64,000 bases of DNA from Sphingosinicella sp. LHD-64. Its GTDB lineage: Bacteria > Pseudomonadota > Alphaproteobacteria > Sphingomonadales > Sphingomonadaceae. Below, piece by piece: positions 1-64,000 of this stretch. The position numbers were made by a program, and so were the translations under genes. Location: NCBI RefSeq assembly GCF_031157375.1, contig NZ_JAVIFV010000003.1, positions 124,001-188,000 of the forward strand. The letters are read 5' to 3'. Each line of letters begins with the position of its first letter. The first letter of the stretch is position 1. Under the pieces are notes generated by a model. The model did no database searches, was not told the DNA's origin, and saw only the letters and a list, made by a program, of their open reading frames with translations.

Positions 1-2785
1 AATAGGTGGTCGTCCAGCGCAGCCGGAAGCCGCCGAGCCGCCAGGCGAGCGCGCCGCGGGCGCGGTAGGCGAAGGCGCCCTCGGCGAGATCGCCCCTGAG
101 GTCGTTGACGACAAGCCCGTCGACCCCCTCGAACTCGACCGTCTGGTCGAGCACATGGGTCGCGTCGTAGCGCAGGTCGAACGTGCCCGGGACGCCGAGG
201 CCGTTCAGATCGAAGCGGTAGTTGGCCGCGACGTCGATGCCGCGCGTGTCGAAGCGGGCGAGGTTCACCTGCCGCTGGATGAGCTCGACGATCTGGCCGT
301 TGTTGGGGTTGCGGGTGATGTCGGCGCAGAACGGATTGTCGGCCTGCGGCACGTCCGTGTCGTAGCATTGCAGCTGGATGTCGGTGTTCGTGTAGGCGTC
401 GATCGCGTCGCGGATGCGGATGTCGTAATAATCGACCGCGAGCGTGAACCCCGGCAGGAAGCTGGGATTGAACACCGCGCCCAGGGTGAAGGTGTCGGCC
501 GTCTCCTCCTTGAGATCGGGATTGCCGGCGTTGGGGCTGAACAGGTTCGTGCCGACCTGGGCGAAGACCTGCGGATCGCCGGCGGCCGCCTGCTGCGCGA
601 ACAGCGCCTGGATGCCGGGATCCTGCCGGCAGGCCGCCGCGATCCGCCCGGCCGTGGCCGGCGTCACGCCGTCGCACAGGTCGGTCGCCGCCTCGAAATT
701 GCCGCGCGGCGGCGAGAAGATTTCGGCGAGATCGGGCGCGCGCTGGGCGCGGGCATATTGCGCCCGGAAGCGCAGGTCCGGGATCGGCGCATATTGGATG
801 CCACCACGCCACGAGAAGACCCAGCCGACCCGGTCGATGCTGTAATGGGCGGCGCGCGCCGAGGCGTCGACGCTGAGCAGCTCGATGCCCGGGCGATCGC
901 GGACCAGCGGCGCCGAGACCTCGGCAAAGGCCTCGATCGCGCTGATGCTGCCGCCGAAGTCCGGAATGGCGTTGCCGGTCGTGCCGCCTTCGCGCGACAG
1001 CTCGTCGCCGCGCAGCCGCTGGCTGTCGCGGCGATATTCGACGCCGATCGCCGCGGAAACCGGGCCGGCGGGGCCTTCGAACAGGTGTCCGGTGGCGAAG
1101 GCCTGGGCGTTGTATTGGCGGATGCGCAAATCCTGACGCAGGTCGGCGCGGATCCATTCCGCGGCCTGGGGCGTGATCGATCCTTCGCCGAACAGGTTGA
1201 TCGGCACGCAGCCCGCGGCGCGCGCATTCGGATCGACGCAGCGCGGCTGGCCGTCGGGGCCGAGCTCGGCATTGAGCGCGGCGGTCAGGTTGGCGCCGTT
1301 GATCTCGTTGCGGCGCAGCTGCTCCTGCCGGTACTGGCCGAAACCGGCGCTGGCCTCCCATCTCCAGCTCTCCGTCAGTTGCCCGCGCAGGCTGAGCCAG
1401 GACCGGATCGTCTCGCGGTCGTTCTCGGTGATCTGGCCGCCGACCTCGTCGAAGCGGCGGTCCCAGGCGAGGCCGGTGCCGTTGGTCGGCGCATCGGCGC
1501 GGATCTCGGCCGGCACGAACGGGTTGCACGGCCCGGCCGAGCCGCCGGTCGCGCGGCGGCAGGGAATGCGGCCATATTCGACCTCGACGGTCTCGCCGGT
1601 CACCGGGTCGGTGACGGGGTAGGTCGAATCCCAGCCGATGCCGACCGCCTCGCGCGTCTCCATGGAATAGATGCGCGAATATTGGACCTGCGCCTCGGCG
1701 GACACCGCGGGCGAGAATTCGTAGCGCAGCTTGGCGGCCGCGAGATAGCGTTCGCGCGGCAGGATGAGCGAGCGGCCGGTGCGCTGGTTGTAGCCGTCGC
1801 GATTGGGCAGGAAATAGCCGCTGTTGCCGTTGTCGCTGGTGCCGACCGGCACGGGCAGGCCGGTCTGGACATCGGGCCCGAGCGGCACGAGCTGGCCGTT
1901 CCGGTAGAAACGGTCGCGCGCCGCACTGGCGCCCGAGAACACGCCGCCCGGGATGAAGGAGCTGAGATCGCTCGCGACGTTCGGCGGGAAGGTGCTGAGC
2001 GGCTGGTCGCCGCTGGTTGGCACCCCGTTGTTGAGAAACACCGTCTCGAGGAGGTTGGTGCCGGTGTTGAAATCGTAGCCGTAGGCGACCGGCCGGATCG
2101 CCCAGTCGCGCTCGACGGCCCGGATGCCCCAGTCGCGGTCGTAGGTGCCGCTCACCAGAAAATAGCCGCGCCGGTCGGCGAAGCGGGCGCCCCAGCTGCC
2201 GCTCACCGTGAACTCCTCGCCGCCGCCTTCGTCGCTGACGCCGCCGCGCAGGTTGATGCGGAAGCCGGTCTGGCGGGATTCGGTGATGATGTTGACCACG
2301 CCGGCGACCGCGTCCGAGCCGTAGATCGAGGAGGTGCCGCCGGTCACGATCTCGACCCGGTCGATGAAGTCGGTCGGGATGGTCGAGAGCGACACGCGGT
2401 TGCCGATGCCGCTGTTGGAGACGGTGCGGCGGCCGTCGATCAGCACGAGCGTGCGGTTGTCGCCGAGATTGCGCAACTGGATGGCGCTGAGGCCCGAATT
2501 CTGGGTGTTGCCGGTGACCGTCGCGTCGTTGAGCGTCGAGAACAGCTGCGGCAGGTCGGCAAGCGTTTCGGAAAGCTCGGAATCGCCCGATTCCAGCAGG
2601 TCCTCGCGGGACACGCCGATCGTCGGCGCCGGCGTGTCGTAGGTTTCGCGCTGGATGCGCGTGCCGGTGATCACCACTTCCTGCTCCGGTGCCGCAGCAT
2701 CGCCGGACGGCGGCGCATCCTGGGCCAGCAGCATCGTCGGCGCCGATCCCATGGCCGTGGCGAGAAGCAGGTATTTCAGTTGCAT
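1..2785 (-). CDS. TonB-dependent outer-membrane receptor (3' end outside the window)
   Basis: The protein would be an outer-membrane beta-barrel driven by TonB. Reading in from the ATG at 2785 gives a signal peptide of about 21 residues ending LLAQ, a TonB-box-like VVITGTR, and a plug domain with LVLIDGRR and SSIYGSDAVAGVVNII. Later barrel sequence has the Cys-containing loop and the NLARFDTRGIDV stretch common in sphingomonad receptors. I checked that the frame is still open at base 1, so at least 928 codons are present and probably only a few dozen residues are missing. A GGGGAGGG ribosome site precedes the start. It begins 14 bp after the dctA stop, so the two are almost certainly co-transcribed. 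The substrate is unknown; the link to dctA suggests a carboxylate or its metal complex (inference). Confidence 0.93.
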   Translation of the reverse strand, partial: MQLKYLLLATAMGSAPTMLLAQDAPPSGDAAAPEQEVVITGTRIQRETYDTPAPTIGVSREDLLESGDSELSETLADLPQLFSTLNDATVTGNTQNSGLSAIQLRNLGDNRTLVLIDGRRTVSNSGIGNRVSLSTIPTDFIDRVEIVTGGTSSIYGSDAVAGVVNIITESRQTGFRINLRGGVSDEGGGEEFTVSGSWGARFADRRGYFLVSGTYDRDWGIRAVERDWAIRPVAYGYDFNTGTNLLETVFLNNGVPTSGDQPLSTFPPNVASDLSSFIPGGVFSGASAARDRFYRNGQLVPLGPDVQTGLPVPVGTSDNGNSGYFLPNRDGYNQRTGRSLILPRERYLAAAKLRYEFSPAVSAEAQVQYSRIYSMETREAVGIGWDSTYPVTDPVTGETVEVEYGRIPCRRATGGSAGPCNPFVPAEIRADAPTNGTGLAWDRRFDEVGGQITENDRETIRSWLSLRGQLTESWRWEASAGFGQYRQEQLRRNEINGANLTAALNAELGPDGQPRCVDPNARAAGCVPINLFGEGSITPQAAEWIRADLRQDLRIRQYNAQAFATGHLFEGPAGPVSAAIGVEYRRDSQRLRGDELSREGGTTGNAIPDFGGSISAIEAFAEVSAPLVRDRPGIELLSVDASARAAHYSIDRVGWVFSWRGGIQYAPIPDLRFRAQYARAQRAPDLAEIFSPPRGNFEAATDLCDGVTPATAGRIAAACRQDPGIQALFAQQAAAGDPQVFAQVGTNLFSPNAGNPDLKEETADTFTLGAVFNPSFLPGFTLAVDYYDIRIRDAIDAYTNTDIQLQCYDTDVPQADNPFCADITRNPNNGQIVELIQRQVNLARFDTRGIDVAANYRFDLNGLGVPGTFDLRYDATHVLDQTVEFEGVDGLVVNDLRGDLAEGAFAYRARGALAWRLGGFRLRWTTTY

Positions 2786-2799
2786 CGGATGTCCCTCCC

Positions 2800-4176
2800 C
2801 TAATCCTGTGGCGCCGTGTCCAGCGCTTCGAGCTCTTGTTGGATCTGGCGTTTGGCCTCGGACGCCCCCGGCATGGCGGGCCCGGGATGGCCGCCGAGCG
2901 CGGCGTCGAGCCTGGCCTGGTCGAGCGCCTTGTCCCACTTGGCGACAACGATGGTGGCGACCGCGTTGCCGATGAAGTTGGTGAGGCTGCGGCACTCGCT
3001 CATGAACCGGTCGATGCCGAGGATGAGCGCCATGCCGGCCACCGGCACGCTCGGCACGATCGAGAGCGTGGCGGCGAGCGTGATGAACCCGGCACCGGTG
3101 ACCCCGGCCGCGCCCTTCGAGCTGATCATGGCGACGAGGAGCAGCGCGACCTGGTCCCAGAGGCTGAGTTCGACCCCCGTCGCCTGGGCGATGAACAGGG
3201 CGGCCAGGGTCATGTAGATGTTGGTGCCGTCGAGGTTGAAGGAATAGCCGGTCGGCACGACCAGCCCAACGACGCTCCGCGAGCAGCCGGCCCGCTCCAT
3301 CTTGTCGATGAGATTGGGAAGCGCCGCCTCCGACGAGGAGGTCCCGAGCACGAGCAGCAGCTCGGCCTTCAGGTAGCGGATGAGCTTGAGGATCGAGAAG
3401 CCGGCGATCCGCGCCATCGTCCCGAGCACGACCAGCACGAAGATCAGCGAGGTGAGATAGAAGGTGCCGACCAGCGCGCCCAGGTTGGCGAGCGTGCCGA
3501 TGCCGTAGGCGCCGATGGTGAAGGCGATCGCGCCGAACGCGCCGATCGGCGCCGCCCGCATCAGGATTCCCACCAGCCGGAACACGACGAGGCTCAACCG
3601 CTCCAGGAAGTCGAGGACCGGCCGGGCCGGCTCGCCGACCAGCGACAGCGAGATGCCGAACAGGATCGCGACGAACAGCGTCTGGAGGATCGAGCCCTCG
3701 GTCAGCGCCGAGACCATCGTGGTCGGGATGATGTCCAGGAGGAAGCCGGTGATCGTCGTCTCGTGCGCGCGCTCGGAATAGGCGGCGACCGCGCCCGCAT
3801 CGAGCCGCGCCGGATCGACGTTCATTCCCGCCCCGGGCTGCACGACATTGGCGACGATCAGCCCGACCACCAGCGCCAGCGTCGAGAAGAACAGGAAATA
3901 GGCGAACGCCTTGCCGGCCACGCGGCCGACCGACGCCATCTCCTTCATGCCGGCGATGCCGGTGACGAGGGTGAGGAAAATCACCGGCGCGATGATCATC
4001 TTGACCAGCTTGATGAAGCCATCGCCGAGCGGCTTCAGGGATTCGCCGAACTGGGGCCAGAAATGGCCGACGATCGCGCCCAGGACGATCGCGACGAGCA
4101 CCTGGACGTAAAGATGACCCAGCAGGCGGTGCCGGCTGGCCCCGGGTGACGCAGGGACGGCGGAAGCCGTGAGCAT
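2800..4176 (-). CDS. dctA: C4-dicarboxylate:cation symporter DctA
   Basis: This 458-residue inner-membrane protein belongs to the DAACS/glutamate transporter family and would import succinate, fumarate and malate. It has the expected hydrophobic segments, the serine-rich re-entrant motif [10 protein letters not shown], the substrate-site stretch [15 protein letters not shown] and the C-terminal signature [26 protein letters not shown] lies 7 bp before the ATG. It is divergent from dctB-dctD, the classic arrangement for two-component control of dicarboxylate uptake, and is followed by a TonB receptor in the same operon. Its family and role are clear; substrate preference within the C4 acids cannot be read from the sequence. 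Confidence 0.95.
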
Positions 4177-4350
4177 GATGGTGCCTCTCCTGACAGCGCA
4201 CGCCTGCGCAGGCCGATCGACGGCTGTTGCGCCTGTGTGCGGATGATATACTTGGCCGCCGGTGGGACGGCCGGTGAACGAGAAATACTTATATGTATCT
4301 GAAAATACGTGATATTCTTAGTCTATCCGTGCTGAGGTTGGACACTGGAT

Positions 4351-4399
4351 GTGCGAAATTCCGCACGATCTGATGCCATTTTGTGTGATAATACGCACA
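4351..4399. promoter_or_regulatory. Paired DctD-type palindromic operators in the dctA-dctB intergenic region
   Basis: Two dyads share the GTGYG-N6-CGCAC pattern. The first, 4351-4366, is GTGCG-aaattc-CGCAC. The second, 4382-4399, is TGTGTG-ataata-CGCACA. Their centres are 32 bp apart, close to three helical turns, so a regulator would bind both on one face. They lie about 180-215 bp upstream of dctA, suited to enhancer-type activation, and 28-60 bp upstream of dctB. An extended -10 (TGtGATAAT, 4384-4392) sits inside the second dyad, suggesting that the dctBD promoter is autoregulated. Assignment to DctD is inferred from position and from resemblance to rhizobial DctD sites. I found no convincing -24/-12 promoter for dctA. 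Confidence 0.6.
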
Positions 4400-4418
4400 T
4401 GACCGCCGAGTCGCTTTC

Positions 4419-6184
4419 GTGCGCCGGATAGACCGCTCCTTCGCACTCGCCGCATTCGCGGGCCTCATCATGCTAGTCGGCTTTGCCTTCGCGGCCAATC
4501 GGTGGGCGGCGCGCCATGCCCTTTCGAACAGCGACGTCGCAGCCGGCCAGATGGCGCGCGGCCAGGCCGGCCTGCTGGCGAGCGAGCTCCAGAAGTTTCG
4601 CCTGCTGCCGCTCGTCCTTATCGAATATCCCGATGTCCGGGCGGTGCTGGGCGGCGCCGGTCCGGATGCGGTCGCGCGGCTCAACGGCAAGCTCGAACTG
4701 CTCTCGGATCGCACCGACGCGGCGGTGATCTATGTGATCGACAGGAACGGCCGCACGCTGGCGGCCAGCAACTGGCGGCGGCCGACCAGCTTCGTCGGCC
4801 AGGTCTACGGGTTCCGACCCTATTTTCAGGGCGCGCTCCGCGACGGGGCGGCCGAGCTGTTCGCGCTGGGCACGGTGAGTGGACGGCCGGGCCTGTTCAT
4901 CGCGCGCCGGGTCGAGAGCGAGGGGCGCGTGCTCGGCGTCATCGTCGTCAAGGTCGAGTTCGACCGCCTGGAGGCGGTCTGGGCGCGCCAGCCGGGCACG
5001 ACCTTCGTGACCGACCGGCACGGCGTCATCATCATCACCAGCCGGCCGGAATGGCGCTTCCGGCGCACCCGGCCGCTGAGCGCCGGGGCGATCGCCGAGA
5101 TCCGGCGCACGCTGCAGTTCGGCGACCTGCCCCTGCCGCCCGTCGCCCTCGTGCCGGATGGCCCCGCATTGCGGGAGGCCGGCAGCGACGCGCGCTACCG
5201 CGCCGCACGGGTCGCGGTTCCGCTGGAAGGCGGCCTGCTGCGCTACCTGCAGCCGCTCGCCGCGGCCGAGGCCGGAGCCGCCGCGACGGCGCGCGCCGCC
5301 CTCCTCGCCGCCTTCGTCCTCATCGCGCTGGCGCTTGCCTGGCTCTATCGCGCCCGCGAGAAGCGCCTGCTCCAGATCGAGGCGCGGCGCGCGCTGGAAA
5401 GCGAGGTGGCGCTGCGCACCGCCGAGCTGCGCGAGGCGAACGCACGGCTCACCGAGGAATCGCGCGAACGAACGCGCGCCGACCATCGCTATCGTGCCGC
5501 GCGCGAGGAGCTCGCCCAGGCCAACCGGCTCGGCTCGATCGGGCAGATCACCGCCGGCGTCGCGCACGAGATCAACCAGCCGGTCGCGGCGATCCGCACC
5601 TTCGCCGAGAATGCCGGCCGCTTCCTCGATACCGGCAAGGAGGATCGCGCACGGCAGAATCTCGGCCATATCGTCGACCTTACCGGCCGGATCGGCACGA
5701 TCACCGCCGAGCTGCGGGCCTTCGCCCGCCGCGGCACCCCGGCGATCGACGCGGTGGAGCTCTCAGGTGTGATCGACGGCGCCCTGCTGATGCTGGGCGA
5801 CCGGCTGCGGGCCGCGAAGATCGAGGTCGAGCGCAGCGGCGAGCAGCCGGGCCTGCGCGTCGTCGCCGATCGCGTGCGGCTGGAGCAGGTGCTGATCAAC
5901 CTGCTCCAGAACGCGCTCGACGCGCTGGCGGGCCGGGCGGCGTCGCGGATCGCCATCACGGTCGCGGCGGGAGAGGACATTGCGATCGAGATCTCCGACG
6001 ACGGCCCCGGCATCCCGGCCGCGCTGGCCGACGAGCTTTTCACGCCCTTCGTCACCGGCAAGCCGGACGGCCTCGGACTCGGGCTCGGCATCGCCCGCGA
6101 CATCGCCCGCGAGTTCGGCGGCGATCTCGACCCGGTCCCCTCCCCGCTCGGCGGCGCGGCGTTCCGGATCAGGCTGAGGCGCGC

Positions 6185-6188
<4 letters not shown>
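4419..6188 (+). CDS. dctB: Sensor histidine kinase DctB
   Basis: This 589-residue membrane kinase would sense periplasmic C4-dicarboxylates and phosphorylate DctD. A first membrane segment spans residues 8-27, followed by a periplasmic sensor region of about 260 residues and a second membrane segment near 287-308. A coiled coil follows, then a HisKA domain with phosphoacceptor H383 in AGVAHEINQP. The HATPase domain shows N-box NLLQNALDAL, DDGPGIP and the GLGLGLGIAR lid. The start is GTG at 4419; the nearby ATG at 4399 is out of frame. The stop overlaps the dctD ATG by four bases (ATGA), implying coupled translation. It is oriented away from dctA. Confidence 0.93.
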
Positions 6189-7522
<1,334 letters not shown>

Positions 7523-7540
7523 CCGGCGCGGGGCCGGCGC

Positions 7541-7804
7541 TCAGCGCTGCGGCGTCTCGGCCGGCTTGTTCGCCGCTGCCGCCTCGGGCTGATCGCCCGC
7601 CGGGGCTGGCTTGTCGGCGGCGGCCTCGGGCGCGTTCGATTCGGCCGGGGCGCTGCGGGTCGCGCTGATCCGCGGGCTGGACTCGGCGGCCGGCTTGCCC
7701 GCCGGCGCCGCTTCGTTCTGTGCGTTGGACTGGGCATTGTTCTGCGCGGCGGCCGGAGCAGCGAACAGGCCGGCGGCCAGGAGCGCGGCAATCATCGTCT
7801 TCAT
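7541..7804 (-). CDS. Small secreted Ala/Pro-rich protein
   Basis: An 87-residue protein with a clear signal peptide (MKTMIAALLAAGLFAAPAAA, then QNN) and a mature part made almost entirely of Ala, Pro, Glu, Asn and Lys, probably disordered. The ATG at 7804 is preferred because GAGG lies 7 bp upstream and the hydrophobic signal follows at once; a longer upstream extension in this frame has no coding character. It lies convergent to dctD and downstream of the metallo-beta-lactamase, separated by 73 bp. I do not recognise a family, and no function can be inferred beyond export. Confidence 0.7.
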   Translation of the reverse strand: MKTMIAALLAAGLFAAPAAAQNNAQSNAQNEAAPAGKPAAESSPRISATRSAPAESNAPEAAADKPAPAGDQPEAAAANKPAETPQR

Positions 7805-7877
7805 CACAATCCTCATTTCGTCCGGGGAGCTGGGGAAGCCCGGGTGGCGCGTGGTGTACGCCCGCACGCGCCCGTCC

Positions 7878-8807
7878 TCAAGAGCCGGGCGAGGCCGCCT
7901 GCCCCGCTTCCGTGGCGAGCCGCGCGTCGAGACGCTGCTCGGCCCGGTCGGCATAGGCGCGGCAGGCATTCGGATCGATCAGCGGATTCGGCTGCTCCCC
8001 CGCCTGGAAGCGGCGGTAGCGCGCGTCGAGCCCGAACTGGTCGGGATGCGAGGTGATCAGGATGTCGCAGGGCAGGGCGCGCATCGCCGCGAAGCTGCTT
8101 CGGAAGGATTCGACGACCGTCCGATGCGCCGGATCGGAGAAGCGGTAGCCGTCGGCCGAAACGGCGTTGAGGCTCGCGCCGAACACGACGTCGAGGCAGC
8201 GCGCGCCCTCGCAGGACCGCCACGACCAGCTCATGCTGCCCGCGGTGTGGCCGGGAGTCGCGCGCGCGGTGACGGTCGTGTCGCCGAGCCGCAGCATCTC
8301 GCCGTCCGCCATGGCCCGCACGTTCGCGACCGCGGGGAAGGGGGTCAGGTGCGCCGACTGCGGGTCGTCGCTGCCGACCCGGCCGGTGCGGAATACCTCG
8401 GCGGCAGGCGCGCCCGCCACCACGATCGCGCCGCTGTCGCGGGCCAGCGCCGCGACGCCGCCGACATGGTCCCAGTGCGGTTCGGTGGTCAGGATGTAGC
8501 GGATGTCCTCGACCCTGAAGCCGAGGCGGCGGATGTTCGCCTCGACGTCGCGCACCGCCTGCGGCACCGCCCCGTCGAGCAGGATCAACCCGTCGCTGGT
8601 GCGGATCAGGGCGACGCCGAGCCCGGCGAAGCCCACGAAATAGGTATTGCCGTGCACATGGGCCGGCGGCAGCGGGGTCAGCCAGCGCTGCGCATAGTCC
8701 GGCGCGATCGGCCGGGTCAGCGGGTCGTCCGCCTGGTGAGCCTGAGCGGCGCAGCTGGCGAGAGCAGCGCCGAGAATTGCGCCGATGATCGAGACGTTCT
8801 GTTTCAC
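7878..8807 (-). CDS. Subclass B3-like metallo-beta-lactamase with E-x-H-x-D-H motif
   Basis: A 309-residue MBL-fold hydrolase starting at GTG 8807, with AAGGGAG 7 bp upstream. The N-terminus is a signal sequence with a possible lipobox LASC (C19); if used, the enzyme would be a membrane-anchored periplasmic lipoprotein. Metal-site residues are E109-P-H111-W-D113-H114, H187 in TPGHTAGSMSW and H254 in ITSHPDQF. The last two match subclass B3 well, but the usual first histidine is glutamate, as in reported B3-E enzymes. It is divergent from an AmpR-type regulator, which strongly supports a beta-lactam role over another MBL-fold hydrolase. Activity and spectrum cannot be read from the sequence. 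Confidence 0.85.
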   Translation of the reverse strand: MKQNVSIIGAILGAALASCAAQAHQADDPLTRPIAPDYAQRWLTPLPPAHVHGNTYFVGFAGLGVALIRTSDGLILLDGAVPQAVRDVEANIRRLGFRVEDIRYILTTEPHWDHVGGVAALARDSGAIVVAGAPAAEVFRTGRVGSDDPQSAHLTPFPAVANVRAMADGEMLRLGDTTVTARATPGHTAGSMSWSWRSCEGARCLDVVFGASLNAVSADGYRFSDPAHRTVVESFRSSFAAMRALPCDILITSHPDQFGLDARYRRFQAGEQPNPLIDPNACRAYADRAEQRLDARLATEAGQAASPGS

Positions 8808-8862
8808 GCCGTTCTCCCTTGTCACCGGCAGAGAATGGCGGCGCGCGCGGACCGGCGCAAAG

Positions 8863-8885
8863 CATGATCTCTCGACAGAGTCATG
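8863..8885. promoter_or_regulatory. Probable AmpR operator between the beta-lactamase gene and ampR
   Basis: The 99-bp divergent intergenic region contains an imperfect dyad. CTCT-cgac-AGAG (8869-8880) is nested within CATGA (8863-8867) and TCATG (8881-8885), with one extra base on the left. A LysR-type T-N11-A spans 8865-8877. It lies 22 bp before the ampR start and 56 bp before the lactamase start, where a LysR regulator that represses itself and activates the divergent gene would bind. Identification rests on position and symmetry only. Confidence 0.5.
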
Positions 8886-8906
8886 AGATGAATTCATGGA
8901 TGGCGC

Positions 8907-9788
8907 ATGGACCGTGCCAAGCTTCCCCTCAACGCCCTGCGCGCCTTCGAGGCGTCGGCGCGCCACCTCAACTTCACCCGCGCGGCGATCGAGCTGTGCG
9001 TCAGCCAGGGCGCGGTGAGCCATCAGGTCGCCGGGCTCGAGCGGCGGCTGGGCGTCGCCCTGTTCCGCCGCCTGCCGCGCGGCCTGGCGCTCACCGACGA
9101 GGGCGCGGCGCTCGTGCCGGTGCTCGCCGACGCCTTCGACCGGGTCGGCGCGACGCTGGAACGTTATGCGGGCGGGCGGGTCCGCGAGGTGCTGAGCCTC
9201 GGCGTGATCGGCACCTTCGCCACCGGATGGCTGCTGGAGCGGCTCGACGATTTCGCCCGCGCCCATCCCGAGGTCGATCTTCGCCTCATGACCAACAACA
9301 ACCGCGTCGATCTTGCCGGCGAAGGCCTCGATTATGCGATCCGCTACGGCGACGGCGCCTGGCACGGCACCCATGCCGAGCCGATCCTGGCGGCGCCGCT
9401 GAGCCCGCTCTGCGCGCCGCACGTCGCGGCCCGCCTTGCCAACCCGGCCGACCTCGCCCGCGAAACCCTGCTCCGCTCCTACCGCGCCGACGAATGGCCC
9501 CGCTGGTTCGCCCTCGCCGGCGCCGCCGCCCCGCCGCTCCGCGGCCCCGTCTTCGACAGCTCGGCGCTGATGGTCGCCGCCGCGATCGCCAGCCACGGCG
9601 TCGCCCTCGCCCCGCCCGTCATGTTCGCCCGCGAGCTCGCCGCCGAACGCCTCGTCCAGCCCTTCCCGGTCGAGCTATCGGCAGGGCGCTACTGGCTCAC
9701 CCGCCTGATGTCGCGGCGCGAGAGCGTGGCGATGCTGGCGTTCCGGGATTGGTTGCTGGCGCGCGCGGACCGAAACGAGCCCGCATGA
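8907..9788 (+). CDS. ampR: LysR-family regulator AmpR
   Basis: A 293-residue LysR-type regulator whose whole length resembles enterobacterial AmpR. The N-terminal helix-turn-helix (LNFTRAAIELCVSQGAVSHQV) is followed by an effector domain with VGTFATG-like VIGTFATGWL, NNNRVDLAGEGLDYAIRYG, SPLCAPHVA, LLRSYRADEW and YWLTRLMSR, all hallmark AmpR stretches. AmpR senses muropeptides released by cell-wall damage and switches on a divergent beta-lactamase gene. Here the divergent gene is a class B3-like metallo-enzyme rather than a class A or C serine enzyme. The start is ATG 8907. Confidence 0.93.
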   Translation: MDRAKLPLNALRAFEASARHLNFTRAAIELCVSQGAVSHQVAGLERRLGVALFRRLPRGLALTDEGAALVPVLADAFDRVGATLERYAGGRVREVLSLGVIGTFATGWLLERLDDFARAHPEVDLRLMTNNNRVDLAGEGLDYAIRYGDGAWHGTHAEPILAAPLSPLCAPHVAARLANPADLARETLLRSYRADEWPRWFALAGAAAPPLRGPVFDSSALMVAAAIASHGVALAPPVMFARELAAERLVQPFPVELSAGRYWLTRLMSRRESVAMLAFRDWLLARADRNEPA

Positions 9789-9790
9789 TG

Positions 9791-9817
9791 CCCGCAACGG
9801 GTCGAAAGCGGACGCTG
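9791..9817 (+). repeat. Dispersed repeat with core CAAYGGGTCGAAAGC, copy 1
   Basis: One of three copies in this gene-poor region of a short motif around GCAACGGGTCGAAAGCGGAC. It starts 3 bp after the ampR stop. Elements with this core are familiar between genes in sphingomonads (recollection, not searched). Confidence 0.6.
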
Positions 9818-9832
9818 ATGGCACATGTCGCT

Positions 9833-10135
9833 TCAGCGACGCCGATCCCAGAATGCGAACTCTTCGGCCTCAGTCATAGGTGTGAACTCAACGCTTCGCA
9901 CCGCGCTAATCCGCAGACTCGGGGGATCTTGCATCAGCCCGAATCGACCAGGGCCGTAGGAACGGCCCAACCGTCCTTCCACCGTTATGCGAAGCACCCC
10001 GTTACGAGAGAATGCGCTGTCCAGCGCCTGTTGAAACGCCCTTGCCCCGATCGTGTCGTCACTCCAGTCAATCGCAATGCCGCCAGCGCGGTGCTCGCAA
10101 CCAAGAACATAACCGTGATGAGGCCCGCCAATCAC
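9833..10135 (-). CDS. Hypothetical protein, possibly a gene remnant
   Basis: A 100-residue reading frame from a GTG at 10135, with no obvious ribosome site. It contains the coherent segments GGPHHGYVLGCEHRAGGIAI, DDTIGARAFQQALDSAF and VLRITVEGRLG, which look like real protein rather than shadow sequence. The frame stays open upstream with sensible residues (LTGAQVSWTGVV) to a TGA near 10190 without an ATG, so the true N-terminus may be lost. It is bordered on both sides by repeats. I recognise no family; it may be a decayed 5'-truncated gene. Confidence 0.4.
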   Translation of the reverse strand: MIGGPHHGYVLGCEHRAGGIAIDWSDDTIGARAFQQALDSAFSRNGVLRITVEGRLGRSYGPGRFGLMQDPPSLRISAVRSVEFTPMTEAEEFAFWDRRR

Positions 10136-10290
10136 TACGCCGGTCCAGCTAACTTGTGCTCCCGTCAGCTGCGATAGCGAGGAGGCATGTCACAAAGTGG
10201 GGGTACGGGAACTTCCACGGCGCAGCCCGTGAGCGTGGCTGCCAAAATCATGATCAACCTCATCAAGTGACGGATGCATTGCGCCTGCGA

Positions 10291-10317
10291 CGTCTGCAAT
10301 GGGTGGAAGGCAGCCGC
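10291..10317 (+). repeat. Dispersed repeat, copy 2 (diverged)
   Basis: The core reads TGCAATGGGTGGAAGGCAGC, a diverged form of the motif at 9791 and 10349. It lies 31 bp upstream of copy 3 in the same orientation, the two flanking a CCCCTCCC/GGGAGGGG hairpin. Confidence 0.5.
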
Positions 10318-10348
10318 TTATTCCCCTCCCTGCAAGGGAGGGGAGCCA

Positions 10349-10375
10349 CGTCCGCAATGGGTCGAAAGCAGACCC
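10349..10375 (+). repeat. Dispersed repeat, copy 3
   Basis: The core reads CCGCAATGGGTCGAAAGCAG, the best-preserved of the three copies here. It is a direct repeat of the copies at 9791 and 10291. Confidence 0.6.
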
Positions 10376-10471
10376 TGCCGATTGTTGGATACAAATAGGA
10401 TTTGGCCTGACATGCTGACGACATGACGCTCCACCTCGCAACTCGCGGAGCAAGCCGGTCCCCATCGCTTC

Positions 10472-10530
10472 GAAGTTTCATGTGCGGCCCGGATTTTTTC
10501 GCCCAGGGAAGCTGAAACTTATGAAACTTC
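10472..10530. repeat. Inverted repeat GAAGTTTCAT / ATGAAACTTC
   Basis: Perfect 10-bp arms at 10472-10481 and 10521-10530 are separated by 39 bp. GCGGCCCGG just inside the left arm and CCGGGCCG just outside the right arm are also complementary, and GAAACTT is directly repeated at 10513-10519 and 10523-10529. It could be a folded RNA 3' end for the minus-strand glycosylase gene that stops at 10572, but there is no terminal T-run. Confidence 0.4.
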
Positions 10531-10571
10531 CGGGCCGAATCGCCGAACCATCCGGCCGATCCGGCCCCGAC

Positions 10572-11192
10572 TCACAGCGGCACGATGTGCCGGTGGTGCC
10601 AGGCGAAAATCGCTGCGGCGCCGCGATGGGGGCGCCAGGCTTCGGCGAGGGCGCGGATGTGCTTCTCGGTCGGGTTGGCGTCGTCGAGGCCGAGGATGCG
10701 GCCGATCTCCTGGCGCACCGCCAAGTCGCCCGCCGGCCAGACGTCGGGCCGCCCTTCCGCGAACAGCAGATACACTTCGGCGCTCCAGCGGCCGATCCCC
10801 TTGACCCGGGTCAGCGCTGCGATCGCCTCTTCGTCCTCCCCGGGCAGATGGGCGAAGTCGAGCCGCCCGGACAGCACCTCCTCGGCCAGGCTCTTCACAT
10901 AGGAGATCTTGCCCCAGGAGAGGCCCGCCGCCCTCAGATCCCCGTCGCTGGTCCGCGCGACATTGGCGGGATCGCCGCAGCCTCCGGTCGCGTCCTCGAC
11001 CCGCGCGAGGATCGCCGCGGCCGCCTTGACGCTGACCTGCTGGCTGACGATCGCCTGGAGCAGGGTCCGGTAGCCGCGCGCGCGGATGCGCGGCGGCGGG
11101 TCGCCGATCCGGGCGCGGGCCGCCGTGAAAGCGGGCTCGATCTCGCCCAGCGCATCGAGCGCCGCCGCCAGTCTCTCCGCCGTCAGCTCCAT
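10572..11192 (-). CDS. DNA-3-methyladenine glycosylase II (AlkA-like, HhH-GPD)
   Basis: A 206-residue base-excision enzyme that would remove alkylated bases such as 3-methyladenine. It contains the early QAIVSQQVSVKAA helix, the helix-hairpin-helix LTRVKGIGRWSAEVYLLF (128-144) and the Gly/Pro-rich loop WPAGDLAVR with catalytic D156, all family signatures. It is shorter than E. coli AlkA because it lacks the N-terminal TATA-like domain, as is common. The ATG at 11192 is chosen because GGAG lies just upstream and residues before it have no family similarity. It is divergent from the ferredoxin gene. Confidence 0.88.
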   Translation of the reverse strand: MELTAERLAAALDALGEIEPAFTAARARIGDPPPRIRARGYRTLLQAIVSQQVSVKAAAAILARVEDATGGCGDPANVARTSDGDLRAAGLSWGKISYVKSLAEEVLSGRLDFAHLPGEDEEAIAALTRVKGIGRWSAEVYLLFAEGRPDVWPAGDLAVRQEIGRILGLDDANPTEKHIRALAEAWRPHRGAAAIFAWHHRHIVPL

Positions 11193-11274
11193 GTCCGCTC
11201 CGTCTTGATCCGAAACCCGCCGCCTAGCATAGGCGCACCCGACTCCCTCCCGTTTCTTGCGTTCAAGGATTGCC

Positions 11275-11592
11275 ATGGCCAAGCTCACCATCGTCGGCCG
11301 CGACGGCACCGAGAAGATCGTCGACGGCAAGGTCGGCTGGAGCGTGATGGAGAACATCCGCGACAGCGGCTTCGACGAATTGCTCGCTTTGTGCGGCGGC
11401 TGCTGCTCCTGCGCGACCTGCCACGTCCATGTCGATCCGGACTGGACCGGTCAGGTCGGCGGGCCGAATCCGGACGAGGACGACCTGCTCGACACGTCCG
11501 ACCACAAGAACGAGACCAGCCGCCTTTCCTGCCAGATCCTGTTCACGGAAGGCCTGGACGGCCTCCGCGTCCAGATCGCGCCGGAGGACTAG
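11275..11592 (+). CDS. [2Fe-2S] ferredoxin, adrenodoxin/putidaredoxin type
   Basis: A 105-residue soluble electron carrier. The four cluster ligands are C40, C46, C49 and C86 in LCGGCCSCATCHV and RLSCQ, the same spacing as in putidaredoxin; C43 and C44 are extra. Such ferredoxins commonly serve cytochromes P450 or Rieske oxygenases, but no such partner is nearby. ATG 11275 has AAGGA upstream. Its stop overlaps that of the convergent methyltransferase within a shared CTAG at 11589-11592. Confidence 0.92.
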   Translation: MAKLTIVGRDGTEKIVDGKVGWSVMENIRDSGFDELLALCGGCCSCATCHVHVDPDWTGQVGGPNPDEDDLLDTSDHKNETSRLSCQILFTEGLDGLRVQIAPED

Positions 11593-12329
11593 CGGGCCAC
11601 ACTCGCCGCGTAGAGTGCGATCGCGGCGGCGTTCGACACGTTGAGGCTCTCGATCCTGTCGCTGATCGGCAGCTTCGCCAAAGCGTCGCAATGCGCCTCG
11701 ACATTCTGCCTGATGCCCTCGCCCTCGGCGCCGAGGACCAGCGCGACGCGCGGCGGGCCGAGCGCGTCGGCCAGCATCGTCTCCGCCTCGCCGGCAAGGC
11801 CGATGCGCCAGAAGCCGGCCTCGGCCATCTCGTCGAGCGCGCGGGCGAGGTTCACCACCCGCACCCAGGGCACGGTCTCCAGCGCGCCGGAGGCGGCCTT
11901 GGCGAGCGCGCCCGATTCGCCCGGCGCATGCCGGTCCTGCGTGACGATGCCGAGCGCGTCGAATGCCGCGGCCGAGCGCAGGATCGCGCCGACATTGTGC
12001 GGATCGGTGACCTGGTCGAGCACCAGCAATGGCCGGCCGTCCTCGGCCCCGTCGAGCAGATCGGCGAGCAGGAGGTCGTCGAGCCGCTCGACCTCGGCAA
12101 CGATGCCCTGGTGCGGCGCGTCGCGCGGCACCATCCGGCCGAGATCGGCAACGTCCGCATAGGTGACCGGCACGTCCGGCCGGAGCTCGAGGCCCGCCGC
12201 CGCCTCGCGCGTCGCCCAGATGCGGACGATGTCGCGGTCCGGGTTGGCGAGGGCGGCGGCCACCGCATGCCGCCCCCAGAAGCGCGGACGGTTCTCCGGC
12301 TTGGTCGCCTGGCGTGCCTTGCGCCGCAT
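11589..12329 (-). CDS. rlmB: 23S rRNA 2'-O-ribose methyltransferase, TrmH/RlmB family (SPOUT)
   Basis: A 246-residue SpoU-family enzyme. An N-terminal substrate-binding domain (GRHAVAAALANPDRD) is followed by the SPOUT knot with LDQVTDPHNVGAILRSA, LVLGAEGEGIR and LPISDRIESLNVSNAAAIALY, which form the S-adenosylmethionine pocket. Closest by motif to RlmB, which methylates G2251 of 23S rRNA, though other TrmH-family targets cannot be excluded. Its ATG overlaps the stop of the upstream peptidase gene (TGATG), suggesting coupled translation. Confidence 0.88.
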   Translation of the reverse strand: MRRKARQATKPENRPRFWGRHAVAAALANPDRDIVRIWATREAAAGLELRPDVPVTYADVADLGRMVPRDAPHQGIVAEVERLDDLLLADLLDGAEDGRPLLVLDQVTDPHNVGAILRSAAAFDALGIVTQDRHAPGESGALAKAASGALETVPWVRVVNLARALDEMAEAGFWRIGLAGEAETMLADALGPPRVALVLGAEGEGIRQNVEAHCDALAKLPISDRIESLNVSNAAAIALYAASVAR

Positions 12330-13933
12330 CAGTCCTCCTCGGGATATTCGAACGGGTCGCTCGGCCGCGGCTGGGTCGGCAGCGGCATGCGCGGCAGCGG
12401 CTCGTCGCGGTTGGCGGCATTGAGGAGGAAGCTCGCCATGATGATCGCCGCCTGACGCAGGTCCTCCGGCTTCAGATGGTCGTAGCTGTCCAGGCTGGTG
12501 TGGTGGATGCGGCTGCCATAATCGAGCGGGTCCTGGATGAACTGGTAGCCCGGCACGCCGACCGCCTGCATGTAGACATGGTCGGTGCCCCCGGTGGCGC
12601 GGATGCCGACCGTCGTCGCGCCCATGCTGGCGAAGGGCGCCAGCCAGTCCTGGAAGATCGGCACGGCGGCGACATTGCCCTCGGCATGGATGCCGCGGAT
12701 CTTCCCCGAGCCGTTGTCGAGGTTGAAATAGGCGACGAGGTCGCGATGGCCCGGCTGCGGCGTCAGCGGCCAGCGATAGCGCCAGGTGCGGTTGTCGGGC
12801 AGCCGCGTACGCGCGGGATCGGTCTCCGGCGGCCGGGTGGCCAGATAGCGTTCGGTATAGGCGAGTGAGCCGAGCAGGCCCTGCTCCTCGCCGTTCCACA
12901 AGGCGAAGCGGATGGTCCGCTTCGGGCGCACGCCGAGCCGGGCGAGGATGCGCGCCGCCTCCATCACCACCGCGGTGCCGGCGCCATTGTCCTGTGCGCC
13001 GTCGGCGGCGACCCAGGAATCGAGATGGGCGCCGGCCATGACATAGCCGGCATTGCGGTCGGTGCCCGGAATCTCGGCGAAGATGTTGTAGGAATTGACG
13101 TCCTCGTCGTTGAAGCGGACGTCGTTGGTGATCTCCAGCGTCGGCGGCGCATCGGTCAGCGCGAGGCGCGCGAGCCGGCGATAATCCTCCGCAGCCATCT
13201 CGATCGCCGGCAGGCGCGGCGTCGCGCCGACCTGGTAGAGATAGCCCTCGCCATGGACGAGCCGGCCGTCGCGGCGCGCCATGCGCACCCAGGCGAGCGC
13301 ACCCTCCTCGGCGAGGAAGGCGTCGCGCTCCGCCTCGAAGGACGCCCGCTCGAGATTGCGGGCGACCTCGGCCGGCGAATAGGTGGGCTGGCGGAACTCG
13401 TTGCGCTCGCGCAGGTCCTCATCGCTCAATCGGCGGAACGGGGCCTCGGAGGGCTCCGAGCCGCTGTCGGGCCGCGTGATCAGGACGATCTTGCCGCGCA
13501 GCTTGCCCCGCCATTCGGCGAAGTCCTCGGTCTCGGAAAGCGGCGCGACGATGATGCCGGCGCTGATCGTGCCGTTGGTCGGCGGCGTCCAGGCGATCGG
13601 GATCGCGGTGAGGGTGAGCGGGCGGGGCGCGGTCATCCGCGCGCTCGAGGAGACGATCGACCAGCCGCGGCCGAACTCGAAGCCCTCGGCGCGGACATTG
13701 CTGAGACCCCAGTCGCGGAAGCGCTGCTGGGTCCAGCGCTCGGCCTCGCGCATCTGCGGCGAATTGGTGAGCCGCCCGCCGATCCGGTCAGTGAGGTAGG
13801 CCGCCGTCTCCATCACCTCGCTATGGTTGGTGCCCTGGTCGATGATCCGGTTGATCGCGCTGCGGTCGACCGGCTGGGCAAGGATGGGCGCGGCGGCGAG
13901 CGTGACGGAGAGTGCGGCGGCGACAAGGCGCAT
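12329..13933 (-). CDS. Secreted M28-family zinc metallopeptidase
   Basis: A 534-residue protein with a signal peptide (about 1-19, ending AAAPILAQ) and a peptidase M28 domain. Zinc ligands and catalytic residues appear as AGAHLDSWVAADGAQDNGAG (His and bridging Asp), WNGEEQGLLGS (catalytic Glu pair), NLDNGSG and a late TGGTDHVYM histidine. A protease-associated domain probably fills residues 120-250. It would act as an exported aminopeptidase or carboxypeptidase on peptides. ATG 13933 directly precedes the signal sequence. It is the first gene of a two-gene unit with the methyltransferase. Confidence 0.9.
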   Translation of the reverse strand: MRLVAAALSVTLAAAPILAQPVDRSAINRIIDQGTNHSEVMETAAYLTDRIGGRLTNSPQMREAERWTQQRFRDWGLSNVRAEGFEFGRGWSIVSSSARMTAPRPLTLTAIPIAWTPPTNGTISAGIIVAPLSETEDFAEWRGKLRGKIVLITRPDSGSEPSEAPFRRLSDEDLRERNEFRQPTYSPAEVARNLERASFEAERDAFLAEEGALAWVRMARRDGRLVHGEGYLYQVGATPRLPAIEMAAEDYRRLARLALTDAPPTLEITNDVRFNDEDVNSYNIFAEIPGTDRNAGYVMAGAHLDSWVAADGAQDNGAGTAVVMEAARILARLGVRPKRTIRFALWNGEEQGLLGSLAYTERYLATRPPETDPARTRLPDNRTWRYRWPLTPQPGHRDLVAYFNLDNGSGKIRGIHAEGNVAAVPIFQDWLAPFASMGATTVGIRATGGTDHVYMQAVGVPGYQFIQDPLDYGSRIHHTSLDSYDHLKPEDLRQAAIIMASFLLNAANRDEPLPRMPLPTQPRPSDPFEYPEED

Positions 13934-14007
13934 GGAAGACCCCCTGAACGGAATTGGCGATGCCGGTCTAGGGTCCGCCCTTCCGACAGGCAAGCGCGCC
14001 GCATCCG

Positions 14008-14036
14008 TTGACAGGCGGCTTCCCTTTCGCCAATGG
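14008..14036 (+). promoter_or_regulatory. Possible promoter of tRNA-Tyr
   Basis: A perfect -35 hexamer TTGACA (14008-14013) is followed after 17 bp by a weak -10 candidate CAATGG (14031-14036), about 30 bp before the mature tRNA. The poor -10 keeps this tentative. Confidence 0.3.
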
Positions 14037-14064
14037 AGCCGCCTTCCTATCTAGGCGCTCCCAC

Positions 14065-14151
14065 GGACAGGTGGCCGAGTGGTTAAAGGCAGCAGACTGT
14101 AAATCTGCCCGGGTTTCCCGTACGCTGGTTCGAATCCAGCCCTGTCCACCA
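14065..14151 (+). tRNA. tRNA-Tyr (anticodon GTA)
   Basis: The acceptor stem GGACAGG (14065-14071) pairs with CCTGTCC (14141-14147), followed by discriminator A and an encoded CCA. The anticodon GTA is at 14099-14101 in loop CTGTAAA. A long variable arm (class II tRNA) and GGTTCGAATCC T-arm are present. Length is 87 nt. Confidence 0.97.
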
Positions 14152-14180
14152 CCCTTGAGTCTGAAGCGCGCGCCATCGGC

Positions 14181-15407
14181 TCAGCGGGTGTGCGGCCTGA
14201 GGTCGGCCGGCCGGTCGACTTCGGCGGCAGGTTTGAGCCGTCCACCGCTCAGCACTGTCGCCAGCGCCGGCGACGTCGCCGCCAGCAGGCGGCCGAGGAG
14301 CAAGGTGGCGGCGAGCACCAGCAGCGGCTGCACCAGCAGGAAGACGGGATAGAGCGGCGCGCCAAGCGGCCCGGTCAGCCGGCCGATGAGCGGTCCGCCG
14401 AGCCAGATCATGATCAAGTGCGCACTGAACATCAGGAAGGCGAAAGGCTCGAGGCCGAGCAGAGCTCCGGTAAAGCGGCTGCCGGCGAGGCGCCAAGCGA
14501 TCGACCAGAAGAACAGGGCGGTGACGCAGCGCATCGCGAGGTCGATGGAGGACAGCAGGAGCGGATTGTCCACGCCGCGGGCGATGCCCGCCGTCTCCAG
14601 CCAGATCTGCAGCGCGGCGAGCAGCGCATAGGCGACGCCGGTCACCGCCATCGGCTGCATCGCCACCCAAGCGGCCAGATCGCGGCGGCGGGCGAGAATA
14701 CCGGCAATGAAGAACAACAAGATCGCGGGCCTCAGCAGCAGCACGAAGGCCACGCCCGAAACCGACCAGGCCAGTGCGACCAGAGCCGCGATGCCGAGCG
14801 CCCAATTCGGCAGGCGCATCAGCAGCGGCGCCAGCAGCATGCAGACGAAGAGGTCGCGCAGGAACGACATCTGGACGTTGATGTCGTTCGGGCTGGCGAG
14901 ACAGAGAAGCTCGTCGATCGTCCACCACAAGGTGGTGGGCATCGGCGCCTGGATCCAGCCGAGCCGCGCCGCGCCGGAGACCAGGACGATGGCGAACGCA
15001 TTCCACAGGATCATCGGCAGGATGATGGTCCGGGCCTTCGCCGGCAGGAAGCTTCGCCAGCCGCGCCTGGCCAGGGAGGCCGCGACCAGCCAGCCCGAAA
15101 TGACGCTGAGCAGCGGCACGGCGCCGCGGCCGAGCAGATCGATGAGGGCCCAGCGCAGGATGCCCTGCGGCGTGTCGTTCAGCCGGGCGAGGTCGCCGCC
15201 GGGCAGGCCGGTCCAGGCGTGGACGTAGACGATGCCGAGAATGCACAGCACCCGCGCGATGCCGATGGCCGATGAGAGATGGCGCCGCCGTCCTGCCGAT
15301 ACCGGATCGCGCGCCGTGGATGCTGAAGTCGTCAAAATGCGGGGACTTGTTCCGGACTGGAGGATCCCAGCGTTCCGCCCCGTCCGGAGCCGGTCAACCC
15401 GACGCAC
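14181..15407 (-). CDS. Acyltransferase 3 family membrane protein
   Basis: Up to 408 residues with about ten hydrophobic segments. The first carries the family's essential-histidine motif (IVYVHAW), and SVISGWLVA, FLPAKARTIILPMILWN and FSAHLIMIWLGG fit the acyltransferase-3/OafA-like family, which O-acylates surface polysaccharides or membrane substrates. The start is uncertain: the GTG at 15407 gives about 45 mostly polar residues before the first membrane segment, and a TTG at 15335 would be closer. It runs towards tRNA-Tyr. Substrate unknown. Confidence 0.82.
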   Translation of the reverse strand: MRRVDRLRTGRNAGILQSGTSPRILTTSASTARDPVSAGRRRHLSSAIGIARVLCILGIVYVHAWTGLPGGDLARLNDTPQGILRWALIDLLGRGAVPLLSVISGWLVAASLARRGWRSFLPAKARTIILPMILWNAFAIVLVSGAARLGWIQAPMPTTLWWTIDELLCLASPNDINVQMSFLRDLFVCMLLAPLLMRLPNWALGIAALVALAWSVSGVAFVLLLRPAILLFFIAGILARRRDLAAWVAMQPMAVTGVAYALLAALQIWLETAGIARGVDNPLLLSSIDLAMRCVTALFFWSIAWRLAGSRFTGALLGLEPFAFLMFSAHLIMIWLGGPLIGRLTGPLGAPLYPVFLLVQPLLVLAATLLLGRLLAATSPALATVLSGGRLKPAAEVDRPADLRPHTR

Positions 15408-15473
15408 CCGATTTTCGTACGGACCGGGGCACGAATCCGATCAATGAAGTTCCGGGTGTCTGCCCGCGGTCTT

Positions 15474-15755
15474 TCACTCCGGCCCCTGGGTGCGCGTCAG
15501 AAAGGCCACGATCCGCGAAGACTCCTCGTCGCTCATCTCGGCACCATAATCGCGCATGCGGGTCACCGTCTCGGCCCACTGGGCCTCGGTGCGGCGCGCT
15601 CCGGTGACGAGCGACAGGCTGTGGCAGCCCGCGCAATGCGCCTCGACCAGTGCCTGTCCGGGGTCAGGCCCGGGCGCCGGCGGCGCGGCCGGCGTGCCCG
15701 GGCCTTGCCGGGAGAGGGCGATCAGCCCGACGGACAGACAGACGAACCAGTGCAT
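15474..15755 (-). CDS. Small periplasmic c-type cytochrome
   Basis: A 93-residue protein with an N-terminal hydrophobic export segment (MHWFVCLSVGLIALS) and one haem-attachment motif C-A-G-C-H. A later methionine in RMRDYGAEMS may be the distal ligand. A Pro/Ala-rich linker separates signal and haem domain. It resembles short sorbitol- or quinohaemoprotein-type cytochrome c subunits but has no obvious redox partner nearby. Electron transfer in the periplasm is the likely role. Confidence 0.82.
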   Translation of the reverse strand: MHWFVCLSVGLIALSRQGPGTPAAPPAPGPDPGQALVEAHCAGCHSLSLVTGARRTEAQWAETVTRMRDYGAEMSDEESSRIVAFLTRTQGPE

Positions 15756-15809
15756 CGACGCGGGCTTCTAGGGCGGAACCCGCGTCGCGCCAATGGTGAT
15801 CGGCGACGG

Positions 15810-17561
15810 CTACCAGCCCAGGGTGACGCCGGCACGGCCGCCGGTCGAGCCGCGGACGGTCGACCCCGCGATCCCGCCGCTCACCCACACGCGCTCGGTC
15901 ACCCGGGCGACCATCGCGCCGGAAAAGCCCTGCTCGCCGCGATAGGTGGCGAGGTTGAAGGAAACGGCGAAGCGGCTGTCCGGTGGCATGACCGCGCCGC
16001 CCATCGCCATGGCCGCGGCAATGCCGCCATTGCCGCGCCTGAGGCCGAGATCGAGCGCGGCATCGAGCGCCGATATCTCGCCCTCGATCTCCGTCAGACG
16101 CGCGCCCGCGTCCTGGAGGGCGCTGACGTCGAGGTCGAGCGTGGCGAGATTGCCGGCGAGGTCGCTGGTCACCAGCCTGACCGCGCCGCTCTGCGCGGCG
16201 CGGCTCGCGTCGCTGCCGATGCCCGCGGCGGTGTAGGTCGAGCCTGACGTGCCCAGCGCGATCTGGTTCGCGCGCGTCGCCGAAGCACCCGCACCGATGG
16301 CGACCGACCCGGCCTGGGCAGCGACTGCGCCATTGCCCAGGGCCACCGCGCCGTCCCCGGTGGCGCTGTTGGCATTGCCGATGGCGACTGCGCCGGTACC
16401 GATGGCGCTGTTGTTGGCGCCCAGCGCGACGGCGCCGGTCCCGGTCGCGACATTGGGATCGCCGATCGCGACGGCGCCGTTGCCCGACGCGACATTGCCG
16501 AATCCGATCGACACCGCCTGCCCGTCGACCGCCTGCGCACCGACCCCGATGGCGACCGACTGGGCACCGCTCGCGACACTCGCCTCACCGAGCGCGATCG
16601 CGCCGGCGCCGGTCGCCTGCGGCGCCGCGCCGCTGCCGGTCACGCGGACATAGGCGGTGCCGGCGAGTGCCGCACTGGCGGTCGATTGGGCGACGGACGC
16701 GGCGCTGGCCGCCGCTTCCGCGCTATATTGCGCGATCGCGGCCTCGAGGCGGGCGAGGTCGGCGATGTCCTGGGCGAGGTCGGCCACCGCCACGGCGGCG
16801 CTGGCCGTGATCCGGGCAGCGTCGGCATCGACCTGCGCAGCGTCGGCGGCAACGCGCGCGGCATCGGCCGAAGCCTGCGACGCCGTCCCGCCGGCAAGTG
16901 CGGCGTCTGCGACCGTCCGGGCTGCGTCGGCGCGCGCCCGCGCGTCGATGGCGTCGGCGACGGCCTGATCGGCCCTCGATTGCGCGACGGCGGCATTGGC
17001 GATGGCCTGGTTGGCCGTGCCCTGCGCAGCATTGGCGCTTCCCTGGGCCGTGGCGGCGGCGATGACTGCGCCGTCCGCAGTCGTCTGGGCCGCGGCCACG
17101 TTCTGGTTGGTGGTGAAGAGTTGCCCTCCGGTGACCGCATCCCCGCTGCCGGCTGCCAGCGTGCCGTTCGCGACATTGACGATGCGCCGCTGCGCGCTGG
17201 CGGTGCCGACCGACACAGTGTCAGCGACGTCGGCGACGGCGCCGCTGCCGAGCGCGACCGCGTTGGCTGCGCTCGCCTGGGCGCCCTGCCCGATCGCGGT
17301 CGCATCATTGCCGGTCGCGCTGGCCGAAACGCCGAGTGCGGTCGAGCGCTCGCCCGTCGCCACAGAGCTCGATCCGCAGGCGAACCGGTTGGAGCTCGCG
17401 GTGATGCGTTGCCGGCAGGCGGCGGCGACACTGTTGGGCCCGACATTCGGCGTCACCTGCGCAAGGGCGGGCGTGGCCGGCGCCAAGGTGGCCGTCGCAC
17501 AGAGAAATCGGACCATCGATCCGGCATGGCGGCTCGAGCCGCCCTTGACGCACCGTTTCAT
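15810..17561 (-). CDS. Trimeric autotransporter adhesin (YadA-like)
   Basis: A 583-residue type Vc secretion protein. An extended signal region ends at PATPALAQ. A first YadA head has repeats such as SSVATGERSTALG and ASATGNDATAIGQGA, followed by a neck with IVNVANGTLA and DAVTGGQLF. A long Ala/Asp/Gln coiled-coil stalk spans about 155-310, and a second head about 320-440 repeats the form xxATGxGAVAIG. The C-terminal membrane anchor ends in RAGVTLGW, the aromatic end expected for barrel assembly. ATG 17561 is chosen over 17576 for the GGGGG run 5 bp upstream. The role is surface adhesion or aggregation (family knowledge). Confidence 0.9.
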   Translation of the reverse strand: MKRCVKGGSSRHAGSMVRFLCATATLAPATPALAQVTPNVGPNSVAAACRQRITASSNRFACGSSSVATGERSTALGVSASATGNDATAIGQGAQASAANAVALGSGAVADVADTVSVGTASAQRRIVNVANGTLAAGSGDAVTGGQLFTTNQNVAAAQTTADGAVIAAATAQGSANAAQGTANQAIANAAVAQSRADQAVADAIDARARADAARTVADAALAGGTASQASADAARVAADAAQVDADAARITASAAVAVADLAQDIADLARLEAAIAQYSAEAAASAASVAQSTASAALAGTAYVRVTGSGAAPQATGAGAIALGEASVASGAQSVAIGVGAQAVDGQAVSIGFGNVASGNGAVAIGDPNVATGTGAVALGANNSAIGTGAVAIGNANSATGDGAVALGNGAVAAQAGSVAIGAGASATRANQIALGTSGSTYTAAGIGSDASRAAQSGAVRLVTSDLAGNLATLDLDVSALQDAGARLTEIEGEISALDAALDLGLRRGNGGIAAAMAMGGAVMPPDSRFAVSFNLATYRGEQGFSGAMVARVTERVWVSGGIAGSTVRGSTGGRAGVTLGW

Positions 17562-17682
17562 CACAACCCCCACCATGCCCGCATGAAGCCGCGGGCCACC
17601 CCGTCAAATTACGGCCGGAGGCGCTAAGAAGCCGTTAATCATGAACGCCTAGGCAACCCTGTTCGGTCGCGCCGCGCGCTAG

Positions 17683-18975
17683 CTAGCTGCGCCGGTCTTC
17701 GGTCCCTTCGACGTCGCCGTCGCCGTCGATTTCCCGGCCGATCCGCTCCTCCTGGGCCGCATGATCTCGCGCCGCGGGCGCGAAGCGCAGGAGGACATAG
17801 CCGGCCAGTGCCGACAGCAGCGAGCCGAGCAGGATGCCGACCTTGGCCTCCTCGGCGAGCTCGGGCCGACCGGGGAAGGCGAGCCCGCCGATGAACAGGC
17901 TCATGGTGAAGCCGATGCCGCACAGGATGGAGACGGCGTAGATCTGCAGCCAGGTCGCACCCCTGAGCTTGCCGGCGAGGCCCATCCGGACCGACAGCCA
18001 CACCGCGCCGAAGATGCCGAGCTGCTTGCCGAGGAACAGGCCGGCGGCGATGCCGAGCGGCAGCGGCGCCAGGACGGCACCGAGGCCGAGCCCCGCCAGC
18101 GACACGCCGGCATTGGCAAAGCCGAAGACCGGCACGATGGCGAAGGCGACCCAAGGCGCCAGCCCATGCTCCAGGCGGTGCAGCGGCGAATCGACCGCGT
18201 CGGGCGCTCCCGGCGTCTTCTTGATCGGGATCGCGATCGCGGCGAGGACGCCCGCCACCGTCGCATGGACGCCGGAGAGCAGCACTACGTACCAGAGCAA
18301 GGCGGCGGCGATCAGATAGGGCCAGAGCCGCATCACGCCCATCCGCCCCATCGCGAACATGGCAGCGAGGATCGCCGCGGCCGCGGCGAGCGCGGCGAGC
18401 TTGAGCGAGGCCGTATAGGCGATCGCGATGATCGCCACCGCGCCGAGATCGTCGGCGATCGCGACCGTCGTCAGGAAGAGCTTGAGCGAGGTCGGCGCAC
18501 GCTTGCCGAGCAGTGCCAGCACGCCGATCGCGAAGGCGATATCGGTCGCCGCCGGGATCGCCCAGCCATTGTAGAGGTCCGGCAGGTCGCGCACGACGGC
18601 GAGATAGATGAGTGCGGGCAGGATCATCCCGGCCGCCGCCGCGATCACCGGCAGGCGGCGCTTGTCCCAGCTGGCGAGATTGCCGTCGACGAACTCGCGT
18701 TTGATCTCCAGCCCGACGAGCAGGAAGAAGACCGCCATCAGGCCGTCGTTGATCCACAAATGGACCGTCATCGGGCCGAGCTTGGGGGTCAGCACCGGCC
18801 CGGTCTCGGCGTGGAGCAGGTCGTGATAGGCGTGGGCGAGGCCGCTGTTCGCGACGATCAGCGCCAGCGCCGCCGCACCCATCAGCAGGATGCCGCCCGC
18901 CGCCTCGCTGGCGAGGAAGTGGCGCAGCGCCGATCGTGCGCGCTTGGGAACGACCCTGGGCAGAACGTCGACCAT
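17683..18975 (-). CDS. nhaA: Na+/H+ antiporter NhaA
   Basis: A 430-residue inner-membrane protein with about twelve membrane segments. The ion-binding aspartate pair lies in TVAIADDLGAVAIIA, and WINDGLMAVFFLLVGLEIKRE and PAATDIAFAIGVLALLG are family-diagnostic. It exchanges external protons for internal Na+, controlling pH and sodium. The start ATG 18975 lies 7 bp after the actP stop, so it shares an operon with a sodium-coupled symporter. Upstream in-frame codons belong to the actP region. The C-terminal tail is acidic and polar. Confidence 0.95.
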   Translation of the reverse strand: MVDVLPRVVPKRARSALRHFLASEAAGGILLMGAAALALIVANSGLAHAYHDLLHAETGPVLTPKLGPMTVHLWINDGLMAVFFLLVGLEIKREFVDGNLASWDKRRLPVIAAAAGMILPALIYLAVVRDLPDLYNGWAIPAATDIAFAIGVLALLGKRAPTSLKLFLTTVAIADDLGAVAIIAIAYTASLKLAALAAAAAILAAMFAMGRMGVMRLWPYLIAAALLWYVVLLSGVHATVAGVLAAIAIPIKKTPGAPDAVDSPLHRLEHGLAPWVAFAIVPVFGFANAGVSLAGLGLGAVLAPLPLGIAAGLFLGKQLGIFGAVWLSVRMGLAGKLRGATWLQIYAVSILCGIGFTMSLFIGGLAFPGRPELAEEAKVGILLGSLLSALAGYVLLRFAPAARDHAAQEERIGREIDGDGDVEGTEDRRS

Positions 18976-18982
18976 CGTCTCG

Positions 18983-20689
18983 CTAGTGCCCACTCGCCTG
19001 ATAGGCACCAACCCCTGTTTCGGAACGCACCTCCTGATCGGCGAAGCCGGCGCGGTCGACCGCGGCGCGCGGGCTCCGGTCGGTGACCGAGAACAGCCAG
19101 ATGCCGAGGAACGCGACCGGCACCGAGAAGATCGCCGGCGAGGAATAGGGGAAGACCGGCGCGGCATTGCCGAGCACCGCGACCCAGACCGCAGGCGAAA
19201 GGATCGTCAGCACCAGCGCCACCGTGACGCCCAAGAGGCCGCCGATCACCGCGCCGCGTGTCGTCATGCCCGGCCACATCAGCGAGAGGATCAGCACGGG
19301 GAAGTTGCCCGAGGCGGCGAGGGCGAAGGCGAGGCTGACCATGAAGGCGACGTTCTGCGTCTCGAACAGGATGCCGAGCAGGATCGCGACCACCCCCAGC
19401 ACCAACGTGGCGATCCGCGACACTTGGAGCTCCCGCGCCGGATCGTCGCCCTCCTTGCGGAACAGGGTGGCATAGAGATCGTGCGAGATCGCCGAGGCGC
19501 CCGACAGCGTCAGGCCCGCGACCACCGCGAGAATGGTGGCAAAGGCGACGGCCGAAATGAAGCCGAGGAAGACGTCGCCGCCGACCGCGTCGGCGAGATG
19601 GATCGCCGCCATGTTGCCGCCGCCCCTCAGCGCGCCGGCGCCGTCGAGAAATTCCGGATTGGTCGCGACCAGCACGATCGCGCCGAAGCCGATGATGAAG
19701 GTCAGCAGGTAGAAATAGCCGATCCAGGTCGTCGCCCAGAGCACCGACTTGCGGGCCTCCTTCGCATCGGGGACGGTGAAGAAGCGCATCAGGATGTGCG
19801 GCAGGCCGGCCGTGCCCAGCATCAAGGCCAGGCCGAGCGAGATCGCCGAGACGGGGTCGCGGATGAAATTGCCCGGCCCCATGATCGACCGACCCCGCTC
19901 CGCCGCCTCGGCCGGATCCGCGCCGGCCGCTGCCGCCAGCCCCGTCTTCACCTCGACCGCTCGGGCGAACAAGGCCTCCAGCGAGAAGCCGAATTGCGCC
20001 ATCACCATCACCGCCATGAAGGTGGCGCCGGAGAGCAGCATCACCGCCTTGATGATCTGCACCCAGGTGGTCGCGGTCATCCCGCCGAACAGGACGTAGA
20101 CGACCATCAGCGCGCCGACGATCATCACCGCATAGCTGTAGGGGAGGCCGAACAGCAATTTGATGAGCTGCCCCGCGCCGACCATCTGCGCGATCAGGTA
20201 GAAGGCGACAACGATCAAAGTGCTCACCGCCGCGAAGCTGCGGACCGGCGCCTGGGCGAAGCGGTAGGAGGCGACATCGGCGAAGGTGAAGCGGCCGAGG
20301 TTGCGCAGCTTCTCCGCCATCAGGAACAGGATGACCGGCCAGCCGACGAGAAAGCCGATCGAGTAGATCAGCCCATCATAGCCGTCGACGAAGATCTGGG
20401 CCGAGATGCCGAGGAAGGACGCGGCCGACATATAGTCGCCGGCGATGGCGAGCCCGTTCTGGAAGCCGGTGATGCCGCCGCCCGCGGTGTAGAAGGCGGA
20501 AGCGGTCTTCGTCCGCCGTGCCGCCCAGCGGGTGATCCACAGCGTCAGCGCGACGAACGCGGCGAACATCGCGATCGCCGTCCAGTTGAGTCTCTGCTGC
20601 TGCGCCGCGCCGGTCAGCCCGTCGGCGAGGGCTGCGGCGGGGAGCGAAACGGTGAGCGTGGCGAACGCCGCCAGCCACAACGTCCTCAT
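18983..20689 (-). CDS. actP: Cation/acetate symporter ActP (SSS family)
   Basis: A 568-residue sodium:solute symporter with about 13 membrane segments. An N-terminal signal-like segment ([22 protein letters not shown]) is followed by [29 protein letters not shown], the hallmark of the ActP/YjcG subfamily, and [24 protein letters not shown]. It would import acetate and other short monocarboxylates with Na+. The ATG overlaps the stop of the preceding DUF485 gene (ATGA), the usual yjcH-actP arrangement. nhaA follows in the operon. Confidence 0.94.
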
Positions 20690-20988
20690 TCGCCCGTCTC
20701 GTCGAGGACGGCCTTCAGCCTCGCATCGAAATCGCCATTGGCCCGGCGGACATAGAAGGCGGTGAGCGCGACGCCGAGCATGATGATCCCGAAGCCGATC
20801 GGGATGCCGAGCGAGGTCACGCCGGCCCCGATCGGTCGCGCGAGCAGCGCCTTGTCGAAGGCAATCAGCAGAACATAGCCGAAATAGGCGACGAGCATGA
20901 TCGCCGAGAGCGTCCAGGCGAGCCGCCGCCGGCGACGCACCAGCTCATGATATCCGGGATGCTCCCTGATCCGGCCGATCCGATCCAT
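20686..20988 (-). CDS. yjcH: DUF485 membrane protein (YjcH)
   Basis: A 100-residue protein with two membrane segments (about 25-45 and 58-80) and the family N-terminus [23 protein letters not shown]485 proteins accompany actP in most bacteria and are thought to assist the symporter. The strong ribosome site AGGGAGGGC fixes the ATG at 20988. First gene of yjcH-actP-nhaA. Confidence 0.92.
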
Positions 20989-21081
20989 GCGCCCTCCCTT
21001 TTCGAAAGGCATAGCGACGGTCCGGGACGAGGACCAGCCGAACCGGCCTGATCGGCCAGGTGATTGTCGAAGTTCGAATGG

Positions 21082-21099
21082 TGATATAATGATATATCA
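21082..21099. promoter_or_regulatory. AT-rich dyad upstream of sodA (Zur- or Fur-like)
   Basis: A perfect inverted repeat TGATATA-atga-TATATCA lies 30 bp before the sodA start in otherwise GC-rich sequence. Its layout, TGWTATA-N4-TATAT, matches the element at 22722-22739 upstream of the znuD-like gene. Alphaproteobacterial Zur boxes are built on TGTTATA/TATAACA halves, so shared Zur control is plausible; a Fur-family alternative fits less well but is not excluded. Confidence 0.5.
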
Positions 21100-21128
21100 T
21101 CTATCCTACACGGCCCTAGGGAGGCATT

Positions 21129-21875
21129 GTGACCGGAAATTCTTTTCTCCGTCGACTGGCGGTGCTGAGTGCGATCGTGCTTGGCCTGCCATTTTCTCAT
21201 GGGGCGTGGGCTCAGGCACCGGTCCGGTCCGCGGCGGCCGCACCGGTTGAGGCGCCATACGGCCTGCCGCCGCTGCCATACTCCGCCGATGCATTGGCTC
21301 CGGCGATCGATGCGCGGACGATGGAGATCCATCACGGCCGGCATCACCGCGCCTATGTGGACAATCTCAACCGCGCCCTCGCCGCCGATCCGACTCTGGC
21401 ACGTCAGCCGCTGGAGAGGCTGCTCGCCCGGGCCGGAACGCTGGCGCCGGCCATCCGCAACAATGCCGGCGGCCATTGGAACCACAGTTTCTTCTGGACC
21501 ATCATGGCGCCGCCCGGACGGAGGGGGCAGCCCTCGCCTGCCCTCGTCGGCGCGATCGATCAGGCGTTCGGATCGATGGACGCGTTCCGGACGGCCTTCG
21601 AGACCGCGGGCGCGGGCCGGTTCGGCTCCGGCTGGGTGTGGCTGATCGTCACGCCCGAGGGCCGGCTCGCAATCACCTCGACGCCCAACCAGGACAATCC
21701 GCTGATGGACGTCGCCGAAATGCGGGGATCCCCGATTCTCGGCAACGACGTCTGGGAGCATGCCTATTATCTCACCTACCAGAATCGCCGGGCGGATTAT
21801 CTCGAGGCCTGGTGGCGGGTGGTGAACTGGACGGAGGTGTCGCGGCGATACGAGGCGGCCGCGGCCGGTCCGTAA
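21129..21875 (+). CDS. sodA: Exported Mn/Fe-type superoxide dismutase (Mn signature)
   Basis: A 248-residue enzyme with an N-terminal signal peptide ([20 protein letters not shown]) placed before a complete SodA/SodB fold, so it should act in the periplasm. Metal ligands appear in [19 protein letters not shown] and [10 protein letters not shown]. The GGH form of the second site and NQDNPLM, with its glutamine, are features of Mn-dependent rather than Fe-dependent enzymes. The start is GTG 21129 with GGGAGG upstream. It stands alone and is convergent with a methyltransferase gene. The dyad at 21082 suggests metal-responsive control. Confidence 0.92.
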
Positions 21876-21903
21876 GGCCTACCAGGAAACGGCCTGCGTC
21901 GCC

Positions 21904-22713
21904 CTACGGGACGATCTCGCAGGCGACGACATAATCGGAGCCGCAGGCGAGGCCGCCTTCCGCGCGGCACAGCGCCACGCCGTGCGTCCGCGTCTCGCCG
22001 ATGCGGTCCTCGAGCGCGGTTGCCAGAGCCCGATCCGTCACCTTCGCCAGCCGGCGCAGGCCCATGTCGAGCTGACCGTGAACCCATTTCTCCCGATAGC
22101 GGTTGGCGAAGCGTCGGGCGGAAGTGATGCGGAAGCCCGCGTCGGTAAGTGCGTTCACCGCCCATTCCAGCGGATATTCGCGATAAGGCGTCTCGTCGGC
22201 GAGGATCAGGCAGGCGTCGCGGAGACGGCCGACCTCGCGCACCATGCGCTCCGCCGGCGTGCGCGCCGGCCCGACGACATATGGATCGAGCCCGATCACG
22301 TAGAGCATGCCGCGACACAGCGGACGCAACCGCCGGAACAGTTGCGACTGGAAATAAGGCGAGAAGCCCTCGATCGCCCCCACCAGATAGTCGGCGAGCA
22401 CGGTGTCGAACCTCTCGTCCGTGAGCAGCTCGGGATCGAGCCAGTTGCCGACGATCAGCCGGTCCTGTGGCCGCAGCCGATCGCCAACCACCTTTCGCAC
22501 CTGCGCCGCATGGGCGCGCGATCCGGTCACCGCGCACCAGCGGCTGGTCGGCAGGCTCATGCCCCACAGGCTCGAATTGACCCCCGTGCCGGCATCGAGG
22601 AACGCACCCCAGTCGCGTCCGGCGTGGAGATGCTCCACATGCCGGAAGAGAGCGGATGGCGCCGTGTTCTCAGATTTGCGCTCCGGACCCTGTTCCGGCT
22701 TGACCTGCTTCAT
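21904..22713 (-). CDS. Class I SAM-dependent methyltransferase-like protein
   Basis: A 269-residue protein with a Rossmann glycine-rich motif (FLDAGTGVNSSLWG) near residues 38-50, an acidic residue region RLIVGNWLDPELL and DTVLADYLVG, consistent with a class I methyltransferase fold. No substrate can be assigned. It is divergent from the znuD-like gene, sharing the AT-rich dyad region. Its start has no clear ribosome site, and a TATAAT-like sequence lies only about 20 bp upstream, so the mRNA may be leaderless. Confidence 0.7.
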   Translation of the reverse strand: MKQVKPEQGPERKSENTAPSALFRHVEHLHAGRDWGAFLDAGTGVNSSLWGMSLPTSRWCAVTGSRAHAAQVRKVVGDRLRPQDRLIVGNWLDPELLTDERFDTVLADYLVGAIEGFSPYFQSQLFRRLRPLCRGMLYVIGLDPYVVGPARTPAERMVREVGRLRDACLILADETPYREYPLEWAVNALTDAGFRITSARRFANRYREKWVHGQLDMGLRRLAKVTDRALATALEDRIGETRTHGVALCRAEGGLACGSDYVVACEIVP

Positions 22714-22720
22714 AAATGTG

Positions 22721-22739
22721 ATGTTATAACATTATATAT
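22721..22739. promoter_or_regulatory. Zur-like dyad upstream of the znuD-like receptor
   Basis: ATGTTATAACAT (22721-22732) is a perfect palindrome, and the longer element reads TGTTATA-acat-TATATAT. It resembles the Zur consensus built on TGTTATA/TATAACA and lies 31-49 bp before the receptor start and directly before the divergent methyltransferase start. Under zinc-replete conditions Zur would occlude both promoters (inference). Confidence 0.55.
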
Positions 22740-22769
22740 ATTTCGCAACTCCAGCAGCAGGATGTGATC

Positions 22770-24821
22770 ATGCACTCCAGAACGATGTTTCTTGCCGCCG
22801 TCGGCTCGGCCGCCTGGGCCGCCGACGCTAAGGCCAATGAGATGGGCCAGTCGGGGCCGGGCGCGTCGGCCGAGGAGATCGTCATCACCGCCGATCCGCT
22901 CGGCCGGTCGGGCGACGACGTCGCCTCGAGCGTCGCGGTGCTGCGCGGCGACGACCTGGTCCAGCGCCGCCAGGGCACGCTGGGCGAGACGCTGACCGGC
23001 CTGCCCGGCGTCAGCTCCGACACGTTCGGCGGCGGCGCGAGCCGCCCGGTGATCCGCGGCCAGACGGCGCCCCGGGTCAAGGTGCTGACCGACGGGGCGG
23101 CGCTGCTCGACGCCTCGGACGTCTCCCCGGACCACGCCGTCTCCGGCGAGCCGCTGCTGCTCGACGGCATCGAGATCCTGCGCGGGCCCAGCGCCTTGCT
23201 CTACGGCGGCGGCGCGATCGGCGGCGCGGTCAACCTCATCGACCGCAAGATTCCGACGACGCTGCCGCAAGGTCCCGTCGAAGGCGCCGCCGAGCTGCGC
23301 CTCGGCACCGCAGACAATGAAACCTCGGCGGTCTTCGGCGTCACCGCCGGCCTCGGCAATCTCGCGCTGCGCCTGGAAGGATCGGGGCGCCGGACCGACG
23401 ACTATACGATTCCCGACTGGGACGAGGACCGGCTCCCCGGATCGTTCAGCCGCAGCCGGACCGGCACGATCGGCCTCTCCTGGGTCGGCAGCCAGGGCTA
23501 TATCGGCGCGGCCTATACCGAGCAGCGCAGCGACTATGGCCTGCCGGGGCACAGCCACGAATATGAGGATTGCCATCCGCACGGCTCCAGCCTCCATTGC
23601 GGCGGCCACGATCATGGCGGCGATGATCATGATCACGACCACGAGCACGATCACCAAGATGGCGATCATGTCCCGACCGTCGATCTGGTGAGCCGGCGGG
23701 TCGATGTGCGCGCCGAGATCAACGATCCGGTCGCGGGCGTCGAGCGCATCCGGTTCCGCGGCGGCTATTCCGACTATGCCCATGACGAGATCGACGACGG
23801 CGAGGTCGCCACCACCTTCACCAACGAGGGGTACGACGCGCGGATCGAGGTCCAGCATGCGCCGCTCGCCGGACTCAGAGGCGTGGTCGGCGCCCAGCTC
23901 TCGCGCAGCGACTTCGCCGCGGTCGGCGCCGAATCCTTCATTCCCGAAAGCCGCACCACCAGCCGCGCGCTGTTCCTGGTCGAGGAATATGCAATCGGCG
24001 ACTGGACGCTGGAAGGCGCGCTCCGCCAGGAATGGCAGGACGCCCGCGCCGCCAACCGGCCCGACACCAGCCACAGCCCCTTCTCGATCTCCGGCGCGGT
24101 GAACTGGCGCTTCGCCCCCGGCTTCGTCGCCACCGTTTCGCTGTCCCGCTCGCAACGCGCGCCGACCGCGCAGGAACTCTATGCGCGCGGTGTCCATCTC
24201 GCCACCAACACGTTCGAGATCGGCGATCCCGCGCTGGGCGTCGAAACCTCGCGGGCGATCGAGCTCAGCCTGCGCAAGACGCAGGGCGCGCTCACCTTCT
24301 CGGCGAGCCTCTACCGCTACGACTATGACGGCTACATCTTCGCCCGCACCCTCGACCAGTTCGAGGATTTCCGGCTGATCCGCTACAGCCAGGCCGACGC
24401 CGTGTTCACCGGCGTCGAAGGCGAGGTGCGCCAGCGCGTTCTCCCCGGCCTGTCGCTCGCTTTGTTCGGCGACTATGTTCGCGCCAGGCTCAAAGACAAT
24501 GGCGGCAACCTGCCGCGCATTCCGGCCGGCCGCCTAGGCCTCCGCGGCGATTTCAGCCGGGACGCCTGGTCGGTGAACGTCGAATATATCCGCGTCTTCG
24601 AACAGGACCGCATCGCCGCGTTCGAGACCGAGACACCGGGCTACCACATGGTCAATGCGACCTTCGCCTATGATCTCGACATCGGCCCGGTGCGCAGCCA
24701 GGTCTTTGTGCGCGGCACGAACCTGCTCGACGAGCTCGCGCTCAACCATGCCTCCTTCCTCACCAACCTGGCGCCACTCAGGGGACGCAACATCGTCCTC
24801 GGCCTGCGCGCCGCCTTCTGA
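22770..24821 (+). CDS. znuD: Zinc-type TonB-dependent receptor with His-rich loop (ZnuD-like)
   Basis: A 683-residue outer-membrane receptor. A signal peptide is followed by a TonB-box-like EIVITAD, a plug with RGDDLVQRRQGTLGETLTGLPGVSS and LDGIEILRGPSALLYGGGAIGGAVN, and a barrel ending in GRNIVLGLRAAF. Residues about 261-300 form a loop with some fifteen histidines plus Asp and Cys (HDHGGDDHDHDHEHDH), as in Neisseria ZnuD, where it captures zinc. ATG 22770 is preferred to GTG 22764 because AGGA lies 7 bp upstream. A Zur-like dyad precedes it and a MerC-like gene follows. Nickel or cobalt cannot be excluded as substrate. Confidence 0.88.
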   Translation: MHSRTMFLAAVGSAAWAADAKANEMGQSGPGASAEEIVITADPLGRSGDDVASSVAVLRGDDLVQRRQGTLGETLTGLPGVSSDTFGGGASRPVIRGQTAPRVKVLTDGAALLDASDVSPDHAVSGEPLLLDGIEILRGPSALLYGGGAIGGAVNLIDRKIPTTLPQGPVEGAAELRLGTADNETSAVFGVTAGLGNLALRLEGSGRRTDDYTIPDWDEDRLPGSFSRSRTGTIGLSWVGSQGYIGAAYTEQRSDYGLPGHSHEYEDCHPHGSSLHCGGHDHGGDDHDHDHEHDHQDGDHVPTVDLVSRRVDVRAEINDPVAGVERIRFRGGYSDYAHDEIDDGEVATTFTNEGYDARIEVQHAPLAGLRGVVGAQLSRSDFAAVGAESFIPESRTTSRALFLVEEYAIGDWTLEGALRQEWQDARAANRPDTSHSPFSISGAVNWRFAPGFVATVSLSRSQRAPTAQELYARGVHLATNTFEIGDPALGVETSRAIELSLRKTQGALTFSASLYRYDYDGYIFARTLDQFEDFRLIRYSQADAVFTGVEGEVRQRVLPGLSLALFGDYVRARLKDNGGNLPRIPAGRLGLRGDFSRDAWSVNVEYIRVFEQDRIAAFETETPGYHMVNATFAYDLDIGPVRSQVFVRGTNLLDELALNHASFLTNLAPLRGRNIVLGLRAAF

Positions 24822-24834
24822 TCCGGAGATCTCG

Positions 24835-25221
24835 ATGCCCGCCCTCATCCCCTCCCGGACCGGCGATGCGCTTGCCATCGGCCTCTCAGGCCTGTGCCTC
24901 GTCCATTGCCTCGCCCTTCCCGTCCTCGCGAGCCTGCTTCCCATGCTCGGCGCCTGGACACAGGCGGAATGGGTGCACTGGGGCTTCGCCGCCGTCGCGG
25001 CGCCGGTCTCGCTCTGGACACTCACCCGCCCCAATGCAGCCGGGCCGAGCAAGGCGGCGATCGCCCTGGCGTCCGCCGGCATAGCGCTGCTCTTCGCCGG
25101 CGCAGCAGAGCTGCCGACGCATGACGCCGGGACCCCCGTCACCGTCGCCGGAAGCCTGTTGCTGGCGACCGCCCACCTGCTGAACTGGCGCCGGCGCGGC
25201 GGGGTCTGCGCCAAAGGCTGA
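24835..25221 (+). CDS. MerC-domain membrane protein
   Basis: A 128-residue protein with about four membrane segments. The first carries LSGLCLVHCLALPVLASLLP, the CxxxC motif typical of MerC-family metal-handling proteins. It starts 13 bp after the receptor stop behind GGAG, so it is in the same operon. MerC-like proteins are often found next to zinc receptors and may move or sense zinc at the inner membrane (inference). It lacks mer-operon neighbours, so mercury transport is unlikely. Confidence 0.82.
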   Translation: MPALIPSRTGDALAIGLSGLCLVHCLALPVLASLLPMLGAWTQAEWVHWGFAAVAAPVSLWTLTRPNAAGPSKAAIALASAGIALLFAGAAELPTHDAGTPVTVAGSLLLATAHLLNWRRRGGVCAKG

Positions 25222-25332
25222 TTCTTGCCCCAACCCGTGTTGACGTCGCCCCCATGCCGGTGGCACTGAGCGGGCGCGCCGGCGCGCAGGGTTAAGCGTC
25301 AATGCGTGAGAGCGGCTCCGGGCGGCCGGTTC

Positions 25333-25406
25333 GCGGGTATAGCTCAATGGTAGAGCACTAGCCTTCCAAGCTTGTGATGCGGGTTCGATTCCCGCTACCC
25401 GCTCCA
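25333..25406 (+). tRNA. tRNA-Gly (anticodon TCC)
   Basis: The acceptor stem GCGGGTA (25333-25339) pairs with TACCCGC (25396-25402), followed by discriminator T and an encoded CCA. The anticodon TCC is at 25365-25367 in loop CTTCCAA. The D-arm AGCTCAATGGTAGAGC and T-arm GGTTCGATTCC are intact. Confidence 0.97.
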
Positions 25407-25515
25407 CCGCCGCCTTCCTATAACCGGCGCGCCGCATGGGCGCCGGCGGCGGGTGGGTGACGGGCGAGACGCTCTATTTCCGCGCGATCGCGGCGCGCGA
25501 GTTGCGCGCCGGCTC

Positions 25516-26442
25516 CTAGCCCCGTGCAGTCTCCGCTGCGGGCCGTCCGGCGCGCAAGGCGATGACCAGCCCGAGGATCGCGAGCATCCCTCCCGCCGCG
25601 GCGAGCGGCGACCAGCGATAGCCCTCCGCGACGGTCGAGATCGCCATGGCGAGAATCGGGATGAGCACCGCCGAATAGGCCGCCTTGCCGGGGCCGATCC
25701 GGCGGATCACGTCGAAGTAGAGCGGGAAGGTGAGCGCGCTGCCGATCAGGCCGAGATAGAAGAGACCGGCCCAGTAGCCGATTCGCCCCTCCGCCACCGG
25801 CGCACCATACAGGGCGAAGGCGACGGCCGCATCGAGGATGGCGCCGTAGAGCATCGCCCAGGCGAGCAACGCGACGAGCGGCCTCGCCTTCACCCGCTCG
25901 GACAGCTGCATCACGTTCGCGGCGGACGCGCAGAGCACGCCGAGCAGGGTGAAGCCGATGCCGGTCAGCGTCGCGGCCGAGGACGCCGCGCTGGCCCGCG
26001 CCTCCTGGACGAAGAGCAGCGCCACGCCGACAAGCGCGACCGCCGAGCCGGCGAGAAAGCGCCGCCCGACCCGCTGGTCGAAGAAGATCCGCGCGAACAA
26101 GGCGTTGGGCACCATCAGCAGTGCGAAGACGACCGCGACGAGGCCGGAGGTCACATAATGCTCGGCGGCATAGACGAAGTTGAAGTTGAGCCCGAACTGG
26201 GCGGTGCCGAGCAACGCGGCCAGCACATGCCCCTCACGGCCGATGGCGAGCCGCGCGCCAGTCGCCGCGGCGATCACGAACATCGCCGCGGCGCCGATCA
26301 GGAAGCGATAGGTCACCGACCAGGGCGAGGGCACCGGGCCGATCTGGTCCTTGATGACGATCCAGGTCGAGCTCCAGATCAGGGTGACGAGGAGGAAGGG
26401 GACGAGGACCTTGGGGTCGCGGAAGCTCCCCGCTGCGCTCAC
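25516..26442 (-). CDS. EamA/DMT-family transporter
   Basis: A 308-residue inner-membrane protein with ten predicted segments arranged as two EamA repeats. The first begins LLVTLIWSSTWIVIKDQIG with the family WSS motif, and the second begins near TLTGIGFTLLGVLCASAANVMQ. Such carriers often export amino acids or metabolites. The GTG start at 26442 overlaps the threonine aldolase stop (GTGA), so the genes are translationally coupled and a role in exporting threonine, glycine or a related product is conceivable (inference). Confidence 0.85.
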   Translation of the reverse strand: MSAAGSFRDPKVLVPFLLVTLIWSSTWIVIKDQIGPVPSPWSVTYRFLIGAAAMFVIAAATGARLAIGREGHVLAALLGTAQFGLNFNFVYAAEHYVTSGLVAVVFALLMVPNALFARIFFDQRVGRRFLAGSAVALVGVALLFVQEARASAASSAATLTGIGFTLLGVLCASAANVMQLSERVKARPLVALLAWAMLYGAILDAAVAFALYGAPVAEGRIGYWAGLFYLGLIGSALTFPLYFDVIRRIGPGKAAYSAVLIPILAMAISTVAEGYRWSPLAAAGGMLAILGLVIALRAGRPAAETARG

Positions 26443-27443
26443 AGGGCGCGGATCGCCGCCGCGAGGGCGTCGACATGGGCGGGATCGCTGTCCCAGCTCG
26501 TCACCAGCCGCGCCTCGCCCGGGCCCCAGTCGTAGAAGTCGAACCCCTTCGCTCTCAGCGCCGCCGCCTCGTCCGGCGTCACCCGGACGAACACCTCGTT
26601 CGCCTGAACGGGCAGAACGAGCCGGTCCGACCCAGCGGCCGCAGCGATCCGCGCAGCGGCCGCGTTCGCCGCACGGGCGTTGCGCAGCCACACGTCATTC
26701 TCGAGCATCGCGAGCAGCTGGGCACCGAGATAGCGCCCCTTGGACAGCAGGTGCCCCGCCCGCTTGCGGCGATAGCGCGTCGCCGCGGCGAGCGCCGTGT
26801 TGAAGAAAATGAGGCATTCGGCGAAGAACCCGCCATTCTTGGTGAAGCCGAAGGACAGCGCGTCCGCGCCAGCCCGCCAGGTGAGGTCGGCAGGCGTGCA
26901 ACCAAGATGCACGACGGCATTGGCGAAACGGGCGCCGTCGATGTGGAAGCCGAGGTTCCGCGCCTTGCACAGCGCGCCGAGCGCGGCCGTCTCCTCGGGC
27001 GTGTAGACGAGGCCATATTCGGTGGCATTGGTGATCGACAGCGCCGCCGGCTGCACCCAGTGCACGGCGTCGCGGACCGTCCCGAGGAACGCCGCCACCG
27101 AATCCGGATTGAGCTTCGCGCCTTCACCCGGAAGGGGCATCAGCTTAGCGCCATGCGTATAGAATTCCGGCGCCCCGCATTCGTCATTCTGGATATGCGC
27201 GTCGCTGTTGCAGACCACGCCGCCATGCGGCGGACAAAGCGCCGCAAGCGCCAAGCTGTTGGCGGCCGTGCCCGTTGCGACCCAGAGCGCTTCCACTTCG
27301 GTTTCGAACAAGTCCGAAAAGGCCCGGTTGAGCCGCCCGCTCCAGGCGTCGCCATCATAGGCCGTGTCGATCCGGTTGGCCGTCTCTATCGCAGCCAAGG
27401 CTTCAGGACAGCCGGCTGCCGCATTGTCGGAAAAGAAGCGCAT
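26439..27443 (-). CDS. ltaE: Low-specificity L-threonine aldolase
   Basis: A 334-residue PLP enzyme of fold type I that cleaves threonine to glycine and acetaldehyde. It shows the family start FFSDNAAAGCPE, the cofactor-stacking SDAHIQNDECGAPEF, the cofactor-binding aspartate in FHIDGARFANA, and the Schiff-base lysine in SFGFTKNGG. Length is normal for the family. It is first in a two-gene unit with the EamA transporter. Confidence 0.92.
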   Translation of the reverse strand: MRFFSDNAAAGCPEALAAIETANRIDTAYDGDAWSGRLNRAFSDLFETEVEALWVATGTAANSLALAALCPPHGGVVCNSDAHIQNDECGAPEFYTHGAKLMPLPGEGAKLNPDSVAAFLGTVRDAVHWVQPAALSITNATEYGLVYTPEETAALGALCKARNLGFHIDGARFANAVVHLGCTPADLTWRAGADALSFGFTKNGGFFAECLIFFNTALAAATRYRRKRAGHLLSKGRYLGAQLLAMLENDVWLRNARAANAAAARIAAAAGSDRLVLPVQANEVFVRVTPDEAAALRAKGFDFYDWGPGEARLVTSWDSDPAHVDALAAAIRAL

Positions 27444-27618
27444 GCTGGCGCCATAGAGCGATTTCGCGGGCTGTGAAGATGCTCCATTAAGTCACTGTGC
27501 CGCCGAGGACACGCCGCGCCGGCTAAGTCGTCGGACCTGCGGGTTTTTCATCCATACGTTAACCAAAAATTTCGTTTCGCCCCGATATCCGCGCTCGCAC
27601 GAAGGAGGCCGGTTCTCG

Positions 27619-28068
27619 ATGGGCGTTGAAACATTTCTGACTTCCACGGCAAGCGGCATGAACGGCAAGCGCGGCGCCAGGCGCGCCCGTGTCCTGCTCG
27701 CGGCCAAGATCGAGACCCCTGGAGGCCGGATCGACGGCCGCTTGCGCGACATTTCGCGAAAAGGGGCACTGATCGAATGTGCCACCGTGCCGCCGGCCGG
27801 AACGGAAGTGACGTTCGTGCGCGGCAAGACGACGGTCCCGGCACGCATCGCTTGGGCGGCCGACGGCCGCGTAGGCCTCGAATTTCATTATATGATCGAC
27901 GAGAACGAGCTCTTGGTCCATATCGGCCGCGCCAAGGAACCTCCGGCGAGTCCGCCGCGTTACGAGGGCCGCTCCGCCATCACGCTGGGCATGAATGCGA
28001 AGGAACGCAAGCTCGCCAAAGCGTGGAGCGTCACCGTCGGACTCAATCTGCCGGAACGTGGAGACTGA
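27619..28068 (+). CDS. PilZ-domain protein (first of a pair)
   Basis: A 149-residue cytoplasmic protein with a PilZ c-di-GMP-binding fold: the arginine switch RRARVLLAAKIE at 21-32 and DISRKGALIEC at about 43-53 (D/N-x-S-x-x-G). AAGGAGG lies 11 bp upstream of ATG 27619. The C-terminal 45 residues are basic and unassigned. A second PilZ gene follows 11 bp downstream. Target processes may be motility, adhesion or cell cycle (inference). Confidence 0.87.
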   Translation: MGVETFLTSTASGMNGKRGARRARVLLAAKIETPGGRIDGRLRDISRKGALIECATVPPAGTEVTFVRGKTTVPARIAWAADGRVGLEFHYMIDENELLVHIGRAKEPPASPPRYEGRSAITLGMNAKERKLAKAWSVTVGLNLPERGD

Positions 28069-28079
28069 GAAGGTTTTGA

Positions 28080-28469
28080 ATGAATCCCGGGGAGAAGAAC
28101 GGCCCGCCCCCACCGGAAGGATCCACGCCCCCTCTCAGCGGCGAACTCTCGATCCAGGTTTCGGTTTCGGATCCCGACCAGACGGAACGTAAATCCTCGC
28201 GCATCCCGGTCGATTTCTCGGCCGGTCTGCGGCAGCGCGGCGGTGCGGCACCGGTTTCGGTGCAGATACTGGACCTGTCGACGCACGGCTTCCGGATCGA
28301 CAGCCTGCTCGACCTTTCCGTGGGGACGGACGTCTGGCTGCGCCTGCCCGGACTGGAGCCGTGTCATGCCAAGGTGGCGTGGACCGAGGGCTATCTCGCC
28401 GGCTGCGCGTTCGAGCGTCCGCTCCACCCGGCAGTCCTCGATATGATCGTCAGTCGGATCAAGGGCTGA
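28080..28469 (+). CDS. PilZ-domain protein (second of a pair)
   Basis: A 129-residue protein with a disordered proline-rich N-terminus and a PilZ domain containing ERKSSRIPVDFSAGLRQRG, ILDLSTHGFRIDS and AKVAWTEGYLAGCAFE. The D-x-S-x-x-G motif is intact. The arginine switch is looser than in its neighbour, so c-di-GMP affinity may differ. GAGAAGG precedes the ATG at 28080. It is almost certainly co-transcribed with the gene at 27619. Confidence 0.85.
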   Translation: MNPGEKNGPPPPEGSTPPLSGELSIQVSVSDPDQTERKSSRIPVDFSAGLRQRGGAAPVSVQILDLSTHGFRIDSLLDLSVGTDVWLRLPGLEPCHAKVAWTEGYLAGCAFERPLHPAVLDMIVSRIKG

Positions 28470-28557
28470 AACTCGGCGTTTCCAGAAGGTTGAACGACGA
28501 TTCGGAGATTCGCCTGAGCCATGTTAAGCACCCCGAGTCGATTTGGGAGGCATCGGC

Positions 28558-28722
28558 ATGGAGTCAGATTACCGCTATTATTGCAGGCGGGCAGCGGAGG
28601 AGCGGTCCCGGGCGGCGCGCGCCGTGACCGCCGAGGCGCGCCAGCGTCATGTCGAGCTGGCCAGCCTCTTCGCGAGCAAGGCGGCCCGCTATGTCGAGCC
28701 GGAGAATCAATTCGCCCGCTGA
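28558..28722 (+). CDS. Conserved-looking 54-residue Arg-rich protein
   Basis: A very short gene starting at ATG 28558 with GGGAGG 7 bp upstream and ending at TGA 28722. The protein begins MESDYRYYCRRAAEERSRAA and is a charged helix with alternating basic and acidic residues, ending VEPENQFAR. Short proteins with this start and helix are, to my recollection, common in sphingomonads. Function unknown. It lies just before tRNA-Thr on the opposite strand. Confidence 0.72.
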   Translation: MESDYRYYCRRAAEERSRAARAVTAEARQRHVELASLFASKAARYVEPENQFAR

Positions 28723-28744
28723 CCGTCTTTCCGGAAACAGGCGA

Positions 28745-28819
<75 letters not shown>

Positions 28820-28893
28820 TTATCGCCTGAAGGACGGTCCGTCCGCGGACGCGGCGCTATGGCCGCTTGCTCCCCTATATGTCAAGGCAGGCC

Positions 28894-29010
28894 ATGGCCA
28901 AGGACGACGACGAGAAGAAACAGCGGCTCGCCGCGGCACTGCGCGAGAATCTGAAGCGGCGCAAGGCGCAGGCGCGCGAGACCGATGCGAAGAAGAAGGG
29001 AGACGCGTAG
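28894..29010 (+). CDS. 38-residue charged small protein
   Basis: Begins at ATG 28894 with GCAGG upstream and ends at TAG 29010. The sequence starts MAKDDDEKKQRLAAALRENL and is lysine/arginine-rich throughout, probably one helix. Similar mini-proteins with LAAALRENLKRRK occur in other sphingomonads as far as I recall. It could bind nucleic acid (inference). Function unknown. Confidence 0.65.
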   Translation: MAKDDDEKKQRLAAALRENLKRRKAQARETDAKKKGDA

Positions 29011-29022
29011 GGCCGTCCCGAA

Positions 29023-29463
29023 CTATCCGCGCACCGGCGCCACCGCTTCGAACGCCTCGATTCGCGTGACGAAATCCACCGGCAGCGGACGTGCGCCGCC
29101 GCCGTCCGGCGCGGCGTTGACATAGGTGCTCCGGATCGCGGTGAGCAGCGCGTCGTCCCGGCGGACCTCAAACTCCATGGTGAAGCTCGACCGGCCGATC
29201 CGCGCCGTCCGGACCGCGACCGCGATCACCTCGTCGAATCGGGCGGAGCCGCGGAAATCCACCTCCGAACGAACCGCGAAAAGCTCCGTGCCCGCATCCT
29301 TCGTCGGCATCGGATAGGGATAGCCGAGCGCGCGCAGATATTCGGTGAAGCCGACGTCCGCGTAGAGCAGGTAGTTCGCGTTGAACACGATCCCCTGCGG
29401 ATCGGTCTCGCTCCAGCGGACCCGCAATTCGTGCGCGAAGGCGAACCCGTCGGGAAGGCTCAC
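29023..29463 (-). CDS. Acyl-CoA thioesterase (4HBT hotdog fold)
   Basis: A 146-residue YbgC/4HBT-type thioesterase. The active-site aspartate lies in VRWSETDPQGIVFNANYL, and the following residues to RSEVDFRGSARFDEV fit the hotdog sheet and helix. The GTG start at 29463 overlaps the pepP stop (GTGA) and is preferred to an ATG 18 bp further upstream. It would hydrolyse an acyl-CoA; chain length is unknown. Confidence 0.87.
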   Translation of the reverse strand: MSLPDGFAFAHELRVRWSETDPQGIVFNANYLLYADVGFTEYLRALGYPYPMPTKDAGTELFAVRSEVDFRGSARFDEVIAVAVRTARIGRSSFTMEFEVRRDDALLTAIRSTYVNAAPDGGGARPLPVDFVTRIEAFEAVAPVRG

Positions 29464-31259
29464 GCGCCGAGCGGCGCGCACTGCGCCCCCAGCCAGGCGA
29501 GCGCCTCACCCTCCAGCTGCGGTCCGACCATTTCCAGTACCCGGGCGTGATAGGCGTCGACCCAGGCGCTTTCGTCGGCGCTGAGCATGGAGCCCTCGAT
29601 CAGCCGCCGGTCGATCGGCGCGAAGGTCAGTGTCTCGAAACCGAGCAGCTTCTTCTCCGCGCCCTCGACCTCCTGCGGCACGACGAGCACCAGATTCTCG
29701 ATCCGGATGCCGTAGGCGCCGGTCTTGTAATAGCCGGGCTCGTTCGAAAGGATCATGCCGGCGCGGAGCGGCTCGTCGCCGCCCGGCTGGCTGGAGCCGA
29801 CCGGCGAGATGCGCTGCGGCCCCTCATGGACCGACAGGAAGCTGCCGACGCCGTGACCGGTGCCGTGGGCGTAGTCGAGTCCGACCTCCCACAGATACTG
29901 CCGGGCGAAGCTGTCGAGCTGCGAACCGCGGGTGCCCTCGGGGAAGCGGGCGCGGGCGATCGCGATATGGCCCTTGAGCACGCGGGTGAAGCGGTCGCGC
30001 ATCTCCGCCGTCGGCGTGCCGATCACGACGGTGCGGGTCACGTCGGTCGTGCCGTCCGGATACTGGCCGCCTGAATCGACGAGATAGATCGAATCCATCT
30101 CGAGCGGCCGGTTGGTCGCCTCGCTCACCCGATAGTGGACGATGGCGCCGTTCGGCCCCGCGCCGGAGATCGTGTCGAAGCTGAGGTCCCTGAGGTCACC
30201 GCCCTGCTGGCGGAGCGCGTGGAGCTTCGCGGCGGCGGACAGCTCGTCGACGCCGCCCTTCGGCGCCTCGATCGACAGCCAGTGAAGGAAGCGCGACAGC
30301 GCGGCGCCGTCGCGCGCCTGCGCCGCCTGGTGCCCGGCGATTTCCACCTCGTTCTTGATCGCCTTGGGGAGCACCGCAGGATCGCGCCGCGTCACCACCT
30401 TCGCGCCGGCCTTCTCCAGCGCTTCGAAGATCGCCGCTACCGACCGCTCGGGATCGACGACCACCGTCTTGCCCTTGAGCGCCGCCAGCGCCGGCTCGAA
30501 CGCGGTGCGCTCGTGCAGCCGCACGCCGTTGCCGAGATGCTGGCGCACATCGTCGCCGACCTTCTCGGAGGCGACGAACAGGTCCGCCGTGCCGTCGTCA
30601 TTGACGAGAGCGAAGGCCAGGGCGACCGGGGTCCGCTCCACGTCCTGCCCGCGCACGTTGAACGTCCAGGCGATCGAATCGAGCGCCGCCAGCACCGCCG
30701 CGTCGGCCTTCTCTTCCTTCAGCCAGTCGGCCATCTCGTGCCGCTTGGCGGCGGAGGACTTGCCGGTATGCGCATCGGCCTGGACCATGAGCCGCGCCCG
30801 CGACGGCTCCGGCTGGTCGGCCCAGATCGCATCGATCGGGTTGCGGCCTACGGCGACCAGCTCCGCGCCCTTGTCCGCAAGCGCCGCGCGCGCCTTGGCG
30901 ACCCAGTCCTTCGTATGCAGCCAGGGATCGTAGCCGATCCGGCCGCCGTCCGGCGCGTGGGCCTTCAGCCAATCCGCCACGCTGGTCTCCGGCACCGACT
31001 GGTAGCTCCAATGCTTGCCGTCCACCTGGTCGCGTACCTGTAGCGTGTAGCGGCCGTCGACGAAGATCGCCGCTTCCTCGGGCAGCACCACCGCGGAACC
31101 GGCGGAGCCCTGGAAGCCGGTCAGCCAGGCAAGGCGCTGGGCGTAGCTGCCGACATATTCGCTCATATGCTCGTCGGTGAGCGGTACGACGAAGCCGTCG
31201 AGCCGGTCGGCCTTCAGTTGCTCGCGCAGCGCGCGCAGGCGATCTTCATGCGTGGACAT
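29460..31259 (-). CDS. pepP: Xaa-Pro aminopeptidase (M24B)
   Basis: A 599-residue cytoplasmic metallopeptidase removing N-terminal residues before proline. Two creatinase-like N-terminal domains precede the pita-bread catalytic domain. Metal ligands are seen in VDSGGQYPDGTTDVTRTV (two Asp), GTGHGVGSFLSVHEGP (His), MILSNEPGYY and GIRIENLVLV (Glu). The length matches the long eukaryote-like XPNPEP1 type rather than short E. coli PepP. It is divergent from the S9 peptidase and overlaps the thioesterase gene. Confidence 0.93.
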   Translation of the reverse strand: MSTHEDRLRALREQLKADRLDGFVVPLTDEHMSEYVGSYAQRLAWLTGFQGSAGSAVVLPEEAAIFVDGRYTLQVRDQVDGKHWSYQSVPETSVADWLKAHAPDGGRIGYDPWLHTKDWVAKARAALADKGAELVAVGRNPIDAIWADQPEPSRARLMVQADAHTGKSSAAKRHEMADWLKEEKADAAVLAALDSIAWTFNVRGQDVERTPVALAFALVNDDGTADLFVASEKVGDDVRQHLGNGVRLHERTAFEPALAALKGKTVVVDPERSVAAIFEALEKAGAKVVTRRDPAVLPKAIKNEVEIAGHQAAQARDGAALSRFLHWLSIEAPKGGVDELSAAAKLHALRQQGGDLRDLSFDTISGAGPNGAIVHYRVSEATNRPLEMDSIYLVDSGGQYPDGTTDVTRTVVIGTPTAEMRDRFTRVLKGHIAIARARFPEGTRGSQLDSFARQYLWEVGLDYAHGTGHGVGSFLSVHEGPQRISPVGSSQPGGDEPLRAGMILSNEPGYYKTGAYGIRIENLVLVVPQEVEGAEKKLLGFETLTFAPIDRRLIEGSMLSADESAWVDAYHARVLEMVGPQLEGEALAWLGAQCAPLGA

Positions 31260-31345
31260 GGGGTCTTTCCCGATTGCGTGATCCGCCGCTAGATAGGCCG
31301 GTTTCCGACCCCGCGCCAGCCCGGCGCCTTGCCAGGATGCCCCTG

Positions 31346-33505
31346 ATGCGCCTGCTCCTCGCCGCTATCCTGCTCGCCGGCGCTCCCGCCGCGGCCCAGA
31401 CCCAGAGTGAGACGATGACCGCCACCAATTCCCAGGCCTCCCCGCTTCCCACGCCGCCGCGCGCCGAGCAGCGCCCGCACAGCTTCACCCGCCACGGTGT
31501 CACCATCGACGATCCGTGGAACTGGCTGCGCGATTCCTCCTATCCGACCGTCGACGACGAGGACGTGCTCTCGTACCTGCGCGCCGAGAACGCCTATTTC
31601 GAGGCAGCGATGGCGCCGCATCAGGGGCTCATCGACACGTTGTTCGGCGAGATGCGCGGGCGCATCCAGGAGGACGATTCCTCCGTTCCCGCACGCGACG
31701 GCGACTTCACCTATTGGTGGGCCTTCCAGTCCGGCGCGCAATACCGCATCTGGTATCGCCGCCCGGTCGCCGGTGGCGAGGCGCAGACGATCTTCGACGA
31801 GCCGGCCGAGGCTCAGGGCAAGCAATATTTCCGCCTCGGCGCGCTGCAGGTCAGCCCCGACGGTCGCTACGCCGCCATCATGGTCGACGACGACGGGTCC
31901 GAGCGCTTCCAGCTCAAGATCCGCGACCTCGCCACGAACCGGGACATCGAGACGATCACCCAGGTCGGCATCGGCGCGCCGGTCTGGACCAGCGACAGCG
32001 GCGGCGTCGTCTTCACCGAGGTCAACGAGAACTGGCGCAGCTACCGCGCCCGCCTGCACCGGCTGGGTCAGCCGGTCGCGAACGACCGCACGCTCTATGA
32101 GGAAACCGAGAACATCGCCTTCACGGTCGGCGTCGGCCTCACCCAGGATCGCAAGTACATCCTCATCAACACCGGCGAGAATTCGTCGAACGAGATCCGC
32201 CTCATCCCCGCCGACAATCCGGAGGCGCCGCCGGTCCTGATCGCCCGCCGCCGCCCGCTGATCCAATATTCGGTGGACGCGAGCCATGGGAAGCTCTGGA
32301 TCCTGACCAACGACACGCACGTCAACTTCCGCCTCGCCGAAGCCGATCCGGCGCGGCCCGGCGAGTGGCGCGACGTGATTCCGGGCACGGACACGGCGTA
32401 TCTCCGTGGCGTCACGGCCTTCCGCGACCACCTCGTCATCACCGAGCGGGTGAACGGCCGCGACCAGATCCGCCTGCGCCAATATGACGGCCGCGAGGAG
32501 CGCATCCCGTTCCGCGAGGCGAGCTACACCGTCGGCCTGGACTCCAATCCCGAATATGCGCCGGCCGCCTATCGCCTCGGCTACAGCTCGATGGTGACGC
32601 CGCCGACGGTCTACGATTATCACCCGGCCGACGACCGGCTGGAGACGCTCAAGGTCCAGCCGATTCCGTCCGGCTACGACCCGAGCCAATATGTGACCGA
32701 GCGGTTGATGATGCCGTCGCGCGACGGGTGGCAGATTCCGGTCTCGATCGTCTACAGGCGCGGCTTCGAGCGCAACGGCCGGGGCCGGCTCTTTCTCTAC
32801 GCCTATGGCGCCTATGGCTATGCGACGCCGCCGGCGTTCAACACCAACCGGTTCAGCCTGCTCGACCGCGGCTATGCCTTCGCCATCGCCCATATCCGCG
32901 GCGGCGACGACATGGGCTACCAATGGTATCTCGACGGCAAGCTCGATCGCCGGACCAATACGTTCAACGACTTCGTCGACGCCGCCCGCGGCCTCGTCGC
33001 CCAGAACTACACCCGCGCCGGCCATATCGCGATCCAGGGCGGCTCCGCCGGCGGCGAACTGATGGGCGCGGTGGTGAACAGCGATCCCGGGCTCTGGGGC
33101 GCGGTCGTCGCCGACGTGCCGTTCGTCGATGTCGTCAACACGATGCTCGACGAGAGCCTGCCGCTGACACCCGGCGAATGGAACGAATGGGGCAATCCGA
33201 TCACCGATGCCGCCGCCTTCCGCTACATGCTGAGCTACAGCCCCTACGACAATGTGACCGCGCAGGCCTATCCGCCGATGCTGATCACCGGCGGCCTCAA
33301 CGATCCGCGCGTCACCTATTGGGAGCCGGCCAAGTGGGCGGCGCGGCTGCGCGCGACCCGCACGGACGACAACCTTCAGCTGCTCAAGATCAACATGGGC
33401 GCCGGCCATGGTGGCCAGTCGGGCCGCTGGACGCGGCTCAGGGAGGTTGCCGAATCCTATGCGTTCATCCTCACCCAGATGGGAGCGGAGGGCGCCGCCC
33501 GGTGA
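31346..33505 (+). CDS. Secreted prolyl oligopeptidase-family serine peptidase (S9A)
   Basis: A 719-residue protein with a signal peptide (MRLLLAAILLAGAPAAAQ), a beta-propeller gate (about 60-450) and an alpha/beta-hydrolase domain. The catalytic serine is in GGSAGGELMG, the aspartate in GLNDPRVTYWEP and the histidine in GAGHGGQSGR. This is the oligopeptidase B/prolyl oligopeptidase family, here exported. ATG 31346 starts the signal directly and has AGG 9 bp upstream; ATG 31337 is an alternative. Its stop overlaps the next gene (GTGA). Confidence 0.92.
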   Translation: MRLLLAAILLAGAPAAAQTQSETMTATNSQASPLPTPPRAEQRPHSFTRHGVTIDDPWNWLRDSSYPTVDDEDVLSYLRAENAYFEAAMAPHQGLIDTLFGEMRGRIQEDDSSVPARDGDFTYWWAFQSGAQYRIWYRRPVAGGEAQTIFDEPAEAQGKQYFRLGALQVSPDGRYAAIMVDDDGSERFQLKIRDLATNRDIETITQVGIGAPVWTSDSGGVVFTEVNENWRSYRARLHRLGQPVANDRTLYEETENIAFTVGVGLTQDRKYILINTGENSSNEIRLIPADNPEAPPVLIARRRPLIQYSVDASHGKLWILTNDTHVNFRLAEADPARPGEWRDVIPGTDTAYLRGVTAFRDHLVITERVNGRDQIRLRQYDGREERIPFREASYTVGLDSNPEYAPAAYRLGYSSMVTPPTVYDYHPADDRLETLKVQPIPSGYDPSQYVTERLMMPSRDGWQIPVSIVYRRGFERNGRGRLFLYAYGAYGYATPPAFNTNRFSLLDRGYAFAIAHIRGGDDMGYQWYLDGKLDRRTNTFNDFVDAARGLVAQNYTRAGHIAIQGGSAGGELMGAVVNSDPGLWGAVVADVPFVDVVNTMLDESLPLTPGEWNEWGNPITDAAAFRYMLSYSPYDNVTAQAYPPMLITGGLNDPRVTYWEPAKWAARLRATRTDDNLQLLKINMGAGHGGQSGRWTRLREVAESYAFILTQMGAEGAAR

Positions 33506-34902
33506 GGTTGCTGGTCGCGGGCCTGGTCGCCTGGCTTGCCGTCCTCCCCGCGCCCGCCCTGGCGCAGGCGCCGGTCGCGATGGAGGCGGAGATCGTCCGT
33601 GACGGCGACCGCTGGACGGCGGAGCTGCGCTTCCTGCGCGACGCGCCCGCCTGGGTGTTCGTCCGCTCCGCTCTCACCCGCGAGGGTGAGCGGCCCTGGC
33701 GGCCGCAGAGCTGGACGGTCGAGACGCGCGGCGTCCGCCTTGAGCGGCGCGGCCGCTACGACGTGCTGGTCGCCACGAACGGCGGCGATGTGCCGCGCCG
33801 GGTCCGCGTCCGCTTCACGCCGTTCACCCGCGATCTCATCGCCGATTATGATCCGGCGCTGGTTTTCACCGACGGCTCGGTGGCGCTCTACAGCGAGCAG
33901 TTCGACGCCTTTCCCTTTGAAAGCGCCGCGGCGGCCGCGCGGCTTCCCATCGACCTCGCCGCGACGGATGTCCCTCTAAGTCGCACGCGCGTCACCTTCC
34001 GCGACGACAATGGTCGCGTGCTCCACGCCGGGCGGCGCCTGGCCTCGGTGACGATCGACGATGATGACGGCTCCTACATCCTGTTCGGCCCGCTTCAGCC
34101 GATCGTCACCGACGCGATGGCCGCAATCATCGACCCCGCGCTGCCGGCCTGGATCCGGGCGACGCTGGGCCGCGCAGTGCCGGATATCCTCGATCGCTAT
34201 ACCCGCGCGCTCGGCCCCGCGCCGGGCCCGAAGCCGACGATCATCGCCAGCTGGGCCGGCCCGACGCCGGGCGTCACCAGCATGGGCGGCAGCGTCCTGC
34301 CCGGCATCGTCACCATGGCGTATGAAGGCTCCGGCGTGACCCAGGAGACGCCGCAGGCGCGCAGCTATGGCCTCTGGTTCATCGCCCACGAGACCGCCCA
34401 TTTCTGGCTCGGCCAGGCGGTGCGCTACCAATATTCGCGCGAGGCGTGGATCTACGAGGGCGGCGCCGATCTCATCGCCTTCCGCACCGTCGCGGAGGTT
34501 GATCCCGATTATGACTGGCGCGGTGCGCTCAACCAGTCGATCGCCGACTGCGCTGCGCTCGCCAGCAACCGGGGCATCGCCAGCGCCGAGGATCGCAACG
34601 AGCAACGCGCCTACTATGCTTGCGGAGCCGTTTTCGGGCTGGTCGCCGAGGCGGCATCGCGCCGCCCGTTCATCGCCTTCATCCGCGACCTCATCGACGC
34701 CAACCGCACCGACCGGATCATCAACCGCGCGGAATGGCTCGCCGCGCTTGACCGCGTCTCGGGGGATCGATCGCTGAGCCGCGATATCGGCATATTGCTC
34801 GATCGCGGCGCCGCCGATCCCAAAGCGACGATCGCCGGCCTGTTCCGCCGCGCCGGCGTGCGCTTCGCGCGCGGCGCCGACGGCCTGCCGAGGCTGCTGT
34901 GA
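33502..34902 (+). CDS. Secreted gluzincin-type metallopeptidase-like protein
   Basis: A 466-residue exported protein (signal ending PAPALAQA). A beta-rich N-terminal half is followed by an M1/M61-like zinc motif: H-E-T-A-H in WFIAHETAHFWLG and, about 18 residues on, the third ligand in IYEGGADLIA. The family is not one I can name more narrowly. The GTG start overlaps the preceding S9 peptidase stop and its own stop overlaps the next gene, so it sits in a tight three-gene unit. Confidence 0.78.
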   Translation: MRLLVAGLVAWLAVLPAPALAQAPVAMEAEIVRDGDRWTAELRFLRDAPAWVFVRSALTREGERPWRPQSWTVETRGVRLERRGRYDVLVATNGGDVPRRVRVRFTPFTRDLIADYDPALVFTDGSVALYSEQFDAFPFESAAAAARLPIDLAATDVPLSRTRVTFRDDNGRVLHAGRRLASVTIDDDDGSYILFGPLQPIVTDAMAAIIDPALPAWIRATLGRAVPDILDRYTRALGPAPGPKPTIIASWAGPTPGVTSMGGSVLPGIVTMAYEGSGVTQETPQARSYGLWFIAHETAHFWLGQAVRYQYSREAWIYEGGADLIAFRTVAEVDPDYDWRGALNQSIADCAALASNRGIASAEDRNEQRAYYACGAVFGLVAEAASRRPFIAFIRDLIDANRTDRIINRAEWLAALDRVSGDRSLSRDIGILLDRGAADPKATIAGLFRRAGVRFARGADGLPRLL

Positions 34903-35291
34903 CGCCCTTCGAGAAACGGATCACCGCGCGGGACGAGGACATCGACGAGCTCGGCCATGTCAACAATGCCGCCTGGGTGCGCTGGATCCAGGACATGGCG
35001 ACGGCCCACTGGCATGCCGTCGCGCCGCAGGCCCATGTCGATGCCTATGTGTGGGTCGTGACCCGCCACGAGATCGACTATCTCCGCGCCGTCGGTCCCG
35101 GCGAGACCGTGACCGGCCGCACCTGGGTCGGCGAGGCTCCCAGAGGCGCCCGTTTCGACCGTCATGTCGAGTTCGTCGGGGACGACGGCAAGTCGCGTGT
35201 CCGCGCCAGGACCACCTGGGCGATCCTCGACAAGTCGACCGGCCGCCCTTTGCGCGTCCCGCCCGAGGTGGCTGCGCCTTTCCTTGCCTAG
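34899..35291 (+). CDS. Acyl-CoA thioesterase (4HBT)
   Basis: A 130-residue hotdog-fold protein. DEDIDELGHVNNAAWVRWIQD is the classic start of the YbgC/FatA-like fold, with the catalytic aspartate in DELGHVNN. It starts at GTG 34899 overlapping the preceding stop (GTGA) and ends at 35291, overlapping by four bases the convergent hydrolase stop. Substrate unknown. Confidence 0.87.
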   Translation: MTPFEKRITARDEDIDELGHVNNAAWVRWIQDMATAHWHAVAPQAHVDAYVWVVTRHEIDYLRAVGPGETVTGRTWVGEAPRGARFDRHVEFVGDDGKSRVRARTTWAILDKSTGRPLRVPPEVAAPFLA

Positions 35292-35977
35292 AAGTCGCGG
35301 ATCGCGGCGACGATCCTCGGATAGGCACGGCCGCTGACCGCAAAGCCCATATGGGTGCAGTCGAGCTCGATCTGCCGGTCGCTCTGGCAGGCTTCGCCGC
35401 GCGCGCAGGCCGGCGCGACGATGCCGTCGCCGCGCGACCAGATGGCGAGTGTCGGCACAGGCGGCTTGATCCCGAGCTCGACCTCCATCGGCGGTTCGTC
35501 GACCGGATGGCCGGCCATCATCTCGTACAGCCGCCAGGCATTGTTGCCGCGCGGGTCGCCGGAGAAGGGCGAGCCGAGGGTAATCACCTTCGCCACGAGA
35601 TCCGGACGCAGCTTCGCGACCTCGCGGGCATAGACGCCGCCGAGGCTCCAGCCCACGAGCGTGACCTTCTCGCCGCGGCCGAACGCCTCCAGCGCCGCAG
35701 CGATCCGTTCGCGCGTGTCGGGCCTTACCCCGCTGTTGATGCCCAGCCCCCAGCCGGTCACCCGCCACCCATCGGCGGCGAGCGCCCGTTGCAGGCCGAG
35801 CGTCGTCCGGTCGGTGGCGACGAATCCGGGAATGACCATCAGCGGGCGCCCGGCGGGCGGACCGCGCTCGCCGATCGCGCCGAACGCCCGGTAGAACCGG
35901 GCGGAGAGCGCCAGTCCCTCGCGCACCATCAGCCAGAGCGACGGCGGCGCCGTGTCGGGGCGTCTAGAGATAGTCAC
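35288..35977 (-). CDS. Alpha/beta-hydrolase
   Basis: A 229-residue alpha/beta-hydrolase. The nucleophile elbow is VGWSLGGVYA (G-W-S-L-G), with an oxyanion-type LMVIPGF upstream, an aspartate in IWSRGDGIVAP and a histidine in DCTHMGFAV completing the triad. It resembles small lipase/esterase proteins. The GTG at 35977 would overlap the serS end by 14 bases; ATG 35929 is an alternative start. Substrate unknown. Confidence 0.83.
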   Translation of the reverse strand: MTISRRPDTAPPSLWLMVREGLALSARFYRAFGAIGERGPPAGRPLMVIPGFVATDRTTLGLQRALAADGWRVTGWGLGINSGVRPDTRERIAAALEAFGRGEKVTLVGWSLGGVYAREVAKLRPDLVAKVITLGSPFSGDPRGNNAWRLYEMMAGHPVDEPPMEVELGIKPPVPTLAIWSRGDGIVAPACARGEACQSDRQIELDCTHMGFAVSGRAYPRIVAAIRDF

Positions 35978-37223
35978 CGCCCATCAGATCGCACAGCGGG
36001 GCGGGAAGTTTCACCCGTCCGTCCGCGGTCTGGTGGTTCTCGAGCAGCGGCACCAGGATGCGCGGGCTCGCGAGCGCGGTGTTGTTGAGCGTGTGGACGA
36101 AGCGCACCTTGCGCTCCTCGTCCCGCCACCTCAGGTTCGCGCGCCGCGCCTGCCAGTCGTGGAGCGTCGAGCAGCTGTGCGTCTCGCGATACTTGGCGAG
36201 GGACGGCACCCAGCTCTCGATGTCGTTCATCCGGAACTTGCCGTTGCCCATGTCGCCGGTCGAAGCCTCGATCACCTGATAGGGGATCTCCAGCGCCCGG
36301 AGCATCCCTTCCGCATTGGCGAGCAGGCGTTCGTGCCAGCGCGCGCTCTCTTCGTCGTCATCCCGGCAGATCACATATTGTTCGAGCTTGTAGAATTGGT
36401 GAACGCGCAGCAGCCCGCGCACGTCGCGGCCGGCGCTCCCCGCCTCGCGGCGGAAGCAGGGGGAATAGCCGGCATAGAGGATCGGCAGCTTGTCGGGGTC
36501 GATGATCTCGCCCGCATGGAGCGAGGTCAGCGCGATCTCGCCGGTGCCAGCGAGATAGAGGTCGTCGGCCGGCATGTGATAGGCCTCTTCCTCGTGCCCG
36601 GGAAAGTGTCCGGTGGCGACGAATGCCTGCGGGCGGGCGAGCGCCGGCACCGTCATCAGCGTGAAGCCGTCCGCCGCCAGCCGCTGCTGCGCCCAGAGCA
36701 TCAGCGCCTGCTCCAGCATCGCGAGCCGCCCCTTGAGGCAGTAGGTGCGCGAGCCGGCGACCTGGGTGATGCGCGCCAGATCGGCCCAGTCGTTCTTCTC
36801 GATCAGCGCGACATGATCGCGCGGCTCGAAATCGAAGCTCGGAATGGTCCCTTCCTGGCGGACGACGATGTTGAAGCTCTCGTCCGGCCCGACCGGCGCC
36901 CCCGCCCAGGGGATGTTCGGCACGCGCAGCAGCAGCGCGTCGAGTTCGGCCTGCTTGTTTCCAAGCGTCCCCTCGAGCTCGCCGATCTCCGCGCCGATCG
37001 CCTTCGCCTTGGCGCCGAGTGCCGGCCGCTCCTCCGGGGCGGCGCTCTTGAAGCCGTCGCTGATCGCATTGCGCTCCTGGCGGAGCGTGTCGACCCGCGT
37101 CTTGAGGCCGCGCACCTCGCCATCGAGCGCCAGAAGCGCATCGAGATCGAGCGTCACGTTCTTCTGCGCGATGGCGGTGCGGACGGCGTCGGGATTGTCG
37201 CGGATGAACTGGAGGCTGAGCAT
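35964..37223 (-). CDS. serS: Seryl-tRNA synthetase
   Basis: A 419-residue class II synthetase. The N-terminal coiled-coil tRNA-binding arm (about 25-105) is followed by the catalytic domain with TGEIALTSLHAGE, motif 2 FRREAGSAGRDVRGLLRVHQF and motif 3 LNNTALASPRILVPLLENHQ. Length and order are standard. It heads a minus-strand pair with the hydrolase. Confidence 0.97.
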   Translation of the reverse strand: MLSLQFIRDNPDAVRTAIAQKNVTLDLDALLALDGEVRGLKTRVDTLRQERNAISDGFKSAAPEERPALGAKAKAIGAEIGELEGTLGNKQAELDALLLRVPNIPWAGAPVGPDESFNIVVRQEGTIPSFDFEPRDHVALIEKNDWADLARITQVAGSRTYCLKGRLAMLEQALMLWAQQRLAADGFTLMTVPALARPQAFVATGHFPGHEEEAYHMPADDLYLAGTGEIALTSLHAGEIIDPDKLPILYAGYSPCFRREAGSAGRDVRGLLRVHQFYKLEQYVICRDDDEESARWHERLLANAEGMLRALEIPYQVIEASTGDMGNGKFRMNDIESWVPSLAKYRETHSCSTLHDWQARRANLRWRDEERKVRFVHTLNNTALASPRILVPLLENHQTADGRVKLPAPLCDLMGGDYL

Positions 37224-37274
37224 GGGTCCGCGCGTACCAGCGCGCCACGAAAACTCAAGCGGGCGTCGTTCCGG

Positions 37275-37874
37275 CTAGCGCGCCGCCTTCTTGAGCGCAC
37301 TGCGGACCAGCGCGTCGAGGCTCGCCTCGGGACCTAGCTCGCTTTCCGCCTTGGCGACCGCCGCAGCGGCCTCGGACGGGCGGAAGCCGAGATTGGTGAG
37401 GGCGGAGACGGCATCCTGCGCAAGGCTGCCCATCGGCGTGGCCGCGCCTCCGGACTGCGGACCCAGCGCGATGCCGCCCGCCTTGTCCCTGAGCTCGTGA
37501 ACGATGCGCTGGGCGAGCTTGGGGCCGACGCCCTGGGCCCGCGCGACCATCGCATGGTCGCCGCTGGCCACGGCGCGGTGGACCTCGTCGACGGTAAGCG
37601 CCGAGAGGATGGCGAGCGCGACCCGGGCGCCGACGCCCTGGACGGAGATCAGCAGGCGGAACCAGTCGCGCTCGGCCGCCGACGCGAAGCCGACCAGGCG
37701 CTGGAAGTCCTCGCCGACCAGCATCTCGGTGTGCAGCACGACTTCGTCGCCGATCGCGCCCAGTTGCGAGAGGGTGCGGGTCGAGGCCGAGACGAGATAG
37801 CCGACGCCCTGGACGTCGATCACCGCATGGTCGGCGCCGAAGCTGTCGAGCAGGCCTCTCAGCTTCGCGATCAC
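37275..37874 (-). CDS. ruvA: Holliday junction branch-migration protein RuvA
   Basis: A 199-residue protein with the RuvA OB-fold start [13 protein letters not shown], two helix-hairpin-helix motifs ([33 protein letters not shown]) and the C-terminal RuvB-binding domain ([19 protein letters not shown]). It acts with RuvB and RuvC on recombination junctions. The GTG start overlaps the ruvC stop (GTGA). No ruvB follows in this window, where serS is next. Confidence 0.96.
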
Positions 37875-38365
37875 GCCGCGTTCCCCAGCGCGCGCCGCGA
37901 GGCGAGATGGTGGGCATGAGTGATAGCCACCGCCAGCGCGTCGGCCGCGTCCGCCCCGGCGATCTTCGCGCCGGGCAGCAGGCGCTGCACCATCGCGTGG
38001 ACCTGCGCCTTCTCGGCGCCGCCGGTTCCGACCACCGCCTTCTTGACCAGCCGCGCGGCATATTCGCCGACCGGCAGCCCGCGGCGCGCTGCAGCCAGCA
38101 GCACGACGCCGCGCGCCTGGCCGAGCTTCAGCGTCGATTGCGGATTCTCGTTGAGAAACACCTCCTCGACCGCCGCCTCGTCCGGGCGATGGTCGACGAT
38201 GACCGCGCCAAGTACGTCGTCGAGGCGCACGAGCCGACCCGGCAATGCCTGCTTCGGATCGGTCCGGACCTGTCCGTTGGCGATGTGCGACAGCCGGTTG
38301 CCCTCGGCCCTGATCACCCCCCAGCCGGTGCAGCCGAGACCTGGATCGAGGCCGATGATGATCAG
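37871..38365 (-). CDS. ruvC: Holliday junction resolvase RuvC (CTG start)
   Basis: A 164-residue resolvase. The first catalytic aspartate is in [17 protein letters not shown]; later acidic residues lie in [10 protein letters not shown] and [19 protein letters not shown]. To include the first aspartate the gene must start at CTG 38365, which overlaps the yebC stop (CTGA) and has GGAGAAG 8 bp upstream. The GTG at 38317 would remove the catalytic residue, and no in-frame ATG, GTG or TTG lies between. CTG initiation coupled to yebC is therefore likely. Otherwise the protein is complete. Confidence 0.92.
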
Positions 38366-39105
38366 GCGAGCTTCTCCATCACCGCGTCGGAGACTTCGTA
38401 ATTGCCCCAGACGGTCTGGACGTCGTCATCGTCCTCGAGCGTGTCGACCAGCTTGATCAGCAGGCCGGCATCCTCCTCGCCGACGTCGACCGAGGTCTGC
38501 GGCCGCCAGGCGAGCTTGACGCTCTCCGGCTCGCCAAGCGCCGCCTCGAGTGCGCGGGCGACGCCGTGGAGGTCGTCGATCGAGGTCCAGATCTCGTGGC
38601 CGTCCTCGTCCGATTCGACATCGTCCGCACCCGCCTCGATCGCCGCCTCGAACACCTTTTCGGCGTCACCGGCCTCGGCCGGATATTCGATCAGCCCGAC
38701 CCGGGCGAAGCCGTGGGTCACCGACCCGCTCGCGCCCAGGTTGCCGCCATTTTTGGAGAAGGCGGTGCGCACGTTGGTCGCGGTGCGGTTGCGGTTGTCG
38801 GTCAGCGCCTCGACGACGAGGGAGACGCCGCCCGGGCCGAACCCTTCGTAGCGGACTTCCTCGTAATTCTCGGCATCGCCGCCCGACGCCTTGTCGATCG
38901 CCCGCTGGATATTGTCCTTGGGCATGGACTGGGCCTTGGCGGCGGCGACGGCCGCGCGCAGACGCGGGTTCATGTCCGGATCGGGCGATCCCATCTTCGC
39001 CGCGACGGTCAGTTCGCGCGACAATTTTGAGAACATCGCCGAGCGCTTTTTGTCCTGCGCGCCCTTGCGGTGCATGATGTTCTTGAACTTGGAATGGCCG
39101 GCCAT
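38362..39105 (-). CDS. yebC: YebC/PmpR-family protein
   Basis: A 247-residue protein of the YebC family, starting with the invariant [18 protein letters not shown] and containing [21 protein letters not shown]. The family includes DNA-binding regulators and, more recently, translation factors that relieve ribosome stalling at proline runs. It lies directly upstream of ruvC-ruvA, the usual order in many bacteria, with stop and start overlapping. Confidence 0.95.
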
Positions 39106-39155
39106 TGAATCCCGTTCTGGCTGTTGCGCTTCAGATGATAGCGGCGCGGGCGCGA

Positions 39156-39476
39156 TCAGCCCAGCTTCACCGCCGTTCCCGAGGCGCTGACCATCAGCAT
39201 CGAGCCGCCCTGACCCAAGACCTCATAGTCGAGGTCGATGCCGATCACCGCATCGGCGCCGAGCGCACGCGCTTCCTGGCTCAGCTCGTCGAGCGCGGTG
39301 CGCCGCGCATCGCGCAGCGTGCTCTCGTAGGAGCCCGAACGGCCGCCGACGACGTCGCGGACGCTGGCGAACAGGTCCTTGAAGATGTTCGCGCCGACGA
39401 TCACCTCGCCGGTGACGACACCGAGATATTGCTGGACCGGGCGGCCCTCGAGAACTGTGGTCGTGCTGAGGATCAT
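39156..39476 (-). CDS. YbjQ/UPF0145 family protein
   Basis: A 106-residue protein matching the heavy-metal-binding-like UPF0145 family: [35 protein letters not shown] and [18 protein letters not shown]. The family forms pentamers of unknown role. AAGGAGACTGACGAG precedes ATG 39476. It follows the DUF2312 gene by 13 bp. Confidence 0.9.
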
Positions 39477-39489
39477 CTCGTCAGTCTCC

Positions 39490-39744
39490 TTAGGCGAGGC
39501 CAAGCGCGGCCTTGTAGGTTTCGAGCAGCGCCTCCGCCTCGTCGCGGGCGTGCTTCTCCATCTTCCTGAGGCGCACGATCGCGCGCATCGTCTTGGTGTC
39601 GTAGCCGCGCGCCTTCGCTTCGGCATAGACGTCCTTGACGTCGTCGGCGATCGCCTTCTTCTCTTCCTCGAGCCGCTCGATCCGCTCGATCAGCAGCCTC
39701 AGTTCGTCCGCCGCGACATTTCCTTCCGACAATTCACGCTCCAT
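39490..39744 (-). CDS. gapR: GapR-like DNA-binding protein (DUF2312)
   Basis: An 84-residue protein with [20 protein letters not shown] and [19 protein letters not shown], the DUF2312 signature. In Caulobacter this family is GapR, an essential nucleoid protein that clamps overtwisted DNA ahead of polymerases. A long coiled coil fits the known tetramer. ATG 39744 is preferred; a TTG 39 bp upstream would add residues outside the family. Confidence 0.87.
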
Positions 39745-39834
39745 CGATTCCGGTTGAGCGGCAGCCTGTAGGGCCTGTCGCAAACCCGCTCAAGCGGGTT
39801 GAACTGTCACCCTGAACGGTTATGGCGCCAAGTC

Positions 39835-41313
39835 ATGCCGACCCGAGAGACCAGCCCAAGCCAGTTCGTTCCGCGCAGCCGCAAGGTGCGCATCCTGGCG
39901 ACGCTCGGCCCGGCCAGCGACACGTCCGAGATGATCCGCGCGCTGGCGATCGCCGGCGCCGATGCCTTCCGCATCAACATGAGCCACGGCAATCACGAGG
40001 ACCATGCCCGCCGCATCGCGGCGATCCGCGCGCTGGAAGGCGAGCTCGACCGGCCGACGACGATCCTCGCCGACCTGCAGGGGCCGAAGCTGCGCGTCGG
40101 CCGCTTCGAAGGCGACAAGGCGGTGCTCAAGAAGGGGCAGAAGTTCATCTTCGACCGCGCCAAGGCGCTCGGCGATTCGAAGCGCGTGACGCTTCCGCAC
40201 CGCGAGATTTTCGAGGCGATGGAGCCCGGCGTTCGCCTGCTTGTCGACGACGGCAGACTCGTCTTCCGGGTGCTTGATTGCGACGGGACTGAGATCAGGT
40301 GCGAGGTGGAGGTCGGCGGCACGATCTCGAACAACAAGGGCCTCAACGTCCCCGACGTGGTGCTGCCGCTCGCGGCGCTCACCGACAAGGATCGCGCCGA
40401 CCTCACCTTCGCGCTGGAACAAGGGGTCGACTGGATCGCCCTCTCGTTCGTGCAGCGGCCCGAGGACGTGGCCGAGGCACGCCGGCTCATCGCGGGCAAG
40501 GCACTGCTCCTCGCCAAGATCGAGAAGCCGGCCGCAATCGAACGCCTGGACGGCATCCTGGAGCTGGCCGACGCGGTCATGGTCGCGCGCGGCGACCTCG
40601 GCGTCGAGCTGCCCCCTGAGGCAGTGCCGCCATTGCAGAAGCAGATCGTCGAGGCGGCGCGACGGCTCGGCCGGCCGGTCGTGGTCGCGACCCAGATGCT
40701 CGAATCGATGATCGCCAGTCCGTCACCGACCCGGGCCGAGGTCTCGGACGTCGCGACCGCGGTCTATGACGGCGCCGACGCGATCATGCTCTCTGCGGAA
40801 AGCGCCTCGGGCCAGTTCCCGCGCGAGGCGGTGACGATGATGAACTCCATCGCGACCAGCGTCGAACAGGATCCAAGCTACAACGCCCGCGTCCATTTCA
40901 CGGAGACGTTGCCCGACGCCACGACCAACGACGCCATCGCCCGCGCCGCGAGCGAGATCGTCCGCACCGTCGGCGGTTCTGCCATCGTCTGCTTCACCAC
41001 CTCCGGTTCGACGGCCCGCCGCGTCGCGCGCGAGCGGCCGACCGTGCCGCTGCTGGTGTTGACCCCCTCTCTCAAGACGTCCCGGCGGCTTGGCCTGCTC
41101 TGGGGCGCCCATGCCGTGCGCACCCGCGACGTCCACAGCTTCGAGGAGATGGTCGGCAAGTCCAAGCGCATGGCGCTGCGCCACGACATGGCGAAGGCCG
41201 GCGACCGGATCATCGTCACCGCCGGCGTGCCGTTCGGCGTGCCGGGCTCGACCAACGTGGTGCACGTCGCCCGCCTGATCGGCGACGAGCTCGAGAAGCA
41301 CCGGCCGAGCTGA
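39835..41313 (+). CDS. pyk: Pyruvate kinase
   Basis: A 492-residue glycolytic enzyme converting phosphoenolpyruvate and ADP to pyruvate and ATP. RKVRILATLGPAS, the substrate-site FRINMSHG, the catalytic LLAKIEKPAAIERLDGIL and MVARGDLGVELP, and QMLESMI are all present. Length is normal. ATG 39835 is favoured over an in-frame ATG 36 bp upstream whose residues fall outside the family. It is divergent from gapR. Confidence 0.96.
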   Translation: MPTRETSPSQFVPRSRKVRILATLGPASDTSEMIRALAIAGADAFRINMSHGNHEDHARRIAAIRALEGELDRPTTILADLQGPKLRVGRFEGDKAVLKKGQKFIFDRAKALGDSKRVTLPHREIFEAMEPGVRLLVDDGRLVFRVLDCDGTEIRCEVEVGGTISNNKGLNVPDVVLPLAALTDKDRADLTFALEQGVDWIALSFVQRPEDVAEARRLIAGKALLLAKIEKPAAIERLDGILELADAVMVARGDLGVELPPEAVPPLQKQIVEAARRLGRPVVVATQMLESMIASPSPTRAEVSDVATAVYDGADAIMLSAESASGQFPREAVTMMNSIATSVEQDPSYNARVHFTETLPDATTNDAIARAASEIVRTVGGSAIVCFTTSGSTARRVARERPTVPLLVLTPSLKTSRRLGLLWGAHAVRTRDVHSFEEMVGKSKRMALRHDMAKAGDRIIVTAGVPFGVPGSTNVVHVARLIGDELEKHRPS

Positions 41314-41374
41314 ATCAGGGTCGCGCCGGTCGGCGTGCCGATGGGCCCGGCGGACACGCCTGCCGCGAACGGCG

Positions 41375-43429
41375 TCAGCGCGTGAATTTCTCTCCGGCTT
41401 CGGCCTTGCTCACCAGCAGCTCGGACAGCTTGAAATCCTTGCCGAGGCGGGGGAGCTGGTTGCGGATGCCCTCGACGATCCTGGACAGGCCTTCGGTGTC
41501 CGCCCAGAACATCGGGCCGCCGCGATAGACCGGCCAGCCATAGCCGTAGACCCAGACCACATCGATGTCGGAAGCACGTTGCGCAAAGCCGCCCTCCAGG
41601 ATCAGCGCGGCCTCGTTGACCATGGTGTAGAGGGTGCGCTCGACGATCTCCTGATCGCTGATCTCGCGCTGCGCGGTGCCGGTCTTTTGGCGGAACTCGT
41701 CGATGATCTCGGCCACGCGCGGGGATGGGCTCGGATTGCGCTTGTCGTCATAGTCGTAGAAGCCCGCGCCCTTCTTCTGACCCCAGCGACCCTCGGCGGC
41801 GAGTGCGTCGCGGATGTTCTCGATCCGGGTCGGATCGCGGTGCCAGCCGATGTCGACGCCGGCGAGGTCCGACATCTGGAACGGGCCCATCGGCATGCCG
41901 AACTCGACATGGACCTTGTCGATCTGCTGCGGGGTGGCCCCTTCGAGGAGGAGCTGCATCGCCTGCATCTGGCGCGGGATCAGCATCCGGTTGCCGATGA
42001 AGCCGTAGCAGACACCCGCCACCACGGCGACCTTCTTGATCCGCTTGGCGAGCTGCATCGCCGTCACCAGCACGTCCGGGGCAGTCCTGGCGCCACGCAC
42101 CACTTCCAGCAGCTTCATCACGTTGGCCGGCGAGAAGAAATGGAGGCCGACCACGTCCTGCGGCCGGCTCGTCACCGCGGCGATGTCGTCGATCGAGAGG
42201 TAGGAGGTGTTGGAGGCGAGGATCGCGCCCGGCTTGGCGATGGCGTCGAGCTTGGTGAAGATGTCCTTCTTCACGTCCATATTCTCGAACACCGCCTCGA
42301 TGATGAGGTCGCAGTCGGCGAGGTCTTCCAGCTTCAGTGTCGGGGTCAGCAGGCCCATCGCCTGGCCGACCTGCTCGGCGGTCATCCGGCCCTTGGCGGC
42401 GGTCGCCTCGTAATTCTTCAGCATCACGCCGGTGCCGCGGTCGAGCGCGGCCTGCTCCATCTCGACGATGGTGACCGGGATGCCCGCCGACAGGAAGTTC
42501 ATCGAGATGCCGCCGCCCATCGTGCCGGCGCCGATCACGCCGACCTTCCGGATGTCGCGCGGCTTGGTATCTTCGGGGACGTTCTCGACCTTCGCCGCCT
42601 TGCGCTCGGCGAAGAAGAAATATTGCTGGGCGCGGGCCTGGGTGCCGGTCATCAGCTCCATGAACAGCCGGCGCTCGTCGAGCACGCCCTCGGCATAGGG
42701 CTTCAGCGACGCCTCGACCGCCTTGATCACCGCTTCCGGCGCCTCGAAGCCGCGGAACTTCTTCGCGTTCGCCTTGCGGAACTCGTCGAAGATCGCCGGG
42801 TTGGCGCGCGCCTCGGCGACCTTGTCGTCGCGCTCGCTGGTCTTGGGCAGCGGGCGGATGTCGCGCACCTCCTCGGCGAAGGCGACGGCATGCGGCTCGA
42901 GGTCGCCCTCGATGATCCGGTCGACGAGGCCGACGTGCGCCGCCTCCTTCGCGCCGATCGGGTTGCCGCTGGTTGCCATCTCCAGCGCCTTGAGGACGCC
43001 CGCGATGCGCGGCAGACGCTGCGTGCCGCCGGCGCCGGGCAGAATGCCGAGCTTGACCTCCGGCACCCCGAACTTCGCGGTGGGGACGGCGACGCGATAG
43101 TGACAGGAGAGCGCCACTTCGAGCCCACCGCCGAGCGCGGTGCCATGGATCGCGGCGACCACCGGCTTGGTGCAGGCTTCGATCCGGTCGACCACGATCG
43201 GCAGCATCGGCATCTGCATCGGCTTGCCGAACTCGGTGATGTCGGCGCCGGCGAAGTAGGTCTGGCCCTGGCAGATGATGACGACCGCCTTCACCGACTC
43301 GTCGGCATCCGCCTCCTCGATCGCCTTGACCAGCCCTTCGCGCACCGCGTGGCCGAGTGCGTTCACCGGCGGGTTGTTCGAGGTGACGATCAGGACGTCG
43401 CCATGCTTCTTCGTCGAAATCGGACTCAT
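41375..43429 (-). CDS. Bifunctional enoyl-CoA hydratase / 3-hydroxyacyl-CoA dehydrogenase
   Basis: A 684-residue beta-oxidation enzyme of the FadB/FadJ type. Residues 1-190 are a crotonase domain with the oxyanion [13 protein letters not shown] and catalytic glutamate in [15 protein letters not shown]. From about 295 comes an NAD-binding domain with [13 protein letters not shown], followed by the two C-terminal dehydrogenase domains ([30 protein letters not shown]). It hydrates trans-2-enoyl-CoA and oxidises the product. GAGAGGGAAGC precedes the ATG. No thiolase gene is adjacent, so the fadA partner lies elsewhere. Confidence 0.94.
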
Positions 43430-43528
43430 GCTTCCCTCTCCATGGGGCCAAAGAATGTGGCCTTGTGGATAGGCGCAGCTTTACGTTTACGTCAATCGAC
43501 GAACGATCGAGCCATTGAATGAACGCCG

Positions 43529-44143
43529 TTAGTCGTGCGTATCCCCCGACAAGGGCGTCGCCCGCATCGAGGGGCGCCCCGCAAATTCGTCGAACCAGGC
43601 CGACAGCCGCGGGCAGTCCCGGAACGAGGGCAGGTCGCGGAACTCCAGCCAGTCGAGCGCGGTCGCCAACGCGATCTGGCCGACGTCGACATCCCGCGCG
43701 CGCGCAATCATCTGGTCCAGCCAGCGATAGCTCTCGACGAGCTTCTTCTCATGGCCCGCCCGGAGCGGCGGATAGCGCAGATGCTCCGGCCGGCGCACGC
43801 TTTCCCAGCGCACCGCGATGCCGGCCTCCGCCAGCCCCTGCGCCACCGCCTGCAGCTCCAGCGCCCGCCAGCGCGCTTCGCCGGTCGGGGGGATCAGTGG
43901 CGGCCGACCGTGCAGCGTATCGAGATAGCTGCAGATCACGTCCGAATCGAACACAGGCGCAAGGCCCGGCCGCAGCAGCACCGGCACCTTGCCGAGCGGA
44001 TTGTGCGCGAACACCTCTTCGTTGGCATTGGTCGGACTGGTCTCGTGATGCGCGACGGCCACGCGGTCGGCGAGCCCGGCCTCGTGGAGGAAGACGAGCA
44101 CCTTGCGGGCATAAGGCGAATGGGTCTGGTAGAGGAGCTTCAT
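43529..44143 (-). CDS. Glutathione S-transferase family protein
   Basis: A 204-residue GST. The N-terminal thioredoxin-like domain has LYQTHSPYARKVLVFLHEAGL with a serine-proline start site, the cis-proline in GKVPVLL and FDSDVICSYLD for glutathione contact. The C-terminal helical domain ends with LPSFRDCPRLSAWFDEFAGRPSM. Substrate unknown. It runs divergent from the ASCH gene. Confidence 0.92.
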   Translation of the reverse strand: MKLLYQTHSPYARKVLVFLHEAGLADRVAVAHHETSPTNANEEVFAHNPLGKVPVLLRPGLAPVFDSDVICSYLDTLHGRPPLIPPTGEARWRALELQAVAQGLAEAGIAVRWESVRRPEHLRYPPLRAGHEKKLVESYRWLDQMIARARDVDVGQIALATALDWLEFRDLPSFRDCPRLSAWFDEFAGRPSMRATPLSGDTHD

Positions 44144-44359
44144 GGTCGGGCCTTCGACTTAGGGGAGAGCGGCGCCGACCCTAGGGCACCCTCGCGCGGC
44201 CCCGCCGCAAAGTCGCCGCGCCTTGCGCCGCAAATCCGCGGAAGCGACGGCGATTCCGCCGGACTCGGGCTAGCCGGCCGGCCGTTGCGATCGGAAGTCG
44301 CGAATGTCATTCTCGAACGCGATCAGCCGGATTTCCGGGAGGAGCGCCAGGCCGAGGCC

Positions 44360-44668
44360 ATGATGTTCACGAAACGCTTTCGCGAAGGCGTCCGCGAAGG
44401 CCGGATCATCTGCAGTGTGCGCATCTGGAAGACGCCGCGCGTCAAACCGGGCGGCGTCTATCCGATGGAGGACGGACATATCGTCGTCGACTCCATCCGC
44501 CAGATCGCCCTCGCCGACATCACCGGCGAGCTGGCGCGGCGCTCAGGGTTCGACGGGGTCGTGGACCTGCTGAAGGTGGCGAAGCACGGCGCCGGGACGA
44601 ATGTCTATCTGGTCCATTTCCACTATGTGCCGCCGCACGTGCCGCTTTCGCCGAACACTGGGCTATAG
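44360..44668 (+). CDS. ASCH-domain protein
   Basis: A 102-residue protein beginning MMFTKRFREGVREGRIICSV and containing VKPGGVYPMEDGHIVVDSI and VVDLLKVAKHGAGTNVYLVHFHY, which fit the PUA-like ASCH fold thought to bind RNA or modified nucleotides. GAGG lies just before the ATG at 44360; an adjacent ATG at 44363 is equally possible. A minus-strand frame over the same DNA has no such features and is rejected. Confidence 0.75.
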   Translation: MMFTKRFREGVREGRIICSVRIWKTPRVKPGGVYPMEDGHIVVDSIRQIALADITGELARRSGFDGVVDLLKVAKHGAGTNVYLVHFHYVPPHVPLSPNTGL

Positions 44669-44714
44669 TGCCAGGTCCAGTTTCGGCTTTCGACTTGTTG
44701 CCAACATCAACCCC

Positions 44715-44743
44715 TCGTCATTCCCGCGAAAGCGGGAACCCAG
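44715..44743 (+). repeat. Left inverted repeat of the GIY-YIG cassette
   Basis: A 29-bp unit starting TCGTCATTCCCGCGAAAG and ending GGGAACCCAG. It is matched at 27 of 29 positions, in inverse orientation, by 45097-45125. Internally it is a small hairpin TTCCCGC-gaa-aGCGGGAA. It belongs to a widespread REP-like family whose relatives occur at 50360, 52519 and 57528. Confidence 0.8.
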
Positions 44744-44758
44744 ATTCGACTCCGGGCA

Positions 44759-45084
44759 TCAATCGCCGCCATTCGGCTTCAGCGGCTCGAACCCCAGGTC
44801 TTCCGCAAGGTCGCGCCAATCGGGATTGTCCGCCTCAATGAGCGCTAGCTTCCACGCCCGGTTCCATTTCTTGATCCGCTTCTCGCGCACGATCGCCGCT
44901 TCCATCGTCGGATGCGGTTCGAACCAGACAAGCAGTTTCACGTCATAATCCCGGGTGAAGCCCGGCAGAAGCCCGTTACGGTGTTTGTGGATGCGGGCCA
45001 GCGGGTCCGACGGACGCCCACGTACAAGGTCCCGTTGCGCCGCGAGGCGAGAATATAGACCGTCGGAGCGAAATCGGACCGCAT
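44759..45084 (-). pseudogene. GIY-YIG nuclease gene, single-base frameshift
   Basis: From ATG 45084 the frame reads MRSDFAPTVYILASRRNGTLYVGV, the start of a GIY-YIG nuclease (Y-I-L ... L-Y-V-G). After codon 24 the reading must shift to continue as SDPLARIHKHRNGLLPGF and on to LGFEPLKPNGGD at 44759. The data fit the loss of one base between 45012 and 45013, where GTC-aCG-TCG has become GTCCGTCG. Restored, the product would be about 108 residues, normal for these single-domain nucleases. It may be a true pseudogene or a sequencing error. It sits exactly between inverted repeats. Confidence 0.85.
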
Positions 45085-45096
45085 GCTGATTGTTAG

Positions 45097-45125
45097 CTGG
45101 GTTCCCGCCTTCGCGGGAATAACGA
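45097..45125 (-). repeat. Right inverted repeat of the GIY-YIG cassette
   Basis: The inverse complement begins TCGTTATTCCCGCGAAGG and ends GGGAACCCAG, matching the left copy at 44715-44743 at 27 of 29 positions. It lies 13 bp upstream of the nuclease ATG. Confidence 0.8.
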
Positions 45126-45159
45126 AATTGGGCGCATTCGCCTTCCCGGAACCGGCCCC

Positions 45160-46557
45160 TCAGATATGCAGTGTCCGCCCGTAAGCCGCGAGCACGCTTT
45201 CGTGCATCATCTCGCTGAGCGTCGGATGCGGGAAGGTGGCGCCCATCAGCTCGACCTCGGTCGTCTCGAGTTCGCGCGCGACCGTATAGCCCTGGATCAG
45301 CTCGGTCACTTCCGCGCCGACCATATGGGCGCCAAGCAATTCCCCGGTCGCCTCGTCGAACACGGTCTTGATGAAGCCCTCCGCCTCGCCGAGCGCGATC
45401 GCCTTGCCGTTGCCGATGAAGGGGAACTTGCCGGCCTTGACCTTGTAGCCGGCTTCCTTCGCCTTCGCCTCGGTGAGTCCGACGCTGGCGACCTGCGGGC
45501 GCGAATAGGTGCAGCCCGGGATGTTGGCGTTGGTGAAGGCGTGGACGTCCTTCACGCCGGCGAGCTTCTCGACGCAGACCACCGCCTCGTGCATCGCCTT
45601 GTGGGCGAGCCAGGGCGGGCCGGTGACGTCGCCGAACGCGAGCACGCCGTCCACATTGGTGCGCCCGTAGCCGTCGACGACAATATGGCCGCGGTCGGTT
45701 TTCACGCCGAGTGCTTCGAGGCCGATATTCTCGGTGTTGGGGACGATGCCGACGGCGACGATGACATGGCTGAACTCGCTGGTCGCGGTCTTGCCGTCCT
45801 TGCTCTTGATCGTCGCCTTGACGCCGGTCTTCGAGGCCTCCAGCTTCTCGACGCCGGCGCCGACCTCGATCTTCATCCTCTGCTTCTCGAACGCCTTGTG
45901 GACGAAGGCCGAGACCTCCTCGTCCTCGACCGGGAGGATGCGCGGCAGCATCTCGACGATGGTCACCTCGGCGCCGAGGTCGGAATAGAAGCTGGCGAAC
46001 TCGACCCCGATCGCGCCCGAGCCGACGACCAGCAGCTTGGTCGGCATCTCCTTCGGCACCAGCGCATGGCGATAGGTCCAGATCCGCTCCCCGTCCGCCT
46101 TGGCGAACGGCAGGTCGCGCGCCCGCGCGCCCGTGGCGACAATGATGTTCTTGGCGGCGAGCTCGGTTGTCTTGCCGTCCTTGGTGACGGTGAGCTTGCT
46201 TTTGCCCGCCAGCGCGCCGTCGCCCTCGTAGACAGTGATCTTGTTCTTCTTCATCAGCCCCTTGACGCCGGCATTCAATTGGTCGGCGACCTTGCGGCTG
46301 CGCTGCACCACCGCGGCGAGGTCGAAGCCCGGCTTCTCGACCGTCAGGCCATAGGCGGCGGCATGGGTCATATAGTGGTAGATTTCCGACGTGCGCAGCA
46401 ACGCCTTGGTCGGAATGCACCCCCAGTTGAGGCAGATCCCCCCAAGCCGCTCGCGCTCGACGATCGCGACCTTCAGCCCAAGCTGCGCCGCCCGGATCGC
46501 CCCGACATAGCCGCCGGGTCCGGAGCCGAGGACGATGAGATCGTAAGTGTCAGCCAT
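45160..46557 (-). CDS. lpdA: Dihydrolipoamide dehydrogenase (E3)
   Basis: A 465-residue flavoprotein that reoxidises the lipoyl groups of the pyruvate dehydrogenase complex, passing electrons to NAD+. It has the FAD motif VLGSGPGGYVGAIRAAQLG, the redox disulphide GGICLNWGCIPTKALL, the NAD-binding VVGSGAIGVEFASF and the C-terminal catalytic ATFPHPTLSE. AAAGGAGCGC precedes ATG 46557. It would normally follow pdhC directly; here a repeat-bracketed DUF559 gene lies between, and a GIY-YIG cassette lies just downstream. Confidence 0.96.
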   Translation of the reverse strand: MADTYDLIVLGSGPGGYVGAIRAAQLGLKVAIVERERLGGICLNWGCIPTKALLRTSEIYHYMTHAAAYGLTVEKPGFDLAAVVQRSRKVADQLNAGVKGLMKKNKITVYEGDGALAGKSKLTVTKDGKTTELAAKNIIVATGARARDLPFAKADGERIWTYRHALVPKEMPTKLLVVGSGAIGVEFASFYSDLGAEVTIVEMLPRILPVEDEEVSAFVHKAFEKQRMKIEVGAGVEKLEASKTGVKATIKSKDGKTATSEFSHVIVAVGIVPNTENIGLEALGVKTDRGHIVVDGYGRTNVDGVLAFGDVTGPPWLAHKAMHEAVVCVEKLAGVKDVHAFTNANIPGCTYSRPQVASVGLTEAKAKEAGYKVKAGKFPFIGNGKAIALGEAEGFIKTVFDEATGELLGAHMVGAEVTELIQGYTVARELETTEVELMGATFPHPTLSEMMHESVLAAYGRTLHI

Positions 46558-46568
46558 GGAGCGCTCCT

Positions 46569-46997
46569 TTAAGCCCCTCTCCCCTCTGCGGGAGAGGGAT
46601 TGGGGAGAGGGGATACCAGCGCCTCAAGGATTCGCTGGGTTACCCCCTCCTTGTTGGTGAGAATGTCGTTGTTCCAGAACCGGAGAATTCGAAAGCCCTG
46701 ACTGCGAAGATAGATGTCGCGGCTTGCATCGGAAGACGCATCATGTTGCCCACCATCCGCCTCGACGATCAGCCGTTGCCGGAGGCAAGCGAAGTCGACG
46801 ATGTAGTTATCGATCGGCACTTGTCGTTTGAACTTGTACTCCGACAGGCGTTTCGCCCTGAGGAGGTCCCACAGCTTCCGCTCGGCATCCGTCGGTGCGC
46901 TCCGCATCGCCTTGGCGCGCGTCCGAAGGAGCTTCGGCGTCGGATGAGAGCCCTGCCCTCTCCCCAACCCCTCTCCCGCAAGGGGAGAGGGGCTCAT
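46569..46997 (-). CDS. DUF559 endonuclease-domain protein in a repeat-bracketed cassette
   Basis: A 142-residue protein with a Vsr/PD-(D/E)XK-like DUF559 domain: AERKLWDLLRAKRLSEYKFKR, the catalytic-type VDFACLRQRLIVEADGGQHD and ILRFWNNDIL. The ATG 46997 overlaps the pdhC stop (TAATG). Its first 16 or so codons (SPSPLAGEGLGRGQG) and last ones (SPLPNPSPAEGRGA) are encoded by the two inverted repeats, so gene and repeats form one unit. It splits pdhC from lpdA. The chemistry suggests DNA cleavage; the biological role is unknown. Confidence 0.82.
   Translation of the reverse strand: MSPSPLAGEGLGRGQGSHPTPKLLRTRAKAMRSAPTDAERKLWDLLRAKRLSEYKFKRQVPIDNYIVDFACLRQRLIVEADGGQHDASSDASRDIYLRSQGFRILRFWNNDILTNKEGVTQRILEALVSPLPNPSPAEGRGA
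46572..46612 (+). repeat. Left inverted repeat of the DUF559 cassette
   Basis: A 41-bp unit beginning AGCCCCTCTCCCCTCTGC and ending TTGGGGAGAGGGG. Its inverse copy at 46955-46994 differs by one inserted base and about two substitutions. Each copy is itself a weak hairpin of CCCTCTCC against GGGAGAGG. Confidence 0.8.
46955..46994 (-). repeat. Right inverted repeat of the DUF559 cassette
   Basis: The 40-bp inverse complement begins AGCCCCTCTCCCCTTGCG and ends TTGGGGAGAGGGC, a near-identical partner of 46572-46612. It encodes the first residues of the DUF559 protein. Confidence 0.8.
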
Positions 46998-48307
46998 TAC
47001 GCCAGCATCCCCATCGGGTCCTCGACCAGCTTCTTGAACGCCTGCATCAGTCGTGCCCCGTCGGCGCCGTCGATGGCGCGGTGGTCGAAGCTGCCGGTGG
47101 CGCTCATGATCGTCGCGATCTGGAGCGAATCGTCGATCACATAGGGGCGCTTCTCGCCGGCGCCGATCGCCATGATCATGCCCTGCGGCGGATTGATCAC
47201 CGCGTCGAATGCCTTGATGCCGTACATGCCCATGTTGGAGATGCTGGCGGTGCCGCCCTGATATTCGTGGGGCTGGAGCTTGCCCTCCTTGGCGCGGCCG
47301 GCAAGGTCGGTCATCTCCTTCGAGATCGCCGAGAGCGACTTGGTGTCGGCACCGACGATGATCGGCGTGATCAGGCCGTTCGGGATCGACACCGCGACCG
47401 AGACGTCGGCGCGGCTGTACTTGAAGAGCTGGTCGCCGGAGATCGAGACGTTGCACTCCGGCACCTCGATCAGCGCCACCGCGAGCGCCTTGATCATCAT
47501 GTCGTTGACGCTGAGCTTGACGCCGCGCGCCTCGAGGCTGGCGTTCAGCTGGCTCCTGAGCTTCAGCAGCGCGTCGAGGCGGATGTCCACCGTGAGGTAG
47601 ATGTGCGGGATCGTCTGCTTCGCCTCGGTGAGGCGCCGCGCGATCGTCTTTCGCATGTTGGAGAGTTTGACCGCCTCGTGCGGGATCTCGGCCTCGAACG
47701 CGGCCGGCGCGGCGTGGGCGGGCGCTACAGCTGGTGCAGCAGCGGCGGGCGCCTCGGCCACCCTGGCCGGTGCCTTGCCGGAGGCCGCCTTGATGTCGGC
47801 CTTGACGATGCGGCCGCCGGGGCCGGTGCCGCTGAGGCCGGACAGATCGATCCCCTGCGCCTCGGCCAGCCGCCGCGCCAGCGGGCTCGCCTTCACCCGG
47901 CCGCCGTCCGTGGCCGGCGCCGGAGCCGGAGCAGGTGTCGGAGCCGGAGCAGGTGTCGGAGCGGGCGCGGGTGCTGGCGCCGGAGCCGAAACTTCGGCCT
48001 TCGGCTCCTCTTTAGGCGCAGGGGCCGGGGCCGGGGCGGCCGATGCCGCGGCCGAAGCGTCTTCGCCCTCTTCGGCAATCAACGCGATGACCGTGCCGAC
48101 CTTCACTTCATCCGTGCCGTCCGCGACCAGAATCTTCGCCACGGTCCCCTCGTCGACCGCTTCGAATTCCATCGTCGCCTTGTCCGTCTCGATCTCCGCC
48201 AGGATGTCCCCGGACTTCACTGAATCCCCTTCCTTCACCAGCCATTTGGCGAGGGTCCCCTCCTCCATGGTCGGCGAAAGGGCGGGCATCTTGAGTTCGA
48301 TCGGCAT
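46997..48307 (-). CDS. pdhC: Dihydrolipoamide acetyltransferase, pyruvate dehydrogenase E2
   Basis: A 436-residue E2 subunit. The lipoyl domain starts [20 protein letters not shown], with the lipoylated lysine in [11 protein letters not shown] Pro/Ala linker of repeated [11 protein letters not shown] follows, then the peripheral-subunit binding domain ([20 protein letters not shown]) and the catalytic core with active-site [13 protein letters not shown]. The ATG at 48307 is the family start, with AGGAG upstream. The E1 genes (pdhA, pdhB) are not downstream, so the complex is encoded at two loci. Confidence 0.95.
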
Positions 48308-48380
48308 CGGAAAGGGCTCTCCTGTTCGCGGGGTCCGCCGCACCCAAGCGTCCAAACAGCAAAGCCATGGTCCGGGTCAA

Positions 48381-48439
48381 GCCTGTCCTGAGCGGCCGGC
48401 CTTTGCCGGCCAGCCGAAGGGCCTGTCCTGAGCGGCCGG
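48381..48439 (+). repeat. Direct repeat GCCTGTCCTGAGCGGCCGG, two copies
   Basis: The 19-bp unit occurs at 48381-48399 and 48421-48439. The DNA between carries a GGCCGGC-cttt-GCCGGCC hairpin and GCCGAAGGG. These look like rearranged copies of the CCTGTCCTGAGC...CGAAGGG element seen intact at 50141-50163. Confidence 0.65.
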
Positions 48440-48500
48440 ACGGGCCAAGACTTGTGTCGCCGCCCCGATTGGCGCAGTCCTGTCGCAAACGGAGGGGGTC

Positions 48501-48956
48501 GTGCGGTCCTATTTGGTCGTGATGGACGAGACGGAGGAGGCGCTGGGAGCGCTCCGTTATGCAGCGCGGCGGGCGGCGCGGACCGGCGGGATGGTCGAGA
48601 TCCTGGCGCTCGTCCCCCAGGCGGAATTCTCGCAATGGGGCGCGGTCCAGCAGGCGATGGAGGAGGAAGCGCGGCTGCGCGCCGAGGCGATGCTCGCCCA
48701 GGCGGCCGGGGCGATCGCCGAGGAAGCCGGGATCAAGCCCGCGGTCACGGTGAAGCAGGGCGAACCGGCCAAGGCGGTCACCGAGATGCTGAAGGAACGC
48801 CCCGAGATCACCGCGCTCGTCCTTGCCGCGGCGGCCGAGGGCAAGCCAGGGCCGCTGATCAGCCATTTCGCCGGATCGGCCGCGAGCAGCCTGCCCTGCC
48901 CGCTGATCATCGTGCCGGCCGGCCTCAGCGACGAGGCGCTCGACCGGCTGACCTGA
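48501..48956 (+). CDS. Universal stress protein (UspA family)
   Basis: A 151-residue single-domain Usp protein. It begins with the strand SYLVVMDETEEALGALRYAARRA, and the region around LAAAAEGKPGPLISHFAGSAAS and CPLIIVPAG corresponds to the nucleotide-binding G-x2-G-x9-G-S region, though less regular than in ATP-binding members. The GTG start at 48501 follows GGAGGGG. It is divergent from pdhC. Confidence 0.88.
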   Translation: MRSYLVVMDETEEALGALRYAARRAARTGGMVEILALVPQAEFSQWGAVQQAMEEEARLRAEAMLAQAAGAIAEEAGIKPAVTVKQGEPAKAVTEMLKERPEITALVLAAAAEGKPGPLISHFAGSAASSLPCPLIIVPAGLSDEALDRLT

Positions 48957-48959
48957 TCC

Positions 48960-49778
48960 TCAGCCGCGCTCGCCGGCGGGCGGCGGGGCCGGGCGCGGCG
49001 CGGGCCGCGGGGCCGGACGGGGCGGCGGGGGTGGTGCCGGACGCGCAGCGGCCGCGGGCGGGCAATCGCAGCGCGGGCGCGGCGCGGCGGTGCGATGGAC
49101 GCGGCGGCGCGGCCGCTGGCGGACCTCGACAACCTCCTCGATCACTTCCTCGGTATAGGTCACGGCCGGCGTATAGGTCGTCTCGATGATGATCGGATAG
49201 GCATAGCCATAGCCATAGCCATAGCTGTATCCGTAAGCGCCCTGGCCGTAATAACCGCCATAAGGCTGCGGCGGACCGTAACCGGGCCCATAGTCGGCAT
49301 AGGCCGGGCCGCCATGCTCACGCGCCCAGGCATAATCCTCCTCACCCGGGCGGTAGTCGCGGCTTCCGTGATAGGCGGGAATGCCGTCCTCGACGTCCCA
49401 GCGTTCGCCATATTCGTCCCAGTCGAGTCCTTCGCGGCTGTCGAGGACGCGGCCGCCCCGGTCGATCCGGTAGGCGTCGTCATAATAGCGGACCCAGCGG
49501 CTGTCGGCGCCGGGATCGGCGAAACCGTAGGCCTGCCAGTTGCTGATGTGGAATTGCGGTCCGAACCAGAAAGGATGCACGACGAAGCCGCGTCGGATGC
49601 GGTGCGGGAAGCCCGGACCGGGGCGGAAATGATGGCCGCCGCCATGGCGGACGACCGTGTTGCCGCCATGCCCGGTGACGCCCGGCGGCGGCCCGTGGCG
49701 CGGCGCCGGCTGGGCCAGAGCGGCGGCCGGAATCAGCGCGGCGCCGGCGGCAAGCGTCAGGAGGGAAAGCGTCTTCAT
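48960..49778 (-). CDS. Secreted RcnB-family protein with Gly/Tyr and Pro-rich tail
   Basis: A 272-residue exported protein (signal ending PAAALAQP). An RcnB-like segment FHISNWQAYGFADPGADSRW and VRYYDDAYRIDRGGRVLD covers about 75-115. A Gly/Tyr-rich stretch (GYSYGYGYGYAYP) and a long Pro/Ala/Arg tail follow. RcnB in E. coli modulates nickel and cobalt efflux in the periplasm, but many alphaproteobacterial members have only the fold, so a metal role here is uncertain. Confidence 0.78.
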   Translation of the reverse strand: MKTLSLLTLAAGAALIPAAALAQPAPRHGPPPGVTGHGGNTVVRHGGGHHFRPGPGFPHRIRRGFVVHPFWFGPQFHISNWQAYGFADPGADSRWVRYYDDAYRIDRGGRVLDSREGLDWDEYGERWDVEDGIPAYHGSRDYRPGEEDYAWAREHGGPAYADYGPGYGPPQPYGGYYGQGAYGYSYGYGYGYAYPIIIETTYTPAVTYTEEVIEEVVEVRQRPRRRVHRTAAPRPRCDCPPAAAARPAPPPPPRPAPRPAPRPAPPPAGERG

Positions 49779-49811
49779 CAGGCCAGGTCCCCGTTTCGCA
49801 ATCGGGGATGT

Positions 49812-50348
49812 CTAGCCGTCCACGTTAACCAAGGCCATGCCGCCCAGCCGCGCGGCGATGCGCTGTATCAGTTTGACACAGCCCGTTTCGTCCTCCGCGT
49901 CGAACCGCCCGGGGAGCGGACTGTCGAGATCGAGCACGCCGATCAGCGTCCCGCCCTCCGCAACGATCGGCACGACCAGCTCGGACCGGCTGGCGGCGTC
50001 GCAGGCGATGTGGCCGGGAAAGGCATGGACATCGGCCACACATTGCGGCTCGCGCGTGGCGGCGGCGGCGCCGCAGACGCCCTTGCCGAACGGGATGCGG
50101 ATGCAGGCCGGCCGCCCCTGGAACGGGCCGAGCACCAGTTCCTGTCCTGAGCCCGTCGAAGGGTCGCCACCGACATTGCGGTAGAAGCCGGCCCAGTTGA
50201 GATCGGGCAGCGCCTCCCACAGGAGGGCCGCGACATTGGCCATATTGGCGATCGCGTCCGGCTCGCCGGCGGTCAGCGCGTCGGCGGCCTCGGTCAGCTC
50301 GGCATAGAGCGACGGCTTGTCCGCCGCTTCGATCTTGAAGTCGTACAT
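49812..50348 (-). CDS. msrC: Free methionine-(R)-sulfoxide reductase (GAF), with repeat-derived insertion
   Basis: A 178-residue GAF protein of the fRMsr family that repairs free Met-R-sulfoxide. Three conserved cysteines are present: ACIRIPFGKGVCGAA (two) and FPGHIACDAASRSELVVPI. Between NWAGFYRNV and ELVLGPFQG, residues 61-69 read GDPSTGSGQ (after G60), several residues longer than the short hairpin usual there. The extra codons are supplied by a genomic repeat at 50141-50163 read in frame. The remainder is full length, so it is probably functional. Confidence 0.88.
   Translation of the reverse strand: MYDFKIEAADKPSLYAELTEAADALTAGEPDAIANMANVAALLWEALPDLNWAGFYRNVGGDPSTGSGQELVLGPFQGRPACIRIPFGKGVCGAAAATREPQCVADVHAFPGHIACDAASRSELVVPIVAEGGTLIGVLDLDSPLPGRFDAEDETGCVKLIQRIAARLGGMALVNVDG
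50141..50163 (+). repeat. CCTGTCCTGAGCCCGTCGAA repeat inside a coding region
   Basis: A common sphingomonad-type intergenic element (recollection) here lies within the methionine sulfoxide reductase gene, in frame, and encodes the STGSGQ insertion. Related copies flank 48381-48439. Confidence 0.75.
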
Positions 50349-50359
50349 CAGATCCCTTT

Positions 50360-50442
50360 CGTCATTCCGGTGAAAGCCGGAATCTCCCTTCCTTTGAAGA
50401 ACGGGAGCAAGAAATGAGATTCCAGCTTTCGCTGGAATGACG
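50360..50442. repeat. REPIN-like paired palindrome, copy A
   Basis: Two inverse REP arms, CGTCATTCCGGTGAAAGCC and the complement-type AGCTTTCGCTGGAATGACG, are separated by about 40 bp. Each arm is a small hairpin around GAAA/TTTC. The arms resemble the terminal repeats of the GIY-YIG cassette at 44715-45125. It lies between the reductase gene and arfB. Confidence 0.8.
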
Positions 50443-50444
50443 GG

Positions 50445-50846
50445 CTAGTCGAAACTCACCTTTCCGCGCCCCTGCTTGACCGAACCGCGCTGCTTCTTCG
50501 TGTCGACCCGCTTCGCCTTGGCCGCGCGGCTCGGCTTCGTCTTGATCCGCTTCGCCTGCCGGATATGGGCACGCGCGATGAGGTCCGCCAGCCGGGCCCG
50601 TGCGTCCTCGCGATTGGCCTCTTGGGTTCGGTAATTGCGCGCGGTGATCACGATCTCGCCGGCATCGGTCATCCGGCTGCCCGCCAGCTCCTTGAGCCGC
50701 TGCCAGGCGTAAGGCTGGAGGCCGAGCTTGAACACGTCGCAGCGCAGCTGGCAGGCGGTCGCCACCTTGTTGACATTCTGTCCGCCCGGGCCGGAGGCGG
50801 CAAGGAACCGCTCCTCCAACGCCTCCTCGGGAATCTCAAACGGCAT
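50445..50846 (-). CDS. arfB: Peptidyl-tRNA hydrolase ArfB (ribosome rescue)
   Basis: A 133-residue protein of the ICT1/YaeJ family. The GGQ motif is in FLAASGPGGQNVNKVAT, and the basic C-terminal tail (RIKTKPSRAAKAKR) is the part that enters the empty mRNA channel. It releases stalled ribosomes without a release factor. ATG 50846 lies 11 bp inside the pseudouridine synthase gene. Confidence 0.94.
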   Translation of the reverse strand: MPFEIPEEALEERFLAASGPGGQNVNKVATACQLRCDVFKLGLQPYAWQRLKELAGSRMTDAGEIVITARNYRTQEANREDARARLADLIARAHIRQAKRIKTKPSRAAKAKRVDTKKQRGSVKQGRGKVSFD

Positions 50847-51510
50847 CGGCCGGCTCCAGCAGGGCCTCGTCGAAGCCGGCATTGACGAAGGTCGGCGGCA
50901 ATGGCGCGGTGGCCTCGATCGGGGGCTTGCCCGCCCGCTCGACCCGTAGCGAGCGGGCGTGGAGCAGCATCGGCCCCTTCCCCGCCCCGTAGACCGGATC
51001 GCCGGCGATCGGCAGGCCGATGCCCGAGGCGGCATGGACGCGGATCTGGTGGGTGCGGCCGGTCTCCGGCGTGAACAGGATGACGGCGCGACCGTCGCGA
51101 ACCGCCGCGATGCGCCAGTGCGTGACGGCCGGCTTCCCGCGCGGATCCGGCACCATCCGCCAGCCCTCCTCCGCCGTCGAGGTCTTGCCGAGGGCGATCT
51201 CGACCGTGCCCGACTCGAGAGCCGGCACGCCGTCCAGCACCGCGAGATAGGTCTTGCCGACCTGCTTCTCCTCGAACGCCCGCTGGAATTTCTTGTGCGC
51301 CTTCGGGTTGCGTGCGAGCAGAAGGCAGCCCGAGGTGTCCCGGTCGAGGCGGTGCACCGGGAGCGGTTCGCGCTGGAAACCGAAGCGCAGATGGCGAAGA
51401 TAGTCCTCGAGGCTCTCCGGCGTGCGCGAACCCGGATGCACGGCAAGCCCGGCCGGCTTGTCGAGCACGATCGCCTCGCCATCGATGAAAAGCACCCGGT
51501 TCTGAATCAC
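50836..51510 (-). CDS. RluA-family RNA pseudouridine synthase
   Basis: A 224-residue enzyme with the catalytic aspartate in PVHRLDRDTSGCLLL, a KPAGLAVHPG motif I, GKTYLAVLDG motif III and TGRTHQIRVH. It lacks an S4 domain, like short RluA/TruC types. The start is GTG 51510 behind GGAGGCCAA; upstream in-frame codons are not family-like. Target RNA position unknown. Confidence 0.9.
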   Translation of the reverse strand: MIQNRVLFIDGEAIVLDKPAGLAVHPGSRTPESLEDYLRHLRFGFQREPLPVHRLDRDTSGCLLLARNPKAHKKFQRAFEEKQVGKTYLAVLDGVPALESGTVEIALGKTSTAEEGWRMVPDPRGKPAVTHWRIAAVRDGRAVILFTPETGRTHQIRVHAASGIGLPIAGDPVYGAGKGPMLLHARSLRVERAGKPPIEATAPLPPTFVNAGFDEALLEPADAV

Positions 51511-51629
51511 TTGGCCTCCTGCGAATCGCCTGCCACGACTGTGGCGGCACCGCAAATGAGGGGGTTGAAATTATCCCATAATTTCAAGCCATGCCGGGGC
51601 ATGGCGAGCCCTCATGGCGGTTTTCCAAC

Positions 51630-51656
51630 GATTCCATCACATTAACACCAAATTAA
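51630..51656 (+). promoter_or_regulatory. ctrA promoter elements: GANTC methylation site and CtrA box
   Basis: GATTC (51630-51634) is a CcrM-type GANTC site. It is followed by TTAA-caccaaa-TTAA (51642-45 and 51653-56), an exact CtrA binding site. A half site TTAA occurs near 51682. In Caulobacter ctrA is controlled both by CcrM methylation and by CtrA itself; the same two signals precede ctrA here. Confidence 0.75.
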
Positions 51657-51743
51657 CCTTTTGCGTTCACATCTCGAAAGGTTAATGGGCGTCGTGGACC
51701 CGGCTTTCAGGGGCGGTCCGCGACGACAGGAGGGCGATTTTTC

Positions 51744-52445
51744 ATGCGCGTGCTGCTGATCGAAGACGAGCCGACGACGGCCAAGGCCATCGAGCTCATG
51801 CTGGGCACCGAAGGCTTCAATGTCTACACCACCGATCTCGGTGAGGAGGGCTTGGATCTCGGCAAGCTCTACGACTACGACATCATCTGCCTCGACCTCA
51901 ACCTGCCCGACATGCACGGCTATGACGTGCTGAAGAAGCTCCGGACCGCCAAGGTCGGCACGCCGGTGCTGATCCTCTCCGGCGTCAGCGAGCTCGATTC
52001 GAAGGTCCGGGCACTGGGCTTCGGCGCCGACGACTATGTCACCAAGCCCTTCCATCGCGACGAGCTGGTCGCGCGCATCCACGCCATCGTCCGCCGCTCG
52101 AAGGGCCACAGCCAGTCGGTGATCCGCACCGGCAAGCTGTCGGTCAATCTCGACGCCAAGACGGTCGAGGTCGACGGTGCCCGCGTGCACCTGACCGGCA
52201 AGGAATATGCGATGCTGGAGCTGCTCTCGCTCCGCAAGGGCACGACGCTCACCAAGGAGATGTTCCTCAATCATCTCTACGGCGGCATGGACGAGCCCGA
52301 GCTCAAGATCATCGACGTCTTCATCTGCAAGCTTCGCAAGAAGCTCAGCCTCGCCTGCGGCGGGGACAATTATATCGAGACCGTCTGGGGCCGCGGCTAT
52401 GTGCTGCGCGAGCCCGACGAAGTGGAAGCGGCCCAGGTCGCCTGA
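51744..52445 (+). CDS. ctrA: Cell-cycle response regulator CtrA
   Basis: A 233-residue OmpR-type regulator that is the alphaproteobacterial cell-cycle master regulator. The receiver has the acidic pocket EDEP, phosphoacceptor D51 in [15 protein letters not shown] and YVTKPF. The winged-helix domain contains [30 protein letters not shown] and [16 protein letters not shown], near-invariant in CtrA. The Caulobacter ClpXP tail ends in two alanines; here the end is QVA, so proteolysis may differ. Own-binding and GANTC sites lie upstream and a strong terminator follows. Confidence 0.96.
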
Positions 52446-52471
52446 ACCAGTTCGGGGGAGCGCTTGGCAAG

Positions 52472-52511
52472 AACCGGCGTCCGCGAGCCTCGCGGGCGCC
52501 GGTTTTCTTTT
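52472..52511 (+). terminator. Rho-independent terminator of ctrA
   Basis: A 14-bp stem, AACCGGCGTCCGCG against CGCGGGCGCCGGTT with one T-G pair, encloses loop AGCCT and is followed by TTCTTTT. It begins 27 bp after the ctrA stop. Confidence 0.88.
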
Positions 52512-52518
52512 CAGCCCC

Positions 52519-52603
52519 CGTCATTCCAGCGAAAGCTGGAATCTCGCTGCCTTTGCAGGGGTAGTGACGAACAAATGGGATTCCAGCTTTCGCTGGAATG
52601 ACG
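52519..52603. repeat. REPIN-like paired palindrome, copy B
   Basis: Arms CGTCATTCCAGCGAAAGCTG and CAGCTTTCGCTGGAATGACG are exact inverse partners separated by about 45 bp. It follows the ctrA terminator. It belongs to the same family as the copies at 50360 and 57528. Confidence 0.82.
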
Positions 52604-52622
52604 GCTCAAAGAGTGACCCCGA

Positions 52623-53024
52623 TCAGAAATCTGCGGCCAGCGCGGGCCACAGCACCATGAGCAGACCGGCCAGGCTCGCCGCCCAGACGAAGGTGCGGAC
52701 CACCGGCACGCCGAAGCCGTAGAGCGGCAGATAGACGATCCGCGCGCCCAGCCATACCAGCGCGCCGATCGCGGTCCACTGGCTGGTGAGGTTCGCGGCG
52801 GTCACGATCAGGATCGCGGCAGCCATGACCGGGAAGGTCTCGAAATAATTGGCCTGCGCCCGCGCCAAACGGCCGACGACCGGATCGGGCGGCGGCAGGG
52901 TTTCGTCGCGCGCGCCGACGTTCCACTTCGTACCGTACTGCCGCGTCTTCACCCGCACCGCGGCGAAAACATGGACCAGCGCAAGGACGCAGCCCCAGGC
53001 GAGCACGGCGAGTTCGGTCGTCAT
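52623..53024 (-). CDS. MAPEG-family membrane protein
   Basis: A 133-residue protein with about four membrane segments. RARAQANYFETFPVMAAAIL carries the MAPEG E-x-F signature, with an N-terminal segment LAVLAWGCVLALVHVFAAVR. Members conjugate glutathione or act on lipid mediators in eukaryotes; the bacterial role is mostly unknown. ATG 53024 fits the family start. Confidence 0.86.
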   Translation of the reverse strand: MTTELAVLAWGCVLALVHVFAAVRVKTRQYGTKWNVGARDETLPPPDPVVGRLARAQANYFETFPVMAAAILIVTAANLTSQWTAIGALVWLGARIVYLPLYGFGVPVVRTFVWAASLAGLLMVLWPALAADF

Positions 53025-53146
53025 GGGCGAACGATAGGCCCGCCCTGTCCACGCGTCACGCCGGCAATCATGCTGCAACGCAAAATGCGTTTGCGGTCCG
53101 CGCCTATTGGTGCATGTTGATCGCCGTCCAACCGGCTGCGGGGTGC

Positions 53147-54598
53147 ATGGCGAAACGACCGGCCTTCGACGAACTCTGGGGAGCGAGCCGCGACCGGACG
53201 GCGCGCCCCGGCTTCGAGCCGCTCGCCCGATGGCTCGCCGACACGCCGCCCGCCGAACTCGAGCGCCGCCAGCAGGCGGCCGAGGCCGCCTTCCGCAGCC
53301 TTGGCATCACCTTCGCCGTCTATGGCGAGGAGGAGGCGGCGGAGCGGATCATCCCGTTCGACATCATCCCGCGCGTCTTTTCCGCCCGCGAATGGGCGAA
53401 CCTCTCGGTCGGGCTCGAGCAGCGGGTGCAGGCGATCAACGCCTTCATCGACGACGTCTACGGCGCCCGTCGCATTATCGCCGACGGGGTGATCCCGGCA
53501 GATATCGTGCTCGGCAACCCGCAATATTGCGTGCCCGTCGCCGGCGCGCGCGCGCCGCACGGCATCTACGCCCATATCTGCGGCATCGACATGGTCCGCA
53601 CCGGGCCGGACGAATTCTATGTGCTGGAGGACAATGCCCGCACCCCGTCGGGCGTCTCCTACATGCTGGAGAACCGCGAGGCGATGCTGCGCCTGTGCCC
53701 GGAGCTGTTCGAGGCGCTGCCGGTCCAGCCGGTGGATTCCTATCCCGAGCTGCTCCGCGACATGCTCTATTCGGTGACGCCGGGGCGGACCCGCGCACCG
53801 ACCTGCGTGGTGCTGACGCCCGGCCATTTCAATTCGGCCTTCTTCGAGCACAGCTTCCTCGCCGACAATATGGGTGTCGAGCTGGTCGAGGGGAGCGACC
53901 TGGAGGTCGATGACGACATCGTCTGGATGCGCACGACCGACGGGCGGGTGCGCGTCGACGTCATCTACCGCCGGATCGACGATGCCTATCTCGATCCGCT
54001 CGTCTTCCGGCCGGATTCGGCGCTCGGCGTGCCGGGGCTGATGGCCGCCTATCTCGCCGGCAACGTCACCCTGGTGAACGCGCCTGGCACCGGCATCGCC
54101 GACGACAAGGCGATCTATTCCTACATGCCCGAGATCGTCCGCTATTATGCGGACGAGGAGCCGAAGCTCCCCAATGTCGAGACGTACCGGTGTCGCGAGC
54201 CGGACGCGCTCAAATACACGCTCGACCATCTCGAAGAACTGGTCGTGAAGCTGGTCGACGGTTCGGGCGGCTATGGCATGCTGGTCGGCCCGACCGCCTC
54301 GAAGAAGGAAATCGAGGCGTTTCGCGCCGCGCTCAAGGCCGAGCCGCACCGCTACATTTCCCAGCCGACGCTGGCACTCTCGACCGTGCCGACGATCACC
54401 GAGGCCGGTATCGCGCCGCGCCATGTCGATTTCCGCCCCTTCGTCCTCACCGGCTCGACGGGGGTGAAGATCGTGCCGGGCGGCCTCACCCGTGTGGCGC
54501 TGCGCGAAGGTTCTCTGGTGGTGAATTCCAGCCAGGGCGGCGGGACCAAGGACAGCTTCATCCTCGACGGGGACGGCGAACCGGAGGGCGCTCCCTGA
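53147..54598 (+). CDS. Circularly permuted ATP-grasp protein (Anbu operon)
   Basis: A 483-residue CP-ATP-grasp type 2 protein (DUF404/DUF407): MVRTGPDEFYVLEDNARTPSG, VDVIYRRIDDAYLDPLVF and LVVKLVDGSGGYGMLVGP contain the nucleotide- and metal-binding residues. The fold predicts ligation of a carboxylate to an amine, hence peptide-bond formation, but the substrate is unknown. ATG 53147 is preferred to ATG 53114. Its stop overlaps the next start (TGATG), and the alpha-E, transglutaminase-like and Anbu genes follow, the standard operon. Confidence 0.92.
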   Translation: MAKRPAFDELWGASRDRTARPGFEPLARWLADTPPAELERRQQAAEAAFRSLGITFAVYGEEEAAERIIPFDIIPRVFSAREWANLSVGLEQRVQAINAFIDDVYGARRIIADGVIPADIVLGNPQYCVPVAGARAPHGIYAHICGIDMVRTGPDEFYVLEDNARTPSGVSYMLENREAMLRLCPELFEALPVQPVDSYPELLRDMLYSVTPGRTRAPTCVVLTPGHFNSAFFEHSFLADNMGVELVEGSDLEVDDDIVWMRTTDGRVRVDVIYRRIDDAYLDPLVFRPDSALGVPGLMAAYLAGNVTLVNAPGTGIADDKAIYSYMPEIVRYYADEEPKLPNVETYRCREPDALKYTLDHLEELVVKLVDGSGGYGMLVGPTASKKEIEAFRAALKAEPHRYISQPTLALSTVPTITEAGIAPRHVDFRPFVLTGSTGVKIVPGGLTRVALREGSLVVNSSQGGGTKDSFILDGDGEPEGAP

Positions 54599-55533
54599 TG
54601 CTCTCGCGCACCGCCCTCAGCCTCTACTGGATCGGCCGCTACATGGAGCGGGCCGAGTTCACCTGCCGGCTGGTCGAGGCGACGATCCGCCTCAACGCGC
54701 TCGGCGACCATGTCGAGGGCGATCAGGCCTGGCGGAGCGCGCTCAGCGTGGTCGGGTCCGCGCAGGCCTTCGCCGCCACCGGGGAGACCTTCAGCAGCCA
54801 CGCGGCGCGGCGCTACCTGACCTTGAGCGAGGACAATCCGAGCTCGATCCGCACCTGCATCGCGTCCGCGCGCGACGGTGCGCGGGCCGCCCGCACGGCG
54901 CTGACGGTCGAGGTCTGGGAGGCGATCAACCGCGCCTGGCTCCTCCTGCGCGGACGCACAAGCCCCGGCGGCATGCAGCAGACGCTCAATCTCGTCGACG
55001 AGCTCAAGGCCGAGATCCGCGGCTTCGAGGGCGCGCTCGGCCGGATGCTGCGCAGCGAAGGCCGTTGGTTCATGCAGTTGGGCTCGGTGATCGAGCGCGG
55101 CGACAACACCGCGCGGCTGCTCGACGTCAAATATTACCTGCTGCTCCCGCCGGGGCAGGAGGTCGGCGGCGCGCTCGACCGCGACCAGTGGACGACGATC
55201 CTCCAGATCGTCTCGGCCAAGACCGCCTACCGTCACATCTACCAGGAAGCCCTGCAGCCCTGGCTGGTCGCCGACTTCCTGATCTTCCGCAAGGAAATGC
55301 CCCGGTCGCTCTCCGCCTCGGCCGACGAGACGGTCGACCTGCTCGGCGCGTTTGCCGGCCGCTCGGGGCGGATCGGTCCGGCCGACCGGCTCGCCCGCCA
55401 GCGTCAGGCACGGGTGGACGATCTCGACATCGTCACCATCTTCCAGGACGGCCTGCACGAGTGGCTGCACCGCTATGTCGGCGAGAATGCGGCGCTCGAT
55501 CAGGCCATCGCCCAGCAGTTCCGGTTCGCCTGA
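54598..55533 (+). CDS. Alpha-E domain protein (DUF403)
   Basis: A 311-residue all-helical protein beginning MLSRTALSLYWIGRYMERAE, the alpha-E (A-predicted alpha-helical domain with conserved ER motif) signature, with LGSVIERGDNTARLLDVKYYLL repeating the E-R motif. These proteins always travel with CP-ATP-grasp partners and are proposed to work with them in peptide modification. Start and stop overlap both neighbours by the TGATG arrangement. Confidence 0.93.
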   Translation: MLSRTALSLYWIGRYMERAEFTCRLVEATIRLNALGDHVEGDQAWRSALSVVGSAQAFAATGETFSSHAARRYLTLSEDNPSSIRTCIASARDGARAARTALTVEVWEAINRAWLLLRGRTSPGGMQQTLNLVDELKAEIRGFEGALGRMLRSEGRWFMQLGSVIERGDNTARLLDVKYYLLLPPGQEVGGALDRDQWTTILQIVSAKTAYRHIYQEALQPWLVADFLIFRKEMPRSLSASADETVDLLGAFAGRSGRIGPADRLARQRQARVDDLDIVTIFQDGLHEWLHRYVGENAALDQAIAQQFRFA

Positions 55534-56369
55534 TGCAGCTCGTCGTCAACTACACCACCGCCTACAGCTATACGGAGCCCGCCCGGCGGGTGATCCAGCT
55601 GCTGCGCGTCACACCGCAGAGCTTCGCCGGCCAGGCGGTGCTCGACTGGCGGATCGACGTCGATTGCGACGCCCAGCTGCGCGAGAGCCGCGACGGCTAC
55701 GGCAACATCATCCACATGCTCTACGTCGACCGGCCGGTGGATCACCTGCGGGTCGCGGTAACGGGCAAGGTGCTGACCGACGACAAGGCCGGTGTCGTCC
55801 ACGGCCTGACCCATGAGCTGCCGCAGCAGATCTTCCTGAGGCCGACGCCGCTCACGCAAGACGGGCCGGCCATCGCGGCGCTGTCGGAGCGGATCGCCGC
55901 ATCCGGAGGCAGCCCGCTCGAACGGCTGCACGGCCTGTCCGGGACGCTGTATGACACGCTGCGTTTCGACACCGAGGCCACGGCGGTCGACACCGTGGCC
56001 GAGCAGGCCTGCGCCGAGGGCCATGGCGTGTGCCAGGATTTCGCCCACATCTTCATCGCCGCCGCCCGCCGGCTCGGCATGCCCGCACGCTACGTTTCCG
56101 GCCATCTCTTCCGCCGCGACGGCGCGCACTATCAGGAAGCGGGCCATGCCTGGGCCGAGGCCTGGGTCGACGACCTCGGCTGGGTCGCGTTCGATCCGGT
56201 CAACGGCATCTGCATCGACGACGCCTATCTGCGCGTTGCTTGCGGACTCGACTATCGCGACGCGGCGCCGGTCGTCGGCGCACGTTCGGGTGGCGGCGGC
56301 GAGGATATGACCGTAAAAGTGCAGGTCAGCGATGCGTCGCAGCAGGCGCAGATGCAGATGCAGGCCTGA
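55533..56369 (+). CDS. Transglutaminase-like cysteine protease family protein (Anbu operon)
   Basis: A 278-residue protein. An N-terminal beta domain (LVVNYTTAYSYTEPARRVIQLLR) precedes the papain-like transglutaminase core, whose triad is the cysteine in AEGHGVCQDFAHIF, the histidine in EAGHAWAEAWV and the aspartate in VAFDPVNG. It probably hydrolyses or transfers peptide/isopeptide bonds. It overlaps the alpha-E gene stop and precedes anbu by 30 bp. Confidence 0.93.
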   Translation: MQLVVNYTTAYSYTEPARRVIQLLRVTPQSFAGQAVLDWRIDVDCDAQLRESRDGYGNIIHMLYVDRPVDHLRVAVTGKVLTDDKAGVVHGLTHELPQQIFLRPTPLTQDGPAIAALSERIAASGGSPLERLHGLSGTLYDTLRFDTEATAVDTVAEQACAEGHGVCQDFAHIFIAAARRLGMPARYVSGHLFRRDGAHYQEAGHAWAEAWVDDLGWVAFDPVNGICIDDAYLRVACGLDYRDAAPVVGARSGGGGEDMTVKVQVSDASQQAQMQMQA

Positions 56370-56399
56370 AACCAACCGCACGAGGAAATCGGGGGACGG

Positions 56400-57158
56400 A
56401 TGACCTACTGTCTTGGCATGCTGCTCGACGCCGGGCTGATCATGATCGCCGACACGCGCACCAATGCGGGGGTCGACGACATCTCCTCCTACCGCAAGCT
56501 ACACTGCCTCGCCGACGACAAGGACCGCTGCATCTACGCCGCCTCGGCCGGCAATCTCTCGACGACCCAGACCGTGCTCGGCCTGCTGCGCGAAGGCGTG
56601 CCGACCGGCGAGGATGAAAGCCTGATGCGCACGATCCACGAGCCGACCAGCATGTTCCGCGCGGCCCAGCTGGTCGGCGAGGCGGTGCAGATCGCCAACG
56701 AGACGGTCGGCAGGGCGCTCGCCTCGATCAAGATCAGCGGCGCCTCCTCGATCCTGCTCGGCGGACGGATCGGCAAGGGTCCGCCGTCGCTCTACCTGAT
56801 CTACTCCGCCGGCAACTTCATCGAATGCAAGCCGGACGTCCCCTTCTTCCAGATCGGCGAGACGAAGTATGGACGCCCGATCCTCGACCGCACGATCACG
56901 CCGTCGACCTCGCTCGCCGAGGCGATGAAAGTGGCTTTCCTCTCGTTCGACTCGTCGATCCGCTCCAACCTTGCGGTGGCGCGGCCGCTCGACCTCATCG
57001 TCATGCCGACCCGGGCCGGCGCCAAGCCGTTCACCCGCCGCATCGGCGTCGACGATCCCTATTTCGACGACCTCTCGGCACGCTGGGGCGACCTGCTGCA
57101 CGACGCGACTGCGGCGATCCCCGATCCGCCATTCATGGCCGAGCTGAACGGGCATTAG
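56400..57158 (+). CDS. anbu: Anbu proteasome-like peptidase
   Basis: A 252-residue Ntn-hydrolase of the Anbu (bacterial proteasome homologue) family. The predicted nucleophile is T2 after removal of M1 (MTYCLGMLLDAGLIMIADTR), with the aspartate in IADTRTN and the lysine in YRKLHCL as expected partners. Known Anbu assemblies form open helical rings rather than closed barrels. Its operon mates (ATP-grasp, alpha-E, transglutaminase-like) suggest a tagging or peptide-modification pathway whose product it degrades (inference from the family literature). Confidence 0.94.
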   Translation: MTYCLGMLLDAGLIMIADTRTNAGVDDISSYRKLHCLADDKDRCIYAASAGNLSTTQTVLGLLREGVPTGEDESLMRTIHEPTSMFRAAQLVGEAVQIANETVGRALASIKISGASSILLGGRIGKGPPSLYLIYSAGNFIECKPDVPFFQIGETKYGRPILDRTITPSTSLAEAMKVAFLSFDSSIRSNLAVARPLDLIVMPTRAGAKPFTRRIGVDDPYFDDLSARWGDLLHDATAAIPDPPFMAELNGH

Positions 57159-57162
57159 GGCG

Positions 57163-57519
57163 GTGGCGCACAGCGAAGCATTCGAGACCCTGCGCAAATA
57201 CGGGCTCGCCTTTCCGGAGGCGACGGAAGGTTTCCCCTGGGGCCACACCGCGCTCAAGGTGCGGAACAAGACGTTCGTCTGGCTCGACGAGACCGAGGGC
57301 AAGCTCAGCATGACCGCAAAGCTGCCGGTCAGCCGCGACTTCGCCCTTGTCTTCGACTTCGCCGAGCCGGCCGGCTACGGCCTCGGCCGTTCGGGCTGGA
57401 TCAGCTGCCGGTTCGCGGACGGCGAGACGCCCGACCTCGACCTCCTCAAGCGCTGGATCGCCGAAAGCTATCGCGCCGTCGCGCCGAAGAAGTTGGCGGC
57501 GACCCGGCCCGGCCAATGA
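57163..57519 (+). CDS. YjbR/MmcQ-family DNA-binding-like protein
   Basis: A 118-residue protein with the MmcQ/YjbR fold: LAFPEATEGFPWGHTALKVRNKTFVWLDE and the C-terminal LLKRWIAESYRAVAPKKLAA. These CyaY-like folds have a double-wing suggestive of DNA binding, with no proven function. It starts at GTG 57163, 4 bp after the anbu stop, so it is probably the last gene of the operon. Confidence 0.85.
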   Translation: MAHSEAFETLRKYGLAFPEATEGFPWGHTALKVRNKTFVWLDETEGKLSMTAKLPVSRDFALVFDFAEPAGYGLGRSGWISCRFADGETPDLDLLKRWIAESYRAVAPKKLAATRPGQ

Positions 57520-57527
57520 TCCCTATT

Positions 57528-57606
57528 CGTCATTCCGGCGAAAGCCGGAATCTCCCGTCCTTCAGGAGTGAGGAGGAAAGAGATTCCAGCTTTCGCTGGG
57601 ATGACG
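57528..57606. repeat. REPIN-like paired palindrome, copy C
   Basis: Arms CGTCATTCCGGCGAAAGCCG and AGCTTTCGCTGGGATGACG are inverse partners about 38 bp apart. It lies between convergent genes (YjbR and phytase), a frequent position for such elements. Same family as 50360 and 52519. Confidence 0.8.
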
Positions 57607-57610
57607 GGGT

Positions 57611-58663
57611 TTAAAGTCCCAGCGCCCGCCGGATCTCGCGCCAGTCGACGATCTTGTAGTTCTGCTGGCCCTGACCGTCGTCGGTGTCATGGACGCCGAT
57701 CGCGCCTTCCGGAAACGGTCCGATCGGACCGCTCCATGCGTCGACACCGTCTGTACTCGTCACCGAATCGATCGCGCCGCCCTCGATCGCGAAGCGACCG
57801 ACATAGTCGTAACCCTCAGCGGTGATGCGCCACACCGGATAGGTGCTGTCGCCCTGACTGGAGGCAATGAGATATTTCGCCCCGCGGTCGCGCATGATGG
57901 CGAGGCCCTCGACGTCGGCGGTCAGTCGTCGACCGTCTGCCATGGCGATCCGGGTGCCGGCCGTCTCGCCGGAAAGCGCAAAGCGCCAGATACCGACATC
58001 CTCCTCACCGACATAAAGCTGACCGGCCTCATCATCGGCAACGCAGCCTTCGGGCTGTGACCCGACGCGCATGGTGCGCTCAAGCGTTGCGCTCGGTCCG
58101 CCGGCGCCGGCCGTCACGCGATACTGACGCACTTCCCCTTCCTTGTTGTTGGGAATGAGGAAGAATGCCTCGCCAGCTCGCGCCATGCAGAAGCCGTAGG
58201 GTTCCCCCATGTCGGTCGCCGGGATGAAGCCATAGGGGCGCGTCTCGAGCGTGTCGGGATCGAGCAGATAGGTCATGATGCCGAAGCGTCGACGATCCGT
58301 GGCCGCGACGAGCACGTAATCGCGGCCGTCAACGACGAAGCCCGGACGAAGGTCGACATTGTTCATCGGCCCGTCGCCGAAGAATTGCCGGACGCTTCCG
58401 TCCATATCATGCACGTAGAGACCGTCGGACTTGTCCGTGCCGAATATCACCGCGCGGCTCGGGTCGCGCGGATCGGCCCAGAATGCCGGATCGTCCGCAT
58501 CGACAGCGGGGTCGGTGGTGACCACCGTCTCGACCGCCGCCGGCACGGGCCGCGCCGGATCGCCGCGGGCGGCGGAGCCTTGGGGGATCGCGACCTCCGT
58601 GGTGGTGGCACAGCCCGATAAAGCGAGCAGTGCGGCGACCGCAGTCGTTGCATGAAAACGCAT
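57611..58663 (-). CDS. Beta-propeller phytase, lipoprotein
   Basis: A 350-residue phytase of the Ca2+-dependent BPP type. The signal ends with lipobox LALSGC, so it is probably anchored to a membrane. Propeller motifs include DDPAFWADPRDPSRAVIFGTDK, NNVDLRPGF, QPEGCVADDEAGQLYVGEED and VEGLAIM, which bear calcium and phosphate ligands. It releases phosphate from phytate. ATG 58663 has GGGGG upstream. It follows its TonB receptor gene by about 10 bp, a pairing known in aquatic alphaproteobacteria. Confidence 0.92.
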   Translation of the reverse strand: MRFHATTAVAALLALSGCATTTEVAIPQGSAARGDPARPVPAAVETVVTTDPAVDADDPAFWADPRDPSRAVIFGTDKSDGLYVHDMDGSVRQFFGDGPMNNVDLRPGFVVDGRDYVLVAATDRRRFGIMTYLLDPDTLETRPYGFIPATDMGEPYGFCMARAGEAFFLIPNNKEGEVRQYRVTAGAGGPSATLERTMRVGSQPEGCVADDEAGQLYVGEEDVGIWRFALSGETAGTRIAMADGRRLTADVEGLAIMRDRGAKYLIASSQGDSTYPVWRITAEGYDYVGRFAIEGGAIDSVTSTDGVDAWSGPIGPFPEGAIGVHDTDDGQGQQNYKIVDWREIRRALGL

Positions 58664-58673
58664 CGACATCCCC

Positions 58674-61514
58674 CTAGAAATTCGCCCGGACGCCGAATTT
58701 GCCGGTCCAGCTATATTCCTCATACTGAAGAAGGCGCGGACGCCCCGGCCCGCGCTGGTAGGCCGTGTAAGGCTCGTCGAAGGCGTTCACCAGCTCCGCG
58801 AACACCTGGAAATTCCGGTTGATCCGGTAGCGGACGCTCGCATCGAACTGGAAATGGTCGCGCACGTAACGGTCCTCGTCAGGCTCGCCGCCGATCTCAT
58901 CCAGATAGCCTGCCCGATAGGTGCCCGCGAGCCGCAGGCTGATCGGTCCGCGTTCATAGCCCAATACGGCATTGAAGGTATGGCGCGACGCGCTGGGCAG
59001 AGGGATGGTTCGACCGGTCGTCAATTCGCCGTCCGCGAGGCGACCCTCGGCATCCGTATACGTGTAATTGAAGTTGACGAGCAGTCCGTTGAGCGGCGCC
59101 GGCAGGAAAGTCAGCGCCTGCTGATAGCTGAACTCGAAGCCGGTCACCTCGGCCCGTTCGCCGTTGATCGGGATCGTCGCCTCGTCCGCGAACACGCCAT
59201 TGAAGGTGATATCCTCGAAATTCGCCTCGACGATGAAATCGTCGATCGACTTGTAGAAGAATCCCGCCTGCACGACCGCATTGCGGGCGAAATAATATTC
59301 CGCCGACAGATCGAGGTTCCACGCACGATAGGGTCGCAATTCAGGGTTGCCGAACGTGCCTTCGCGATCGCCTTCGTCATTTTCCTCAATCAGGAAGCGG
59401 GGTGCGAGATTGCCGATATTCGGCCGCACGATGCTGCGATAGCCGCCAAGGCGCAGCAGCATGTCCCGCGCGGCCTGGTAACGGATGTTGATGCTGGGAA
59501 GCCAATCCGTGTACCTTCGGCGGAAGTTGAGCGGAGACACGAAGACTGTATCCTCCTCCAGCTCGACGCCGTCTCGGATCGCGCCCTCCTCGACGAGCTC
59601 CACGAAGTTGCCATTGATGTCGTTGCGCGTGTGCTCCATGCGCACCCCGGCCACCGCGCGCAGCGGGCCCGTGTCGAGCCTGCCAAGCAGATAGCCCGCA
59701 TAGATGTCTTCCGACACGGAGTAGTCGGCCACCGCGGATTCGAACGCTGTATCGATCGGGTTGAGCTCGAAACTGCCGCGATTGGCGTCGAAGAAGTCGC
59801 GCGCATCTCCGAAACTCGGCACCGGATCAATCACGGCCAGGCCGTAATTCTGTTGACCGAGCACGTCGGCCAGCGTGAAGTCGCCGTCGAACCCGTCGTA
59901 GAGGTCGAGTTCGAGGTCATAGTCCTTCTGACGCAGCCGCACCTTGCCGCCGAACTGGATGTCGAACGAGCCGGTGGCGAGCGGGATGTTGCGCGTGATG
60001 TCGGCGCGAACCGTCCACTCCTCGTCGGTGGAATCGCTGAGCGAGGTCAGGCTGAGCTCGTTGAACTCGAACTCGGCCGGATCCAGAAACGCCTCATTGC
60101 CTGCGTTGATCGTGTAACGCGGCAATACGGTGTCCGAATAATCGAACGTGACCGACAGATCGCCCGGATCCTCGAAGCTGCGCCGGAACTCGATCGGGTC
60201 GATCGAGCCATTCTCTCTCTCCGAAGCCCATGAATAGGCACCCGAGTAACGGAAGGTCCAGGGACCCGCCACCGTCTCGCCGCCCGTGGTCAGCGAGAGG
60301 ATGTTCTGGGCTTCGAAGCGATCCTTGAGGTCGCGCGTGACCTGGATCTCGCCATCGTCGGACAGGAACGTTGCCGTGTTGCTGTCGCCGCTCGACGGAT
60401 CTTCGTCCATCTCGAAGATCAGGCGTCGACGATATTCCTGATCCTCGAAGCGGCTGTAGAGCCCGCGCGCGTAGAGCGTGGTCGTGCTGCTCGGCCGCCA
60501 GTCGAGCGACAGGGTGCCGCCGATACGCTGGCGGGTGACGTCATAGTCGCGATATTCGAGCGTATCGGCGAAGACGATACCGTCATCCGTCTCCCCCCAG
60601 CCATCCATTTCGACATTGTCGGTCGCGAAGCGCCGCCGATAGTAGGAAAAGCCACCTGCAATGCCGAAATTGTCGGTGAGCCGCGTGGAGAAATCGACGC
60701 TGCCCTTGGGGGAGAGACGATCGGTAAGGTCGTTGTAGGTCCCTTCAAGAGACAGTGCGAGCAGCCCGCGCTGACGATCGAAGGCACTGGTTGTGTTGAT
60801 CTCGATCGACGCGCCGATCGTATCCGCGTCCATATCGGGTGTAAGCGATTTGCGGATCTCGATCGACTCGATCAGCTCGGTCGGGATCACGTCGAGCGCG
60901 ACTGAGCGGACGTCTGCTTCAGGGGCCGGGACGCGATTGCCATTGATCGATGCGGCATTGAGATTTGGATCCAGGCCGCGCACCGAGACGAAACGGCCCT
61001 CGCCCTGGTCATTGAGAATGTTGACCCCCGGCGCGCGGCGCAGCGCCTCGGCGACATTCTGATCGGGAAACTGGCCGATCGCGTCGCGGGTGAGGACGGT
61101 ATCGACCGTGTCGGAAGCCCGCTGCCGGGCCAGCGAGCTCGAGAGATTGGCGCGCTGGCCGATGACGAGAATCGAAGCGCCTTCGATCGCCCCCAATTCG
61201 ACGCTGGTCGTGACCGTGCCGGCTTCCGGCACCGCAATCGACTGTGTGACCTCCTCCGCGCCCGTATAGCGGGTGCGCATCGTGTAGGTCCCGGGGGGCA
61301 CGTCGGCGAAGCGAAAGGTGCCGTCGGAGGCGGCCTGGGTAGTCCGGCCGAGCTCGACGAGGATGATCTCGGCGCCTTGCAGCGCGCGCGTTCCTGAGCT
61401 GTCGACAACGGTCCCCGCGATCGTCTGCGCGAATGCCGTGCCCGGCAGCGCGACTGTGACCAGCATGGCCGCGATCATCCGGCTGCGCGCCGACAGCCTG
61501 CCCATCTTTCTCAT
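58674..61514 (-). CDS. TonB-dependent receptor with N-terminal carboxypeptidase-like domain, paired with phytase
   Basis: A 946-residue receptor. A signal peptide (ending ALPGTAFAQ) precedes a CarboxypepD_reg-like domain (TIAGTVVDSSGTRALQGAEI, about 30-110). The plug contains FPDQNVAEALRRAPGVNI, RFVSVRGLDPNLNAASINGN and SIEIRKSLTPDMDADTIG, and the barrel ends in WTGKFGVRANF with terminal Phe. It is co-transcribed with the phytase, so phytate, inositol phosphates or their metal complexes are likely cargo (inference). Confidence 0.93.
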   Translation of the reverse strand: MRKMGRLSARSRMIAAMLVTVALPGTAFAQTIAGTVVDSSGTRALQGAEIILVELGRTTQAASDGTFRFADVPPGTYTMRTRYTGAEEVTQSIAVPEAGTVTTSVELGAIEGASILVIGQRANLSSSLARQRASDTVDTVLTRDAIGQFPDQNVAEALRRAPGVNILNDQGEGRFVSVRGLDPNLNAASINGNRVPAPEADVRSVALDVIPTELIESIEIRKSLTPDMDADTIGASIEINTTSAFDRQRGLLALSLEGTYNDLTDRLSPKGSVDFSTRLTDNFGIAGGFSYYRRRFATDNVEMDGWGETDDGIVFADTLEYRDYDVTRQRIGGTLSLDWRPSSTTTLYARGLYSRFEDQEYRRRLIFEMDEDPSSGDSNTATFLSDDGEIQVTRDLKDRFEAQNILSLTTGGETVAGPWTFRYSGAYSWASERENGSIDPIEFRRSFEDPGDLSVTFDYSDTVLPRYTINAGNEAFLDPAEFEFNELSLTSLSDSTDEEWTVRADITRNIPLATGSFDIQFGGKVRLRQKDYDLELDLYDGFDGDFTLADVLGQQNYGLAVIDPVPSFGDARDFFDANRGSFELNPIDTAFESAVADYSVSEDIYAGYLLGRLDTGPLRAVAGVRMEHTRNDINGNFVELVEEGAIRDGVELEEDTVFVSPLNFRRRYTDWLPSINIRYQAARDMLLRLGGYRSIVRPNIGNLAPRFLIEENDEGDREGTFGNPELRPYRAWNLDLSAEYYFARNAVVQAGFFYKSIDDFIVEANFEDITFNGVFADEATIPINGERAEVTGFEFSYQQALTFLPAPLNGLLVNFNYTYTDAEGRLADGELTTGRTIPLPSASRHTFNAVLGYERGPISLRLAGTYRAGYLDEIGGEPDEDRYVRDHFQFDASVRYRINRNFQVFAELVNAFDEPYTAYQRGPGRPRLLQYEEYSWTGKFGVRANF

Positions 61515-61661
61515 GTCCGGAAAACCCCCTGATGATGCGCCGAGTCGTCGGCTTGTGGGGCTCGCTATGGCGAGTCAGCATGGCAGGCAGGCTACGTTTC
61601 GCGAACGTTTCAATGACGATTGGAAGTCAGTTTTACGACCGGAGAGACGGGTGTGAATTTC

Positions 61662-63221
61662 TCACATCGTTTCGGCCCATGCAGGCGCCAGCGCCGCCTC
61701 GGCCGCGACCCGCCCGGTCTGGACGGCCCCGTTCATGTAGCCGGGCCAGGCGTCCGACAGCCATTCGCCGGCGAAGAACAACGGGTCCGCGCCGCTGGCG
61801 CGGACCCGTTGTTCTTCCTCCACCGTCATCAAACTTCCGAAGCGGGTGATCTGGCCAGGCCGGAAGTTGATATAGGCGCCTTTGGTCAGCGGATCGTCGC
61901 ACCAGCGGGTGCGGCGGACGATGCCGATGGGCTGCGGCAGCGCCGGGATGGCGCGGCGCGCGGCATCGCTGAAGCGGGCGGCGAGGTCCGCAGTGTTCGA
62001 CGCCGCGGCGGCTGCGACCTGATCGCCGCCGAGAAAGTAGCAGATCGCGCCGGCGCCCTGCCCTTCGGCCGGCGCGAACGAGGCGGCGTCCCAGCCGGCG
62101 GCGAACGGCTGTCCCGCCCAGAGCGCGCCGCCATAGCCAAGCGAGTCGCGCCACGGCTGCGTCTCGTATCCGACCACCAGCTTCTCGTTGCGGCCAAGCT
62201 CGATCTCACCGATCAGGTCGCGCCACAGCGGCGGCAGCGGCCCGTCGATCTCCACCTCGCGGATCAGCGGCGCCGGAAGCGCGAGGATCACCCGGTCGGC
62301 GCGCACCTCCTCGCCGTCGGCAAAGGCGAGACGGACCTCCGGCCCGCTCACGTCGAGCCGGGTCAGGCGCCTGTTGAGGCGGATCGCGCCTTCGTACAGG
62401 CGGCCGAGCGCGCCGGCGATCTGATCCGACCCGCCCGAGATGACGTAGCGCTCGTCGGACAGGCTGACCCGGGTGACCCGCGCGCCGTCGACGGTGGGCA
62501 GGTTGAACAGCAGCTCCAGCGCGGAGGCGTCGCGCGGCTCGGCGCCATATTCGGTGCGAATGCCCGCCTCGATCGCGTCGCGGGCATCGCCGGCGGGCAG
62601 TTCGCGGCGATCGAGATAGTCGGCGACGGACATCGCATCGATCTCGCGCGCGACCGCCTCATAGTCCCGGTCGAGCCGATCCGAATCCCGTGTGATCTCG
62701 GCGGCGATGCCGCGTAATGCACGGGCGAGATCCGCCTCTTCGACAGGCGCGCTGTCGCGGCCGATCTGCACTTCATGCGTCGGACCGAACGCCTTGCGGT
62801 CGACCATCCGGATGCCAAACCGGCGGATGAGGCGGATCATGTCGGCATGGTCGCTGTTCACCAGCTGCCCGCCCTCGTCGAACGCATAATCCGGCGCGAA
62901 CACGCCCCGCACGCTGCGCGTCCGCCCGCCGACCGCACCGCGCGCTTCATGGAGCGTTGCCGCGACACCGCGCGACGCCAGCGTGTCGAGTGCACTGAGG
63001 CCAGCCAGCCCGCCACCGACGATCGCGATGCGTGGCGGCGTCTGCCCGAAGGCCGGCGCGCGCGGCAGCAGCAGCGCGCCGGCGCCACCCGCGAGCCCGG
63101 CCAGCACCCGGCGGCGCGTGATCCCGTCGCCGCCTAGCCGCGCCAGCGCCTCGCCATTCGCCTTTAGGTTCATCGCCCGCGCCCGATCGAGCGCCCGCCA
63201 GATGCCGACTCCCTTGCTCAT
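61662..63221 (-). CDS. Tat-exported FAD-dependent amine oxidase
   Basis: A 519-residue flavoprotein of the flavin monoamine oxidase family. After a basic N-terminus a twin-arginine signal (ITRRRVLAGLAGGAGALLLP) precedes the FAD motif IAIVGGGLAGLSALDTLA and GGRTRSV. The C-terminal FAD stretch FFAGEWLSDAWPGYMNGAVQTGRVAAE is the family end. ATG 63221 is fixed by GGAGAAGGG 4 bp upstream. It would oxidise an amine in the periplasm. The substrate is unknown and its neighbours give no hint. Confidence 0.88.
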   Translation of the reverse strand: MSKGVGIWRALDRARAMNLKANGEALARLGGDGITRRRVLAGLAGGAGALLLPRAPAFGQTPPRIAIVGGGLAGLSALDTLASRGVAATLHEARGAVGGRTRSVRGVFAPDYAFDEGGQLVNSDHADMIRLIRRFGIRMVDRKAFGPTHEVQIGRDSAPVEEADLARALRGIAAEITRDSDRLDRDYEAVAREIDAMSVADYLDRRELPAGDARDAIEAGIRTEYGAEPRDASALELLFNLPTVDGARVTRVSLSDERYVISGGSDQIAGALGRLYEGAIRLNRRLTRLDVSGPEVRLAFADGEEVRADRVILALPAPLIREVEIDGPLPPLWRDLIGEIELGRNEKLVVGYETQPWRDSLGYGGALWAGQPFAAGWDAASFAPAEGQGAGAICYFLGGDQVAAAAASNTADLAARFSDAARRAIPALPQPIGIVRRTRWCDDPLTKGAYINFRPGQITRFGSLMTVEEEQRVRASGADPLFFAGEWLSDAWPGYMNGAVQTGRVAAEAALAPAWAETM

Positions 63222-63403
63222 TTGCCCTTCTCCCCCAAAAGAAGCTTTGACAACCACGTTAGTAGAGAAACTCTAGACTCGTGTTTCGACATGCCCTAAA
63301 AGCGGCGTCCGCTGGAGGGCCGGAGGGGGGCCACTTGTGCCCGAAACGGCGCCGTGCCAGCGAATGAACTGGTTCTCCTCGCAACTGGTAAAGGAATACG
63401 AAC

Positions 63404-63664
63404 GTGAAGAAGATTGCTATTGCTCTCGTCGCTGTGTCGACCCTCGGCCTCGCCGCTTGCGGCGGTGAGACCACCCCGACCACCAACGAGGTCGTTGCCA
63501 ACACCCTCGACGCCGCCAACGAAGCCGTTGCGGACCTTGAGAATGCGGCTGACGCTGCGGTTGCCGACATCGGCAACGCGACCAGCGATCTGACCAATGC
63601 GGCCGACGCTGCCGGCGACTCGGTTGCCAACGTCGCCGACGCGGCCGGCAACGAGCTGAACTAA
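63404..63664 (+). CDS. Small Ala/Asn/Asp-rich lipoprotein
   Basis: An 86-residue protein with lipoprotein signal MKKIAIALVAVSTLGLAAC (lipobox LAAC, Cys19) and a mature part made of repeated NAADAA/ANEAVADL units, a probable helix resembling the Lpp coiled coil in composition. AAGGA lies upstream and a strong terminator follows, so it is monocistronic and may be abundant (inference). I do not recognise a named family. Confidence 0.85.
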   Translation: MKKIAIALVAVSTLGLAACGGETTPTTNEVVANTLDAANEAVADLENAADAAVADIGNATSDLTNAADAAGDSVANVADAAGNELN

Positions 63665-63686
63665 GCAAAGCTTCACAGCATTGCGG

Positions 63687-63727
63687 AAGGGCTGCGTGCC
63701 GGATTGGCGCGCAGCCCTTTTTCTTTG
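63687..63727 (+). terminator. Rho-independent terminator of the small lipoprotein gene
   Basis: A 9-bp stem AGGGCTGCG (63688-63696) against CGCAGCCCT (63710-63718), extended by GCC/GGC, is followed by TTTTT and CTTT. It begins 23 bp after the lipoprotein stop. Confidence 0.88.
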
Positions 63728-63788
63728 CCCGCGTCTCGCGTTAGACAACCGGCTTTGCGATTCTAAGCCGATTCTGGGAGGATGCGGG

Positions 63789-64000
63789 ATGAGACTGACG
63801 CTGAAGCTGGCCGGACTGGGCCTGGCGCTGACGCTCGGCGCGTGCGGCGGCGGCAACGACAATAGCGGCGGCCTGACCCGCGAAGAGGAGCGCCAGCTCG
63901 ACAATGCCGCGGCGATGCTGGAGGACAATGTCTTCGACGCGTCCGCCGACAGCCTGGTCGCCAACGAGGCGGATCTCGGCGCGGCCGAGGACGGCGCGGT
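63789..64000 (+). CDS. Hypothetical lipoprotein (3' end outside the window)
   Basis: The first 70 codons of a protein with lipoprotein signal ending LTLGAC (Cys19) and a polar, acidic mature start (GGGNDNSGGLTREEERQLDN). GGGAGG lies 9 bp upstream. The rest runs off the window. It resembles short sphingomonad lipoproteins of unknown role. Confidence 0.75.
   Translation, partial: MRLTLKLAGLGLALTLGACGGGNDNSGGLTREEERQLDNAAAMLEDNVFDASADSLVANEADLGAAEDGA

What the first reader, a model, noticed from the sequence alone, without database searches (positions are those of the whole stretch)
44715..46997. Two small nuclease genes, each inside its own inverted repeats, surround lpdA
A DUF559 gene (46569-46997) is bounded by ~40-bp inverted repeats that encode its own first and last residues, and a GIY-YIG gene (44759-45084) is bounded by 29-bp inverted repeats matching 27 of 29. 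Both sit at the pdhC-lpdA locus, one splitting the operon. A lone nuclease plus terminal palindromic repeats is a minimal mobile-unit layout, and two unrelated nuclease folds show it here side by side. It may be a little-described class of nuclease-driven repeat cassette.
Basis: partly seen in the sequence, partly recalled or inferred. Interest (0 to 1): 0.78.

Follow-up and report, generated by a model that had tools for sequence, protein, structure and literature searches.

The report
Nuclease genes inside palindromic repeats
Two kinds of small DNA-cutting genes, found in many bacteria, often sit between inverted copies of their own family of short palindromes, which suggests that they are the long-missing partners of repeats that litter these genomes.

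Summary
The DUF559 gene and a frameshifted GIY-YIG gene beside lpdA each lie between inverted palindromes. The layout recurs: in this genome 6 of 6 DUF559 and 5 of 6 GIY-YIG matches; among the Alphaproteobacteria loci read, 59 of 75 DUF559 and 43 of 71 GIY-YIG, against 0 of 30 for a toxin family. Each family has its own palindrome: GIY-YIG has CGTC-tagged REPs (both sides in 58 of 80 loci from many phyla; dRS3-like in Neisseria), DUF559 has CCCTCTCCC-type hairpins (both sides in 48 of 75). Neither type flanked the other family on both sides. In 144 genomes, 26 have at least two copies of the tested DUF559-type hairpin; 25 carry a strong DUF559 match and one a weak match; 90 genomes without any match have none or one copy. 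Related strains with and without a GIY-YIG cassette at one site were found. Gene-less doublets share cassette ends. CGTC REPs were published in 2013 as lacking a dedicated transposase; these nucleases are the candidates. That the nuclease drives the spread is inferred, not shown. No target-site duplication was seen where a junction could be read.

The parts
44715..44743 (+). CGTC-type REP at one end of the GIY-YIG cassette; CGTC head outward, CCAG tail toward the gene
44759..45084 (-). GIY-YIG nuclease gene (PF01541), frameshifted remnant
45097..45125 (-). CGTC-type REP at the other end (head changed to CGTTA), inverted
46572..46611 (.). DUF559-type palindrome (CCCCTCTCCC hairpin plus inner GGGGAGAGGG motif), downstream arm; codes for C-terminal residues of the DUF559 protein
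46569..46997 (-). DUF559 gene (PF04480; PD-(D/E)XK-type), intact, ATG overlapping the pdhC stop codon
46956..46994 (.). DUF559-type palindrome, upstream arm, inverted; codes for N-terminal residues
50360..50442 (.). gene-less doublet of CGTC-type REPs, heads outward
52519..52603 (.). gene-less doublet of CGTC-type REPs, heads outward
57528..57606 (.). gene-less doublet of CGTC-type REPs, heads outward
10321..10345 (.). solo pyrimidine-arm hairpin (CCCCTCCCTGCAAGGGAGGGG)

Best explanation
These are REP-type mobile cassettes built on nucleases instead of a RAYT transposase. A cassette is one small nuclease gene between two inverted copies of a palindrome that is specific to that nuclease family and largely to that gene. 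Most likely the nuclease recognises and cuts its own palindrome when it folds as a hairpin or cruciform, for example in single-stranded DNA at replication. The cut ends are then copied or joined elsewhere by host repair, which spreads gene-bearing cassettes rarely and gene-less doublets more often. Shown: the layout, the family-specific pairing, left and right arms that match each other best, tracking of the DUF559 gene by its hairpins across genomes, gene-less doublets with the same ends, and sites with and without a GIY-YIG cassette. Inferred: recognition and cutting of the palindrome, the route of insertion, and that the nuclease rather than another enzyme drives the spread.
For: Own genome: 6 of 6 DUF559 and 5 of 6 GIY-YIG matches are flanked by inverted repeats. 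Class loci: 59 of 75 DUF559 and 43 of 71 GIY-YIG against 0 of 30 ParE loci. Named species of many phyla: 62 of 78 GIY-YIG loci against 6 of 291 displaced windows. Pairing: CGTC REPs on both sides in 58 of 80 and 26 of 71 GIY-YIG loci, 0 of 75 DUF559, 1 of 30 ParE; pyrimidine-arm hairpins on both sides in 48 of 75 DUF559, 0 of 71 and 0 of 80 GIY-YIG, 0 of 30 ParE. Own arm is the best partner in 27 of 35 (11.0 expected) and 10 of 12 (5.0 expected). Of 26 genomes with >=2 copies of the hairpin pattern, 25 have a strong DUF559 match (E < 1e-20) against 13 of the other 118, Fisher p = 2e-17; counting weak matches 26 of 26 against 28 of 118, p = 6e-14. Y1 transposases show no such link (7 of 26 against 29 of 118), and this genome has none. 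Doublets have the same ends as a gene cassette in G037. Presence/absence at corresponding sites. Catalytic-type residues are conserved in the aligned members.
Against: No cleavage or transposition was observed. No target-site duplication was seen in the Azospirillum comparison, where about 22 bp of the old gap is replaced. The DUF559 cassette at pdhC-lpdA has stayed in place for a long time. 6 of 29 genomes with >=5 CGTC copies have only one GIY-YIG match, and the CGTC-to-GIY association is modest (p = 7e-4); Y1 transposases are mildly enriched in the same genomes (12 of 29 against 24 of 115, p = 0.03). 16 of 75 DUF559 and 28 of 71 GIY-YIG loci fall under the threshold; in the later phylum sample 11 of 26 DUF559 did, with a higher background of 8 of 104. 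DUF559 loci in E. coli and Deinococcus and GIY-YIG loci in Rhizobium tumorigenes and Photobacterium had no such flanks. A Caulobacter DUF559 protein has been proposed to be a Vsr-like repair enzyme (PMC12907096, passages).
Confidence: 0.6

Rival explanations
1. Homing: the nuclease cuts a pre-existing REP at a site that lacks the cassette, and the cassette is copied into that REP by recombination. The REP families themselves spread by other means.
For: In Sphingobium TomTYG64 the gap that holds the cassette in relatives holds one solo REP at that place, matching the two outer halves of the cassette ends; TomTYG74 has a decayed form of it. The cassette-less gap of Shinella PSBB067 holds a CGTC-headed palindrome of another sequence. 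GIY-YIG is a known homing-endonuclease fold (general knowledge).
Against: The Azospirillum gaps without a cassette (5 aligned) and that of Shinella sumterensis show no CGTC-type REP. It does not explain why hairpin copy number follows the DUF559 gene. The solo REPs could equally be left after loss.
Confidence: 0.22
2. Hitchhiker or housekeeper: another enzyme or replication slippage spreads the palindromes; the nuclease was caught between two copies, or is kept to cut or police those hairpins.
For: CGTC-rich genomes with only one GIY-YIG match exist (6 of 29). The Caulobacter DUF559 protein is linked by its authors to repair.
Against: Pairing is exclusive to each nuclease family, and the ParE family is flanked in 0 of 30. 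Y1 transposases are not linked to the DUF559-type hairpins.
Confidence: 0.12
3. The palindromes are ordinary terminators or mRNA-stability hairpins around a small gene, not part of a mobile unit.
For: They are strong hairpins at gene ends, often just after a stop codon.
Against: They are symmetrical on both sides, gene-specific in sequence, dispersed as gene-less doublets and mostly absent with the gene at sites without it; ParE genes lack them.
Confidence: 0.03

Closest known systems
REP / RAYT (TnpA_REP) system, REPtrons, REPINs/BIMEs
   Same: A small DNA-processing gene lies between inverted palindromes; gene-less doublets are dispersed; repeats are specific to the partner gene.
   Different: RAYT is a Y1 (HUH) transposase with GTAG-tagged REPs. 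Here the genes are GIY-YIG or PD-(D/E)XK-type nucleases, the palindromes are CGTC-tagged or CCCTC-type, and this genome has no Y1 transposase match.
CGTC-tagged REPs of Di Nocera et al. 2013 (PMC3733652), including dRS3 of Neisseria
   Same: The palindromes flanking GIY-YIG genes fit the description there: CGTC head, AT-starting stem, CCA tail, dimers.
   Different: The paper reports no dedicated transposase and only a few fortuitous associations with transposase genes; here a GIY-YIG gene sits between them.
Free-standing GIY-YIG homing endonucleases
   Same: Lone GIY-YIG gene, presence/absence between related strains.
   Different: Flanked by its own dispersed palindromes; no fixed homing site found.
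Vsr-like PD-(D/E)XK endonucleases (DUF559, e.g. Caulobacter VsrA; solved relative 3hrl)
   Same: Same domain and a conserved D...ExD pattern.
   Different: Proposed to act in mismatch repair; the terms inverted repeat, palindrom- and repetitive do not occur in that paper's text.

Membership tests
CGTC-tagged REP superfamily | CGTC (or TGTC/CCTC) at one end of a short palindrome | tested here: met
   44715-44743; both sides in 58 of 80 GIY-YIG loci. The right-hand copy in the window reads CGTTA.
CGTC-tagged REP superfamily | CCA tail at the other end | tested here: met
   CCA in 105 of 130 nearest REPs of the 80 loci, although the finder did not ask for it
CGTC-tagged REP superfamily | many copies in the genome, mostly as head-to-head dimers | tested here: met
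   178 matches to one pattern in this genome; three heads-outward doublets in the window. How the paper's HH naming maps onto my 'heads outward' was not settled, and the share of copies in doublets was not counted.
RAYT / REPtron | Y1 (HUH) transposase gene between GTAG-tagged REPs | tested here: not met
   no PF01797 match in this genome; the enclosed genes are PF01541 and PF04480
GIY-YIG nuclease (PF01541) | profile match and catalytic-type Y, R, H, E residues | tested here: met
   Y3, Y14, G16, R24, H28, E61 invariant in 16 aligned members; the window copy is frameshifted and not in that alignment. That these are the catalytic residues is recalled.
DUF559 (PF04480), PD-(D/E)XK-type | profile match and D...ExD active-site pattern | tested here: met
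   137 bits; D68, E79, D81 invariant in 36 members; solved relative 3hrl, E 5e-28. That these residues are the active site is general knowledge, not tested.
Insertion sequence / MITE | target-site duplication on insertion | tested here: inconclusive
   none visible at the Azospirillum junction; the other comparisons are too diverged to read a duplication
Homing endonuclease | cuts the empty allele at a defined site and is copied into it | not testable with these tools
   solo REPs at some cassette-less sites fit, gaps without REP do not
RAYT-like function (works like) | enzyme cuts its own repeat | not testable with these tools
   needs a biochemical assay

The most novel reading that the evidence does not exclude
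Two unrelated nuclease folds, GIY-YIG and DUF559 (PD-(D/E)XK-type), have each become the mobilising enzyme of a huge family of palindromic repeats, so RAYT is only one of at least three REP-spreading systems. CGTC REPs, among them the dRS3 repeats of Neisseria, are the footprints of a GIY-YIG element found across many phyla.
Probability: 0.55. Interest if true: 0.92.

Novelty: new variant of a known kind. Interest (0 to 1): 0.86.

Why it matters
Interspersed palindromes are among the commonest repeats of bacterial genomes, but of the two tagged classes in the 2013 survey only the GTAG class had a known partner enzyme. The CGTC class, with the Neisseria dRS3 repeats, was published as lacking one, with extinction of the element or borrowed transposases offered as explanations. 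If the GIY-YIG gene is that partner and DUF559 the partner of the CCCTC-type hairpins, the origin of these repeats becomes directly testable with two small proteins. A large 'unknown function' family (DUF559) would also gain a role, and a mobile-element mechanism using such nucleases on hairpins would be added to the known ones.

Tried and rejected
Considered and rejected: that the two genes form one unit around lpdA (the GIY-YIG cassette was found there in 1 of 23 loci read, DUF559 in 10 of 23); that any small mobile-type gene shows such flanks (ParE 0 of 30); that RAYTs in the same genome explain the repeats here; that the DUF559-hairpin link is mere base composition (the reversed pattern gives at most 2 per genome).

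Led nowhere: an AlphaFold model of the window DUF559 protein alone was too poor to use (mean pLDDT 54), so no fold search was run. Comparison of pdhC-lpdA relatives could not give exact junctions because the gaps have diverged. A first cognate-arm test used arms picked by their own match and was biased; it was redone with independently found arms. Two A. brasilense DUF559 loci (L296, L297) scored exactly 14, with arms unlike the family's palindrome and a hairpin on one side only; they are not in any count. GIY-YIG loci in R. tumorigenes and Photobacterium and DUF559 loci in E. coli and Deinococcus show no flanking palindromes.

Literature: nine searches of the open library listed no paper that I could recognise as linking GIY-YIG or DUF559 to REP-type palindromes; listings were capped at 15 to 30 titles, and bioRxiv and most subscription journals are not held, so this is not proof of absence. 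One search listed two papers with 'DUF559' and 'palindromic'; I judged both unrelated from the listing alone.
Full report
What was checked. The DUF559 gene (46569-46997, minus strand) is intact and its arms extend to about 40 nt. Its start codon overlaps the pdhC stop (TAATG), and the arms encode its ends. The GIY-YIG gene is a frameshifted remnant. Each arm is itself a hairpin, and related hairpins are spread over the genome: 55 matches of CCCTCTCCCN{2,8}GGGAGAGGG and 178 of a CGTC-type pattern with up to two mismatches.

The layout recurs in the same genome. PF04480 has six matches and PF01541 six. By local alignment of the 300-bp flanks (score of 14 or more), 6 of 6 DUF559 and 5 of 6 GIY-YIG loci have inverted repeats. 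The sixth GIY-YIG match, L011, lies in a long open frame (650 aa) and is probably uvrC (judged from memory of that gene, not tested).

The layout recurs across the class. In 144 Alphaproteobacteria, 54 have a PF04480 match and 140 a PF01541 match. I read, for each family, the 6 loci of this genome, 29 loci that the tool kept for the best-scoring other genomes, and 40 further matches that I chose from the listing; so these are strong matches, not a random draw. DUF559 gave 59 of 75 with flanking inverted repeats, against 5 of 147 displaced windows. GIY-YIG gave 43 of 71 against 2 of 142; four of 75 loci were dropped as truncated (L080, L084, L088, L091). The 30 loci kept for the ParE toxin family gave 0 of 30, and their displaced windows 2 of 60. 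A later sample from the phylum added 26 new DUF559 loci: 15 had inverted repeats (8 of 14 outside the class), with 8 of 104 displaced windows.

It recurs across phyla for GIY-YIG. A scan of named genomes found more than 551 relatives and kept the best 80 loci. Two were dropped for short flanks; 62 of 78 had inverted repeats against 6 of 291 displaced windows. Titles among the 62 include alpha-, beta-, gamma- and deltaproteobacteria, Chloroflexi and Dehalococcoidia, Elusimicrobia, Nitrospirae, Nitrospinales, Zixiibacteriota, Omnitrophota, Moraniibacteriota and a MAG labelled Halobacteria archaeon; many are metagenome bins, so single labels may be wrong. In two Neisseria gonorrhoeae records (L204, L227) the GIY-YIG match has CGTCATTCCCGC...GCGGGAAT repeats on both sides, which read like dRS3 (that dRS3 is a CGTC-1 REP is; its sequence is recalled). 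In Bergeriella the finder saw such REPs on one side only, though the flanks score 23.

The pairing is exclusive. A finder for GTC[AG][TC] followed by a stem of at least 8 bp put CGTC-type REPs on both sides of 58 of 80 named GIY-YIG loci (one side 14, none 8), 26 of 71 class loci (one side 9, none 36), 0 of 75 DUF559 (one side 5) and 1 of 30 ParE (one side 5). The tail CCA followed 105 of the 130 nearest REPs in the set of 80, and the CGTC head faced outward in 96 of 130. A finder for pyrimidine-arm hairpins gave both sides in 48 of 75 DUF559 loci (one side 23, none 4), 0 of 71 and 0 of 80 GIY-YIG, and 0 of 30 ParE. Within genomes that hold several cassettes, a left arm matched its own right arm better than any other in 27 of 35 DUF559 (11.0 expected) and 10 of 12 GIY-YIG cases (5.0 expected), with arms found independently of their match.

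Repeats follow the nuclease. Of the 144 genomes, 26 have at least two copies of the DUF559-type hairpin. 25 of these have a strong PF04480 match (E < 1e-20), against 13 of the other 118 (Fisher p = 2e-17); the 26th, G149, has only a weak match (E 5.9e-5) in a long open frame of 1619 aa, perhaps not such a gene. Counting weak matches, it is 26 of 26 against 28 of 118 (p = 6e-14), and the 90 genomes without any match have none or one copy. For CGTC-type REPs the link is weaker: 23 of 29 genomes with at least five copies have two or more PF01541 matches, against 50 of 115 (p = 7e-4); the pattern covers only one stem type, and one match per genome is usually uvrC (recalled). Y1 transposases are not linked to the DUF559-type hairpins (7 of 26 against 29 of 118, p = 0.8) and mildly to the CGTC pattern (12 of 29 against 24 of 115, p = 0.03). 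This genome has no Y1 transposase match.

Gene-less doublets. In genome G037 the doublets, for example L309, carry the same ends as the gene-bearing cassette L040, including the inner GGGTGAGGG / CCCTCACCC motif, with a short spacer in place of the gene (I fetched 20 doublet regions from seven genomes). The window holds three CGTC doublets of about 80 bp near 50.4, 52.5 and 57.5 kb.

Presence and absence at a site. (a) Azospirillum: the sufB-sufC gap holds a GIY-YIG cassette in A. brasilense ATCC 49958 (L292). Seven records of A. brasilense, A. argentinense and strain TSH58, at 96-97% identity, match in two pieces with a span 555 to 576 bp shorter. Five of the seven were aligned and have a 32-bp gap without gene or REP. 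A. lipoferum 4B has a GIY-YIG gene in the same gap, and a Sphingomonas parapaucimobilis plasmid a DUF559 gene within its sufB-sufC match. (b) Sphingobium 'Tom' plasmids: seven records match the fnrL-response-regulator region with cassette over 99-100% of its length, four over 89-94%. Of the first I aligned three. Of the latter four, TomTYG64 has a single solo CGTC REP at that place, TomTYG74 a decayed form of it, TomTYG72 a DUF559-type hairpin, and TomTYG65 a short headless palindrome; none has the gene. (c) Shinella: strains WSC3-e and HZN7 carry the cassette; S. sumterensis 1760953 has neither gene nor CGTC REP in the gap, and PSBB067 has a 35-bp gap with a CGTC-headed palindrome of another sequence. 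At pdhC-lpdA, DUF559 is present in this genome and 9 of 22 relatives read, the GIY-YIG gene in this genome only (3 of 26 genomes gave no lpdA match at the cut-off). In a tree of 81 DUF559 proteins, 70 of the 71 from elsewhere form one clade (97/99) that leaves out all ten of this site; the last is a very long branch at the midpoint root. That insertion therefore looks old, though the tree has few columns.

The proteins. In 16 GIY-YIG members the catalytic-type residues are invariant, and in 36 DUF559 members D68, E79 and D81 are. The only clear solved relative of DUF559 is 3hrl, 'endonuclease-like protein'. Matches of the GIY-YIG protein to solved structures are weak (best 1zg2, E 0.017).

How it probably works. 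The recurring anatomy is that of a REP transposon: enzyme gene, own palindrome at both ends, shorter copies elsewhere. The simplest reading is that the nuclease acts on its palindrome, probably folded, and that repair copies the unit to new places. This step is inferred. The homing variant (entry into an existing REP) fits the solo palindromes in Sphingobium TomTYG64 and Shinella PSBB067 but not the Azospirillum and S. sumterensis gaps. No target-site duplication was seen where a junction could be read.

What is known. Di Nocera et al. 2013 (PMC3733652; abstract, section 6, section 14, part 2 of the discussion and search passages read) defined the CGTC REPs, place dRS3 of Neisseria among them, and state that they apparently lack a dedicated transposase; the words GIY and DUF559 do not occur in its main text. 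A 2025 survey of REPs (PMC12306157, passages) has no word beginning with nuclease, RAYT or transposase. A 2018 study of HUH enzymes (PMC6006769, one passage) has neither GIY nor DUF559. A Caulobacter study (PMC12907096, passages) proposes a DUF559 protein as a Vsr-like repair enzyme. Nine searches listed no published link that I recognised, within an open library without bioRxiv.

Verdict. The association is near certain, the mechanism likely but unproven.

Noticed in passing
L065, L083, L092, L134, L140, L149, L150, L151: A second palindrome class flanks some GIY-YIG genes: TTCATCCTGAG...CTCGAAGG / CTTCGACAAGCTCAGG type, mostly without the CGTC head.
   Followed up: partly
L318 and L319 (G000:C1 about 455.4 and 513.4 kb): Two nearly identical DUF559-type doublets lie in opposite orientation and also share sequence outside the palindromes (GACATTC...GAATGTC), hinting at a larger unit that contains a doublet.
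   Followed up: no
L304 (Sphingobium TomTYG72) against L206, L302, L303: The same intergenic gap holds a GIY-YIG cassette, a solo CGTC-type REP or a DUF559-type hairpin in different strains.
   Followed up: partly
sufB-sufC gap: L211, L292, NZ_CP155753.1: The gap between sufB and sufC carries GIY-YIG cassettes in two Azospirillum species, and a DUF559 gene lies within the sufB-sufC match of a Sphingomonas plasmid, perhaps a favoured target.
   Followed up: partly
L223, L231, L250, L252: Four Pseudomonas loci share one GIY-YIG cassette site over 84-94% identical flanks, so the cassette can be inherited for long.
   Followed up: no
L333 (G326): A DUF559 locus with an exceptionally long and nearly perfect inverted repeat (score 98.5), possibly a very recent insertion.
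   Followed up: no
plasmid collection, NZ_CP119142.1, NZ_CP119140.1, NZ_OL790696.1, CP090106.1: Several records filed as plasmids are of chromosome size (2.2 to 4.8 Mb) and look like chromosomes.
   Followed up: no
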